Of a stretch of DNA of 64,000 bases, positions 1 through 64,000 are shown one piece after another. Numbering within the stretch: position 1 is the first letter of the stretch; each line of letters begins with the position of its first letter. The position numbers and the translations under genes are program-made. A model generated the notes under the pieces. The model saw only the letters and a list, made by a program, of their open reading frames with translations, was not told the DNA's origin and did not search any database. Source of the stretch: Eudorina sp. 2006-703-Eu-15. Its lineage: Eukaryota > Chlorophyta > Chlorophyceae > Chlamydomonadales > Volvocaceae. Location of the stretch: contig BDSI01000020.1 in the NCBI GenBank assembly GCA_003117195.1, positions 913,146-977,145 of the forward strand. Reading direction: 5' to 3'.

Positions 1-3000
1 AGGTTCAGGCCGCCGAGCAAGCCGCAGCTGGAGGTCCATAGGCTTGCGGGACCAGAGCCGCGGGTCGCTCGTTATGTCGGAGGCAGGCCCCGGCAGCGGC
101 TCCGCGGCGAGGGTGACATTGCGACCCCGCAGACCGCACCAGGAGAAAACGGAGAACGTCAGGGAGGCGGCGGGAAAGGAGGTCCTGTTGAGTGTTGTGG
201 TGCCGTTGCCTCCGGGCCCGTCCGTCTCCTGCCGCCACCACGGGCTGCTGTCGGTGTTGTTCGCTGCCACCAGGCCCGCTGCCATCTGCCGCTGTCGAAC
301 AGCCTCCATGGCCAGCAGTCGCGCCGTGAGCCGCTCCAGGAAAGGCGCTGTGATAGCGGTCCCGTCCGAACCCGACATCAGCTGGTTGGTCCGCGGCAGC
401 TCGCGGAGGGTCTGCATCAGCTCTGATGACCCGTCGGTCTGTGCTCCAGTCGTCGTTGTCACAAACTCAAAACCCCCGAAGGCTGATGAGGAGGGTGCAT
501 CCTGAAAATTGTCAGAATCACCGTTACCAGCACCAGCAGCACCACTACTATAAGCAAGTAAGTGCTCCGCCCACACCCACGCCATCAGCGCCAGCTCCCC
601 AGGCGGCACCAGCAGCACCACGGAGTCCAAGAATACTCGGTACGGTGACGCCGCCGAGGCCTCCAAAGCCCCGCGATCAAACTCCATGGGCCACAGGCAC
701 GACGTGAAGTTAGCCAACGCCGTGCTCAGTCCGCCCGTGGGATCCTTTCCAGCTGCCACAAAGGCATTCACATTACTTTGTGCCTGCGTGAGTTGCCGCT
801 CGCGACCAGGGTCGTTCCAACCGCCATCACCGTACACCGTTGCCCCGCCCCCCCTGCTCCACGCAGCTGAGGTCGGGTGCAGCCCTGCGGCCGGCAGACC
901 TGACAGCACCAACTGCCGTACCGTCAGCGTCCCATTGGCGGAACGTACATTAAACGCTGCTGGGGCGTACGACATGTGCAGACGTCCAGGAGTTTGGGGA
1001 TCGCCAAGCAGCACCTGCTTGTGCAAGATCTGCGCCTGAGATAGCTGAAAGAATGAATCTGTCCAATTGCTTTGATAACTTGTGAGCGGGCATATTTGCA
1101 GCTGTGTGTCTGACGACAAGATGATGTACAATCTCGATGTGCCGTCGGATGACTTCGGGGGCGGGGTGGGATCCGAGGGACGCAGTGTAGAGCTGGGAAT
1201 ATACACCGACAGCATCGACACCGTGCCTGTGTAACCTTCGGGCCTCAGCTGGCAGAGCGGCTCCGCAGCCCCCTTCTGGCTGTACAGCCCCTGGGCGGCG
1301 ACCGCTGACCCCTCTGGGGCAGATGGCCTCAGTGATGGTGAATGCGCCAGCGCTGGCACTGCTGCCGCCGCCGCTGTGACGTACTCTGGCGCCCTCGCTG
1401 CCTGGTACACTGGTGCGCTCGTTTTCCTGTATGGCAGCGCTGGGGACGACGATGGGGACGACGCGGGTACCAGCAGCAGCCCCTGGAACAGCACAAGGTC
1501 TTTCCAAACGCTGGAAAGGCTGTACACGAACAAGCCCACTCCGGATGCGGCCTCGTCCGGCGATCTGGGCGGTACCGCCCACTGCGGTCCGCTGTCGCTG
1601 GCTGGGTCCTGTGCGGCGGAGATGAAAGCGAGCGGCACAGATTGCGGGAGCAAGCAGCTGCGTCAGCCGCTCCAATATACATGCCACGTGCATACCGCCT
1701 TCCAAACAGCACACAATTCGCTCTCGGTCCCGTGGATCGATCCGACCCCTCTCCAGGGACGTCCCCATATCGATCCCAGGAGGACAGCTCACTTCTCACT
1801 TGTGAATAATCATCGCCCGGGGACGGAAGCTTCAGGATTTCGTTGCCCCTCGCACAGGCGTAGTCCGCAAGTCCCTCCGGAACGGCGTTCGTCATGTCCA
1901 CGTGCCACAGGGCTAGCTCACTAAGCCGCAGCTGTACGGCAACCCCTCGCGCGACCAAGCGAGAGGGACGCGGTCCGCTGTAAATGAAACGCCGCGCACC
2001 ACCAAACGTCCATAATAGCAAGGTGAGGAAACCAACCCGGTAATTACTGGCTGGACCCAGCGGCGGATTCACCAGGGTGAGATTGTGCAGCTCAATGTTG
2101 GTGCCGTATTCGGGCACGGAGAACAGTGAAGTCGTGTCACCCAGGTCCAGAGCTATGGGGGGCTGCCTGCCGTCCGGGGCTGCAGCGATGGATCCGCCGG
2201 AGATGACAAGTAACCGGGTGCTGATGATGATAGATGAAGGAGGCTGCTGCTGCTGCATTTGTTGCTGCTGATCCAGCGTCGGCAGGATATCCCTCAGCGC
2301 AAAGCTCCGGCTGAGCAGAACCTTGATCGGAATGGCGAAGGCGTCCAGAAGACCGGGGACCGGAACTGGGTTGGCGGCTGCCTCCAGCAACGCCCGCAGC
2401 TCAGGACCGCTGCCCACAGTTGCAGCAAAGCACGGGTGGGGAACCGGAGTTCCACTGCAACGAAGGGTCACGTTGAACGCCCGCAATGTGCCGCTTGTGT
2501 ACGCATGTACGACAAGGGTACTGGGCGTTACAGTTAAGTTGGGTGACGGCGCGGCATCGCAGGCGAAAGCCTGGTGTAAAGACAGTGAGTTGCAGTCAGC
2601 TGTGCTGATGGTGATGTTTTGGAGGGAAAGTCGTGTCGGCGCTGGCTCAGGCGAGGTTGGTGACTGTGGCTGCTGCGCTGTAAAGTTAAAAGCGCGGATG
2701 CTGAGGAAAGATGTCGTTGTCACTGGCCATGTCTCATCCAGAGCAACGTCGACCAGCTGAAGGTTGCTGACGGACACCGCAACACTCGGGCTAACAGTGA
2801 AGATACCAGCCTCTCGGCTCAGATTCACCGTTGGCCATCCCAATCCCGCAATAGTTATGGATTGAGAGAGTACAGCAGGCTGATTATCGCTGCCTAGCCC
2901 CAAGGTTATGTCCGCAGTAACCGAACACAGCCAAGTGCCGCGGTCCAGACCTGCCGCACAAGTGTCTAACCACGTGTAAGCGTCGTCGCAATTCACAGCT

Positions 3001-3056
3001 TGAAATAGTAGCGGCAAAGATGTAAGCAGATAGACGGCCCACAGCGTCAGGTGCAT
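1..3056 (-). CDS. Receptor-like protein kinase, copy 1 (3' part beyond window)
   Basis: This is the N-terminal, extracellular half of a large receptor-like kinase. Exon 1 (3056-1800, 419 codons) starts at an ATG followed by a hydrophobic signal peptide (about residues 5-20). It carries many N-x-S/T sequons and Ser/Pro-rich segments. A 191-nt intron (1799-1609, GTGAGA donor, CAG acceptor) leads to exon 2, which stays open from 1608 to the window edge. The DNA is a close match to the complete copy at 4843-11593 (position 1 corresponds to about 8573). The transmembrane and kinase parts should therefore lie outside the window. No stop or frameshift is visible, so the copy may be functional. The ligand is unknown. 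A beta-helix-like extracellular fold is only a guess. The kinase assignment rests entirely on the paralogue. Confidence 0.75.
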
Positions 3057-4842
3057 ATCATCGCCGTTCGTCCTCGTGGTTGGTCAGCATTTTCACAGTG
3101 CCGTTTTGATTTAAAAGTATGAAATCCTAGCTTATTCCAGAGGCGACTTTTTCGTCGACAGCAGTACTTACGATGTATGTGAGCGGTTTTGGCGCCACCG
3201 GCACCATTAGGCGGCATTCACATATGAAGCAGGAATCGCGCGTGCCTTAAATGAAAAAGACAAAAATGCCTCCGGCCACTGTTCACATAGAGGACGAAAT
3301 TACAAATTTTTTGAGTTTCAGTTACCGTTGATTTCATGCTCGGCCGTGGATGAAATGTACCGAGTCCGAAACTTTTGTTGCTGAAATCTGAAGCATGAAA
3401 CAATAAGTGATCTGACGACTCGTATCAATCCCGTCGTCGTTAATAAGAAGTTGTCTTTACGTATGCGAAGATGGCCACATTGCACATTCATTACCTTATT
3501 TCGCAGTAATTATTTGTACCGATTGGAAATGTCGCGAGAGTAAAAGCACTTGTTTAGTGAAACATAGCGGAACTCTTAAGATGGAGCAGGACACAAGAAG
3601 ATTACGGCCCTGATCCTACCTTCACCATTGACTGCGAAAATGATGGGGCTCGATACACGCAGCACCATCCCAGCCGTGCGGACCTTCGTGAAGCGGAGGA
3701 AACTTGCTTGGATGCCGTCCGTAGTAACCTACTACTGTCACAGAACAAGAGACCGCGTCGTCCTTCACCTAAAGCATCAAGCACGTAGGCATTACACTGT
3801 TGTGATTCGTGTGCGCAATGAGCTTGCCAGGTCTGTGTCGTCGCTCTGATGTATTTGCTGACTGCACTGTACGCCACTGTGCATCTCTAGCGCTGCCAGC
3901 CCATTACCAACCACCCACAGACTGCCCGCAAGTAATCATTACGGCCGGCCGGCCGGCCACACCACAGCCAGATCGTAACGAGTCCATCAAAACTCGAGGG
4001 CAACATACACCAAGAAAGTAGCCAAGCAGCGCACGGAAAGAATCAAGGCGAATAGGCAATATCCCGCCGCTGCAAAGTGTGCATCAATGTCTAAATGCGC
4101 GCAATGTACGGGTTGGTTCAGGCAGGCTGGATTTGGGTGGAATGCTGCACCTGGACCACTGCTAGCTCGAGTAGCTCGAGCGAGCGTGCGTGTGGGAGTG
4201 GCATGTCCTGACATACAGAGTGCACTCCATCCATCCCACGCACGGGTCGGTGTTTGGCTCCTTCCCTCCATCAACGTCGAGGTGTGAGTTGCTTGGGTCG
4301 TCATCAAGCGCGCGTTGTGTGCAAACCCCAGTTGTGCATATGCGTGTCTATATATGTGTGTGTCTATATGTATATGTGTGTGTGTGGGGGGTATCTGTGT
4401 TACGCCCGGGCTTCAAAGACCCGTCGCGGCCACGTCCAAGCAAGTAAACCAAGAGGACACATGAATCCATATATGTACATGGTACCAACCAGCAGCAATA
4501 ACCGACGGAATGAAAACCGACAAGCCAACAGAGACCGACCGTAAATTAAGAGAAACGTAAGCAGACAGCCGAGATCCAAAAACGGTTGTTTGAGTGCAGC
4601 CAAGGACGTCCCCTCGGAGCAACGTTTGGCTCCAGACATATGTCGTGTATATTCCCTTGCACCATGCCAGCTTTATGTGTGGAGACAGCGAGGTGTGGAA
4701 GGACGGTTTCTTGCATGTCAGGCATGTAGTCAGGCGTAAGAAAACTAGTATATATGCACTTTAAGAGAAACGCACATGTAATGAAACCGCTCGGCCGCAT
4801 ATATTTGCCCTAAGAAAGCATGCAAGTCACAACCCTCGCTAG
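3057..4842. other. Intergenic spacer between the two kinase copies
   Basis: No gene is supported here. Bases 3057-3213 and about 3773-3900 match the region just upstream of the second kinase copy (11594-11745 and 11745-11860), so the duplicated unit includes the promoter side. Between them lies about 560 bp absent from the other copy. Further on are a GGCC repeat (about 3941-3956), imperfect TG/TA simple sequence (about 4340-4390) and otherwise unremarkable DNA leading to the 3' end of the complete kinase gene. Confidence 0.6.
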
Positions 4843-7800
4843 CTACGGAGCTTCCGCCGACCTCTTGAGAAGCCCAATGATCTTGAGTCCTGCCAGTCGC
4901 CTACCCGGGGCCCACACTCGCCAATCGATCCACAGCGGCTTTGAGGCGTCCGCGGACGGTCCCAACCGAGAGGGCGGCAGCGATGCCGACAGCACAGGCT
5001 CTATCATGCGCTGCAGGCGGGTGATGATGGCCGCGAATGAGGGCCTCGCAGCGGGGTCCGCGGCCAGGCATTCTGCCGCCAGGTCCGCGATGCCGGAGGG
5101 AGCCTGATCAGGCCACACCAGCAGCGAGGGCGGCAGCGCTGCTGCTTCACTGGCTGACGACGCGCTGTCCTCGCCCAAGCCGCCTCGGGGCACCGACTGT
5201 CCCGTCTGCGGCCGTGGGCAGGGCGGGGATCAGCACTGGATAGTGAGCAGGGGGTACCGATTCTTCGTTCGGGGCCAGATCAGCAGCTGTGAGGGCACCA
5301 AGCGCGACCGACACACCTGTGTCGAATACTCCGAAGGGTGGCAGGCCGCGGTGTACTGCTGTTGTTGTAACCACGCCGTCAGCCCGGCTCCCAGCTCCGG
5401 GTCCCGCAGCAACGCTGGAAGCGACAGGCCTGTAACGATCTCGTACATCAGAACGGCAAAGGCGTAAACGTCCGTGCCCTTGTTGCTGGCACCGTACCGG
5501 ACGAGCTCTGGTGCGCTGTACAGACACGATCGCCTGCGGGTTGGGTTTTACGAGTTGAGGGTTTGAAGGTGCAGCTCCTCAGGGAGCTGAGCAAACAGTC
5601 GACACCACCCAACGACGCATCTCAGCTGATCCGCAATCTTTGCAAGCCCGCCGGAACCCCCACTTGAATACCGAGTATGCGGTCAGGATCACCGTACCTT
5701 CAAATGAGCTGCAGACATGTACCATCATGTACAAACGGAAGGACCTACCCAGCGCAGTTCAATAACCTGCCGTTTCTTCCTGCCATGGCGCTGCGTAAAG
5801 GTTGACCGTAAGTGTTTCTATTGTTTTCCCCAACTCCACCGCACCGAGCCCTCCCCCCAAACCTTCCCACCCCCCGAACCTTCCCACCCGTTCTTCGTCA
5901 CACCCCGGGCAACCCGCGATACCCACAACCCCTCACCTGGCGTCCCTGCTGAGGTGGGTTGCACTGCCCTCCAGACGTCCGCTCAGACCGAAGTCCGCCA
6001 CCTTGGCCACGTACCCATAACCGTACCGGCAGCCGCTGTGTGACAGCCATCCACCCCTGGCGGCGGCCCTCGTCGGATTCCCAGCAGCGGGACCGCGGAT
6101 CTTCTGGGCCAGCGAATCACTGTCGCGCCGGCAATTCTCCTCTTCCAGGCCATCGACCAGCTGCGGCGGATATACGTCGCTGTCCAAGTCATTCCCCAAG
6201 CCGGGTACCGAAGCACCCTCAGGAGCTGCTACAACCGCAGCTCCGTCGCCGCCACCGTCGTCATCAATAATGCCTACACCCGGCTCATGCCCAGTCCCCG
6301 ACGGCCCGACCTCCGGCGCGTTGCCAGGTTGGCCACCTTCCCCGACCCCTGTACTTACTCCTGCCAAGTGTGCAGGGTGCGATCCGGTTGGAGAGGGTGG
6401 CTGTGGCGCCGAGCTGGGAGAAGGCATTGACGGCTGTTCCGGCTTGGGGCAGCTCTGCAGCAGTACATTGGCTGAGGAGAGATCGCCGTGCAGCACCCCC
6501 CTGGAGTGCAGGTACTCCATGCCGCGGGCCACCTGCAGAGCCACCGCAAGGGACACAGCCAGGGAGGGCGGTGGTTCGCCCGAGGGAGCGGCTGTGGCTG
6601 CGGCGGCTGGTTGGTTACGGGGGCCGCACCGCGGTGGTAGCTCCCCGGGGGTATGCTGGGAGGCCCGCAGGACCCCACCGTCACTCTTGCTGCGGTATTG
6701 ACGACGGCGGTTGTCGGATGCTGTCACCTCCAGCCGCGGCATGACAGTGGTCGGCCGCGATGACAGCCTGACAGCCTCAGCTGCAGCTGCGCCATCTGTG
6801 TGGTCCGCAGCCAGGTAACACCGCGCCAGAAGCCCGGAGTCCAGACACTGACGGAGGCTGCCCGCATCACACAGCTCCTGAATCAGGGTCAGCCGCCACA
6901 CCTCCGGCTCTGAGCTCACGGAAAACGGCGACTTTCGCTGACTCAGTGCATGCGGCGCCAACGCCCCCTGGTCAGTAGGCGACACAAAGGGGTTGCACTG
7001 GTTGGGCGGTGCAGTGGCGGGTCCAGGCGGCTCAGCCGGGGGTCGAGATCTCTCCAGGCAGCGCAGCTGGTGGGAGTAGGTAGCGACGACGTTGGGGTGG
7101 CTGAGGGAGGAGGCGATGGCCGCCTCTTGGAGAGGTCCACCGACAGCGGGGTACGGAGCGGCTGCACCCTGCCAGTGTGTGGGCCACGTGTGCAGGGACG
7201 TACAAGCCGGGGGGGGGGCAAGGCATACAGAAACGGTTACGGTTGCTGCTGTGATGTGGCGAAAAGTAAATCCCTTAGAGGAACATGGCGTGGCCCAGGG
7301 ACAGAAACCACGTTGTGAATCTTATATAGGCGCTAAATGGGGAGGAGACCATTCGATGTAGATATATTTCGCAGGCGCCCAGACCCACCCTCGCTCAGCT
7401 TTATCCCCACTATCCACCCGTTGTGGTGCACGTGTTCCTTCAGCCTTCCATGACAGAGGCTGTTCAGGCCCATAAGCCACCCTCAGGGTCGTATACAGGA
7501 GTTTCGCTGCGCAATGTCCCAACAGGGCCCAAACATACGCTGCCCAGCGCTGCAGTCAACCGCTGTTGCCCAGCGGCTCCAACCACAGTTGCCCCAGCGC
7601 CCCAACCAACCACAGTTGCCCCCGTGCCCCAACCACACACAGTACCTCCAGCCGCCCCTCACGCACCTGTTGGAACAGCACGCTCTTGACCGCCACCTCC
7701 AGCCCGCGCCACAACCCGCGGTACACAACCCCCTGTGCCCCGCGGCCCAGCTGCCCCAGCAGGACCAACACCTGGGGTCCCCGGCCGGCGTCGCGGTCGT

Positions 7801-10800
7801 CATTTCCGTCGAAGGCGCCTCCCGAAGTCAGCCCCACGAAAGCGCCAGGTTCGCAACCCGTGTTGGCGGCTGCTGCAGCTGCGGCTGCTGCCCGGGATGT
7901 GAAGATCTGCTTCTTGGTGCAACTTTCCGGAGAGCCCTCCCTGCTGCTTTCTGTCCCTGCCGGCCGCCCCTGCACCTCGTACTCTAGCGGACCACTGCCA
8001 CCGCCACTGGCGGCGATGGGATTAATGGCTCGACGGGCCCCTGCCCGTGTCGTCAACACGCCGCATCCCTTCGTATCTGGGGCCCCGCCCAGCCGCCACT
8101 CTGGGCCACAATGTGCCACATCGTCCTTATGGAAGCTGATGTCGCGAAGGAACATGGACACCGCCTCCGTCGCCAGCTGTTGGCCCCGACCGCCCCGGTC
8201 ATCCGATGATGCGTCCCTGCCGCCTGTGAGCTCCGACTGTTTCGTCGTACGGAGGTGCGCCTGTAATCGCCGCCGCCTGTGCCACAGCACCGATGCGGCC
8301 ACAGCCGAAAGCGCCAGTAGTATGCTGAGGCCGGCGGCCAGCGCAGGCACATTCAGGTGCATCGGCGGTGCAGCAGAATTGTAAGCTTGCGTGGCTGGCG
8401 TGGGCGTCGACGGAGAAGGTGATGATGGTGAGTCGGTTGTCAACTCCCAATACGATGAAGGCAGCGGTGATGGGCGTGACAGCGGCAGGACAGGAGGTTG
8501 TGACAAGACGGAGGGGCCGTTAGGGGGCGATGGTGTTGCAGCGGCGTCGTTGTCGGCGTCGTCGGCGGGGTCAGGTTCAGGCCGCCGAGCAAGCCGCAGC
8601 TGGAGGTCCATAGGCTTGCGGGACCAGAGCCGCGGGTCACTCATTGTCACAGAGCCAGGCCACGGCAGCGGCTCCGCGGCGAGGGTGACATTGCGACCCC
8701 GCAGACCGCACCAGGAGAACACTGAGAACGTCAGGGAGGCGGCGGGAAGGGAGGTCCTGTTGAGTGTTGTGGTGCCGTTGCCTCCGGGCCCGTCCGTCTC
8801 CTGCCGCCACCACGGGCTGCTGTCGGTGCTGTTCGCTGCCACCAGGCCCGCTGCCATCTGCCGCTGTCGAACCGCCTCCATAGCCAGCAGTCGCGCCGTG
8901 AGCCGCTCCAGGAAAGGCGCTGTGATAGCGGTCCCGTCCGAACCCGACATCAGCTGGTTGGTCCGAGGCAGCTCGCGGAGGGTCTGCAGCAGCTCTGATG
9001 ACCCGTCGCTCTGTGCTCCAGTCGTCGTTGTCACAAACTCAAAACCCCCGAAGGCTGATGAGGAGGGTGCATCCTGAACATCACCGTTACCAGCAGCAGC
9101 GCCAGCACCATTATTAGCAAGTAAGTGCTCCGTCCAAACCCACGCCATCAGCGCCAGCTCCCCAGGCGGCACCAGCAGCACCACGGAGTCCAAGAATACT
9201 CGGTACGGTAACGCCGCCGAGGCCTCCAAAGCCCCGCGATCAAACTCCATGGGCCACAGGCACGACGTGAAGTTAGCTAACGCCGGGCTCAGTCCGCCCG
9301 TGGGGTCCGTTCCAGCTGCCACATAGACATCCACATCGTTTGGTGCCTGCCCGACTGTCCGCTGACCACTAGGCTCGTCCCAACCGCCATCGCCGTACAC
9401 CGTTGCCCCGCCCCCACTGCTCCACGCAGCTGAGGTCGGGTGCAGCCCTGCGACCGGCAGACCTGACAGCACCAACTGCCGTACCGTCAGCGTCCCATTG
9501 GCGGACCGTACATTAAACGCTGCTGGGGCGTACGACATGTGCAGACGTCCAGGTTGCTGGGGATTGCCAAGCAGCACCTGCTTGTGCAAGATCTGCGCCT
9601 GAGATAGCTGAAAGTACGCATTTGTCAGCTTGCTTTGAGCCTTTGTGAGCGGGTGTACTTGCAGCCGTGTGTCGGACGAAAAGATCATGTACCACCGCGT
9701 TGTGCTGTGGGGTGAATCCGGCGGCAGGGTGGGATCAGTGGGACGCAGTGTGGAGCTGGGAATATACACCGACAGCATCGACACCGTGCCTGTGTAACCT
9801 TCGGGCCTCAGCTGGCAGAGCGGCTCCGCAGTCCCCTTCCGGCTGTACAGCCCCTGGGCGGCGATCGCTGACCCCTCTGGGGCAGATGGCCTCAGTGATG
9901 GTGAATGCGCCAGCGCTGGCACAGGCGCTGCTGCCGCCGCCGCTGTGACGTACTCTGGCGCAGTCGCAGTCTGGTACACTGGTGCGCTCGTTTCCCCATA
10001 TGGCGGCGCTGGTGTCGACGACGCGGGTAACAGCAGCAGCCCCCGGAACAGCATTAAGCCTCGCCAAATGCTAGAAAGCCTGTACACGAACAAGCCCATT
10101 CTACCCACTCCAATTGTGGCGTCACCCTGTGAGGCGGGCGGAATCGTCCACTGCGGTCCGCTGTCGCTGGCTGGGTCCTGCGCGACGGAGATGACAGCGT
10201 GCGGCAATTTATTGGGGGAGCAAGCAGCTGCGTCAGCTACTCAGATGTACATACCGCCTTCTGTACAGCACACAGCTGAGCATCCTGCTGGCCTCGGTCC
10301 CGTGGATCGATCCCACCCCTCGCCCCGGACGTCCCCATATCGATCCCAGGAGGACAGCTCACTTCTCACCTCACCATAATCATCGCCCGGGGACGGAAGC
10401 TTCAGGAGTCCGTTGCCCCTCGCACAGGCGTAGTCCGCAAGTCCCTCTGGAACGGCGTTCGTCATGTCCAGGTGCCACAAGGCTAGCTCGTTTAGCCGGA
10501 GCTGTACGGCAACCCCTCGCGCAAACAAGAGCGATGGACGCAGCGGTCCGGTGTACAGAAAACGCCGCACACCACCAAACGTCCACAACAGCAAGGTGAG
10601 GAAACCATTCTGGTCACTACTGGCTGGACCAAGCGGCGGATTTACCAGGGTGAGATTGTGCAGCTCAATGTTGGTGCCGTATTCGGGCACGGAGAACAGT
10701 GAAGTCGTGTCACCCAGGTCCAGAGCTATGGGGGGCTGCCTGCCGTCCGGGGCTGCAGCGATGGATCCGCCGGAGATGACAAGTAACAGGGTGCGGATAA

Positions 10801-11593
10801 TGATAGATGAAGGCTGCTGCTGCCGTTGCTCTGGCGCCGGCAGGATGTCCCTCAGCGCAAAGCTCCGGCTGAGCAGAACCTTGATCGGAATGGCGAAGGC
10901 GTCCAGAAGACCGGGGACCGGAACTGGATTGGCGGCTGCCTCCAGCAACGCCCGCAGCTCAGGACCGCTGCCCACAGTTGCAGCAAAGCACGGGTGGGGA
11001 ACCGGAGTTCCACTGCAACGTAGGGTCACGTTGAACGCCCGCAATGTGCCGCTTGTGTACGCATGTACGACGAGGGTACTAGGCGTCACCGTAAAATTGG
11101 GTGACGGTGAGGCATCACAGGCAAAAGCCTGGTTTAAAGACAGTGAGTTGCAGCCAGCTGTGCTGATGGTGATGTTTTGGAGGGACAGTCGGGGCTGCGC
11201 TGGCTCAGGCGAGGTTGGTGACTGCGGCTGCTGTGCTGGAAAGTCGAAAGCACGGACGCTGAGGAAAGATGCCGTCGTCACTGGCCATGTCTCATCCAGA
11301 GCAACGTCGACCAGCTGAAGGTTGCTGACGGACACTGCAACACTCGGGCTGACGGTGAAGATACCAGCTCCTCGGCTCAGATTCACTGTTGGCCATCCCA
11401 ATCCCGCAAAAAATATGGATCGAGACAGTGCAGCGGGCTGATTATCGCTGCCTAGCTCCAATGTGATGTCAGCAGTAACCGAACACAGCCAAGTGACGCC
11501 TGCCGCACATGTACCCAACCACGTGTAAGCGTTGTCGCAGTTGACATCTTGAAATAATAGTGCTAAAGATGTTAGTAGATAGATGAGCCACAT
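4843..11593 (-). CDS. Receptor-like Ser/Thr protein kinase (TKL type), copy 2, complete
   Basis: Five exons join in phase to 1,848 codons: 11593-10370, 10177-7667, 7168-5937, 5533-5317 and 5205-4843. A signal peptide is followed by about 1,000 extracellular residues rich in N-glycosylation sequons. One transmembrane helix (about 1018-1038) ends in a WHRRRR stop-transfer. The cytoplasmic kinase domain has a glycine loop GRGAQGVVYRG (about 1220), the ATP-binding lysine in VAVKSV (about 1239), catalytic loop LHGDLSSANVLL (about 1470), DFG in VADFGLSG (about 1636), SAPE in the activation segment and the closing Arg of ADPAARPSF. The catalytic loop reads HGD rather than HRD. Long low-complexity inserts lie before the catalytic loop and between it and DFG. 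The protein should phosphorylate Ser/Thr residues at the plasma membrane; its ligand and substrates are not evident. The start is the first ATG in frame with the signal peptide; an out-of-frame ATG lies a few bases upstream. Confidence 0.85.
7562..7645. repeat. Short tandem repeat inside kinase intron 2
   Basis: A GC-rich unit containing CCAACCACAGTTGCCCC is repeated about three times with variation, close to the intron 2 donor (7666). Read without splicing on the minus strand it keeps the kinase frame open for about 37 codons before a stop, so intron retention would yield a truncated protein with a repetitive tail. Confidence 0.5.
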
Positions 11594-12078
11594 CGTTCAT
11601 CGCCGTTCGTCGTCGTGGTTGGTCGGCATTTTCACAGGTCCATTGTAAAAAGTCCGAAATCCTTGCTTATTCCAATGGCGCCCTTTTCGCTAAAGTACCT
11701 ACGGATTATACTGTGAGCGTTTTTGGCGCCACCGGCGCAATTAAGCATCAAGCACGTCGGCAATTACACCACGATGATCCACTTGCGCAACGAGCCTACC
11801 GCCTCTACGTCGTTGCCTGCTAACTGCACCGTACGCCATCGTACGTCTGTATACATTACGCTCTAAGCCGTTGAACTCATTCATTCAGGTCTCAGAGATT
11901 ACCTGCGACTAAAAACATAACGATGACTCTGTTGTGCCCGCTGGACCGTCGCGTGCCTTGGAAGTTTGCTCCCTCAGTTCCGAGGGTCGTTGTCGATTTT
12001 TTGTCGCTCCAGCCATCAGATACAATTACAATCATTAACCTCCAGAGATACGTGGTCTGGCGGAAGTAGGGACGGGAT

Positions 12079-12600
12079 GGTTGGTTGGTTGGTTGGTTGG
12101 TTGTTACATGTTGTACAGGCCTTAAGGCTATAAACATGTGTTCCCCCACAACGGTCATCCGTCAAAGGGCGCACAAAAAAAGACCAAAAGAACAAAAGGT
12201 AGCAGAATCTTTCATCTCTGCAGCTTTTCCTTCCGCAACTTCTGCACCTGACATAAGAAGTGACCAAGCTTGCACTGGTCAAACAAAAACATGATTCCGA
12301 ACATATCCGAGTCATCAGGGAGATCCACGTAGCGGTTCGTAAACCGGACATTCAATTAGCACGTGTAGCTCGTCCTCTACCGCTCCACTATTGCAAAGCC
12401 GGCACGTCCGTGTACTGCGCGGCGTGCGCCCGGGCCCCCGTGCTAACCGCGATACCTCCAGATCCCAACGGCCAAGCCGAAATCGCATTAGCGCCGTGTG
12501 ATGCTTCCTCGGCATACCAGACGTCATATGGTCCAGCTTTCGCAGCTGTAGTTGTTTGGTCCGTCGGCAGCCCTTCAGTTGCACGCCCGCAGCAGACGTG
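12079..12600 (-). mobile_element. Decayed non-LTR retrotransposon (LINE) 3' end
   Basis: On the minus strand, 12584-12315 encodes a peptide with the Cys-x2-Cys-x9-His-x4-Cys knuckle (CRLCNSGAVEDELHVLIECP) that closes the reverse-transcriptase ORF of many plant and algal LINEs. After a 1-nt frameshift near 12330 the reading continues through DMFGIMFLFDQCKLGHFL, resembling the usual C-terminal tail of such ORFs, to a stop at about 12222. The 3' end is a (CCAA)n tract at 12079-12102 (read as GGTT on the plus strand), a typical short tandem tail. There is no reverse-transcriptase core, so this is a 5'-truncated, frameshifted relic. Confidence 0.6.
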
Positions 12601-13362
12601 AACCTCTAAATTTTGCCATCAATAGTTACATAGCAAATATAAGGCAAAAACAGGGTGCGAAAAAGCCGCGGTGAGACCCGGACTTCGGCCATCGGAACTG
12701 GAGAACTTGTTGGTACTCGGTATGCTATCCCTTTGCATTTTGAAACTTTGATTCAATACATATTGTTGAATTGTATTCATCTGGCAAGACAGAAAGGCAA
12801 ATCTTGATGTTGGTGGCATCAACACTATGGAAGTTTAATTTAGCACGCGCCGCCCATTCCTAATCCAAGTATTCATCACGCGGCACCTGTTGCAATAAAG
12901 ATGTGCGCGAGAGGCGTCGGGTGATCGTTGACCCTGGTCCATGGAGACCGCGGAGCTTTCCTTTGACCGTTTGTGCGCATACAATTTTTTTCAGTCAAAC
13001 CAAAGATGCCTTGCAATAGAGGACCATTAATATGACAAACATTTCGAATTAGTTTAGCGGATAATGAACGTTGTGCCGTTACGGACGCACGGCGGACACA
13101 CGGACATGGGCAATCCTAGGGGGCGGGGCCCCCCGAACGCGCTTCGCGCTGGTGCCCCGCCCAATAACAGCAGCAGCTCATCAGGGATGTTGGTTACAGA
13201 TGCATCTGTTCCGATACTCTGACGATGAGCCCTTGTATGTTGTAAACTCATGTTTGCTCAATGGCGAACTTCATGTAGTACGAATAAACATGCGATCGAA
13301 CAGAACCTAGCAGACCCGCTGTGCGCCTCTGCTTGCTTCGGTGTCTGTCTGGGTGGGTTCAT

Positions 13363-13494
13363 GGCCCGATGTGTTTTCGCGGCGTCGACCGTTGAGCTGC
13401 GGAGGTGTCTTGCCGCCTTGTCGGTGGGGCCTGCTGGGGCTTGCCCTGGTATAAACCGTTGAGCCCTTTGCGGTCCGCTGTAACGTTCATTCAT
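13363..13494 (+). mobile_element. Short retroposon with TGTAA and ATTC-type tail, copy 1
   Basis: This matches the minus-strand element at 57586-57450 over its whole length. It begins GGCCCGATGTG and ends CTGTAACGTTCATTCATAA. The shared TGTAA just before the tail and the tetranucleotide tail suggest a retroposed RNA 3' end. The tail here is degraded and no flanking duplication was found, so it looks older than the 57-kb copy. Confidence 0.55.
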
Positions 13495-14092
13495 AAATTC
13501 AGGACCTAGCTGCCCATCCGTTGAGAGCTCAGCTAACTAAACTTAACACAGTAAACAAATTATTGGATTTGAGGCGCTTCCGTTGGGTAACGGAAATCCG
13601 TGAATCGCTCTCTGCCAGACATTTCACGCATTCCATGCAGCTCATGAGCACATATTCCACGCACCGCGTGAGTAGCACTTCTCCGTTGCCATTTGATGGA
13701 TTTACAATGGCAAACTAAAACATCAACGCTATCGTCAGTTGAGGTCCTAACTAGTTCCCATGCCGTGCCTTGATGTCACCGTGGGTATCATAACCGCGAC
13801 TGTAACCCCCAAGATTTTACGAAATGTCAGAAAGCGCAACAGCGTGATTCAACTCTTTTAATTTCACTGTCATGTCACGTGTGAGGTGCCATTTTTAAGC
13901 TCCGGAACCAATGGCGCCAGTATCAAACGGAGCGGAAGCAAACGTCAATATTGTTTCAATGGGGCATAGTCGAAGAGGTTTCTTACCTACCATGTTATAG
14001 GTCACCCTGGCTGTGTGCATTCGAGTTGCCTGACTCAAAACCGCACTGGACACTACTTTGCCGTTGTTTCAACGCTAAGAATTATCAAAATA

Positions 14093-17000
14093 ATGGATCG
14101 CAGTCGAAGACAGCCGGTGCAAAGCAGTGCCACGACGAAAGCCAAGAGCGCTCTTGAACAGCTGCGCGCTGCTAGGGAAGGCTCGGGCAAGCGGGCTTTG
14201 GCATTTGAAGTGAAGGAGGAGGCTGCTGTCTATGATGTGGTCGACGAGCAACAATATGCGGAAATAGTGAGGAAGAGGAGAGATGCCGGTGCTTTTGTGG
14301 TCGACGACGATGGCACTGGGGGCTATGCCGACATCGGAGAGGACGATTACTGGAATGAACGGTGAGCGCAAGGATAATTGATTACCTTACTTGAGTCCCT
14401 CCGTGCACGTCTTTGTGACAGCTGCTACCGTCGGGAAGACCCTCTCTTTGTTGCGACCTTCGCGCGCATGTCGCGCCTTTCGTCAAGCACTAAGCCTCTT
14501 CAATAACTCCTCTCGTAGGCCTGACGGCGACGACGGGGAGGAGGAAGATGAGCAGGGCTCGGGTGGCAAGCACGCGAACAAGAAGAGAAAGAAGGGTGGG
14601 TGCACGACCTGTAGTCACGTCGTGGCTCACAACCCCGACTCTCCAGAGTTTCTCCGCCAACTCACTATTTTTGGTCCGTTTCTATTCGCACCCCCATCGT
14701 GTTCCGTCCTCGCCCTTTCCGTAGCCACTTCTACCAGCCTTCTTGGCCCCGTGGACGCGTCTCCACTCCCCGTGCCGTTCTCAACTTCGCCATTGTACAA
14801 TTGTCGAGGACGCCGCTTCCGTAAGCCGATTTGACTCCATTCACCCTGCCGTGGTCCCTCCCTGTGCATCGTCCTGGTTGTACAGAGCACGGCGGTGGCA
14901 AAGGGGCCGCAAAGCGCAAGGCGGGCGAAGCCGAGGATGGCCCCACTAAGCCTGAGGGCGGCAACATCACCACGCTCTTTCGTAACGCCAGGTGAGACTG
15001 GTGGCTGCTCGGCTGGCCGGGACTGATTGTTCGATGTGGCATCAGCTCGGCCCCAGCAATGCGGATACGGTCCCAGCCAAAGCGCAGGAACGAAAGGGCG
15101 CCCCTCTGTGAAGGTCCACCGCAGAAACGAGCCCACCTCCGCACGCCCACCTCCACCCTGTCCTGATGCAACTAGCTGTATGCTTTGGGCTCCCATGTTC
15201 GCCTCCCCAATCGATATAATCTCACACGTGGCGGACCCTTGAATCTTGAGTCCCAGCGATCGGAGCGGCCTAACCCCTAATGGGCCCAGATACCTGCGCG
15301 GGAGCCTTGTACCTCAAGTACTCCACACACCCCACACGCCCCTGAAAGGAGCTCCGCATCACTTACTGAAACGTGCCGCGGCGTGACCCCGGGCTGCACG
15401 TCTGCACTCCCCTCCCGCGTTGCCTTCCCTCCACCACTTGCATCCCAGGGCCATCCCTGGACTGCAGCGCTCCGCAGCAGCAGGCAAGACCAATGACGCC
15501 ACCAGCGATGACGTCCTGGATTCTATCCTCGGGGGGATCATGCCAGAGGCACCGCCCGCGGTGGCAGCGGCGCGGGGCACGCCGGGCGCTGCGCTAGGGT
15601 CCGGTTACGGCTCCAGGTCCGTTTGGGGTGTGGGTGAGTGGGAAGGTGGGGGCGGTGTCGGGAGTAACAAGGAGTTATTGAGGTGGATTGCCGGAACACG
15701 GCGTTAGCTGGGCGTTGCGGTCACATCATCACCGTCAAGGAGTAACAGCGGGCCGACCTGGCTTACGGTAAATGTGGGTTTCATTGCTCATGCCCTCGGG
15801 CAGGCCTTCAGTGGTGAGGCCTCCGCAAATGCCCCTGGGGGCTGCACTGCGGCCGGCCGTCGCGTTCGGTGGAGCCCGCATCGGCGGCCTGGCCGCAGTG
15901 GCGGCGCTGACTGCGGGGGCCCCTGCGGCAGCGGCGCAGCCGCTGACGGGGGCCCCGAGGTGTGCGGCGGGCGCTTCTGCTCCCGCCGGCGGTACAGCGG
16001 CGGCGCCGCCGGCCACCGTGAAGCAGGAGGAGCCTGCGTACGAGATGCACGAGCAGATGCCGGACGTTGCGGTCCCTGAAGGTGCGGAGGTGGTCGTCGT
16101 TGGCACAGCTTAGAGGAACGAGGGGTAAGGTCAGTGAGAATGGCAGATGAGGCCTAAACTCCATTCGAAGTTCCTCATCCCGCGCGTTGATTGCGCCCGC
16201 TACCCCTCCCTCCGTCCCTCCTGGTGTCCGGGTTTTACGGGGCCGAGTTCCTTACGCACAGCGATCTCCTGCCCGTGAGCCTCGTAACCCTGACGGTGTG
16301 TCCCTGATGACAATGGCGTACTACTCCGCATCTGTCGAACAATTTGGTAAAACCCGCCCGGTGTCCAGAGGACCCAATGGATATCGGTGACGGCGCGGCC
16401 ACGGGCGGCGCCGCGGCCGACGTGCACGGTCCCGACGGCGCGGCCGCCGCTGGTGCTGTCAAGACGGAAGACGATGAGGGGAAGGTCGGTTTCGAGCCTG
16501 CCGTACCGACCACGGGTGGCAAGGCGCGCGCTGGAGGAGCAGGCGGAGGCGGTGGACGCAACTTCCTGGAGGCCCCCGCGACGCCGCTGGACGGGGTGCC
16601 AGTGCAGCGCGCGGAGGATGTGTGGGGAGGAATGTACGACGACATCGGGCCCTCGGGAGCGGCAGGTGCGACATGCACAGGGATGTCTTAGGCCTGGTCG
16701 GGTTTGGGCTTGGTCAGATAGGCCAGTTGCCTGGCAAATACCAACCACCATCATCACCCGTGCCGTACCGTAAGTATTCCCTACATAGCCCGACGAGGAT
16801 TGGGGGCTCCATTTGTGTATGCTTGTTCGCCGTTGGCGAGCCGCGGCACCCCGCATCTAATACCCTCGGTCTTCCAATCGCTGTTTTGATTGCCCTGAAT
16901 CTTATCAGCCCTAACGGCATCGTGAGCCGACAAAATCCACATGGCTGTCTGTGACCTTATCCTGCCCGGCCCATCACCAATGCAGCCGGTGTTGACGGTG

Positions 17001-20000
17001 AGCCCGTGCCAGCGCCCTCGCCGATGCCAGACAGTGGTGCAGCCGCCACCCCCGGCGGCACCGTCGCCCCTGGAGCCGCCGCTGCGGGCGTCGGATCCCT
17101 TCCTGTAGACGAGGCGGGCGTGATGCCCTTCTACATGCTGGACGCGTACGAGAATCCAGATGCTCGTCAAGGTGGGCACGGATGGCGATGTCAGGGCGGC
17201 TTTGCAAGACCAGGATTTCAGGAAGGGCGATTGACAAGGGTTTGTGACAAATTCTACGTTGGGGCTGGATTTGGGCGGCAGCTCAGGGAAGCGCAGATAA
17301 AGAGCAGGAGGGCGTCGTAAGAGCTGGCGGGGCCACCACGCGGCGTGACCATCGCGATACCACACCGCCATTTGGAATCGCTGAATCGGATAGGATACAA
17401 GCGAAGTAGCTGCTTCTCGTGCATACACGGACCCTCAAATTTACGCGAGCAGCACTGTCTTGCAAATCAACGTTGCCGCACCCCACCCACCCCAAGACCA
17501 CGAACCTTCTCTCCTCTCTTCCCCATCCCATCCTGATCCCCATCCCGCCAGGCGAGGTGCTTCTGTTCGGCAAGGTCCAGGTGGAGGGGCGCTGGCAGAG
17601 CTGTGCGGTGGCGGTAAGGGGGCTGCAGCGCTACCTGCTGGTGGTGCCGCGTCCTGAGGTGTTTGAGGACAGCGGCGGCACCATTGCGGCGCTGGAGGCG
17701 GCGGTCAAGGAGGACCCCTCGCGGCGGGTGGAGCTGATCAAGCTGCTCCAGGTGTGTTGAGGGTCGGGAGGGGGCGGACAGGGTGTGGCGAGTTGGGTCA
17801 AGGGTTGCGATCCCCGGTGATGTTGACCTAGTGGGCTGCCGGGGGGAGCCGACGGCGCTGTGCTCCGTAAAGGCGACACACCGGGCTTTGCTGCACCGGC
17901 TTCCGGCGAGGGGCGGGTGCGGTCATGCCCAGTGGGAAAATCGTGGCAGGGAGTGGCTGTCGCCCATTTGTGCGGAGCGGTTTCCAACTTGTGGCCCCGA
18001 AATCCAGCTCGTCAAACCTCCGGTCATGTGCCTGGCCGAGTCCGGTGCTGCCTCTCCGTCTGCGCCTCGTCCCTCTTGGGTGTGCCGTGGCATCCCGTTT
18101 GCCCTCTTACCGCCCTCATCCGCTTGCCTTGACAGCCCTCGCTGACCCAGACCCATCCTTACCCCGGGGACACACCATCTCCACAGCGCTTTCAAGCACA
18201 CACTCATGGGTCGGGAGGGTTTCCTCTCAAAGCACACACTACCGTTGGCCACGACGCCCGCTGAATCGTCCCCACGCGCAAACATGAGGGGGGCCTTGTC
18301 CTGGCTGTTTGCCCTACGGACATTGCTGTCCATCTCCGTTCTCCCCAACATTCCACGTGTCGTCGTCGGCCCCGACCTGCCCCTCCACGCCCTCCCAGGA
18401 GCGGTGCAGCTCCGTCCGCGAGGAGGTCCGCGGGCTGCTGAGCCGTGCGGGGGTGAGCGCCATGAGGATGGTGCCGGTGAAGCGCAGCTACGCGTTTGAG
18501 AACAAGGAGGTGCCGCACGGGGAGCAGTGGGTCATTAAGGTGGGTGATGGTGGGTGCAACGGATCGGGTTGGGTCAACAATTGTTGGGTCGGGTGTTGGA
18601 TGGAGGATGGAGTGAGCCAGATGGTTGGATGGGTGGGGCTGAGCGGTTGTGTGGCCGCTTATAACTTCAACTTTCTCCCTGCCGCGGTGCTCATTCAGCT
18701 GCGAAATGGCGGTAGGAGGGCCCTCCCACACGGAGGAAGACCCCTGAAGAATCAGGGCGGCGGTGATTGCGTGAGCTAAAATGAGCTGCATCCTGGCAGC
18801 CGTGGAGATGCTGACGGACACAGCAGTTGACTGCCTTACCATCGAGCTGCACGCGAGAAGTGTTCCAGAGATGCAATTTCATTTGGGGTGTGGCTGGGGT
18901 TCGTTGGACCCTCGTTGGCTTCTGGGGCAACTTGTCCATTCCTCGTACTCTGAGACGAGGGATAACGCCCACCGTTACTCCGGCGCCACCGATTCGTCCT
19001 CTTGATTCCCGCGTTTTTGCAATTCTCCTTTTCCTGTCCTCCAGTCCATGCACTTTGTATTTGTCTAGCCAGGTATGTCCCGTACTCCGCTCCCCTCCGC
19101 TTCCTCAGGTACGCTATCCAGCGCAGATGCCCACGCTCTCCGCCACCAGCGGCCGCACCTTCAGCGCCATCTTTGGGGCGCAGCAAAGCTGTCTGGAGGT
19201 ACGGTAGTACGGCGGGAAAGGGAGGGAGAGACAACGAGGAGAACGGTCGGTCAGCCAGAGGGGCCGCACTGCAAGAGAAACAACTGGGCCCTTTCTTTAT
19301 CTTATGCTCTGGCCGGGGCATGGCATTACATTGTTTCCCACCTCGGACATTTCTGTGCCTTAGTTCCGTCTCCTCTCTTAGCTCTTAAAAAGTCGCGCTC
19401 GGGACGTCCCGAAGATCACGTTCCGGACGACATGTCCGATGGCATTCCTTTTTTCCCTCAGGCCTTGATGCTGAAGCGCCGTATCAAGGGCCCGGGCTGG
19501 CTGGGCATCTCGCAGCCGCAGCGCGTTGAGTACGCCAACCAGGCCACATGGTGCAAGGTACGGGGCGGAGGTCGGGGCCCTGATGGGACTCAGGATGATG
19601 ATGATTGCGCGAACTGACCGAGGTCGGGGGGCTCAGGTTGGCTTGCCGTGTCAACGCCGTCTACGGAACCCGACGGCGGAAGGCACCGGGGTGAAACGCA
19701 GTGTCGCGTGAAAAGGGCTGACAGAGAGGCTCCAAGAAATTTATATGGATGTGCGGGGCGGATGTGGATTCTCAGCATCCACGGACCTGACTCACACGGC
19801 GTTCTGCCTTCCAATCCCGCTCCTGGCGCCTCGCACTCCCCTTTCCTGCAAACCCTCATCACCACCGCCGCCCCCGTCAGGTGGAGGTGGCCGTGGAGGG
19901 CGCCAAGCGGCTGCTGAGTGGGGAGAAGGGGCTCCCGGCAGACGCCGCGGGTCGGGCCCCGCCGCCGCTGGTAGTGGCCTCCTTGAGCCTCAAAACCCAG

Positions 20001-23000
20001 ATCAACCCCTCCAGCCACCAACATGAGGTGGGTGAGGAGCGGCGGGGTGGGGTGAGGCTGTTTTGGAGGCGAAGGGGAGAGCCAGAAAGGGAAAGGACCA
20101 GCGCGGTGGTGGTAGTGGCGGTGCGGAGTGCGGAGCGCACCTCGCCTGTGGGCCCCTAACGTCGATGTCACATCGATAAGGAAAGCCACCGGATTCTCAA
20201 TAGCCAAAAACCCACTATGATGACCTTGGAAGATAGAACGCGGCAAAACAAAGGGACGACCGGACACGCTCAGTATCCATTGCGCCATCGCTGTGCCTCG
20301 AAAGCTGAAGAGAAATGCGCCAGGGCATGCACACATGTTTGTGTGTGTGATGAGAGCGAGTGTTTCTGACTTCCTGCCCTACTCTTAATCGAGCCCAACT
20401 CTGAACCCCGCTCTCTCCCCCTGTCCCGCCGGTCCCCAGATCGTGGCGGCCAGTGTGGTCCACCTGGCCGGGGTGTCCCCGGATGTGCCCTCCAGCGACT
20501 GGAGCTCGGGGGCGAGACTGCGGAACTTCAGCATAGTGCGGCGGCTGGACGGCCAGGCCTGGCCCCTGGGTAAGGCGGCGGAGGAATGGGCAAAGGAGCA
20601 GCAGTGGGCAAAGGGGAGGAGCGGGCAAAGGGGAGGAGCGGGCAAGGCAGCAGGAGTGGATAAGGGAGTAGGAGTGGCAAAGGAGCAGGAGTGGCAAAGG
20701 AACAGGAGTGGCAAAGGAGCAGGAGTGGGCAAGCGGGCCCAGCCAGAAGGGAGAGAGATATGTGCCGTGGCTCGACCTCCGCGGGTGCTGTCTTCAGCCG
20801 TGGGGAGATACCTGTCGGCCGGCGATCGGTGGCGCACTCGGCTTTGGGCACTGGACAACTCCGTGGGAGTGCAAGGACACTTTGCTCGTGTGTATGGAAG
20901 GAGGAGTGGGTCACGGCTTCCTGGCTCACATGTTTTGCCCTTGATGCGGACGCGGCGCAGGTCTGGAGGCGGCGGCTGCCGCCGAGAATGGTACACCCCG
21001 CGGGCGGGCCAACGGGGGCAATATGTGGACGTTGCAGACCTCGGAGCGTTCCCTGCTCACCTGCCTGCTGGCCAGGCTGCAGGTGGGCGTGGGACAGTAG
21101 GGGGAGGGGAGGGCGACGGCAGAGCATGGGGATGGATCCGGGGGCGGCTGGTTGGGAAAGGCGGATTTAGAAAGGGTTGGTGGATTGATGGAACGGCCGT
21201 AACGACGGGCCTCGACGCTGCGCCTGGGGAGGAAGGGGTACCTCAACACAGTTCTGAGGTACCCCTTCCTCCCCAGGCGCAGCGTCGAGGCCCGTCGTTA
21301 CGGCCACACAGTTCTGTCGGTGACCACTGCCGAGGTCAGCACGACCTGCCCGGTATCCTGGGTTGGAGTGAAGAGTTGACCAACCCTTCTGCACCAACCT
21401 GTCCACCCTGGTAGCAAATGCCCTCGACTGCAGTGTGCGGTCATGTTTCAACGAGAAACTCGCTCGAACCAGTCACGTGTGTGTCCCAACCCTCTGCCCA
21501 TTTACGCCTATCTACCATTTACGCCTACCTGCCGATTCACGGCCATCCCCGACACCTCCCCCACGCTCCTCCCGACATTGGGACTGCCCCCTTTTCCTGG
21601 ACAGACCCTGGACGCGGACGTGTTGGTTGGTCACAACGTCGCCGCATTCGACCTGACCACCCTGCTCACCCGCATGCAGCACCACAAGGTGGGGAGCTGG
21701 GCGGGCGAAGGTGCACGAGGAGGGGAGGTGGAACAGGGGGGAGTTGGAACAGGGGGAGGTGGAACAGGGTTGGATGAAACGGATGAAAGCGGAGGTTGTG
21801 GGGGAAGGCAGGTTCGCTAGGGAAAGGCAGGTTCAGCATCCAGTCGAGACACATAGTGAATCCCCGGGTCCCGCTGGGTGCACCGCTGGATTTGCAGCTC
21901 GTGCTACCTCTTGACACGACATGTGCGTGGTTGGACGGTTCCCGCAACCACTAGATTTGTACAAGGTACCTGGACGCGGCCACGGCTCACGTCGCACGCC
22001 GAGCTAACCGGCCCCTGCCACCCCTGCCACACCCTCAACCCCTTTCCTCCCTCGCCCCGACCCTCACCCGCACCCGCATCCCCTTAACCCCACCGCGGGC
22101 AGGTACCGCTGTGGAGCCGCATTGGGCGGGTCAAGAAGACCGAGTTCCCTCGCCTCACCGGAGGGGGCCATACATTCGGTGGAGGGGCGGGCGCGGGCGT
22201 CATGTCCACAATCGCAGGTGTGGTATGGATGTGAACGTGTGTCTGTGGTCGTGGGCATTCGCCTTAACTTGACCATCATTCGACTGCATTCCTGCTGCCT
22301 CCCGTGCTCGGCGACCCCACAATGCCCCCCTGCACCTCCCCTCCGGCTGCAGGCCGGCTGCTGTGCGACACGTACCTGTCTGCCCGCGAGCTGGTCAAGT
22401 CGGTGGACTTCACGTTGAGCACCCTGGCGGGCAGCCTGCTGGGTCAGACCCGCTCCGACCCGCTGGCGGAGGCGGGGCCGGGCGGGGGCGGCATCGCGGG
22501 CTGCTTCACCTCCGCGGAGGGGGTGGTGCGGCTGCTGAGGCACGGGGAGAGCGATGCGTGGCTGGCGCTGGGCATCATGTTCCACCTGTCGGGTGAGAGG
22601 AACGGGGTGGGATGGGATGGGATGGCCCCGCACGGCGGCGGGGAAATGAGGCGGAAGGGGGTTCTGCGCTATTGGGACGTCGCAGTTTGAGTAGAGGCTG
22701 GGTGGAGCTCAGGTGGAGTGCGTGCTGCGACCCACGGTGTGTTCAGACGCCCGGAATGCGAGGATGCGGCTTCCGTTTGCGTGTTTGTTAGGTTTCCCCA
22801 ACCATACGCAACACCATCGGAACACCGTTGTCTGGTTAATAGTGACGTCATATCCTCATTCCTTCTTGGCGCACCCCTGACAGTCGACAGCAGATTCACA
22901 CGCTGCCTGGGTCGCCCGCCCGCGCTTTGGCTCTCCGTCAGTTTGCACGCCAACTCCAACGCCCCCCTCCCCCTCATCCCCCTCTGGGCCGTGCAGTGCT

Positions 23001-26000
23001 GCCCCTGACCAAGCAGCTGTCCGTTCTGTCCGGCCAGCTGTGGAGCCGCACTCTGGCGGGTCAGAGGGCGCAGCGCATTGAGATGCTGCTGCTGCACGAG
23101 TTCCACCGCCGCAAGTTCATCACGCCGGACAAGCAGTCGTACAAGGTAGGGGACGGGGCAGGGCGCAATCTGGGCTTGGTTCGGCGACTGTTCTGAGGAT
23201 GGCGGCGTTCCACGGATGGGCATCGCACTTCGCAGCGCATCGCAGCGCACCTCGCGCGGGGCGCTGGTCTTTCGGGTGAGGGATCCGCCTGACCTGTTGA
23301 TTCTCCTTGTGAATGGGTAGGACAAGCAGCGGAAGCAGCAGGCGGAGGTGGAGGCGGAGGATTTCGAGGGGCCCCCGGGAGACGATGACGGTGAGGACGG
23401 TGGCGGTGGCGGCAAGAAGGGCAAGAAGGGCGCCGCCGCCGCCGCCGCCAAATCCAACGGCCCCAAGTACAGTGGAGGGCTGGTTCTGGAGCCCAAGAAG
23501 GGGCTGTACGACAAGATTGTCATCATTCTGGATTTCAACTCGCTGTACCCTTCCATTATCCAGGTATGCCGCACGACACATGTCACGACGCAGGTTACGA
23601 TTGGCATGTTGTAGATCGCTCAGGATGCCACCTAGGACCGTAACGGCGGGGCTGAAACGCGACAAAGCATCCAGCCCAATGGGGTCGGTCACTTTGTCTC
23701 GCCCTGTCTCATTCTTTCCAGCCTGTGCCGAACGTCCCTGTCTCATTCTTTCCAGCCTGTGCCGAACGTCCCTTCTTGCGCCGACCGCGGTCTCTCGAAT
23801 CACCTCGCCACCTGCGGATAACTTCATTACCTACCGATCAGCAAGACTCACCCTGACCCGCCGACCCACCCACCCACAAAGTCGTTCCCCTTCTCATCTT
23901 CGGTCGGCGACACCTCAGGAGTACAACATCTGCTTCACGACGGTTCAGCGCCCCGCGGACGGCTCCCTGCCGCCGCTGCCCGACCCCGGCACCGCTGCCA
24001 ACGGGCTGGCGCCGCTGCCCGCGGTGCTGCAGGGCCTGGTGCAGCGCCGCAAGCAGGTGCGGCCCCGGCCCGGTCCCGGGATGGGGGCCGCCCGCCTCCA
24101 GTCCTCCGTCCTTCGACCCGCCTCCTGCGACCTACCACGTGCCTCGTTCGCGCTGTATCGTGCGCATACAAGCAGGAAACTAGTGCTTTGCGGCTGCGTC
24201 ATCCTCCCTTGCGTCCCACGTGCGCGTCATACGGCACCTGGCGGGAGGTGCGGTATTGGCCTCTTATGCCCCATGGATGCATGCCGCCTCGTTGGGCGCC
24301 ATCCTGAGAATCCTCACGAAGTCCGGCGGGATGCCGTCAGCTGGGTGGTTCGCTTCATGCCATGTCATGTCATGTCATGTATCACTGATGGCAAACGTTA
24401 GGGTTAGCTCCATGTAACTCCCTCCACAATTCATCAGCTCGTCTCTTTTCATCCGTGTTTTCCGTAAACCCCTCCTCTTTCTCCGACCCCTTTGCCCCTC
24501 CGCAGGTGAAGCAGGCCATGGCCAAGGAGCGTAACCCGCTGACTCGGCAGCAGCTGCAGGTACGGCAGCAGGCCATCAAGCTGACGGCCAACTCAATGTA
24601 CGGCTGCCTGGGTTTCGGAGCCAGCCGCTTCTACGCCCAGCCTCTGGCCGAGCTGATCACGGCGCAGGGCCGCTCCATTCTGAGCTCCACGGTGGACCTG
24701 GTGCAGGGGAGCATCGGGGCGGAGGTGAGGGCGGGGGTAAACATTTTTGGGGGGCGGAAAGAGAGATGCTGTCGTGCGGTGTGGATTGCGCAATTGCGTA
24801 CGGACGCATGGGCACGTGGGCTTGCAAGGCAACATGTGGGTGTGGGTGGGCGCGTGTGGTGGAGCCGCATAGCCCAGTCAAGACGCACTCTTAAGCGCCC
24901 TCCCCTCCCAACTCGCGCAGGTGATTTACGGCGACACGGATTCCATCATGGTGGCCACCCGCAGTGACTCGGTGGCGGAGGCCCGGGTCCTGGGCGACAA
25001 CATCAAGAGGGAGGTCAACAAACGATACAAGTGCGTTGGGGTGTGCGGGCGGGGAAGGGCAGCAGGAGGGTGGTTGAGCGGGCGCAGAGAAGGAGCAGCG
25101 GGCGCACCGGGAGAGGGAGGCGGGCAAGTAAGCACCAGATCTCAGCGGCGCCAGATCTGACCCCCTCCCCGTTGCGCCCGCGCCCTCACCGCCCACCCCG
25201 CCTGACCCCTGTTCAGGCTCCTGGAGATTGAGCTGGACGGCATCTTCCGCTCCATCCTGCTGCTCAAGAAGAAAAAATACGCGGCCATGAAGCTCGATCT
25301 CACTGTGGACGGAAAGCTGGTGGAGGTGAGCGGGGCGGGAAGGGATGCAGGACGAGGAGGCGAGGGGGCCGGACAGGAGCTCTCGGGATGCTTGTGTGGG
25401 TATGTCTCGGAGGGCTGGGAATAGTGGGGGCCCACTCAGGGCAGGGGCGGGGGATCAGAAACCAGAGAATGCAATGTAAGGCTGTCGCAGCACGCATGCG
25501 CAAAGTTATCAGGAGTAACGGAGTCCAAAGCGGCAAAAAAGCGTAATCCCCACAGCCATCCCCTCCGCGGCACCTACCATGCCCCAATGGTGCCCCTTGC
25601 ATTCAACCAGCCCGTCGCAGCCTGTTGTCATCGTTGCCCACGATGCCCGCATCGTGCGCTCAGCGCCCAGCCCCGCCCTGCCCCGGTCCCCCGCCCCCCG
25701 GCCCCCCGTGTGCCTTCAGGTTATGGAGCAGAAGGGTCTGGACATCGTTCGCCGCGACTGGTGCCCGCTGTCCAAGGACGAGGGCAACTTCGCCCTGGCC
25801 GCCATCCTCAGCAGCCGCAACCGGGAGGAGGTGGTGGCGGAGATACATGCGCACCTGCGGCAGACGGGGGAGAAGCTGCGGGCGGGGCAGGTGGGCACTG
25901 CATGTGGGAGGTGGGGGCGGCGGTGCTGGTGTTGTTGGCAGTGGGGCGCGAGCGATGCGACGATGCGTGGCCTCCCAGTCCCGGCGGACGCTGGCGCATT

Positions 26001-29000
26001 GTGGCGCTGTGTGGACCTCTGGTTGGGTGTTGGTAGGTTGCAGTATTGACGGACCAAACCCGGAAACCAGCCATCCGTGTTCAGCAAGGGGGTCAACCAG
26101 GGTCAACCCGCAGCCGGGGTGATCTTCCAGGCCCCTGGCCGCCGGCTCGTCGCCCTCACATGGCCCCCTTCGCCCTGGCCCCCAGATCCCTCTGGGCAAG
26201 TTCATCATCACCAAGCAGCTCACCAAGCGGCCCGAGGACTACCCGGACGCCAAGAACCAGCCGCATGTGCAGGTGGCGCTGCGGAGGAGGGCGGGGGGCA
26301 AGCGAGACGGAGTGCTGCCGGTGAGGGGCTTGGGGAGAGGGACAAGCCCAGACGGGTAGTGTGTCTGTGTTAAAATAAACCGGGTAGTGTGTCTGTGTGT
26401 GTGTGTGAGTATTTTGAGTGTTTTTGTGTCTAGGGTTTGAATCAAGTGGGCTCCAGCGACGTCTGGCTGTTAGCTTCAATCGCTTGCATGAGCAGATTTG
26501 GCCAGTAACGGGGCGGTGATGCGAGGGGGTTGTGGCAGTGGCGGCGGGGATGGCTTGGGTGGTGGGCGGATGAGATTGCGGGACGGCGATGCCAGGCTGG
26601 AGATCTCCAGGGATGCGCCGCATCATAACGAGGCGGTACAGATCTGGAAAAGGAAATCTCCGTACTGGCTCATATGGCAGGGACACGGGAAGGATGTCTT
26701 AGGAGGTTACCCAGAGCTCAGCCACCACACTGCCGCGCCCCACCGACGCCCGCACGGCAGCTCGCCGCACCTCCATATAGGCCGCCGTCCCTCTCTAGGG
26801 TCACAAGCTGTTGCCGACCCCAGCTCCCGCAAGCACTGTGTCCCCCCTGCGACCTACACTCTCACCACCTACACACGCACATACGTGCATCCTGCAGTCG
26901 TCAGTCGCACCTCACCACACAGCACCTCTCCGAGGAGGTCCATGAAACCGCATGGACGGACTGCAACCGCATGGACGGACTGCAGCCCAGTCCGCCCATG
27001 AACATGGTGTCATACACGTAGTGCTAACGCGCAGCCACCTGTGACGGCGCGCGTGTGGTAGGGCGAAACAGTGCCGTACATCATCTGCGTGGAGCGACCT
27101 AAAGAGGCGTCCGCGGAGGGCGCGGCGGAGGGGGCAGCTACCGGGGCCGGCTGCAGCGGCAGCCTGGCTGAGCGGGCCCGCCACCCCGAGGAGCTGCGAG
27201 AGAACCCCTCACTGGCGGTGGACGTCGAGTACTACCTGGCGCAGCAGGTGGGGGATACCAAGGTGGTGATGGAAGGATCGATGTTCCACTTGTCGTCGCC
27301 CCTTTCCTCTGCCTGCCCGATACCAGGAAGTGATGTACTGCTCAGCGCAAGGGCCTTTTGTGTCTCAAATGCATCTTGTCTCCTTTCAGCATCAGCACTA
27401 TCTTGAGCCCACGTGCATGCCCCCCAGAATCACCGGCACCTCCCCACCTCCCCACCCTGCACCTAATTACTCTGACAGACTAACCCTCCTCCTCCCATCC
27501 CTGCTCCCCCCTCAGGTGCATCCGGTGGTGTCCCGCCTGGTGAGCCCCATTGAGGGCACCGATGCGGCCCACATCGCGGACTGCCTCGGCCTTGACCCAG
27601 CCAGGTAGGAGGGGTAGCGTGGGGGCATCCTGGCGCAGCAGACGTTGAGACGGGGTGGAGGAACGCACGGAATGGTGATGTGGGTGACCGTGTGCATGGG
27701 GGGTCGGCGTGGGCATGTAGAGCTTGCTGCCAGGGCCCTTGCGTTGGTGGAGATACACACGCCCAACTGCGCGTATCAAGACGTTCGGCCCTGTCCCTGG
27801 AGCTAGCTCCTTAGGGGATGCCCTGGTTGAGGAGAGGGACGCGCCCCGACCTCCCAGTGGTTGATGGGGGCATGCGCGGCCCCTCCCTCTACCGTTTCTT
27901 GATACCCTCGCTCCCACGTGATGAAATCCTGAGATTGATGACAATTATGATATAATGGTGGCGGTGGCTGGGTTGGTGGCGGTGACGCAGGTACCGCGGG
28001 CAGACAGGCGGTGCGCCAGGAGGCGCGGTGTACGACGACGAGGACGGGGGCATTATGGTGGGCTCCTCCGCGGGCACCCTCATGGACCAGGACGAAAACT
28101 TCCGGGTGAGCTGTCCGCCTCTGTCCCCCTTTGCCTTAATCGCCCGGGGAAGGGGCAGACAGGCCGCCACTGGTTGCGGAACGGTGGAGCAGGAACAGAC
28201 GACAGCAGGAGGCGGGCAACGGCTCTAGAGGGTTTGCAGGGATTGGCTTGATCGTCGCAGGCTCTACGGCGCCGTCTGACCGATCTCCGCTCTCGGCGCT
28301 GCCAACCACCCTCAATCTCCCTTGGGCCGCCTCTGGTTCCCCCTCGCCGCAGTCTTGCGCGCCGCTGCTGCTGACCAGCCCCAACGGCAGCTCCTTCCCG
28401 CTGCGGGGTGTGGACGAGGTGCTCCGGGGGGCGGTGGAGCCCGACCACCTGCTCACACCGCCGGACGCACTGGGGGACGACTCGGCCCGGCTGGGGGCCG
28501 CGGCGCTGGTCAACCAGGTGAGCTGGTCTGGGGCTGGACTGGGGCTGGGCCTGGGTAGGATTTCTTGATAAGGCGACACATATTGGATAGTCTGGATGGG
28601 CTCGTAAGTTTGTACAGATTTGCAGGTCAGGGAGGCTGCGGGGCTGCGTTGCGGCAGTCTCAGCAGGGCTGACAGCGCCAGGGAATGGAGGTGGACGTCG
28701 TTCGCGCAGGACAGCACCGGCTGCAGGCGGTGGGCCCACGGGGTGTAAAAGGGGGACACCCGGAGGCAGCCATTGAGCGGCGGTCAAGGGGCAGTGTAAA
28801 CGAGTCCGGTGCTGAGGGGGCTTCCCTGGAGGACTGCTGCTGGCGGCCGACCGGAGGGCATGGGTCCCTTCGACACCAGATTGTGGGCGGCAGTGAGGCG
28901 TTCGCCGGCGAGCCAGACATGGGAGCTTCGTATATTGCCGAATCCTAACCACTACCTGGGATTCTTGAAGTGCTGAGACCAAACCGATGTGACCTTCCAA

Positions 29001-30418
29001 TACATGTGTGTTACCGACCGCACTGAGATCCATCCATCGGCGGTGGTGCCTCAGGTCCTGCTGCGCTCTCGGGAGGCTGTAGCTCGTTACTACGACGGGG
29101 TGCTACGGCCGGATGATGAGACGGCGGAGGTGCCCGGCGGCTGCCGGGCTGCGGTGCTGCGGTTGCCGGGGGCGGCCGGGGCGGAGGACGGACCCACGGG
29201 TCCGGACCGTTGCGCGCATCCGGACCCCTCTCGCTCCGGCGTGCTGCTGCGACGGGCGATGAGCGAGAAGGACCTCTACCTGCAGGTGCGTACCGGGTGT
29301 GTCTGTCTGTCTTTCGGACATCGGCGGTGAATGCGTTCTGACTGCGTGTGTGGCAGGGCGATGTGGGGTCGAGGTTTGGGCCAGGCCTGCCCCTAGACCA
29401 CTGCGTGCAACTGCACAGCGACCCAGCGTGTTCACGATCCTCCGAAGGCCGCCTTCACGTTGCTTGACACGTAGCCTTCACCACCCTCAGCAGGGCCATG
29501 TGCGCCTCCCGTTCCCGCCCCCCTTCCCGCAACCCGTCTCCGGGGTTACCTCGCCGCACCCGCTGCCCCTCCCGCAGCTGTGCCACTACTACCGGCTGGT
29601 GCACGTGGAGGGGGCTGTACGGCGGCATTACTGCCGGCTCAAAGCCTCCGACCCCAAGTCCCAGGTCACTATGGAGGACGTCCGAGCGATGGTGGGTGCG
29701 ATCCTGCCATGGGGCCGCGAATGCGGCCGCATGGAGTTAAGGCTGCCAGCCATGTCGTCATTTTTGTGTAGTACGGCAGTAGCTTCTCTGACCCATGGGA
29801 CTGGACGGGAATCATTTGCAGAGGCGGGAGCGCGGCAGGCCTTCCAGACCAGGACACGGCCACGAGCCATCGCCGCTTATCCCGGCGCGTACCAGTTGTT
29901 CGAGCTCTCGCGTCGTCGTGTGTGGCAGCGTTGGTGATGTCGTGTCATGTCTACCTCACGCCTCATTGGCTGGCTCCTGGCTGTAGAAATACTCGCCGTC
30001 GATGCTTTGCCCGCTCCCGGTGCCGGGGTGCCCCCTCCCCCCCTCCCTCTGCCAGCAGCGCAGTTTGAAAATGTCTACCAATTTCCCATATTCCCTCCCT
30101 CCCACTCACGCCCAACCGCGCACACCCAACCGCCCACAGATCCCGGAGTCCCTGAGCCGCACTCTGGGCGCCGCTGCAGAGGCCGTGGACTCCCTCCGCC
30201 GCCGCAGCCACTGGCACTGGGTGGACCTGGGCCGCCTGTTTGAATGCCTGGAGGGGGCCGCGCCGCAGCAGAACCAGACGAAGCCGCCGGAGAAGAAGAA
30301 GCGGGCGGCGGGGGCCGCGGCGGCGGCTCCGGAACCACTGCGCCACGGCGCCCCCGTTGGCGGGAACCTGGGCCCGGGGGTCATCAACCTCAGCTCAATC
30401 CGGGGCATTGCGGTGTGA
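14093..30418 (+). CDS. POLA1: DNA polymerase alpha catalytic subunit
   Basis: Thirty-two exons join in phase to 1,732 codons. Their starts are 14093, 14519, 14886, 15449, 15804, 16369, 16986, 17552, 18399, 19109, 19462, 19881, 20440, 20961, 21605, 22103, 22353, 22997, 23321, 23919, 24506, 24921, 25217, 25720, 26186, 27062, 27516, 27991, 28353, 29055, 29578 and 30140. The enzyme extends RNA-DNA primers in the nuclear primase complex. The N-terminus has the family signature ([19 protein letters not shown], residues about 57-75) and a long Ala/Gly-rich linker. The exonuclease-like domain retains VGHN (about 773) but, as in the family, should be inactive. Polymerase motifs are intact: [12 protein letters not shown] (1036-1046), [10 protein letters not shown] (1117-1125) and C YGDTDSI (1168-1174). 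The C-terminal region keeps family spacing but lacks most zinc-ligand cysteines. It is about 270 residues longer than the human protein, mostly in the N-terminal half. Exons 4 and 5 are the least certain. Confidence 0.93.
20586..20735. repeat. Purine-rich minisatellite in POLA1 intron 13
   Basis: About eight imperfect copies of an 18-bp unit (consensus GGCAAAGGAGCAGGAGTG) lie within the intron that follows exon 13 (ends 20569). The plus strand is almost pure purine with scattered pyrimidines. The unit has no coding continuity with the exons. Confidence 0.75.
21195..21305. repeat. Perfect 51-bp inverted repeat in POLA1 intron 14
   Basis: The left arm 21195-21245 and right arm 21255-21305 are perfect reverse complements, separated by the 9-nt loop ACACAGTTC. 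The loop sequence extended by TG occurs again directly after the right arm (21306-21316). A further 11-12 bp inverted match (GAAAGGGTTGGT near 21171 and its complement near 21380) brackets the structure. Either strand would form a very stable hairpin. The intron runs 21083-21604. Confidence 0.9.
23703..23770 (+). repeat. 34-bp tandem duplication in POLA1 intron 19
   Basis: Two identical 34-bp units, each beginning CCTGTCTCATTCTTTCCAGC, sit side by side. Each contains a pyrimidine tract followed by CAG that resembles a splice acceptor, but the true acceptor used for exon 20 is at 23918. Confidence 0.8.
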
Positions 30419-31306
30419 TGGGTTGGAAGTGGGCTTTTCATGACATGCTTGTGAGGGCTCGCAGGTGGAGGTTGCTGTGCTGAGTCGGGCAGTGAATGGG
30501 AGGGGGTTCTGTAGCGGTAGCTGGGGGAAGGGGAGCTTCAAGCCGGTCCTGACACCCGCGAATGTCTCGAAAGCGAGGAATGCGGGCCGCCTATCCATAT
30601 CGCGACCTCATTAGTACCGCAGCAGGCTGCACCGCATCCAGAAACAGCGGCACCGGCGCGCAGTGCTCCGCGGGGTCTCCTCAAGATATCAGTAAGAATG
30701 TTGCTTTTGCAGTTGTCAGCGGGTGACGAAATGTTTACAGGGACGGCGTAGGGAGGTGGACCAGACGGGTACGGGCCTGGGAGCCGTAGCAAGAAGCCAG
30801 AGGACAATGCCGGGTGCTCCATGGTAGCCGCACACAGAACAATGAAGAGCACACGCACACCGAAAATACCGTTACGCACCGTCGTCGGAACTGACTTTTA
30901 TCGTTTCATCCGAGCGGTGCAGCAGAGTCGGACTATGGGCGCTGCACGCCCCGTGTGCAGGAGCGGATCACTGATATGCCCGTGTGCTCGTGCATTTGCG
31001 CCTGGGGGCAACGTGCACGGAGGGTAAGGGGCTGCACACCCGGTGACTGCAGGAACCTGTTTGGAAGACGCTCATCAGAACGCGTGAAGCTGACGGACTG
31101 GGTAAGGATGGCGCCGTGTGTCAAGGGGTAGGGCGGGGTTTCTCCCACCTCTTCCCAGTTCCCGCGGTGATGACGTTACGAGCTATGGTTACGGTTGACA
31201 TGTTTCCATATTCCAGGACCTGAGATGCGCACCGTACTCCTCGGAACGCGATGTCGATGTCAAGCGTGATTCGGCGAAATCTCGCATTCATCTCATAAGC
31301 AAACCT

Positions 31307-31311
31307 TGTAA
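31307..31311 (+). promoter_or_regulatory. Candidate polyadenylation signal TGTAA for POLA1
   Basis: TGTAA is the usual volvocine polyadenylation element. This is the first plus-strand occurrence found after the POLA1 stop, 889 nt downstream, which is within the long 3' untranslated regions usual for this group. Position alone supports it. Confidence 0.35.
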
Positions 31312-31677
31312 CGGTTACAGTAACCAAACCACCCGTTGTCGGGGATGACCGACCGAGGAAAGTCTGGATGCTCGTGCATCAGACCTGCGGTACTCGCACG
31401 GCATCAACCGGGAGAGACACGCGCTGCCGCGCCCGTTGGTACTGCCTCAGCAGCAGCTGTCCATTGTGTCCGAGCACCGAACAGTCCGCTGAAGTGAATG
31501 TGGCAGGGTGGCACAGAACTCTCTCAGCGCCCTGGCTCATGAGCAAGGTCATAGCCCACCGCGTACCTCGCCCAGCCAACCACGCCACGAGCGCATCCCG
31601 CCTCGAGGTGCCGCATGCAGGTCGGGGCATGCGCTCCTGCCCCATCGATAACGGAACGAACAAGCCCCCACCCTCAG

Positions 31678-31682
31678 TTACA
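31678..31682 (-). promoter_or_regulatory. Candidate polyadenylation signal TGTAA, minus strand
   Basis: On the minus strand TGTAA lies about 210 nt beyond the stop at 31893. It would end the transcript of the possible Gly-rich secreted protein, convergent with POLA1 and without overlapping its proposed end. Confidence 0.3.
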
Positions 31683-31892
31683 TGCGTCTCTCCTATCTGC
31701 GCGCCGCAACACCGCCAACGCGCCACGCCCATGCATTGTGTATCGACGGGGCGAGTACCCTCCTGGGGTGCAAACGTGCATTGTCCACAATCCGACGGTG
31801 CCGTCCCCCATCCGGTCCGCTCGGGCACTGCAATGCAGCATGCTGCGCTGACTGCCACTTCCGCCAGTGCGTCGTTGTCATCAGCTGACTAA

Positions 31893-33429
31893 TTAACCGC
31901 CGGTGCCCGTCGGCACAGCGGCACCGCCCAGGCCTTGACCGATGCCGCCGCCGCCGAGGAAGCCCCCGCCGAGAAAGCCGCCGCCGCCAATCGGCCCGAC
32001 AGGTAGGATGGGAGGCGTGAAGCCACCACCACCGCCACCAGCCGGTGCACCGCCCGCCTCGGGGGCGCCTCCCGGACCATTCTCCGCGGTCTCAACGGAC
32101 CACTTCACCCTGCGGCGGCGCGTCAAGTCAAGAGCTGATGTAAGCCGTAGCAGCCGCGGTGTTGCGGTGACGTGGGTGCTGTACCGCGGCGTATTGAACG
32201 ACGCTTTGTCGCTGGGGTCTCTACGAGGACGGACCCTGTACTCCTCCTCCCGACCAGATTTTGGGGGCCACACAGGACGCGTCTGCTGCCAGCAGTGTAC
32301 AACGTGCCTCGCCGTTCTCACCACGATGTCGCCCACCATGATGAGACTCCCCGTGACACGTTGAGTGAGTCACGCAGGGTGCGGCCGGCGCCTCCGACGG
32401 ATGGGATCATGCGACTGATTTCTTTCCGCCTGCCTATGTAGGATGGGCCGCAAAGCAACTCGTGCCGCGTGTATGTCGTTACGTGCACCTCTGCACACTG
32501 CGTCCGCGTATTGCAATGTGATCCATGCACGGTGCGCCGCTCCGCCTCACCTTCCGTTGAAACTGCGTGTCATGGAGCAGGCAACGAATCGCGACACGCA
32601 GATGGGGGTGAACCCCGGGGGCGGCAGCAGCTGCAGCAGCCGCCTCAGACGCAGCAGCGCACCGCCCAGCAGCGGCGCATGGCTAGGCTCGGAAGGCCCT
32701 GCGCGGGGTAGGGGACAAATGGACAGACAGTGAGGCAGAAAATGAGTGTCAAGCGGATGTCGCATACAAATAATTAATGATGTTACAGTGGACCCTGCGG
32801 GTCATCGGTCACATTGGTAGTGCTACGTTGATGGCCCCCCTGATGGTTCCGATTTTACGGTTTTACTGCGGCCTAGGGACCCTACGTAAACCCCCCTCTA
32901 CCGTACATCAACGATTACCGTCCTTCGGTTACCGCACTGAGCTGGTCTGTGGGGCAGACGGGCGCGGCCTCGCCGGCGATTGCTGAGGATGGGGTCCATC
33001 TCAGATCATGCGCAAATTGATCAGTGAGAAATGAGTCACCTCCAATCCTAGTGTATGCCTGGATTGGGCGCTGACCATCCGCGCCATCTTTCTGTGGGCC
33101 TCACACACCAAAGCATGTTGCTACTTGCCAGCGGGCTGCCGAAATGCTTGCTTATTCATTGGGGCGTTGGCTCTACCCTACAACAGCGCCCAGCGGAACT
33201 GTGCTCCCCGGGGGGAGCCACGCAAGGCGGCGCAACACGCAAGGTGCACATGTGAGTGCAGCGATTTGACTGCGGCTGTGCCTACTGCCCCAGTGCCCCT
33301 GGACCTACCGTCGGATGGGATGACACGCGCTTGTGCGACCCCTGACAGCCTGGCGGCCACCAGGGCCGTCATCACGAGTGCAGCTGTGGCCAACCTCCGC
33401 CGGGACCGCGCCTCACGCGACGTCCTCAT
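31893..33429 (-). CDS. Possible small secreted Gly-rich protein (incomplete model)
   Basis: A minus-strand ATG at 33429 opens a peptide with a textbook signal sequence: basic start (MRTSREARSRRR), hydrophobic core (LATAALVMTALVAARL) and an Ala-x-Ala cleavage site (VAQA). A strong GTAGGT donor follows at about 33313. About 1 kb further on, a frame ending at 31893 (from about 32250) carries Gly/Pro/Phe repeats (GGGGFLGGGFLGGGGIGQGL), as in wall or matrix proteins, and is followed by a TGTAA. I could not establish the intervening exons, so joining the two ends into one gene is inference. They could belong to separate genes or be chance frames. Confidence 0.3.
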
Positions 33430-35790
33430 GATGCCTGCTACTGCTTTGGGGTTGGGAACACCTCACCGCTGCAGGCGCCCTCGGGTGGCGGGGCAGGGGT
33501 AGGGTCTTCAGGAGATGCCCGAGTCCTGAATCAGGCGCGGCCTTCACCTGCAGGATGGTCGCGGGAATCACGTAACTAACTAGTGGCTGCTCCTTTGGCT
33601 GCCAGGTCAGGGCGAACCGCGAACCGCGTCCGTCCGCGTCCGTCCGCGTTGAATGATCGACTATGGTAAACCGCGCGGCAAGCCGGGATGCACTGGTCAG
33701 GCAGGATACCACTGGTTATCAACGCGTGCGCGCTTGACAGGTCGGTTGGGTGTGACGAGCACGTACATCGCCCTTTGAACTGTCAATCTATACATCGTTG
33801 GAGCGGGCTTCCGGGTATCCAACGACGTGTCTCATCTGATTCATATGTTTTGTCAGTCTGCTCAAATTTGAGTGAGTTACCCTCGGCACTGATGACACGC
33901 CGCGCTCGTCGCAACGCAGTACGGTACCCGACCTCGCAGTAGAGGACGCGTGCGGCGGCAAGACGCACGCAACTCGCGAGGTAACAAAATTCCTGACCCT
34001 CTACTTTGCATTATGTGGAATATAAACGTACACCTACTCCGACGCTGCGTGGGTCATCGTGCTGTTCTGCGGTAACATTAAGGCAACTAACGCACCAAGG
34101 CTGCACCCTGCCGGGCCTTTTCTCATTACTCGTTCGTCAGGCGTGCCACATCCCCTGTTGACAGGGGACCACGCAACTGCGCGCTTGCTTGGGGGAGAGG
34201 GGCACCTGACACCATCGCTGCCGTTGCCATCAGCCCTGGTGCGTGGGTGCACCATCTCACGACACACATGAGTGATGAGTGAATGAATGAATGAACGTTA
34301 CATCGGACCCCGAAGAGGGATCAACGGTGTATGATTGATGTAAAGATTCTGATAAGGACAAACTGGATACGAGGACACCCGCGTACCTGAGCAGCGGAGT
34401 GAATAGCACTGCGTCTACAACTGCCAGACTAATGCGAACAACCCGACCAGATACGTCCGACTGACCATACGAAGCATCTCACATAACACACGTACATCAC
34501 GTTACAGCACGCTTCATCCCAGAAACCTGGTCAAACACATCTCCCCCGTGAGCACATCTCGACACTGAGGGTACCATTTCACACACATCCGAGGAAGCGC
34601 GGCGACCGAAATGCTCGGCACCACGACTGCCGCTGCACCGTTTGCATCGTTAGCTTTCACCTCTGGCAGAACGAGGCGGGACGGAAACCAGCAGGTACGC
34701 AATCGCGCGCGTGATGTAACACCAGCAGACTTTCCGGACCCTTTCCCCATTGTGTCCAGTCCCTGCACGAAAAAATAGGCGACCTAAAATTGGCTAATAT
34801 CGCCACGCACTACTACCCTTTTTCGCTTTCGTGTCTCGAAATCTTCCGGCAACCGGGGAAGCTGTCCGAACACGCCCCGACCACATCAAGCAACAACAAG
34901 CATAAACCTGGTTGGCTGGCCGGCCAACTTGGGGTGGACGCGCCTGCCCGACAGCCTACGCCATTTGGGTCGCACCCAGAGGAGGCGCACTGCAAGTCCT
35001 AGAGAAGAATCGCACAAGCTTTGCGCGGTGGCCCAGTTTCCCGTACTCCGCTGCACACACAGGAACAGTTGGGAGGGAGCGCTCCGCTCCGGGCGCCTCG
35101 CCCGACATGGCCACCGCGTCCGATCACAATTCATCACCCCGGCTAGCCCGTTTCGGATCTTCCTGGAAGCTCTCCCCTCCATCCGACCCACGCGGATGCC
35201 ATCGCGCACCGCAGCACACGTTGCGGGTCCGACACGCACAAGCAGCCCACCGCACCGCACCTGTACCTGCTCTTGCTCCCAACCCCACATGCTAACCCAA
35301 CATTCTGCCGGTCCAAACTGCGCTTCACACAGGCCTCCTTCCGGCTCAGCCATCAGCCAGATATCCTTTGGGAATGTGAGCCGATCCAGCTACAGCCTGT
35401 AATCCGGGACATGCGAGAACATGGGGCAGCGGCAGGGCCAGACCGGCAGGTGTCCACAGGTTCACGCAGGTACCCCCGCTCGGGCTGACGGTCCTCGCAA
35501 AGTAAATGCGACCCTGCGGCGGTCCACAGCTCAGGACGCAATCTGCGCGTCTCTGACAACCACGACCTCACGCCCCGGCAGGGCTCCGAAATGTCAGATG
35601 ACGTGCCTTGGCGTCTTGTAGTGCAAGTGCGAAACGTACGGCTCGCGGTACCGTCTTGCTGCCAGCAAGCGAGCGACCCCTCGAATCAGCCGGTCGGTCC
35701 GCGTTTCAGGCCACCCGGGTGACCACCCCGGTGGTCCTTGGGCCACTGGCAAGGCCCGGGTTGACGCCCAGGCAGCGGCTTGGGTGCTGC
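33430..35790. other. Intergenic region upstream of the IDH 3' end
   Basis: Apart from a 5'-truncated retroposon at 34273-34331 and a short CGTCCG repeat near 33627-33650, nothing recognisable was seen. The open frames of 60-150 codons here overlap each other on both strands and show no motif. Confidence 0.5.
34273..34331 (-). mobile_element. Short retroposon with TGTAA and (ATTC)n tail, truncated copy
   Basis: On the minus strand, ACACCGTTGATCCC leads through a TGTAACG to four TTCA/ATTC units. This matches the last about 60 bases of the elements at 13363-13494 and 57586-57450. Loss of the 5' part with retention of the tail is what target-primed reverse transcription produces. Confidence 0.55.
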
Positions 35791-38700
35791 TTACTTGCTG
35801 GCAGCCGCCCGCTTGCGTGCGAACGTCTCAGCGATGGCGTCCATGAACGGCTCCGTGTTCAGGTACTGGTCGGGGGTGACCTTGCTGGTGCCGTGCACGC
35901 AGACGGCCAAGTCCTTGGTCATATTGCCCGCCTCGATCGTCTCAACCACCGCGGCCTCCAGATCCTGGTGGTATGGGGGGCAGGCGCGCAGGGGAGTGAG
36001 AGGGGAAGGAGCGAGATGCAGGCCCGCGCGAATTTCAGCAAGGCGCGAGCTGGGGGCGGTGGGGGTTTAAACGGGATGGATAAGACGGGCGAAAGGAATC
36101 AGCAGCGCGAAGGGCGCAAGGACGGCGGCTCAGCGGGTGCTGATGGGACAGCGGGTAGGCCGCGCAATACCCTCGAAATACAGGACAGGCGGCCCCACAG
36201 TTGCCGGTGCGCACCGGCACCGGACTCAACCCCCAGCCCTGACGGCCTGGCTCCTGTGTGATGTGCAGCTCCAGCGGCGGCTTACAGTGGGCTGCCTCAG
36301 CATCGTCAACCGAGCTACTCACATGCAGCATCCGGGCTACCCAAGGACACAGCGACCAGCCCGCTGGCATCCACCAACGTTGCACTGGCAGGGGCACGCG
36401 CATAAAGGTAACAATGAGCTGCGGTGCGCCGCCCGCTCACGCAGCATGCAAGCCCTCAAGCCCAGAGCCCTTCCCTTCCTGGAGCGCAACCGCCTCCTGT
36501 CCGCCTCCGAAGGGCGATAACTTCCCCCCTACACAAACACACACACACACACACAAACGCACAAACGCGCTGCCCGCCTCACGTTGCACCACTGGATGAG
36601 CTCCTGGTTGCCGTCCAGCTTCCCCCGGTGCGCCAGACCGCGGGTCCAAGCGAAGATGGACGCCACCGGGTTGGTGCTGGTGGGCTTGCCTTTCTGGAAC
36701 TCACGCCAGTGGCGGGTGACAGTGCCTGGCGCCGCAACCGACAAGGGCGGGACGGGCACCGGGGACCGAAGTGAGGGGACCGCCGAGTAGTTTGTGGGTG
36801 GACAGCGCGGGGCCGCAAAGTGCCCGGAAAAGCATGGTCAACTCAGCGGAGGCGGTTGCAGCCCTTTGCCATCTTGACACGACCACGAGTCATCGCGCTT
36901 GCCAGACCGCCAGAACACGCCAGAACCGCCAGAACCGCCTTGCAGACTCAGTTCTCTCGGGCGCGCCTCCCATGCCGACGCCACTCGACCCGGCCCTCGT
37001 CCGTTACACCGACAGACCACCCACCCACCGTGCGCCGCCTCCGCCTCCACCGTCTTGCCGTCCGGGGTGACGAGGACACTGGTCATGAGGCCCAGGGAGC
37101 CGTAGCCCTGAGCCACGATGTCCGACTGCACGTCACCGTCGTAATTCTTGCACGCCCACACGAAGCCGCCATTTGACTTGAGCGCCTGCGATTGGTGGTG
37201 ATGGGTGGCGGCGGCAAGCCGGTGGTGATTATAGAATCGTGCGACGGAGGAAGTGGCAGGGCGTAAGTTGATAGGCTGCCCCGAAATGCGGTGGATAGCA
37301 GTGCCAGAGGCTGGAAAGCTCCCGGAATGGGCTGCACGCAACAACAGAAATGCACGTGGAGTCATGCAACCCTGCGATTCTAGGAGACCAGAGCGTTGTG
37401 GCTGCGACCCAGATCACATATACACGTCATCACGTGTACAGATCTCGAGATTCGACGTGTGAATTTTACAAGCGACCACACACAGACTGCCACGCTAGTA
37501 CTGCAGAAACACTCACTTTTAAGCCACGACGCGTATCGTACTAAGTCCATTCAGTACACACCGGATGAGCATTCACCCCGTTGTCCGTCCCAATGACCCA
37601 CGGGTCTGCGGGAGTGTGCCGCCTCACCTGTGCGACCATGTCGTCAATCAGTCGGTGCTCGTACCAGATGCCCAACTCCTCGTACTGCTTTTTGTACTGC
37701 GCCTCGTAGATCTCCGCAAAGATCTGCAAGAACCTGGGGACAACAAGGGCAGCAGCGGCAGCCGGGGGAGCACCGCCACCCACGTGACTCCGGGTGTCTA
37801 TAGGTTGCCTTACCTTGCATGCCTCTACGAGCGGCAGCACCAGCCGTACCCCAACCATGCACGCACAGGCGACGTTCCCCTCCCTCCCTGGGTCGAACCC
37901 CACACTCGGCGTCAAGAGCGCTGTCATGCCGCGTTACTGGCTCGTCGGCTATCATGGAAGTAACGCACCAACACTGGTGTTGGTGCGGTACGGCTGTGAT
38001 AGCCGACGAGCCAGTACCGCGGCATGACAGCATGATCGACCCCACATGACTGGTGTGCACACTGCCCACTTGGATGCACCTTCGTATGGCGTCTCAACAT
38101 GCGGCGTCGTGATTCGTACAATCCAAATGCACACAACACACACACACACACATACACACACGAGAAGGGCCACCGCACCTGCCATCGTACGCCTTGAGGA
38201 TCGTGTTCTTAGTGGAAAGGTACAGCGGCCACTTCTTCTGGAGGGCGTACTCGAAGCACGAGTACCCGAAACCGCGAATCGACTCCTCCGTGTTGTACAT
38301 GCCCATGGCGACACCCGCGCCCTGCAGGCAGAGTCGGGGACACGTGCCGGGAGGAACCGAGCAGCTCAGCAGGGGCGGGCAGTTGTTGTTTCGAAACCAG
38401 TCCGCCAACGGAAACCCACAATAGTGATGTTGCGACTGAGCTGTCAGAGCGACACGCAACGCTGCGAGCATGCCCCTCTCGCCTATCAAGACCGGGGCAT
38501 GCATTTGGGTCCTCAGGCCCTCTTCACCGCGGGGTAGTCCTCAATTGCCGTGCGGAGTTGTGCTCTCCGCGTGGCTTGCCACATGCTGGGGTACTCGATG
38601 GATTTTATTTAGGACGATTTTGAGCCTGCCATCCAGTATGGCTTGAATCCCTCGCCACAACATCTGGTGCGGTGCCCCGACACTTGATGTGGCCGAGCAC

Positions 38701-41028
38701 CACCGCCCATCAAAGACGTACGAGGATGTACCTTCCAGCATGTCGGCGTCACGTGCCCCACGCAGGCACGTATACGCACTGCAGCAGCAAAGTACTTACT
38801 CGGGGAGCCTGTCTCATTGTTGCCCTCGCCAACCCTGCACCTCGCACTGAGCAGCCCTGACTAGGAGGCAGCTCGCACAAGCCCCGCCGTTATGAGCTCT
38901 AACCCTACTCCAAACAATACCTTTTGCCACTCCACTGTACGCTAACACTGGAACACAACCCACCCTCACCCCACTTCACCCCGTCCTGCTGAATCCCGCC
39001 ACCCCGCCCCGCCCCACCTCGAACTGGAACACCTCGAACTTCCTCGGCGGGCCGCCATCGGCCGGGGTGAACGTCATCTCCAGCTTGCCGGGGCCGTCCA
39101 CCACGAAATCGGTGGCCTTGTACTGGTCGCCGAACGCATGCCTGTGGCGCCACATGCGGAGCCAGCGTCAGTGCTCAAGAAGCAGCCCGCAGCGTTCAGC
39201 GAGCATCAAACAGACGGCGCAGCGGCAGGGGAGGGACCATGGCTAGGAAGCTGCGGGGGCACCCGCCCACCTGCCCACGACGATGGGCTTGGTCCAGCCG
39301 GACACCAGACGCGGGATGTTCTTAATGACGATCGGCTCGCGGAACACGGTGCCGTTGAGGATGTTGCGGATGGTGCCGTTGGGGCTCTTCCACATCTGCG
39401 TGCGGGGCGGTGGGGGAGGGCGATGCGGATTGGCAGACATGCAGAACAGTGATGGAATCAGAATGGCGGTAAGGAGCGGTCATGATGAGCCTGGTGGAGG
39501 ATAAGGAGAACAGCCGGCGGGTAAGAGGCTAACAGGGGCCGGAGCGGGTGAGATGACGCAGCTGTCGTGACCCGAAGATGAATGCAGTTTGGACGCGTGT
39601 GGATGTGCACATATCTGGACCTCTGAAGGTGCGGTGAGGGACAGCCGCGAGTCATGAGCAAATACAGCAAGCCGTACGCGGAATCCCGAAGCGGCACCAC
39701 ATGGCGACGGTTGGTGTGCCCTGGGCCGCCACGAGCAGACGATCCAGGTGGGAGCCGCAATCGTCGTTCGGAAAAGTGGGGGACTACAGATATTGGAGAT
39801 GTGAACCCTCATGACTCTACACCCCCGTTTTTGCGAGAGCATGATCCTGCTGGGTTGACCATGACGTTAGTTTTTGCAATACCGGTTGCAACGTTGCCTG
39901 TCACGTGGTGCGCTGCGACACCTACGTGCTGCGCTAACACCCGGTGCTGCGACACCTACGCCAGCGATGCAAAAGCTGGCAGTGTTCGCACAACGACACG
40001 TGACATATGGTGATTCGGCGGGTCCGGTGCGGTTTCTAGGAGAGACAATCCTGGCAGATCAGCAGCCTGATGTGTTGGCCGGTATGGCTGCATAGCCCCC
40101 CGCGGGTGATGGAGGATGGGGGTGCAGTCCTTGGTAGGGGTTTATGAGACGAGGCGCCTACGAGCAATCTGGGCCCCGTTGGAACGCCCTGTCAGGACTG
40201 CATTATGGTGCCTCCACACCGCGTGACCTCATTGAAGGCAGCCACAGCTGTGCGACAGAACACCGATCCACATGATCAAGGCCCAGTGAAGGTGAAGTCA
40301 AACCCTTTTTCAGGCGGAGGCGTTCTCCGCACCTTCTTGAGGCCGAACTCCTTGACACGCGCCTCATCGGGCGTAATCGTGGCGCATTTGATGCCCACAT
40401 TGTACTTCTGCGCGTAGGTATGGGCGAGGTGAGAATAGGGGATGCCCAGGGGTATAAAGAGAGGCAAAGGGAGTGATAGGCACCACGATGCAACCTTGAC
40501 TCAAGAAGCCGGGCGTTGAACAGCAGAATGGCAGCAGAATGACGGACTACAGGGCAGCGCTAGCCTGAACGTGTTCGATGAGCGCAACCGTCGAGCAAGG
40601 CATCCAGGGCCCAGGGGCCGGTTGCCCAGGGGTGAACGCACGGCCTTGACTCCCTCAAGGCAAGCACCGTCACAGGAAATGATTATAACATCCAATGAAT
40701 GTTATTCAATGGTCACACCCCAAAACGGACGCACCTTTATAGCATACGCGGCCTCCTCAGTAACTTTATCGTTGGTTTTATCGCGGTTGGGCAGCCCAAG
40801 ATCAAAGTAGATGATGTTAACGTCCAGATAGGGCTTGATCAGCTGCAGCGAGGAGATATTGCCAGAGTCGTCATTTGATTACCGCCAAAGCGATTACCGC
40901 CAAAGTCCAAGATGGTGTACGCATAATGCCTTGCGCACCTTGTCTTTAATTTGCTGCCAGATGACCCGCGTCATCTCGTCTCCGTCCAGGTCCACCACCG
41001 GGTTGGCCACAGCGATTTTGGTTGCCAT
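35791..41028 (-). CDS. IDH: NADP-dependent isocitrate dehydrogenase
   Basis: This enzyme converts isocitrate and NADP+ to 2-oxoglutarate, CO2 and NADPH. Ten exons join in phase to exactly 414 residues, the usual length for the eukaryotic homodimeric enzyme: 41028-40939, 40842-40735, 40407-40333, 39395-39271, 39141-39018, 38321-38179, 37733-37628, 37185-37029, 36725-36583 and 35964-35791. Visible signatures are the substrate loop SPNGTIRN (95-102), the conserved Arg at 133 in RHAFGDQY, the catalytic Lys at 212 in LYLSTKNT, the metal-binding [17 protein letters not shown], and AEAAHGTVTRH near the cofactor site. The protein begins [10 protein letters not shown] with no transit peptide and ends AAASK without a peroxisomal tripeptide, so a cytosolic form is inferred. 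An unseen upstream leader exon could add a targeting peptide. Intron 6 carries a large inverted repeat. Confidence 0.95.
36537..36565. repeat. CA-rich microsatellite in IDH intron 9
   Basis: An (AC)n tract of about 11 units with CAAACG interruptions lies just inside the intron that follows exon 9 (donor at 36582). It contributes no coding sequence. Confidence 0.7.
37921..38030. repeat. Near-perfect 54-bp inverted repeat in IDH intron 6
   Basis: Arms 37921-37974 and 37977-38030 are reverse complements apart from a few mismatches, with a 2-nt centre (TG). The outer ends read CTGTCATGCC and GGCATGACAG. The whole structure lies in the 445-nt intron between exons 6 and 7, so the IDH pre-mRNA would carry a hairpin of more than 50 bp. 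Confidence 0.88.
38134..38161. repeat. CA microsatellite in IDH intron 6
   Basis: (AC)n of about 13 units with one CATA interruption, directly upstream (transcript sense) of the intronic inverted repeat. Confidence 0.7.
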
Positions 41029-43420
41029 CGTGCGCAAGCCTGAACGCAGAACCCGATCGCCAGTCACTGGTAAAGTTTAGCAATGATCTCGCCTATGATA
41101 CTCCCTAGCCGATATACAAACGCGAAAGCTTATTGCGTAATACTGCAACCGGCGGCGTTTCGGAAGCTCCCTTTTCCGGAACGCAACATATCCAGTACCT
41201 GTATGAGCTGCGAGTATTGGCCCCAGGCTGACGTGATGAACTTGTTGCTGCAAGAGCCCGAAAGCACGCGTTGCGCCGATGAGCGACTTCATGTTTGCCT
41301 TTCCGGTGTAATAGGTGTGACGCGACAACGGCCAAATTTGAGCCCGGTGCCGACCGCACGTTTGCCGCAACTAAATTGTGGGTTCCCATGCGTAAGCATT
41401 TCTCTATATCATGTTTGGAGTCGTTGCAAAGGCACGTGTACGAGACTCGGTTCGCACAGTCTGAGTCAGAGTTTGACGACTTGACGCAAACCAGCGCTAT
41501 TCCTACTGAAATACATGATGATAATTACGAGAATGAAAATTAATCATTGGGAACCGCCTCTGACATAACAGTGGCATGTTGAGTTTTTATTACCTTGCGG
41601 AGCTAGGATTGAGTTCTTGTCCTGCCATATCCTACCTGCCATTTACCTGCTTTGGGTTCGGAGTAAAAGATTTTAACGCGTGGAGGGGTGACCTATGCGC
41701 GCTTCTTTTACCGGGTGTTTCAGACGTGCAACGACCTCGAGGTTGAACGGCAGTATGACTTGCTTCGTTGAGGTCTTCTGGATGGATGCAAGGAATATCT
41801 GCATACGATAGCTTGAAGCGGCCAAAAATAGCTAAGCCCCTTCTGGGTAGCAGGGACTTGTGCACGCTGTCCACTGGGTGGCTGCTCATCATAAGGTTTT
41901 TGGAGATGCGCTGACGTCCTTGGCCGTCATCAGGATTGTCGTATTCAGAATATAGCCCGCGCTTGGAGGCCCCGCCAAATCCTGCTTAGACCGAGTGTAT
42001 GTGGCTCCAAGCTTTGCCTGGCTTTGCAGCCAACCGCGTCGTCAGCTATTCCCCGACATACCCAAAATATGGTCAGGTTGGACACCCCTGTTGCTCTCAG
42101 GTCATGCCAGGACCTCGCCGGAACGAAGATATGCAGTCATTTACTGTGCAACCTGCGTATGCTGTTGCACATCCGCGCTGGGCTGCAGAGGATTGCTGCT
42201 GCAAACGCAGGCGGCCTGTCTGTTAGACTGACCTTCGCTCCTGCCGTATCCACCACGTCCCCGCTATGCTCCCAGTCCTCCCACATTCCTGCCAGCACAT
42301 GCGAAAGTCCAGGACGGTACGTCCCGTGACGCGATAGGATTGCACCGCGCCGCGGACGACAGAACTCCACTAACACTCGACCTAATTTGTGACAGGGCCG
42401 CAGCGGTGCAGTTCTTTCAGCACAGTTTCAACATCCGAACCCGCAATCCACGTACATCCACGTACAGGTCCCAACCCATCTTTTGCGTAACCTCAGAAAG
42501 CCGGACACTACATGCGCAGCGCCCGTAGAAACGGCAAAATCTGTCAACCTGCTACGCAACAAAAAAAAAACCGATCATGCCAGGCTCTCGTCCACTGCGG
42601 CCCCGCAAGCCCTGACGGCAAGTCCGCCACCGCTGCTACACGTTCGCCACGGCTGCTCCACCACCACAGCTCTCATCTAGCACTGCTACTTGACGGCATA
42701 CGCGGTACCGCCGTCCCTCCGCGCGCAAGGTCGTCATAACTGCATCATTGCGTTCGCTTTCTGCACGCCGACAGGGCAACCACTGTCACCACCGCCATCA
42801 CTTATAGTAAGGCTCCTGTCAAGAGGTGGGCACAGCAACCCGCTCCTCCGCTCACTTGAGTCAGCAGCCTCCCCCCCCCTGACTTGCAAATCATCCGCTA
42901 TGGGCCCTTCCGTATTCACGATCTGCCTTGCTGCAATCCGGTTCCGGTACTTGTCCGGCCCGACCCTCTTAAAACATCCTGCACGCCGTCCTACAAACGA
43001 GTCAATTGCCAGTCACAAACAACGGCACATCCAAACCCAGACGCCGCCCCGCAGCAACCCACCGCCCACGACGTTTGGCTGTGTCCGCAGCATTTTGACC
43101 CAGCCCCTGCCGCATGCACATCCTGACGACACGCTGAGGTCCGTCCGCGCATAGACGGACCGGTCTTGGGCCCTGAACTGCATGACCAGACCACACTAGC
43201 AGAAAAACGCACGCAGAAGACCCTGCCAGAGAGGAGACACAACCCCGGTCGGTATTGCCATGCAGGCCCTCCCGAGGTGAGCCTGATGTGGCAACCCCAG
43301 CCGACTACGCCCAGCCGGTGTGCGCCTGCCCACCCCAGGAGAGCAGAGACGCGCAGATCCGCAGATACCAGCACGAGCTGCAGTGCAACCCATCCCATCC
43401 CTCGTTCCCTCCGCCTACAG
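41029..43420. other. Intergenic region upstream of IDH
   Basis: This should contain the IDH promoter and the 3' region of the next minus-strand gene. No protein motif, RNA gene or clear repeat was recognised. An A9 run occurs near 42550. Open frames are short and overlapping. Confidence 0.5.
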
Positions 43421-46400
43421 TCACACGGAGACGTCCACCGCCAGCAGAGCGGCGCTCTCGACCCACATGTTGAACTGCGCCTCCGTCAGTAGTCCGGCCC
43501 GCTTCGCCCGATCCAACATCGGCCACGGCTGGTTCGCGGCCGACGCACCGGGAGCATTTTTGACCTTCGGTACGATCTTCGCCTCCGGATACCGCAGCTC
43601 CGACAGCAGCCAGAAGAGCGGGTTATTGGTGTACGGCCCATCGCTGGCGAACGTTTTGTAGACGGCCTTGAAGAGCGACGACCGGCCCAGAGGCCCGCCC
43701 GAACCGACAGAGTCGCCCCGCTTGCGGCCCCCGGCCGCTTCGGCAGCTGCTGCTCTGCCGCTGACTGGCAGGGTCCGTCTTCCGCGACGCGCCGTCTCCA
43801 GCGACGTCGCCAAGCCCAACGGTGCCTTTCTTGGCTCCAGGTCGGCGCTTGGGACGGGGCCGGCGCTGAACTGGAAAGCTGCACTCGTGATATCCGGTAG
43901 GAAAATCGCCAGGGCCACCAGGGCGTCCTGGATAGCCTGGATGGGTCTGGGGATCTCGGGGGAGGCGGGCGCGTCGCCCGAAGAGGATGAGCCGACGGTG
44001 GGGCTGCTCGGGGATACCGCTCCAATCAGCAGATCACGCAGCAGGCCGAAGACGTCCAGGCGATGGACCAAGAGTGCCAGCCACCCGCGCAATTTTTGCC
44101 GCGCAAATTCGTCCCTGCTGCATGCGTCCGCAACGTCGGCGTCGTCAACAGCGGCGCTTCGGTCGCCGCTGCTAGTCCCTGCCCCCGCGCCGGGGGGTGC
44201 TGCCGCGGCGGACTCCGTCCCCCGGGGCCCTGTGGCCGTTGCGTCTTCACCGCCACACGCGGACAGGGCCGCCCTGGCGGCTAGGACCGGGATCCACGAC
44301 AGCACCGGGCACTCGCTGAGGACGCTGGCGTGGCGCGACGCGAGGCCGCCGCAGTTGGCCAGCAGGGCCATCCGGTGGAACAGCTTCGTATACGCGGGAA
44401 GCAAGCGCACCGCCAGGGCGGACAACACCCTCTCGATGTTGTGCGGGTGCCAGCCCACCGACTTTTCCGCGCGGCAAACACCACCAGTTGGGCCTGCAGT
44501 GTCGGCTGCGTCAGCACCGGCCGCGGGACCCGCCGCCGCTGCGGCCTCCGCCTCCGCCGCCCTCACGGATGCCTCCGGCCTCATGCCCGTCAAGCCGTGT
44601 TCCTGGCTGCACAGCAGCAAGCACTTGGCGCTCGGTATCACCGCCGCGGCCGTGTCGCGCAGCGGCCACTTGCCCAGCAGCGCCTTCTCCACCTCGGGCG
44701 GCATCTCCACATCGGCCCACCCCAGCTGCACCAGGACCTTCGCCTTGGCGGCCGCGACCGCTGCGGCGGCACTCGCTGGGGAGCCAGGCAGATCGGCCGC
44801 TATGGTTTCCACCAGCACGGACACGGTGCCCAGCAGCGACAGCATTTGCGGGACCGGACCAAAGGCCACCAGAAGCACCCACGACGGGGTCCTGGCGTCG
44901 GGGAGCAGGACCTTGACAAAGAACTCGGCGCACTGCGGCGGGAGGTTGTGAACGGGCGGGCAAGGCGCCGATTAAACAGCGGACGTGGTGTATGGGTGTG
45001 ACGTAGGCAACCTGCGCAGCAGGCAGGAAAGAACGAAACAGCAGCTGGACATGCGCATCGCCATGTCCGCCGTCCGCATGAACCGCCGGCGGTCGACGTT
45101 GCTGCAGGAGAGGTTGCCGCGGGCCACACGGCCAAGGGAGAGCCCTTGTCCTGCACGCCCGCCCCGCACCTGGCGCTTGTCATCTAACATCAGGAAACAG
45201 AGAATGACGTCCAGCTCCGTAACGTAGCCGGCCCTGATGGCGGCTGCCACGCCGGCCGGGGCCGAGTCCGGCATGCCTGCGTTACGCCAGGGGGCGCGCC
45301 CGGCGGAAGCAAGCCTGAGCTGTCCTCCGATGAAATGGAACAAAAGGTGCAGTAGAGCTCAGATTGTTTGCGGCCCTTCGATGTGGACCCATCGTCGGAG
45401 TGCGCCCGCTGTAATTTCATTGACCGGCGTGTGCATCGCCAACTTGCAACCCGGCAGGTCAGGGTACGTCCGCGCATGCGCTGTCGAACACCAGCGAAAG
45501 CTGAGTGCCGGCGATGACAATTGCACATGACGTCGAGAGACGATTGGACAGGCAGCGGCCCAAGACCAACACCGAGCACGCCCAGATACCCCCCTGCCCC
45601 TACTCTCCATGTCGGCAACCCGGCTGACACGACCAACGAATCAGGCAAACGCACGCGCATCCTTCTGTCCCCGCGCTCCATCGTACAGTACGGAAACCCG
45701 CCAGAAGCCGTCCTGATCTACGGTTATTGCCGGCGTCCACACGATCTCGTTGGATGCGCGTCAAGGTTCGGACCTCTCCAGGCCCCCGCCGACCCCCGCC
45801 CCTGCAGACCCCCGCCCGGCCCGGCCACCGCACCCTCTCTCGGCCGCCCCGCCCAGCGCCCAGCGCACCTTTATTAACCTCAGCGTGTCCCTCAAGCGCC
45901 AGCGTCCGCGCCACTACGTCCCATGTCCACTCGTTCAGCGACCAAGGCACGTTCGCGCCGTGCGACTGCGCCTTAAGCACCGCCCAGGCCAGGCACTCCC
46001 GCCAGCTGTCCTCCATCTGCTGCACCGCCCGCGGCGGCAACGGCGTCCATACAGCCAGCGCCGCCAAGAAGCGGCACGCCGACCTCATCGTCGTGAGCGC
46101 GTCGTTGGCAAGACGCGGCGCCGCGGCGCTGGCCACCTGCAGCGTGGGGGCGCCCCGCTGCCTGCTCTGCTGCCGCTCACCCCGCGCGACGAAATTCTCG
46201 CCCGTGACGGCCTTCCACGCTACCGTGCTGAGACGCAGACACACGTCCAGCACGGCGATCGCGTTCAGCGGCGGCGTCCTCGCCGATTCCACCATGTTTG
46301 CCGCCGTAAGTAAAGCGAGGCTCTGTTGGCCGCACAAATCCGACACCCTCTCCCGAAAGAGCCCGTGAGCCAAGAGGCGCTGAACCTCCGGCGGCACGTC

Positions 46401-47738
46401 GGCTGGGTCGTCGTCCATAGAGCGCATGATGCGCTGCGCGACATCAGCCTCACGCTCCTGGTGATGCAGGTAGGCCTCGCAGGCTTGGCGCATTGTGCGG
46501 GGAGCTGGCGGCGGCGGAGTTGGAGCTTCTGTCAGCTTGCTGCGTTCCGAAAGCCCAGCTGGCTTCATCCAATCCACCAGTGACGTCAACCTCGAGACTT
46601 TGAACGCAGCCTCCTGGAAGAGGAGCGTCATCGACCAGCCCCACATTGCCATGCTCGCCATGTGAAGCGCGGATCCGGAAGCGGCGGTGAAGTCCAGCGG
46701 GCGGCCGACGTGGCGGTGCCGGGAAGCGGCGGTGGTGGCGGCGGGCACCAGCGGCACCAGCAACGGCGCCGCCCATGGCGTTGCCGCGGCCGGGAAGCCG
46801 TACACGCCGCCCCCGTCCAGCGCTGCACACAAGTTGACCAAATGCGAGGACATGAGGAAGTGATAGCTCGGCAAGTTCTGCTGGCAGTGCGTGATGTCGT
46901 GGAGGAGGTCCTTGAGGCCATGGACACAGGGGAAGAAGGACTCGACCAGCCCCGCCGCCTGCCGCTCGCAGCCCTCGCAGCTGGCCAGCAGGAGCAAACC
47001 CATGCACCAGAGCTCCAGGAAGCAGCTGTCGAGCAGTTCATCGCCCAGCCTGGGTCCAGCTTGCTCCTCCCAGCGGGTGTCGGCACCCGCGCAGTGCTCG
47101 TGGGCGAGGTGCAGGAACGACAAAACTTCCTGCGCCTCGCTGAGGACTTCGGAAAGGGATTGCAGCACCCGGCGGGATGGGGAGAGGCGGACCGCTTGCC
47201 CGGGCGGAGTGTCGGCTTGGCGGCTGCAGTACTGGGACATGAGCGGCCGCACCGCCTCCTGAAGCACTGCGGCGTAGCAGCGCAGGGTCTCGGAAGCAAC
47301 CAGGGCCCAGGCGATCCGATACAGTGTGCTTTTGCACGGGTTGGTCGGGTCGGTCTCAAACATGAAGGCGAACTCGCCCGTGAGCTTGGCGCGGAGGGTC
47401 GTGTACAGTGGCCGTTGGTTACTGGGTGTGTCGGGTGATAGCGTGGCGCAAGACCGTCGCAGGACGAGGCTGTACAACGCAACCAGGCACGACACATCGC
47501 CGCTGTCGATGAAAGCTCGCCACACTCCAGAAGGCGCATCGGTTCCGTCAGAGCCCGCCCGATGTTTCAGCACGCTGAGGTCATCCACAGCTGTCTGAAG
47601 TTCTGCCAAGCCGTATTGAGTGTTCGGAGCTTTAAGAAATCTGTTTCCAAGGTCCTTGAATCGTTGAAAGGAACGGTCCCAGGCCCGCATTGCCGCCGAC
47701 TGGGAACCACGTTTAGAGCGAGCTGTTTTGGGCGCCAT
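43421..47738 (-). CDS. Unrecognised large protein, tandem paralogue A
   Basis: I do not recognise this family. Four exons join in phase to 1,192 residues: 47738-45869, 45276-45170, 45101-45012 and 44932-43421. The N-terminus is basic (MAPKTARSKRG), perhaps a nuclear localisation signal, and continues QSAAMRAWDRSFQRFKDLG. The rest looks mainly alpha-helical, with Leu/Ala-rich segments, Cys-containing helices such as LLLLASCEGCERQAAGL, and Ala/Pro-rich linkers. No signal peptide, transmembrane helix or catalytic motif is evident. The neighbouring gene at 50517-55134 is a paralogue with the same order of segments, the same phases at exon 1 and a 107-nt exon 2. Exon 3 (90 nt) is the least certain. 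Plus-strand frames of up to 427 codons overlap this gene but are shadows of its GC-rich codons. Confidence 0.7.
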
Positions 47739-50516
47739 CAGAACTTTTAGCGATGATTGATGATTTACGGAGAAGGGTGCGACAGAGGGCGCCTACAGAG
47801 TGGCAAGGGCAAAATGTGATGGCAAGTCCGTGGTCTTACGTTACATCTGGTTCCAAACAATTTTGTAGAGTGTCTTCGTACATACAATACGTTGCAATGT
47901 TAATGTGCCTCACGGAGACTGAAATGCATTTGAAATCCGGCTCCGTACCAAACTAAGCGGGAACTGGCGGCTTCGGCTGATGAAACCCAGCCTTTACTTG
48001 TAGTGCAATTGAGCAAGCAAAGGAGCACTCGAAGTGTTTCAGCTACCTGCGGTGGCCACGCGGTCGCCCGAGGCCTCCGTGTCCCTCTAGCGTTTCGGTC
48101 TCTCCCGACCCACGCCTCATTGCCTCAATTCCGACAATCTGCGCCCAGGTCGACCAGATTCCTTTGTCATGCCCATCGTAAGCCATGACTTTGCACTCAG
48201 CATATTTGCTGACTGGGGTACGGCTGACTTTCCGCAGGCGTCCGCATCACGTAGCCGAGACATACCGTGGTACGGTCCGCAATGCGGCATTGAAGCACAT
48301 CACACGCAGCGGATTCAACCCGTGACAATCTTTGCAGTGTGGGACCTGAAAACCTACCCAACCCTCCAAAACTGAGCCTTGTGCATAACCTACAGCACTC
48401 ATACCCTGTCTTGCCCTACCTGTCATGTATGCCCGTTCTTACCCGACTAATCGTTCCTCGTATGCCGTACGACTATTGCCGCCCTAAGGTTTGCCACGGG
48501 GTCCACGCCGCCGCAATCCCTCCCCTTTGCAAGCTTTTCCGCTTGCACGCATCTTAACGTTATTCTGCATTGCCTTGGGTTTTCAGTGGTGCTGACCACA
48601 CGGAGTTTTGCTTGCAGGTGGGTACATTGCGATAACAACGAGAGGATCGCATGCACGCACAGCATTGTGGTGCGAGTCTGTGTGGCCAAGGCTGCCGACC
48701 CGCACCAGCTGGTAGTCTTCCGCGACGCCGCGACACCAAAAGCGCGCCAAATCGACAGCGTTCTTCCGACACCGCAGCCTTTTATTACATACGCACACGG
48801 GCAACATTTTGGGCGCCACTCGGTCCCTTGCATGTCACGCACTCCTGCTCTGCCTGCGTAAGAGCACACACACTCTCATACACAGATCCAGAAGTCATCT
48901 CGACAGTGTCAATCCTGGCCTGAACCCGGGCACCGTTCTTCTGGAACAATCCAGTATGACCCTGCGCTACCAACGCAATTGACCTGAATCCTTGTCCATT
49001 CAAGTCCATCGCTTGAGCCAGCACACGTGCCGCAGTCCCATCGGCCCGCTGGTTTCTCGGCACCATCCACCCAGCACTGCACGCCATTCATCCACCCACG
49101 GGGCCCTACGAGACAACCATGGCGCAGCTTACTCAGGCCCCCTGATCCAGCCGTATCACCCCAGCTGCGGTCTCCAGGTTGTCGTTGACGGATCTCTGGA
49201 CAGTCGCATTCCGCGCAATCCCCGAGTCGAAAGGCAAAGTTGAACAGCGCTGTTCAACTCTGCGAACCTGCTGCGCAGGCGCCCAACCGACTTCAACGCG
49301 CCGCCCTCGCCTCCTCGCCGCAACCGCCTCTTCCTCACACTCGCCGTGCGAATCCTCATCACAATAGACTGCCGACTGAATCTCAGTGTGACAGAAGCTG
49401 CCGAACACCGCCTTTGGGTCGGTTGCGCCGGTCCCTGCCCCGGGGTGCATTCCGTGATCGCCTTAGGGGCTTCAACTCGCTACGCCAAATGACCGCTGCG
49501 CATCCCTGTAGACCGTGGAGCGGACCCACGTCGTGCGGCGTGGCAGCATCTACCTTCACCTGCCGAGCTCCTTGGACAGAGATACACGCCCCAGAACCTG
49601 GGCTTGATTTGCGCTTCCACCCCACAGAACCGATGCACTATGTGCCGTTGCGCCCGTGCCCGCCTTTCCTTGAACCCCCCTCATCGACTCTGCCTGCTTG
49701 CCCTGATCTCCAGCCTTCCACGAGCTCCAATGTGGCCTGCATCGCTTCCCACACGGCAGCCAGCCAGCCGAGCTCTTTATTGCAGTTCACGATCCCTCAG
49801 GTAGGGCAGCCGTGTCCGCCGCCATCTCACATCGCCCCACGGTGCCCCTTCCCACGACAGGGGACATGCGCACCAGCAGCATTCCTCCGCAGCAATGGGC
49901 CTCCACAGCTGCTGGCGTAAACTCGACGGCACCCTACCCGCGACCGCCGTGCTGGTACACATGCCTTCCCACACGCCGTTACGTCTACGCCATAATCCTA
50001 CAGGCTCCAGCAAAAGGTGCCCAGCGATCCGGGCAACAAATCATATCGCCGTCCATCCGAGCTGGGCATCACCCTGTGCTCTTATGACGTGGGTTGTGTA
50101 TGTCGATCGCCAACATCCCCGATCACGCACTTGTCGCGATTGCCCGACATCACGCACGCAGCGCCAAAGCACCATGTACGCAGCGCCAGAACGTCCGGCG
50201 ATGACTGCTGCCCTAATCCCCGCTATTCTGGACCCTTGGCGCAGCAACTGGGGCTGCGCTGCAAGCACAATTTCTTTGACCGGGCCACCACCGAAAGCTC
50301 CGCATCGCGCGGTCAACTTCTCGTCGCAATACCCACTCATTCAGGATGTGCCCTTCGGCACACTCCCTGCGCTCCGCTGGGGCTCAACACCCTGCTTGCA
50401 CACACACACACACCCTGCCGCAATCCTGCCGCTGAAGTCCAAACTGACTGGCATGCTGCGGCTCGGGCCGCTGCTCTGCCCTGTATGCCAGCCGTACATC
50501 GTCCCAAACCTCCAGG
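47739..50516. other. Intergenic region between the tandem paralogues
   Basis: It holds the presumed promoter of paralogue A and the 3' region of paralogue B. A perfect 22-bp palindrome (AGTTGAACAGCGCTGTTCAACT) lies at about 49239-49260. No coding frame with motif support was found. Confidence 0.5.
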
Positions 50517-53500
50517 TCAGGGCGCCGGTGCCGCCACGGTGCCGCGCCTTTCGCTGTGCCACAGCCAACGGACCTTTTCCGGAGACACCTCACGCAAGGC
50601 CTCCGAGCCCTCCCACCATCCCTGCGCACTAGACCGAGCGCGAACCGCCACTGCGTCCGTCGACGCCCACACCCCCGCCCCGCGCCCGCTCTCGCGCTCC
50701 GCGGCGCCCCCGACATCGCCTGCCGGCGGCTGCTCCAGCCTCCGCTGGACGAACCCCGGCTCGCCCAGTCGCTCTAGGTCGGCCAGCAGCTGCAGGTCCT
50801 CCGCTGCGCCGCCCGGACCCAGCAGCCACCGGAGCTCGTGCCTGATGCCACCGATGCAGCCCGGCATAAGCGGCTCATCGCCGTTCTGCAGCTCGGCTGC
50901 GAGCTCCCGCGGCAGGTACCATGCAAGGGCGACGATGGCGTCCTTGAGGGGCGTTATGCTGGCCGTCAACCGGCTCCCTTCCCGGCGACAGGCGCTCGCG
51001 CGTGCCAGCATGTTCACGATGTCGAGTCTGCGGAGCAACATCCACTTCCAGCCGTCCGTGCTCGTTGACAGGGGTTGCGTCGCCTGGCCCCGCTGGGCAC
51101 CGACCTGCGCTGACGCCCCCGCGGCATCCTGCACGCCGCCAGGGGTCGCGGCGGCTGCCGCCGACTGCCCCACCACGCTTCGTTCGTTCTCCGCAGCAGC
51201 TGCTGCAGCCATGATGGGGACCCAGTCCAGCAGCCGGTTCAGGCTGCCAACCATCTCCTCCTTGCCGTGGTACTTGTCCTTGATGAAATGCGGCATCAGT
51301 AGGCAAATGACACTCGCAATGGCGGGCAGCAGCTTGGACGCAATCACCGCCGTGACCGTCAGGAACTGCTCAACCGCAACAGCGTCCTTGTCCGCCGCGG
51401 GCTCCTCAAGCACCTCGTCCGGTCCGAGCTGCACCGCCGCTGCCATCCTCGCTACCGGTGCCGTCGCCGTGCCTCCTGCTGCTTGACTCGGCCCCGCCTC
51501 GACCGCCGCCGCTGCGGGCTCCGGCATCCCTGGTTGCCCGAGTGACACCTGTGGCGCCTCCCTCGTGGCAGTGCCCTCAGTCCGTTCGGCTGCTTGCCCT
51601 TGTCCCGACGAGGTCGCATCAGTCGTGGGCACTGCCTGAGGCACGGACTCCCCCGCAATGGCAGGCTGCTGGGGCTGCTGCGGCTGCTGCGGCTGCTTCC
51701 ACAGCGGCTGCTGGGGCGGCTGCTGGGGCTGGGGCTGCTGCTTCCACAGCGGCCGCTTTCCCATTTCCACACCGCACTCGATGAGTGGACCAGTCACAAA
51801 CAGCCACAGCCTGGCTGCATCGGTGGCGGCAGCCACGGACGGCGCACCCGCTGTCCCGGCCGGCGACGCAGACGCAGACCTCGTGGCCGCGTCGCCCACT
51901 TGCCCAGCTGCCAGGTACGACAAGTCCAGGACGACCTCCAGGAACCCCATCGCGTCGCTCAGGGGCGCGAAGGCCAGCAGCCGTCGCCATTTCGCGTTCT
52001 TAGCGTACAGCGCCAACAAAACAGGGTTGAGAAATAAAGTAGCGTAGGTCTGCGTTCAGGTCAACACGTAGGGGCAATAAGAGTTTTAGGGGTTTGGGGT
52101 TAGGGTTATGGGTTCGTGGAGGGCAGGGGACCCTCGGCGGTCAGAGCGGTCGTCCAACAATTGACCAACCGCGGTACCGTTGGTCACCATCCGGCCATCT
52201 GAGGCATTTGGTCTCCCCCGATGAGACCGGCGGTACCGCCACCCTGGAAAACACACCAACGCATGCACCTCTTCGCGGCCACAGACTACGCGTGCTCTCG
52301 CACCCGGATACAGGTCCACCGGCGCATCTCCCTGCCGTGCGCCCTAGACATTTTAGACATCATCAGGAGCTCTGGAAGTACGGCAGGTACGACCGGTGTG
52401 TGGGCTCACCAGCTTCAGTTGAGGTATCATCAGCCGGCGCAACACGTTCCGCAGCCCGGAGAAGTAGCCCGCGGAGACGGCGGTCTGCATGATAGCCAAC
52501 GGCTTGTCCGTGAGGACTGCAAGGGCACGGTGCGCGCAGGTAGCGCAAGGCAGGGAGGAGGCGCCCAAGACTTAGCATGGATGGGCTGGATGTGTGTGTG
52601 TGTGTGTGTGTGTAGATATGCAACCCGCCCGACCGAACCCATGTGCAGATATACTTACCATATAACCTGCAAAAAAGTTACTTACCATAAGTAGTTGCGG
52701 CTACCAAGGCAACCGCGCCACCATCGCGATGCAAATGAGGCAGCAAAGACCTAACTAAGAAAGAAGGACACGCGCGTAAGCAGTGTGTGAATTTGCTGAA
52801 GCAGCGGCCCGCACCGCCGCACCCACACCCATCCAAGCCTTATGAAGGCGCGACTACACGGCCCGGTGAGGACGATATTCGCAAGCAGCCCAACCAAGAG
52901 ACGGCAGTAGGGTTTTACTCGCCCGCAGGTACATGTACGGCATACTTCACGTAGTAGCACGGCGGCGTACGGCACTGGCCGCACTCACGCGGCTGCTGCG
53001 ACTTCTCATCCCGGATGCGCTAACATTAACGTGTCCGGCAGACCATGGCGGCGACACCATCCGTTCCTCCACAACCCTTGCCGCACCTATCGCCTACAAG
53101 GGAGTTTGCCCTAATTATTTGTTCTCCAGCCCTCGTCTCGCTCAGGTCAACCACCTGATGCTCCCCGCTGATGTCAATAGATGGCGTTACCTCCAACTAA
53201 CCAAACTGCGGCATGCCAAACTAAGCGGCATGCCAACGCCGCGATTCACACCCACCCGTCAGTCACTTACCCGTCGGGGACTGCGGGAAGTCCACGAACG
53301 CCACCAAGAGCCCCACGTCGTCCCAGGCCCAGCCCTCCAGTCCGCGCTGCGCCTCCCGACCGCGCGCCCCGGCCTTGACCTCAGCCCAATCCAGAGCCTG
53401 CCGAAAGTACGCCTCCACCTGCCGAACCATCCGCGGCGACAGCGGCGTCCTCGCCCCCAGCAACTCGATGAAGGCAAAGGCCGAGCGGCCACAATTCAGT

Positions 53501-55134
53501 GCGGCCCGCGCAACGAAGCCGGCTGCAGCGGGCCCCAAAAGCAAGTGCTGGTGCTGCTGGTGCTGGAGGTGGTGCTGCTGATGCAGGCCATCAGGGCCTG
53601 TCGCACCGGCGCCGCCAGGGCGCGGCAGCGCCTCCGACGCCGCAGCCACTAAGCGCAAGCACACATCCAACACGTGAACGGCATTCCAGGGAGGCCTGTC
53701 CATCTTCGGCAGCAGTTGCTTCAAGAAGGCCGTCGCTGCGTCAATCTCAGCCCTTTGGACGGCCAATTGTTCAATCGACGGCCCGTCATCGTCCACCAGC
53801 CCCGTCGGATGCGCCCTCAACCGGTCCTCCACTGTCGCGAAGATGGTATGGGTGTGTTCCAGGATGCGAATGTAGCCCTGGCACGCCTGCCGCAGGGACT
53901 GCGACGGACCCACAGCCAGCGGCTGCACGCCAAGCGCGGGGAGCCCCTGTGTCAACATGGACGCCTGCAGCGGCCGGCTCTCTTTGCAGCCCGCTGTGGC
54001 GGCCTGGCAGACGTTGCTCCATACAGCCAACGCCATGACCAGGCCGTCCAGGCAGTCGGCCGTGGGACCGGTCGTGTCGAGCCTCAGGCCGGCGGCGGCG
54101 GCACCTTCGGCGCCGCCGGGCAGCAGGGCCATCAGCGGCGCCGACCAGGGCGCCGCCGCCCGTGACATGCGGTACACGCTGCCGCCATCCAGTGCCGCAC
54201 ACATCCGCACAACGTGCGCAGTGAGCAGGTACGACAAACTGGGGCTGGCAGCCAGGAGAAAATCCATGGCGATGATGCGTTGCCGCACGGTGTCGACCGT
54301 CGTACAGAAAGACTGGGTCAACGCGGCGGCCTCCCGCTCGTAGCCCTCGCAGCTGGCCAGCAGCAGCAACCCCCGGGCGTAGAACTCTAGCAGCCCACTG
54401 GCGGGCAGCTCAATGCCTAAGCGGAGCCCGATGGCCTCCGAAACCGGTTCCACGGCTGAGTAACGGCTCTGGACGTCGAACAGGAAGGTCAGCAGGTCGC
54501 GTGTCTCGCCCAGCACATCCGACAGGGCTTTGACCAGGCGGCGGTGCGGGGAGGTGTGCTGACCACCGTCGTGGCCGCCGGCTGCTGCTTCCGGCGGGAT
54601 CCCGAGCTCACGCAGGTGGGTGAGCAGGGGCCGCTCCGCGTCCGACAGCAGCGCGGCGTAGCAGCGCAGGAGGTGCGTGTTGAGCAGGCCGGCGGCGATA
54701 GCCCGTACGGTGCGCTTGGAGATGTGCGTCTCTACGTCGTAAGAGATGTTGTTGAGCTCCTTGACCAGCTTGGTGCGGAGTTTTGTGTGGAGGAGACGGG
54801 CGCTGTCCGAGAGACCGGGCGACAGGGAGTCGCTAGAGCACCGCGCTGCAACGCCATACAAGGCCAGGAGGCTTGAGACGCAGTCCCGTTTAGCAAGAGC
54901 TGCCCAGACTCCCGGGGTGGCGCTGTCATCGTCGCCGTCCGCATGGCTGATGAGGACGCTCAGGTCGTCGACAGCCGTATCCATCTCGCTCTGGGATAAG
55001 CCGCAGTTAGGACTTTTAATCCTGCAGTTTTGGATTTTGATTCCCATCTCGCGAAGACGATTCAGGGAACGGTCCCAGGCCCTGGCCGCCGCGGACTGTG
55101 TGCCCCGCTTCGGGCGAGGTGTGCGGGGTGGCAT
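50517..55134 (-). CDS. Unrecognised large protein, tandem paralogue B
   Basis: Paralogue of the gene at 43421-47738, function unknown. Confident exons are 55134-53271 (621 codons), 52516-52410 (107 nt) and 52049-50517 (510 codons plus stop). They join in phase to 1,167 residues. A short in-phase exon matching exon 3 of paralogue A could lie in 52050-52409, but none was convincing. The N-terminus MPPRTPRPKRGTQSAAARAW matches A closely. Shared helical segments include LLLLASCEGYEREAAALTQS and DAIVALAWYLP. Exon 1 contains a His/Gln-rich stretch (HQQHHLQHQQHQHLLL). The last exon has a Gln/Pro-rich repeat around PLWKQ, and its C-terminus differs from A. Intron 1 (52517-53270) holds a repeat with an (AC)n tail on the minus strand. 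No membrane or secretion signals are seen. Confidence 0.7.
52084..52110 (+). repeat. Short telomere-like tract
   Basis: The sequence TTTTAGGGGTTTGGGGTTAG followed by GGTTA resembles two to three degenerate units of the green-algal TTTTAGGG/TTTAGGG telomere repeat. It lies in the last intron of paralogue B, about 35 nt upstream (transcript sense) of the exon acceptor. Confidence 0.4.
52591..52745 (-). mobile_element. (AC)n-tailed retroposon end, copy 1 (in paralogue B intron 1)
   Basis: About 150 bp shared with 56137-56300: a TG run on the plus strand, then GCAACCCGCCCG, ATATACTTACCATA, a second TTACCATA, and GGCAACCGCGCCACCA. Read on the minus strand, the unique part precedes an (AC)11 tail. 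This is the layout of a retroposon 3' end with a dinucleotide tail. No ORF remains. Confidence 0.5.
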
Positions 55135-56136
55135 TTGCCAACTGGGGTCGAAACCGTGCAGTATTTAAATACGGAGCTTAATGACTACATGCACCTGACA
55201 TATGGCCGGGTAACTGACGACTATAGTAAGTAGCAGAGGCGTTTTCACAATTCGGATACATGGTATGTCACATTGCTATTCAAAAATTATAAGCGGATCA
55301 ATACAAGTTGTTTGTATGCGGCGAGTTGATGAGTTGCGTTAACGTGGCACTTATCATAACAGATCGGTTGGTTAACTTTGGCGCGGAATCTTACGCCGCT
55401 TGCATTCCTGTAGTTTGCCTCCGCAAAATACTTCCTAATGTCATGCTTGCAAATGATGCATGTTCCGAACATAGAACATCGACCGAATCCAGTATTGACC
55501 CGTTGGTCTCGGATACAGAGGAAACAGTCAAAAGCAAGGCGCTGTCATTGTGTCTAGCTCACTGCTAATTAGAAATTGTGATCAGGTAATTCGTTGGACC
55601 GCAGTTACAGCGGGCGGGCGTACTCAGGAGAAAATCCCTCGCCCCCTCCCTCCCCTTCTCGCCCCCGCAAGCACGCGTAGCCACAAAGCGGTACAATACA
55701 ACAATAAGGGCAAAAGGCTTGCTTGATTACACCAGGGAACACAAAGATACTAGTATAACTAGGCAAGCGTCACCATACATGCAGGACACCAGAGGCGTGC
55801 GGATGGGCTCCAAAACTGAACCTCACGGCAGATCAACCGAAGGGCGACCAACCTGACCAACCGAGGCGCGCCGCTGGGCATCGTAGACCGTGGAGAGGGC
55901 TCACCGACGCCCAGCCCACGCCATGGTACTCCAAACACAGCCAATCCATGATGCCATGACCCCCTTTATTTTCATAACACATTGTTTGTTGGGCTTTGCC
56001 TGACTTCAAAACTGGCGCGAATTCAAGCTTCGCAGGCCACGCCAACGTCGCCATGAGGCGCCGGCCGTTTCTATCGCCACCCACGGCCGCCATCAGGATC
56101 ACGTCCAAACTGCCCGCGCCAGCACCCGGCCAATTA

Positions 56137-56300
56137 TGTGTGTGTGTGTGTGTGTGTGTGTTTAGAAGTGCAACCCGCCCGCCCGCCCGATCCCAGGTAT
56201 CAATATACTTACCATAAAACCTGCGAGGAAAAAACTTACCATATGCAGGCGCGCGGACAAGGCAGCCGCGCCACCACCGCAAGGCAAATCATACCGCAAA
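56137..56300 (-). mobile_element. (AC)n-tailed retroposon end, copy 2
   Basis: This copy has the same order of conserved blocks as the copy at 52591-52745, including ATATACTTACCATAAAACCTG and CCGCGCCACCACCGCAAGGC. The tail is 12 TG units on the plus strand, abutting CGGCCAATTA. The same CGGCCAATTATG block abuts the long TG tract at 56984. Confidence 0.5.
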
Positions 56301-56981
56301 TACTAAATACGGAGACGCACGACGCACGCAAACGGATTATTTACCGACCTGTGAAATGTATGACGAATGTATGGTGATGGCCCCCACGGAAGCAGCGTCG
56401 GTCGTCCATCATGCGGGAACGCGGAAGGAAGCAAGTTGTGAGGCAAAGTGGAAGGGAGCAAGAAAGAATACAGTAACTAAACAAGGTGAAAGCAAACAGG
56501 ATGAAAGCAAACAGGTTACTATGGTGGTGGCGCGGCTACGGATGAGAAGCGGGGAAGGAGGGATTTGTAGGCAGGGACGCGTACGAACGCGGCATGGATG
56601 CCGTACGGTAGTGTACGGAAGGGACGCCAGTGTACCAGCGGCCGGTGGGGTAATGACATATGTGCGGACAATGCGGGTGTGATCCGGGTAGCGGGCCAGA
56701 GGAAAGGTTGGCTCCCCACCGATCCCGGTCACGGACGGGATGCCCGTATGCATGCGGGGCACCGGTCCAAGCGTTGTGGGTGGGGTTGGGAAGGCCGGCA
56801 GAGTGGGAGAGGTGGGGGAGGCGATGGAGTGCGTTGCGGGGTTCAGCCGGTGGGTGGGCGAATGTAGATATGGCCGTGTGAAATGGCCGAGGTGACTGCC
56901 CGGCATCATGTGATACCCCGCGGAACGCGTGGAGGTTGTGACGTAGTGGTTACACGTGGGATGTGGGTCGCTCCGGCCAAT

Positions 56982-56983
<2 letters not shown>

Positions 56984-57056
<73 letters not shown>
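56984..57056. repeat. Long TG/CA microsatellite
   Basis: An uninterrupted dinucleotide run of about 36 units. It is the longest simple repeat in the window. On the minus strand it follows LINE-like 3' sequence directly, so it may be an expanded element tail. Confidence 0.95.
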
Positions 57057-57059
<3 letters not shown>

Positions 57060-57176
57060 ATATTGGGGGTGCGTAACCCCATACCTGCACATACCCATAC
57101 GAGCCGGAGGCCCAAGGGCAAACAAAACGCCCAAAAGCACTGGTTTTCAATACCGCATTAACAGGAGTCGACGAGA

Positions 57177-57371
57177 CTAGCGCCCCAAGGGCACGATAGA
57201 ATTACGGTGAGCCCACATGCGCTCCAACATCTTTGCCAAACGAGCCGGATCCCAGGCAATCGCCTCCCTCATCGTATTAGGGCGGTGAAACCCTTCCTCA
57301 GCGCGTATTGCATCGTAAGCCGGGCAATTAGAAACGAGACTGAGACTGCCCTGCTGCCCCGGGCTGCCCAA
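57177..57371 (-). pseudogene. LINE ORF C-terminal remnant
   Basis: A minus-strand frame ends in SNCPAYDAIRAEEGF, REAIAWDPARLAKMLERMWA and a stop at 57177. The CPAYDAIR block followed by a short helical tail is the usual end of a non-LTR retrotransposon reverse-transcriptase ORF. The upstream zinc knuckle is degraded and no polymerase core remains. It belongs to a different family from the remnant near 12.4 kb. Confidence 0.5.
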
Positions 57372-57440
57372 GCAGGCCAGGTTTGGGCCCCACGGTACTT
57401 ATCGTCCTAGTGGCGACATCGGGTGCGCAAGTTGCGGTTT

Positions 57441-57595
57441 CATGAGTTGAATGAATGAATGAATGAACGTTACAGCGGACCCCAAAGGGATCACCGGTGT
57501 ATACCAGGGCAAGCCCCAGCAGGCCCCACCGCCAAGGCGGCAGGACACCTCCACACCTCAACGCCGCACCCAAAAACACACCGGGCCATGAGTTG
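57441..57595 (-). mobile_element. 137-bp retroposon with 9-bp target-site duplication
   Basis: The element (57586-57450, minus sense) begins GGCCCGGTGTG, contains TGTAACG near its end and finishes in (ATTC)n. It is flanked by perfect 9-bp direct repeats (plus strand CATGAGTTG at 57441-57449 and 57587-57595). The same start and end are shared with 13363-13494, which implies a short full-length unit rather than random truncation. No polymerase III boxes were convincingly seen. Confidence 0.7.
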
Positions 57596-59634
57596 CAGTT
57601 TCAGGTGCCTTCATGCCTATTGGGTACACTGTTGGCGATGAGTGACTCGTGAGCGCTTGCCCCGTTCTGCCCGCCTGTGCTGTCATCGCTTTTGCCTGAA
57701 GACCTGAAACCTGCTGGGAGACTTCGAACGCATCGATAATGGTGGAATCGGGTCAGCAGGAGTGGAGACGGAAAATGTTTCGTACGGACCACTCAGCCCC
57801 TTTTGACGGGTAAAGACCGTAGTCGATGCCGTGCCGCCTTGTGCGCAACACTACGTCTATCCGTGAAACGGTGCCCTTGAATGATTAACGCGATCGCAAA
57901 ACCCATAGATTGCCAATCAACATGCACATCGTCACACGATGCCATACTGTAGAGCTATCCCATGGCCAATTGCGATGGAAAATAACGCATAGGCACTCAT
58001 GACCCGATCGCAAGCATCCTGATTCGAATTGCGAAACATCCTGTATCATTAGCTCTGTCGCTACTACTCTCCTGTCGTCTTGCGCTGAGATCTGGCTTCA
58101 TTGCGGGATAAAAGTCTTTTCTTCATAAGATCCGTTGCCAGATAAGCCATTGTTGTCTCTGATAAGATAGGCATTGCCTTGCGACGTTGCCTGGAATGTT
58201 TGGACGACACAGGACGAGCACGTTTGACCTGGCCGAGGTGGCCCAAGTGTGGCACCGATTGCACACAAAATGCACGTAACGCACTTCACTTTACCATTTT
58301 GGATACATTAACGTTTATAAGCATAACTTGATGCGTTTCAGAGGCATGACTCCAGACGCATTTGCAAAATCATTACATACCGCAGCCGAGAGGGCAGCTC
58401 TATTGTACTGTACAAAGGCATAAGGTGAAATTTGCTAAACAACGTCAAAGTGTTGGGACTTGGGTGCGGAGAGTTGCCAGAGTCTCGTCGCCACGGCACC
58501 CTGATCAGCTTGGACAAGATAATTGGTCTACCTGTTGAAGTGTGTCACGCTTTGTCAACAGATACAGATACGAACGCGCGCATACATACGGGTATGTTTG
58601 GCGGACTGGCCGTCGCCAGTTGATGGAGGTCAGCGCAAGGACCTGCTTCCACAGGCGTCAACGACGCTTTGGCGCTGCATCGCCACCCATCAAGCATAGT
58701 GCCTTCGAAAAGATTGTTGCGCCGATGTGTGTATGTACGTCGTGGATGGTGGGCTGTGCCACGGAGGCCGGCACGCCTTTGACAAGTCAGAGCCGGTTGC
58801 GGTGTCAGCCTTGGCGCATCTCGAGGTGCCAACATCCCCACCCTGCATTTCCCCCCGCAGGTGTAGCGGCGGGCTCAGTCACAGTCAGGCTCGGGAATTG
58901 ACGACGAGGCGCCTTGGCAGGACCCGCCGCTGCTGCTGCTGCAGCAGCAGCATAAACCACAGGACAACTAGCAGCCGCCATCGGCACAGCACGGACAGCG
59001 GTCAAACCCTGGCAGCCCACCAGGCTTCGTACCTGGTACTTGGACCCTCTGATCCCGAGATGCAAGTGTGACGAAGAAAAGCTGCCCAACAGCAGTGGTC
59101 AGCTCTAGCGCGTCGCTGCCTCCACCAGGCATGGTGTAGACGCGGAAGAGCTACAACTTCACAGACCATACGCTCGCTGCGATTTCCTGCGAGCTCTGCA
59201 GTTCAGCAGACCAAACGACCTACCGTTGAGCACGCCTGTAGGCCGGCGCACGCTTCCATCCATCCACCGGCAGGCGGCTGGGCGGACTCCGGGCCGTACG
59301 CGATCTGGGTCGCTGTCGATCGGGTCCGGGCAAGGCGAAACCCGACAACGGGGCGCTGTCGGGTGAAGGCGGCAGGCGATCCTACGTCAAGTGGCTGCAC
59401 ACGGAGGTTGCTGCCATTGCAGCCTGCCATTTACGGACCTGAAAATCACGTCCTGCTGGGGAAGCCTGGGTGCAACCCCCGGGCGCAGCGCGCTTGGTGC
59501 TGCTCTTGGGGGGCGGGTGCCAGCGGCAGCGAATGGTCCCTAGCGGGTAGCCGGGTTGCCGCAATAAGTAGCTGCCGCAACAGCGGCGGCGGCTATCCCG
59601 GGCACGACCCTCTGGCGCGATTCCTGTGTGAGCG

Positions 59635-62600
59635 ATGTCCCGTGACACGACCGAACCTGGAGGGAATCAGGCCACAGCAGCGCGCAGCCCCACGGCCACC
59701 GCCTTCACGGCCCTGAGCCAGGTCTGCTGCGCGTGGCGGAGCGTCGACTCGACCCTGTACATCCGCAAGCCCGCCTGCGAGCCGCGGTGCCCCAGCTGCC
59801 TGAAGCCCGCGGACTTCTGCTGCAGCTGCTTCTGCTGCGAGTGCTGTGCGGATTGCTGCTGCAAGTGCTGCGACCTGCGGAGGTCGGTGTGCTGCGCCGG
59901 CGTGTGGCAGCTGACGGTGAGTCGGTGGGGGGCGGGGCGGGGTGCCTTACGAAGGGTGCGGGGATGTGGTTGCGGGGCGCAGATGCGGGCGAGGGATCAG
60001 ATGCGGACTTACGCCATGGTGGGCGATGGAAGGAGACCATTTTGGTGGAGGCCCAGTCGGTGCGTCCGGTGGGGCGCTGACGGCTGGCAGCTGCATGGAC
60101 TTTGGGAAATCTGGCATCCTGGCAGTCACAAGCATGAAAAACGTAAATACTGTATCTCTGCATGCCTTGTACCGCTGACTAAAATCAAGGCCAAGATGGA
60201 AGGTGTGATAGGAAGTTAGTCCGCGAGTACCTGGGGCTCGGTAGGGACCAGTGTCCTGCTGAAACATAAGGTTGTGGATGGCACACCTGTCAAACGTTGC
60301 GCGTTGGCTCTCTCCCCCAACCTCGTCTACCAAATATCCTATATCCCCCTTTCGCGCGCAGCTGGGCGGTTTGATCGGCTCCGGCTATGCGGCGATTACG
60401 ACGCTGTCGTTCCAGTTTGAGCCGGGGTTCGTCGACGCGAATACGGCGTTCTACGGTGAGCGGGAGCTGGGCAGCGTGGCCTAGTCCCCCGGCGAGGGTC
60501 TGAAGGGACCAGCGCATTGGGAGCGCTGGCTGGGGCACACAGTGGGAGGGGACAGCGTGGGTCAGGAGAGGGATGCTGCCGGGAAAGGAGACATCTGGAC
60601 GCGCGTGGGGCTCCCGCGATGTATATCGACCCTAGGACGTGTACCTGCTACCGTATGGCACAGCCTAGACATGTGCACCCGCTGGCCGTATCGCTGCGGA
60701 CTTAGTTTGTGGCGCCCGGGGCGTAGCATCGCAAACAGTCCGTCGACCGGCAGGGGCTGCAATACCCTCTAGGTTGGCTTGCACTCGCGGATGGTGAGGC
60801 GAATGAACCCGAATCCTTTCGCCGCGTCCTGTGCGGGGCCAGGGGGCCCGATGTCCCATCCACCCGGCTGCCGCCCCTCCGGCCCCGGCCCCACCGCTCC
60901 CCGCCAACGTCCTTGGCCTGGCTCCCGCAGCCCTTCTGATCCACCTGCTGGTATTCTGGTGGCTGTACTGCCTCACCGGCATCGTGGGCTGCTGCACCTC
61001 CCTGGACCGACAGGGCATCGTCACGTACGACCCCAGGTGAGTGGCGGGCGACTCCAACCGTCCCACGCCCGGCTGTGGAATACCGCACCAGGCGTACAAC
61101 GGGCCGCACCGTCAAACGCACCCAGAACGGCATGGCACCGTATCGTGTGGTCCTGCACCCCTCCTATTACCGTGTCCGGTACTGTACCCTTGTTGTGCAT
61201 TTGTGCTGTCCGGTGCTGTACCCTTGTTGTGCATCTTGGTGGTACATCACATGGAAATTTTGTGCTCCAAATTGCCACGAATCACAGCCGCGACTTCCGC
61301 TCGGGAATCCGTCCACGCTTTCCCCGCCCGCGCTTTCTCCCAAGCGCCGCCCCTACGCCGCGCCGCCCCCGCCCCCGGCCCCCAGGGTGATCCTCATGGC
61401 CCGGGTGTACCTGGGCCTGAACCTGCTGTGCGCGGTGTGCCACGTCACTCTGGCGCTGCTCAACAGGGGCCTCTGGGGCGAACTGCTGACTCGGAGTGAG
61501 GCGGGGAGAGCAAGGACCCGGGTGCTGGGGAAGTGGGGACGAGGGGGCTCGGGGCCGCAGATGGGCAGACGGGGAGCGGCTGCACTGACGGCGAGCGCAC
61601 AGATCCGAAATGGGGAAGCGCAGGCAAGGCGCTGGGGACGGCAGCTTCGGTTCCGCCACGTAAGGGCCAGCGTACGGCACCTGAAGAATATGGCTAGGTG
61701 AAATGGTGCGGGCTTGTAGCTGGATAAATTGTACGTACGTGGTACGGGTAGCTGTCGGCCCCCCCTGCCCGCCACAGTTTGGAGGCCCTCTTGGGGCCGA
61801 GCCGTTGCCCGCAGCGCGTCACACGATCAGCACGAGGCGCAGCAACGCAGTCCTCGGCCCACAAGGACACACGTGCCAGTCCAACAACCTCACCCGCGGG
61901 GTCCACCGTAACATGCTTCGTACAAACCTCACCATTGCATCCGGCCATGGCCCCAGGGCGGCGCAACCCACATCGCCGAATGACCCATTCAGTCCTCCCG
62001 TCCCGCCTCACCTTTCCTGTTGCTGTTGCTCCCTCCCTCCCGTCCCTCTCCTCCCCGGCTCCCCGGGCGCCGCCCAGTCAACATCTTTCTGACCTTCCTG
62101 CCGCTGGTGTGGGACTGGTACATCGTGTACCTGGCATGGTCCTTCATCACAAAACTCAAGGAGCAGCGCAAGGTGAGGACGAGCCCCGGCCCTAGGACCA
62201 CAGGGCCCGGGGGGGGAGGAGGACCGGAGGTCCGGAGGAGACATGCCAGCTGGTAGGGAGGTAGGGCCTTGGGAGGGGGCCAGAAGGTCTGGACCGAACT
62301 CGCGGAACCGGTCTGCGCTTCCGCCCCCAGCATGGGCTGATGCCAAGACGGAGACGGAGGCGGACCTCACTTTCGATATCGAGATACGGTGCCCCGGCAC
62401 TTGCCCGAACCAGGAGCTGTGGGGTGGGGGATGCGGTCGTGAAGGGGCCCGGCCGCGCGTCCCTGGCCCAACCAGCGCCCCAAGGTCCCTCAGCCGCTCT
62501 TACGGCTTCCCATGCGGCCGTCGCTTTTGTTTAGTGTCGGTCTGACCTCGGCATGGCGTGCTTGCATGCGTATGTGCGTGTATCCGTGCACTTGCGATTA

Positions 62601-64000
62601 CAAGCACCGTTCTCATGAGTGTTGCGCGGGCGCGTGTGCAATACTGGTTGTCGTGTGTTGTGTTGTGTCTAGGAAAAGGACCCAGATGTTGTGTCTAGGA
62701 AAAGGACCCAGATGTTGTGTCTAGGAGAAGACCCAGAGGACGCGCCTGTATGTGCGCGCGTTTGCCACTTGTGTGCTTGCCGTGCATGCAAGAGGGGTGT
62801 CGGGCATGTGCGGCTTGAAAACCCAGACGTGAGGGAAAGGGACCCCGCCCGACCCAGCCCACGTGCGGACATGCTCAGATGTGTGCGTGTGTGCAACTCC
62901 GTCTCCTGCCCTCAGGGCGTCTTCCGCGGGCGGCCGCTGATGCACACCCAGCGCAAGCCGGGTGAGCTTCTGGAGCTGCACACGGGGCAGAACCTGGAGC
63001 TTACGCCGCCGCCCCACCAGGTGCGACCGCACACACCCGCGGCTCGGGCGGGTCTCCTCTCTGACACACCTGCGGGTGCTCGGAGCCGTGGATAGATATC
63101 TCACACGACGTGTGTGACACATGGGATTCAACATGCATGCGTGTAGGGTGTTATTGTCTAGGTTGTCATTGTGTATTGGTGTATGTGTCGCCGGGCGTCC
63201 TTGCAGGAAGTTGCCTCCCGCGCTCGCTAAGGGTGTGCGTCCCCCGGGGGCCTGCCCGCGGGAATGTGCAAGGTGCCGAATGTGCCTGGTGCCATGTCGC
63301 CCCGCGGGCGACATGGCACCAGGCACATTCGCCGGCCGCCCTCACACCGCCACCCTCAGCCGCCCACCATCCCGCCCGCCCGCCGGCAAGCGATCTCCGC
63401 ACATCCCCGCACCGCTCCCACACAGCCTACGGTACACGATAGCGCCCACCGCACAGGCCCCGCGCACGTCCAGTGTCGTGGCCCCCGCCTTTCTCTGCGC
63501 ATACGGTACCCCATGCCGCCCGTGGGGAACCCCCCGCCCGCTCCCCGTGCGTCACTCGATGACAGGTGATCATACCGCTGGCGCTGGCGGCCCCGACTAG
63601 CCCCCAGCAGGGCCCCGCAACCCGCCGCGGCCGCAACCAATCGGAAGCCCGCTGGTCCGCCCCCAGCGGCGACACCGTCGCCTGCGGCTCCGCCATTGCC
63701 GGCGGCCCTGCCGGCGCCATGGGTCGCAACTTCCGCTCTGTCACCGTCGGCGCCGCCGGCGACGGCGGCGTCGGCGCCGCTGACGGCGGCACCGACGGTG
63801 ACGGCGACGGCGGCCGCGCGGCGTCACGTACCGATCGCAGCGACGTCAGCTCCTTGTGGAATATGACAGACAACAGCTACAGCGGCGGTGATGGCGGCGG
63901 CGGGACGGCGGCGGCCGGCAGTAGCACTTGGGGCGGCGCGCTGCTGCGACACGTGCGCGACTCGGACAGTGGCGGCGGCAGTCATGACGGTGGCGACCAG
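59635..64000 (+). CDS. Cys-rich multi-pass membrane protein (3' end beyond window)
   Basis: I do not recognise the family. Seven exons join in phase: 59635-59916, 60362-60455, 60931-61036, 61386-61495, 62078-62172, 62916-63020 and 63566 to the edge. The ATG follows an in-frame TGA two codons upstream. Residues about 50-85 are extremely Cys-rich (for example CCSCFCCECCADCCCKCC), suggesting metal binding or palmitoylation near the membrane. Hydrophobic helices follow: a weak one at about 95-112, then LLIHLLVFWWLYCLTGIVG (about 127-146), ILMARVYLGLNLLCAVCHV (about 163-181) and IFLTFLPLVWDWYIVYLAW (about 200-218). A basic KLKEQRK follows the last helix. The C-terminal part is Gly/Asp/Ser-rich and probably disordered and cytosolic. 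A four-helix topology is inferred; transport or signalling roles cannot be assigned. Confidence 0.7.
62661..62736 (+). repeat. 26-bp tandem repeat, three copies
   Basis: Three head-to-tail copies of a unit beginning TGTTGTGTCTAGGAAAAGGA lie in intron 5 of the membrane-protein gene. The third copy has two changes. Confidence 0.85.
63277..63331. repeat. Perfect 26-bp inverted repeat in an intron
   Basis: Arms 63277-63302 and 63306-63331 are perfect reverse complements with a CGC loop, inside intron 6 (63021-63565) of the membrane-protein gene. The outer ends read CGAATGTGCC and GGCACATTCG. The RNA would fold into a 26-bp, very GC-rich hairpin. Confidence 0.9.

Follow-up and report, generated by a model that had tools for sequence, protein, structure and literature searches.

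Local fold-back insertions at DNA breaks in yeast span 2 to about 150 bp, most of them being shorter than 14 bp, and involve Pol delta and end joining, with the other end captured through 0-5 bp of microhomology (PMC11724301). For human Pol theta, two terminal base pairs are enough for the extension of a stem-loop, through which inverted repeats can enter the joined products (PMC11292364). Breaks with 3′ overhangs can also give small tandem duplications by fill-in, in which CST-Pol alpha-primase takes part (PMC8355091). Among the volvocine relatives, introns (nine) or UTRs (two) are the source of 61.1% of the high-confidence microRNAs of Chlamydomonas; splicing and processing of an intronic precursor proceed independently, and the intron-derived microRNAs leave the abundance of the host mRNA unchanged (PMC4817775). 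The AGO3-bound microRNAs of Volvox, in turn, are not conserved in Chlamydomonas (PMC5093975).

The hairpin described here lies in an intron of the gene for the catalytic subunit of DNA polymerase alpha (POLA1), within a 64-kb stretch of DNA, hereafter the window. The features of the locus, all on the + strand, are the following.

20961-21082 (+): POLA1 exon 5′ of the intron; the exon join and PF03104 support its 3′ end, and its 5′ end was read by eye
21083-21604 (+): POLA1 intron with the hairpin, delimited by its length, GT...AG ends and the exon join
21172-21181 (+): probably incidental left part, AAGGGTTGGT, of an outer inverted match; its partner in the predicted fold is 21379-21388
21195-21245 (+): arm 1 of the perfect inverted repeat, putative copy source; ends with CA, the likely priming site
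21246-21254 (+): loop, ACACAGTTC, the first of two direct-repeat copies, identical to 21306-21314
21255-21305 (+): arm 2, putatively copied anew from arm 1 in reverse; its first letters are TG
21306-21316 (+): second loop copy with TG, ACACAGTTCTG, the putative point of rejoining the old intron; 11-nt repeat with 21246-21256
21379-21388 (+): right part of the outer match, ACCAACCCTT, probably incidental; paired in the predicted fold, such pairs being common
21605-21688 (+): 28-residue segment of the POLA1 exon 3′ of the intron, from alignment and Pfam matches across the join

The two arms, 9 nt apart, are exact reverse complements (51/51), and the whole hairpin measures 111 nt. An identical second copy of the loop stands directly behind arm 2, and the TG next to it lengthens the direct repeat to 11 nt (21246-21256 vs 21306-21316); its leftward extension is 0 nt. 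Both the perfect 51-bp arms around a 9-nt loop and the recurrence of the loop sequence right after the second arm had been seen in the original prediction, and both are exact; a single fold-back event, however, was not deduced there from the repeated loop. Perfect inverted repeats with loops no longer than 60 nt reached at most 11-12 nt in eight order-3 Markov sequences of 64 kb each, modelled on the window. A perfect hairpin of 51 nt is far beyond chance.

The intron is 522 nt long, in phase 0, and the hairpin begins 112 nt into it, in the sense orientation. When the exon ends are joined at 21082/21605, a join made by eye, the product gives a gapless 41-residue alignment with solved chains of DNA polymerase alpha (best E 1.8e-4), and all 12 of the 12 distinct sequences listed are named as the DNA polymerase alpha catalytic subunit. 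The Pfam domain DNA_pol_B_exo1 (PF03104) spans the join, with DNA_pol_alpha_N matching an upstream piece and DNA_pol_B a downstream piece. The gapless alignment and the Pfam matches thus bear out the earlier placing of the hairpin in a POLA1 intron. In a comparison with 118 proteins, with candidates limited to 0.55-1.75 times the query length, the nearest named protein to the rough exon join was that of Astrephomene gubernaculifera (70% identity over 65% of the query, with a second piece at 90% over 18%). This agrees with the green alga of the original prediction, and we take the host organism, judged by these similarities, to be a volvocine green alga. Two further repeats are found in the same gene. 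A degenerate 17-nt tandem repeat (20580-20732) occupies part of the neighbouring intron, immediately behind a POLA1 exon, and a perfect 34-nt tandem repeat of 2.1 copies (23702-23773) may have arisen recently by tandem duplication at a staggered break.

The history of the intron was approached with a four-point model, in which a solver writes the present intron as a prefix, the reverse complement of a source and a suffix. If 60 nt are removed, that is, one loop and arm 2, the remaining empty site can be turned back into the present locus by one event, the reverse copying of adjacent sequence, as is characteristic of fold-back or template-switch insertions. There are three equivalent one-event solutions, of 49, 50 and 51 nt, and in all three the source is arm 1 and the return is at 21246. 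They differ by the CA at the end of arm 1 and the TG after the loop, so this 2-nt microhomology at the switch, which is short and weak evidence when taken alone, may represent a fold-back primer of two base pairs. Microhomology at the second junction is 0. With arm 2 as the source and the mirror empty site as the start, the solver found no one-event solution; arm 2 as the original is rejected, since one event suffices in that direction only if the 9-nt repeat already flanked arm 2. Removal of either arm alone likewise admits one-event solutions, given a pre-existing 9-nt direct repeat. On the preferred model, the ancestral intron would have been the 60-nt-shorter empty site, 462 nt in length, with one ACACAGTTCTG.

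The empty site contains no special quasi-palindrome that might have served as a seed: its fold (-1.5 kcal/mol) is equalled or bettered by 82.5% of 2000 shuffles and by 77.2% of 1599 background windows. Because it folds no better than most shuffles, the classical bacterial variant, which starts from a pre-existing quasi-palindrome, is rejected.

The hairpin is most likely a young fold-back (template-switch) insertion, made probably at a staggered break. That it arose by fold-back copying, be it at a broken end or at a replication fork, appears highly probable; for the broken end in particular our confidence is moderate. We propose that a break left a 9-11-nt 3′ overhang, ACACAGTTC(TG), and that the DNA end ...ACACAGTTCTG-3′ folded back on itself and primed on the 2-nt CA/TG match. 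About 49 nt of the neighbouring strand would then have been copied to give arm 2, after which the copied end would have been rejoined at the start of the loop and the other side filled in, leaving the loop present twice. Both the event and its direction, from arm 1 to arm 2, are reconstructed, and the acting polymerase is a matter of inference. A lesion of this kind, with 9-11-nt 3′ overhangs and the other side filled in, would explain why the return point falls exactly at the edge of the loop; it is solely by this plausibility argument that the exact return favours a staggered break. The combination of fold-back on one side with fill-in on the other is our own suggestion. The chemistry is known and the mutation is of a known kind; the place is new.

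In its inverted copy of the adjoining sequence, its compatibility with a 2-bp primer and its lack of microhomology at the second junction, the locus is like the fold-back insertions attributed to yeast Pol delta and to Pol theta, as these are presented in the available parts of PMC11724301 and PMC11292364. The length copied also falls within the yeast range of 2 to about 150 bp, although it exceeds that of most yeast insertions (<14 bp), so that 49-51 nt is long for the class, which counts against the broken-end route (PMC11724301). The loop is 9 nt in the POLA1 intron vs 41 nt at the yeast locus, and it is duplicated, unlike in the yeast insertions as far as the available text of PMC11724301 describes them, which suggests that the other end was filled in. 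A direct repeat of 9-11 nt around an inserted unit is likewise the arrangement of the fill-in tandem duplications, although in the POLA1 intron the repeats are separated by a 51-nt inverted copy, unlike those in the corresponding part of PMC8355091.

In the original prediction, the perfect identity of the arms was taken to mean either a very recent origin or selection on pairing. The first part stands as the simplest reading; the second is not needed, since fold-back itself gives perfect pairing and one copying event suffices. With 0 mismatches in 51 pairs, the 95% upper bound on arm divergence is 5.7%, provided that the arms have not been refreshed since.

The same product, and the same empty site, would be expected if a nascent strand at a replication fork switched to itself or to the sister strand, copied arm 1 in reverse and returned to its template, all without a break. 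This is a possible origin, which we hold only tentatively. It accords with the exact fit of the four-point model and with the perfect hairpins made by template switching in other lineages (PMC8794818). In great apes, as reported in the available text of PMC7954356, the longest copy is 128 nt, and the order seen in the POLA1 intron, with point 4 before point 1, is said to be that of many events; the median copied length there is, however, 12 nt, and this order of points requires reopening of the new duplex. Nor does a fork switch predict a return point exactly at the loop edge. The locus is like the short-range template-switch mutations of these two studies in that one four-point event makes a hairpin in one step, its length being within the great-ape maximum of 128 (PMC7954356, PMC8794818). 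It is unlike them in that the event is read without an ancestral sequence for comparison, and it differs from the sets in the accessible portions of both studies in that point 4 adjoins point 2, so that the whole loop is repeated. A single locus cannot tell the broken-end route from the fork route. Sequences can be scanned for the duplicated loop as a signature, which may separate hairpins made at breaks from those made at forks.

A fold-back chimera built into the consensus would be a technical source for such a structure, and some redundant sequence does occur in the assembly, namely in L034 and L035 (contigs C176 and C3007), in which most listed reading frames are common to both over 3.1 kb. 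A second copy of the POLA1 locus of this kind was not reported in the assembly searches. Behind arm 2, an 11-nt overlap leads back into the same intron, and the sequence continues to a splice site and the correct exon, as the end of a chimeric read would not, and the window has no N at all. An artefact is therefore very unlikely. In the same assembly, L033 (G000:C211:90619-91380) has a RuBisCO large-chain domain match in a frame listed as open over 3496 aa, at a GC content of 69.5%, which is odd for an algal nuclear genome; the contig is perhaps a contaminant.

The long terminal-inverted-repeat shape of the hairpin would suit a foldback transposon or MITE whose terminal inverted repeats were 51 nt long, a foldback transposon having been the main alternative in the original prediction, and the window does contain a repetitive inverted repeat at 37920-38031. 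This last consists of 55-nt arms with 6 mismatches, 2 nt apart, one arm of which belongs to a repeat family; it is probably the head-to-head ends of a mobile element. The whole assembly (181,203,499 bases in 3033 contigs) was searched by a method that skips very common words and scores the best candidates only, and within this sensitivity the 220-nt region around the POLA1 hairpin matched nothing but itself, in direct and in inverted orientation. A genome-wide search with one arm, for which the original prediction had called, returned self matches only when made with arm 1 and the loop at E up to 10, thus pointing to neither a repeat family nor a target in trans. The same search with the 37920-38031 inverted repeat, as a positive control, gave 46 matches, of which 44 lie at other places in the assembly, so a family would show where one exists. 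No target-site duplication was found around the 111-nt hairpin, where adjoining direct repeats do not exceed 2 nt; the 9-nt repeats surround arm 2 alone, and arm 2 has a terminal inverted repeat of 0 nt. Since no second copy was reported and a flanking target-site duplication is missing, the transposon is rejected as extremely improbable.

The weaker outer inverted match, which had suggested such an element, does exist, and AAGGGTTGGT and ACCAACCCTT do pair in the predicted fold. It carries little weight, however, because the two parts do not adjoin the arms and because perfect 10-nt inverted pairs are common: the window has 114 with start distances of 10-250 nt, overlapping words included. 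Its role as part of an element is accordingly rejected. A viral source is also rejected, as one 30-nt piece of arm 1 had no exact match among viral contigs, a set from which records of or near this genome may have been excluded. A second haplotype lacking the insertion was not found, the 756 nt before the hairpin matching only themselves and a 48-nt stretch on contig C106. Elsewhere in the window, at 63277-63331, a second perfect hairpin with 26-nt arms and a 3-nt loop adjoins a degenerate tandem repeat. It too is reported at a single place in the assembly; its loop is not duplicated, and it is possibly another fold-back insertion.

What would the POLA1 hairpin do once transcribed? The prediction is that it becomes part of the POLA1 transcript, forms a stable double-stranded stem there and is removed with the intron; Dicer-type enzymes could cut the predicted stem. 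A functional microRNA precursor would go further, one strand of a Dicer-like cut being loaded into Argonaute and the pairing being kept by selection. This reading concerns function and is compatible with either origin, and we consider it improbable. The predicted RNA fold of the 220 nt around the hairpin is very stable (-171.6 kcal/mol, z -17.97 vs 200 shuffles), a stable stem-loop being one of the characters of a microRNA precursor. The sense orientation in an intron is that of nine high-confidence Chlamydomonas microRNAs (PMC4817775). Seven Piwi-domain matches, five of them above the cut-off, lie on contigs C117 and C75, so Argonaute genes are likely. RNase III and Dicer-dimer domains were not found in the searches, these being weak negatives, as exons are split and the Dicer-dimer search was silent in control genomes too.

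Against a microRNA, the window has 0 Rfam matches at the gathering score, and a known RNA family is thus rejected; no tRNAs were found in the window. At E up to 1 there are 33 sub-threshold matches, mostly to unrelated microRNA families, such as any long perfect stem draws; the best score is that of MIR1858 (70.8 bits vs a cut-off of 137), and the match closest to its own cut-off is mir-3102 (52.5 vs 61 bits). Arm 1 with the loop has no trans match in the assembly at E up to 10, and the origin alone accounts for the perfect pairing. The hairpin is like the intron-derived microRNAs of Chlamydomonas, a volvocine relative, in lying in the sense orientation within a coding gene's intron. It is unlike those in the available part of PMC4817775 in its perfect 51-nt stem, in having no family at cut-off and in being known from sequence alone. 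We expect it to have no selected function at present.

A newborn hairpin would nevertheless be plausible raw material for small-RNA genes. Point mutation hardly reaches long perfect stems, and the POLA1 intron presents what is likely a birth in one step. The hairpin is thus ordinary in kind, yet its birth is instructive, and it offers a concrete test of how small-RNA genes might begin. It is tempting to propose that staggered-break fold-back repair recurrently makes perfect intronic hairpins in volvocine algae, marked by a loop duplicated behind arm 2, and so feeds a fast-turning stock of intron-derived small RNAs, the POLA1 hairpin being a newborn caught before its first mismatch. We regard this wider proposal as speculative and rather unlikely. 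Within the scope of the literature search, to which subscription journals mostly do not belong, nothing was found that joins template-switch mutation with miRNA, and no study of template-switch hairpins in algal nuclear genomes was apparent, among the papers listed, from titles and the openings of abstracts.

A background sample of 24 stretches of 10 kb (240 kb, about 0.13% of the assembly) was scanned for comparison. With the arm length set at 14 nt or more and the loop at no more than 60 nt, perfect inverted repeats were seen in it at five places (L007, L010, L012, L019 and L025), their arms measuring 14-16 nt; this count leaves out simple repeats, namely TA (L008 and L012, with a longest arm of 40 nt), TGC-type (L009, longest 17 nt) and CGG (L013). 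The succession arm, loop, arm, loop, scanned for with arms of at least 8 nt and loops of 5-60 nt and with low-complexity arms or loops excluded, was absent from 10 simulated 64-kb sequences. It is rare in the 240-kb sample and the window, where it gave five rows: the POLA1 locus and four rows at two places (L006 and L009), these four consisting of a recurring self-palindromic 8-mer.
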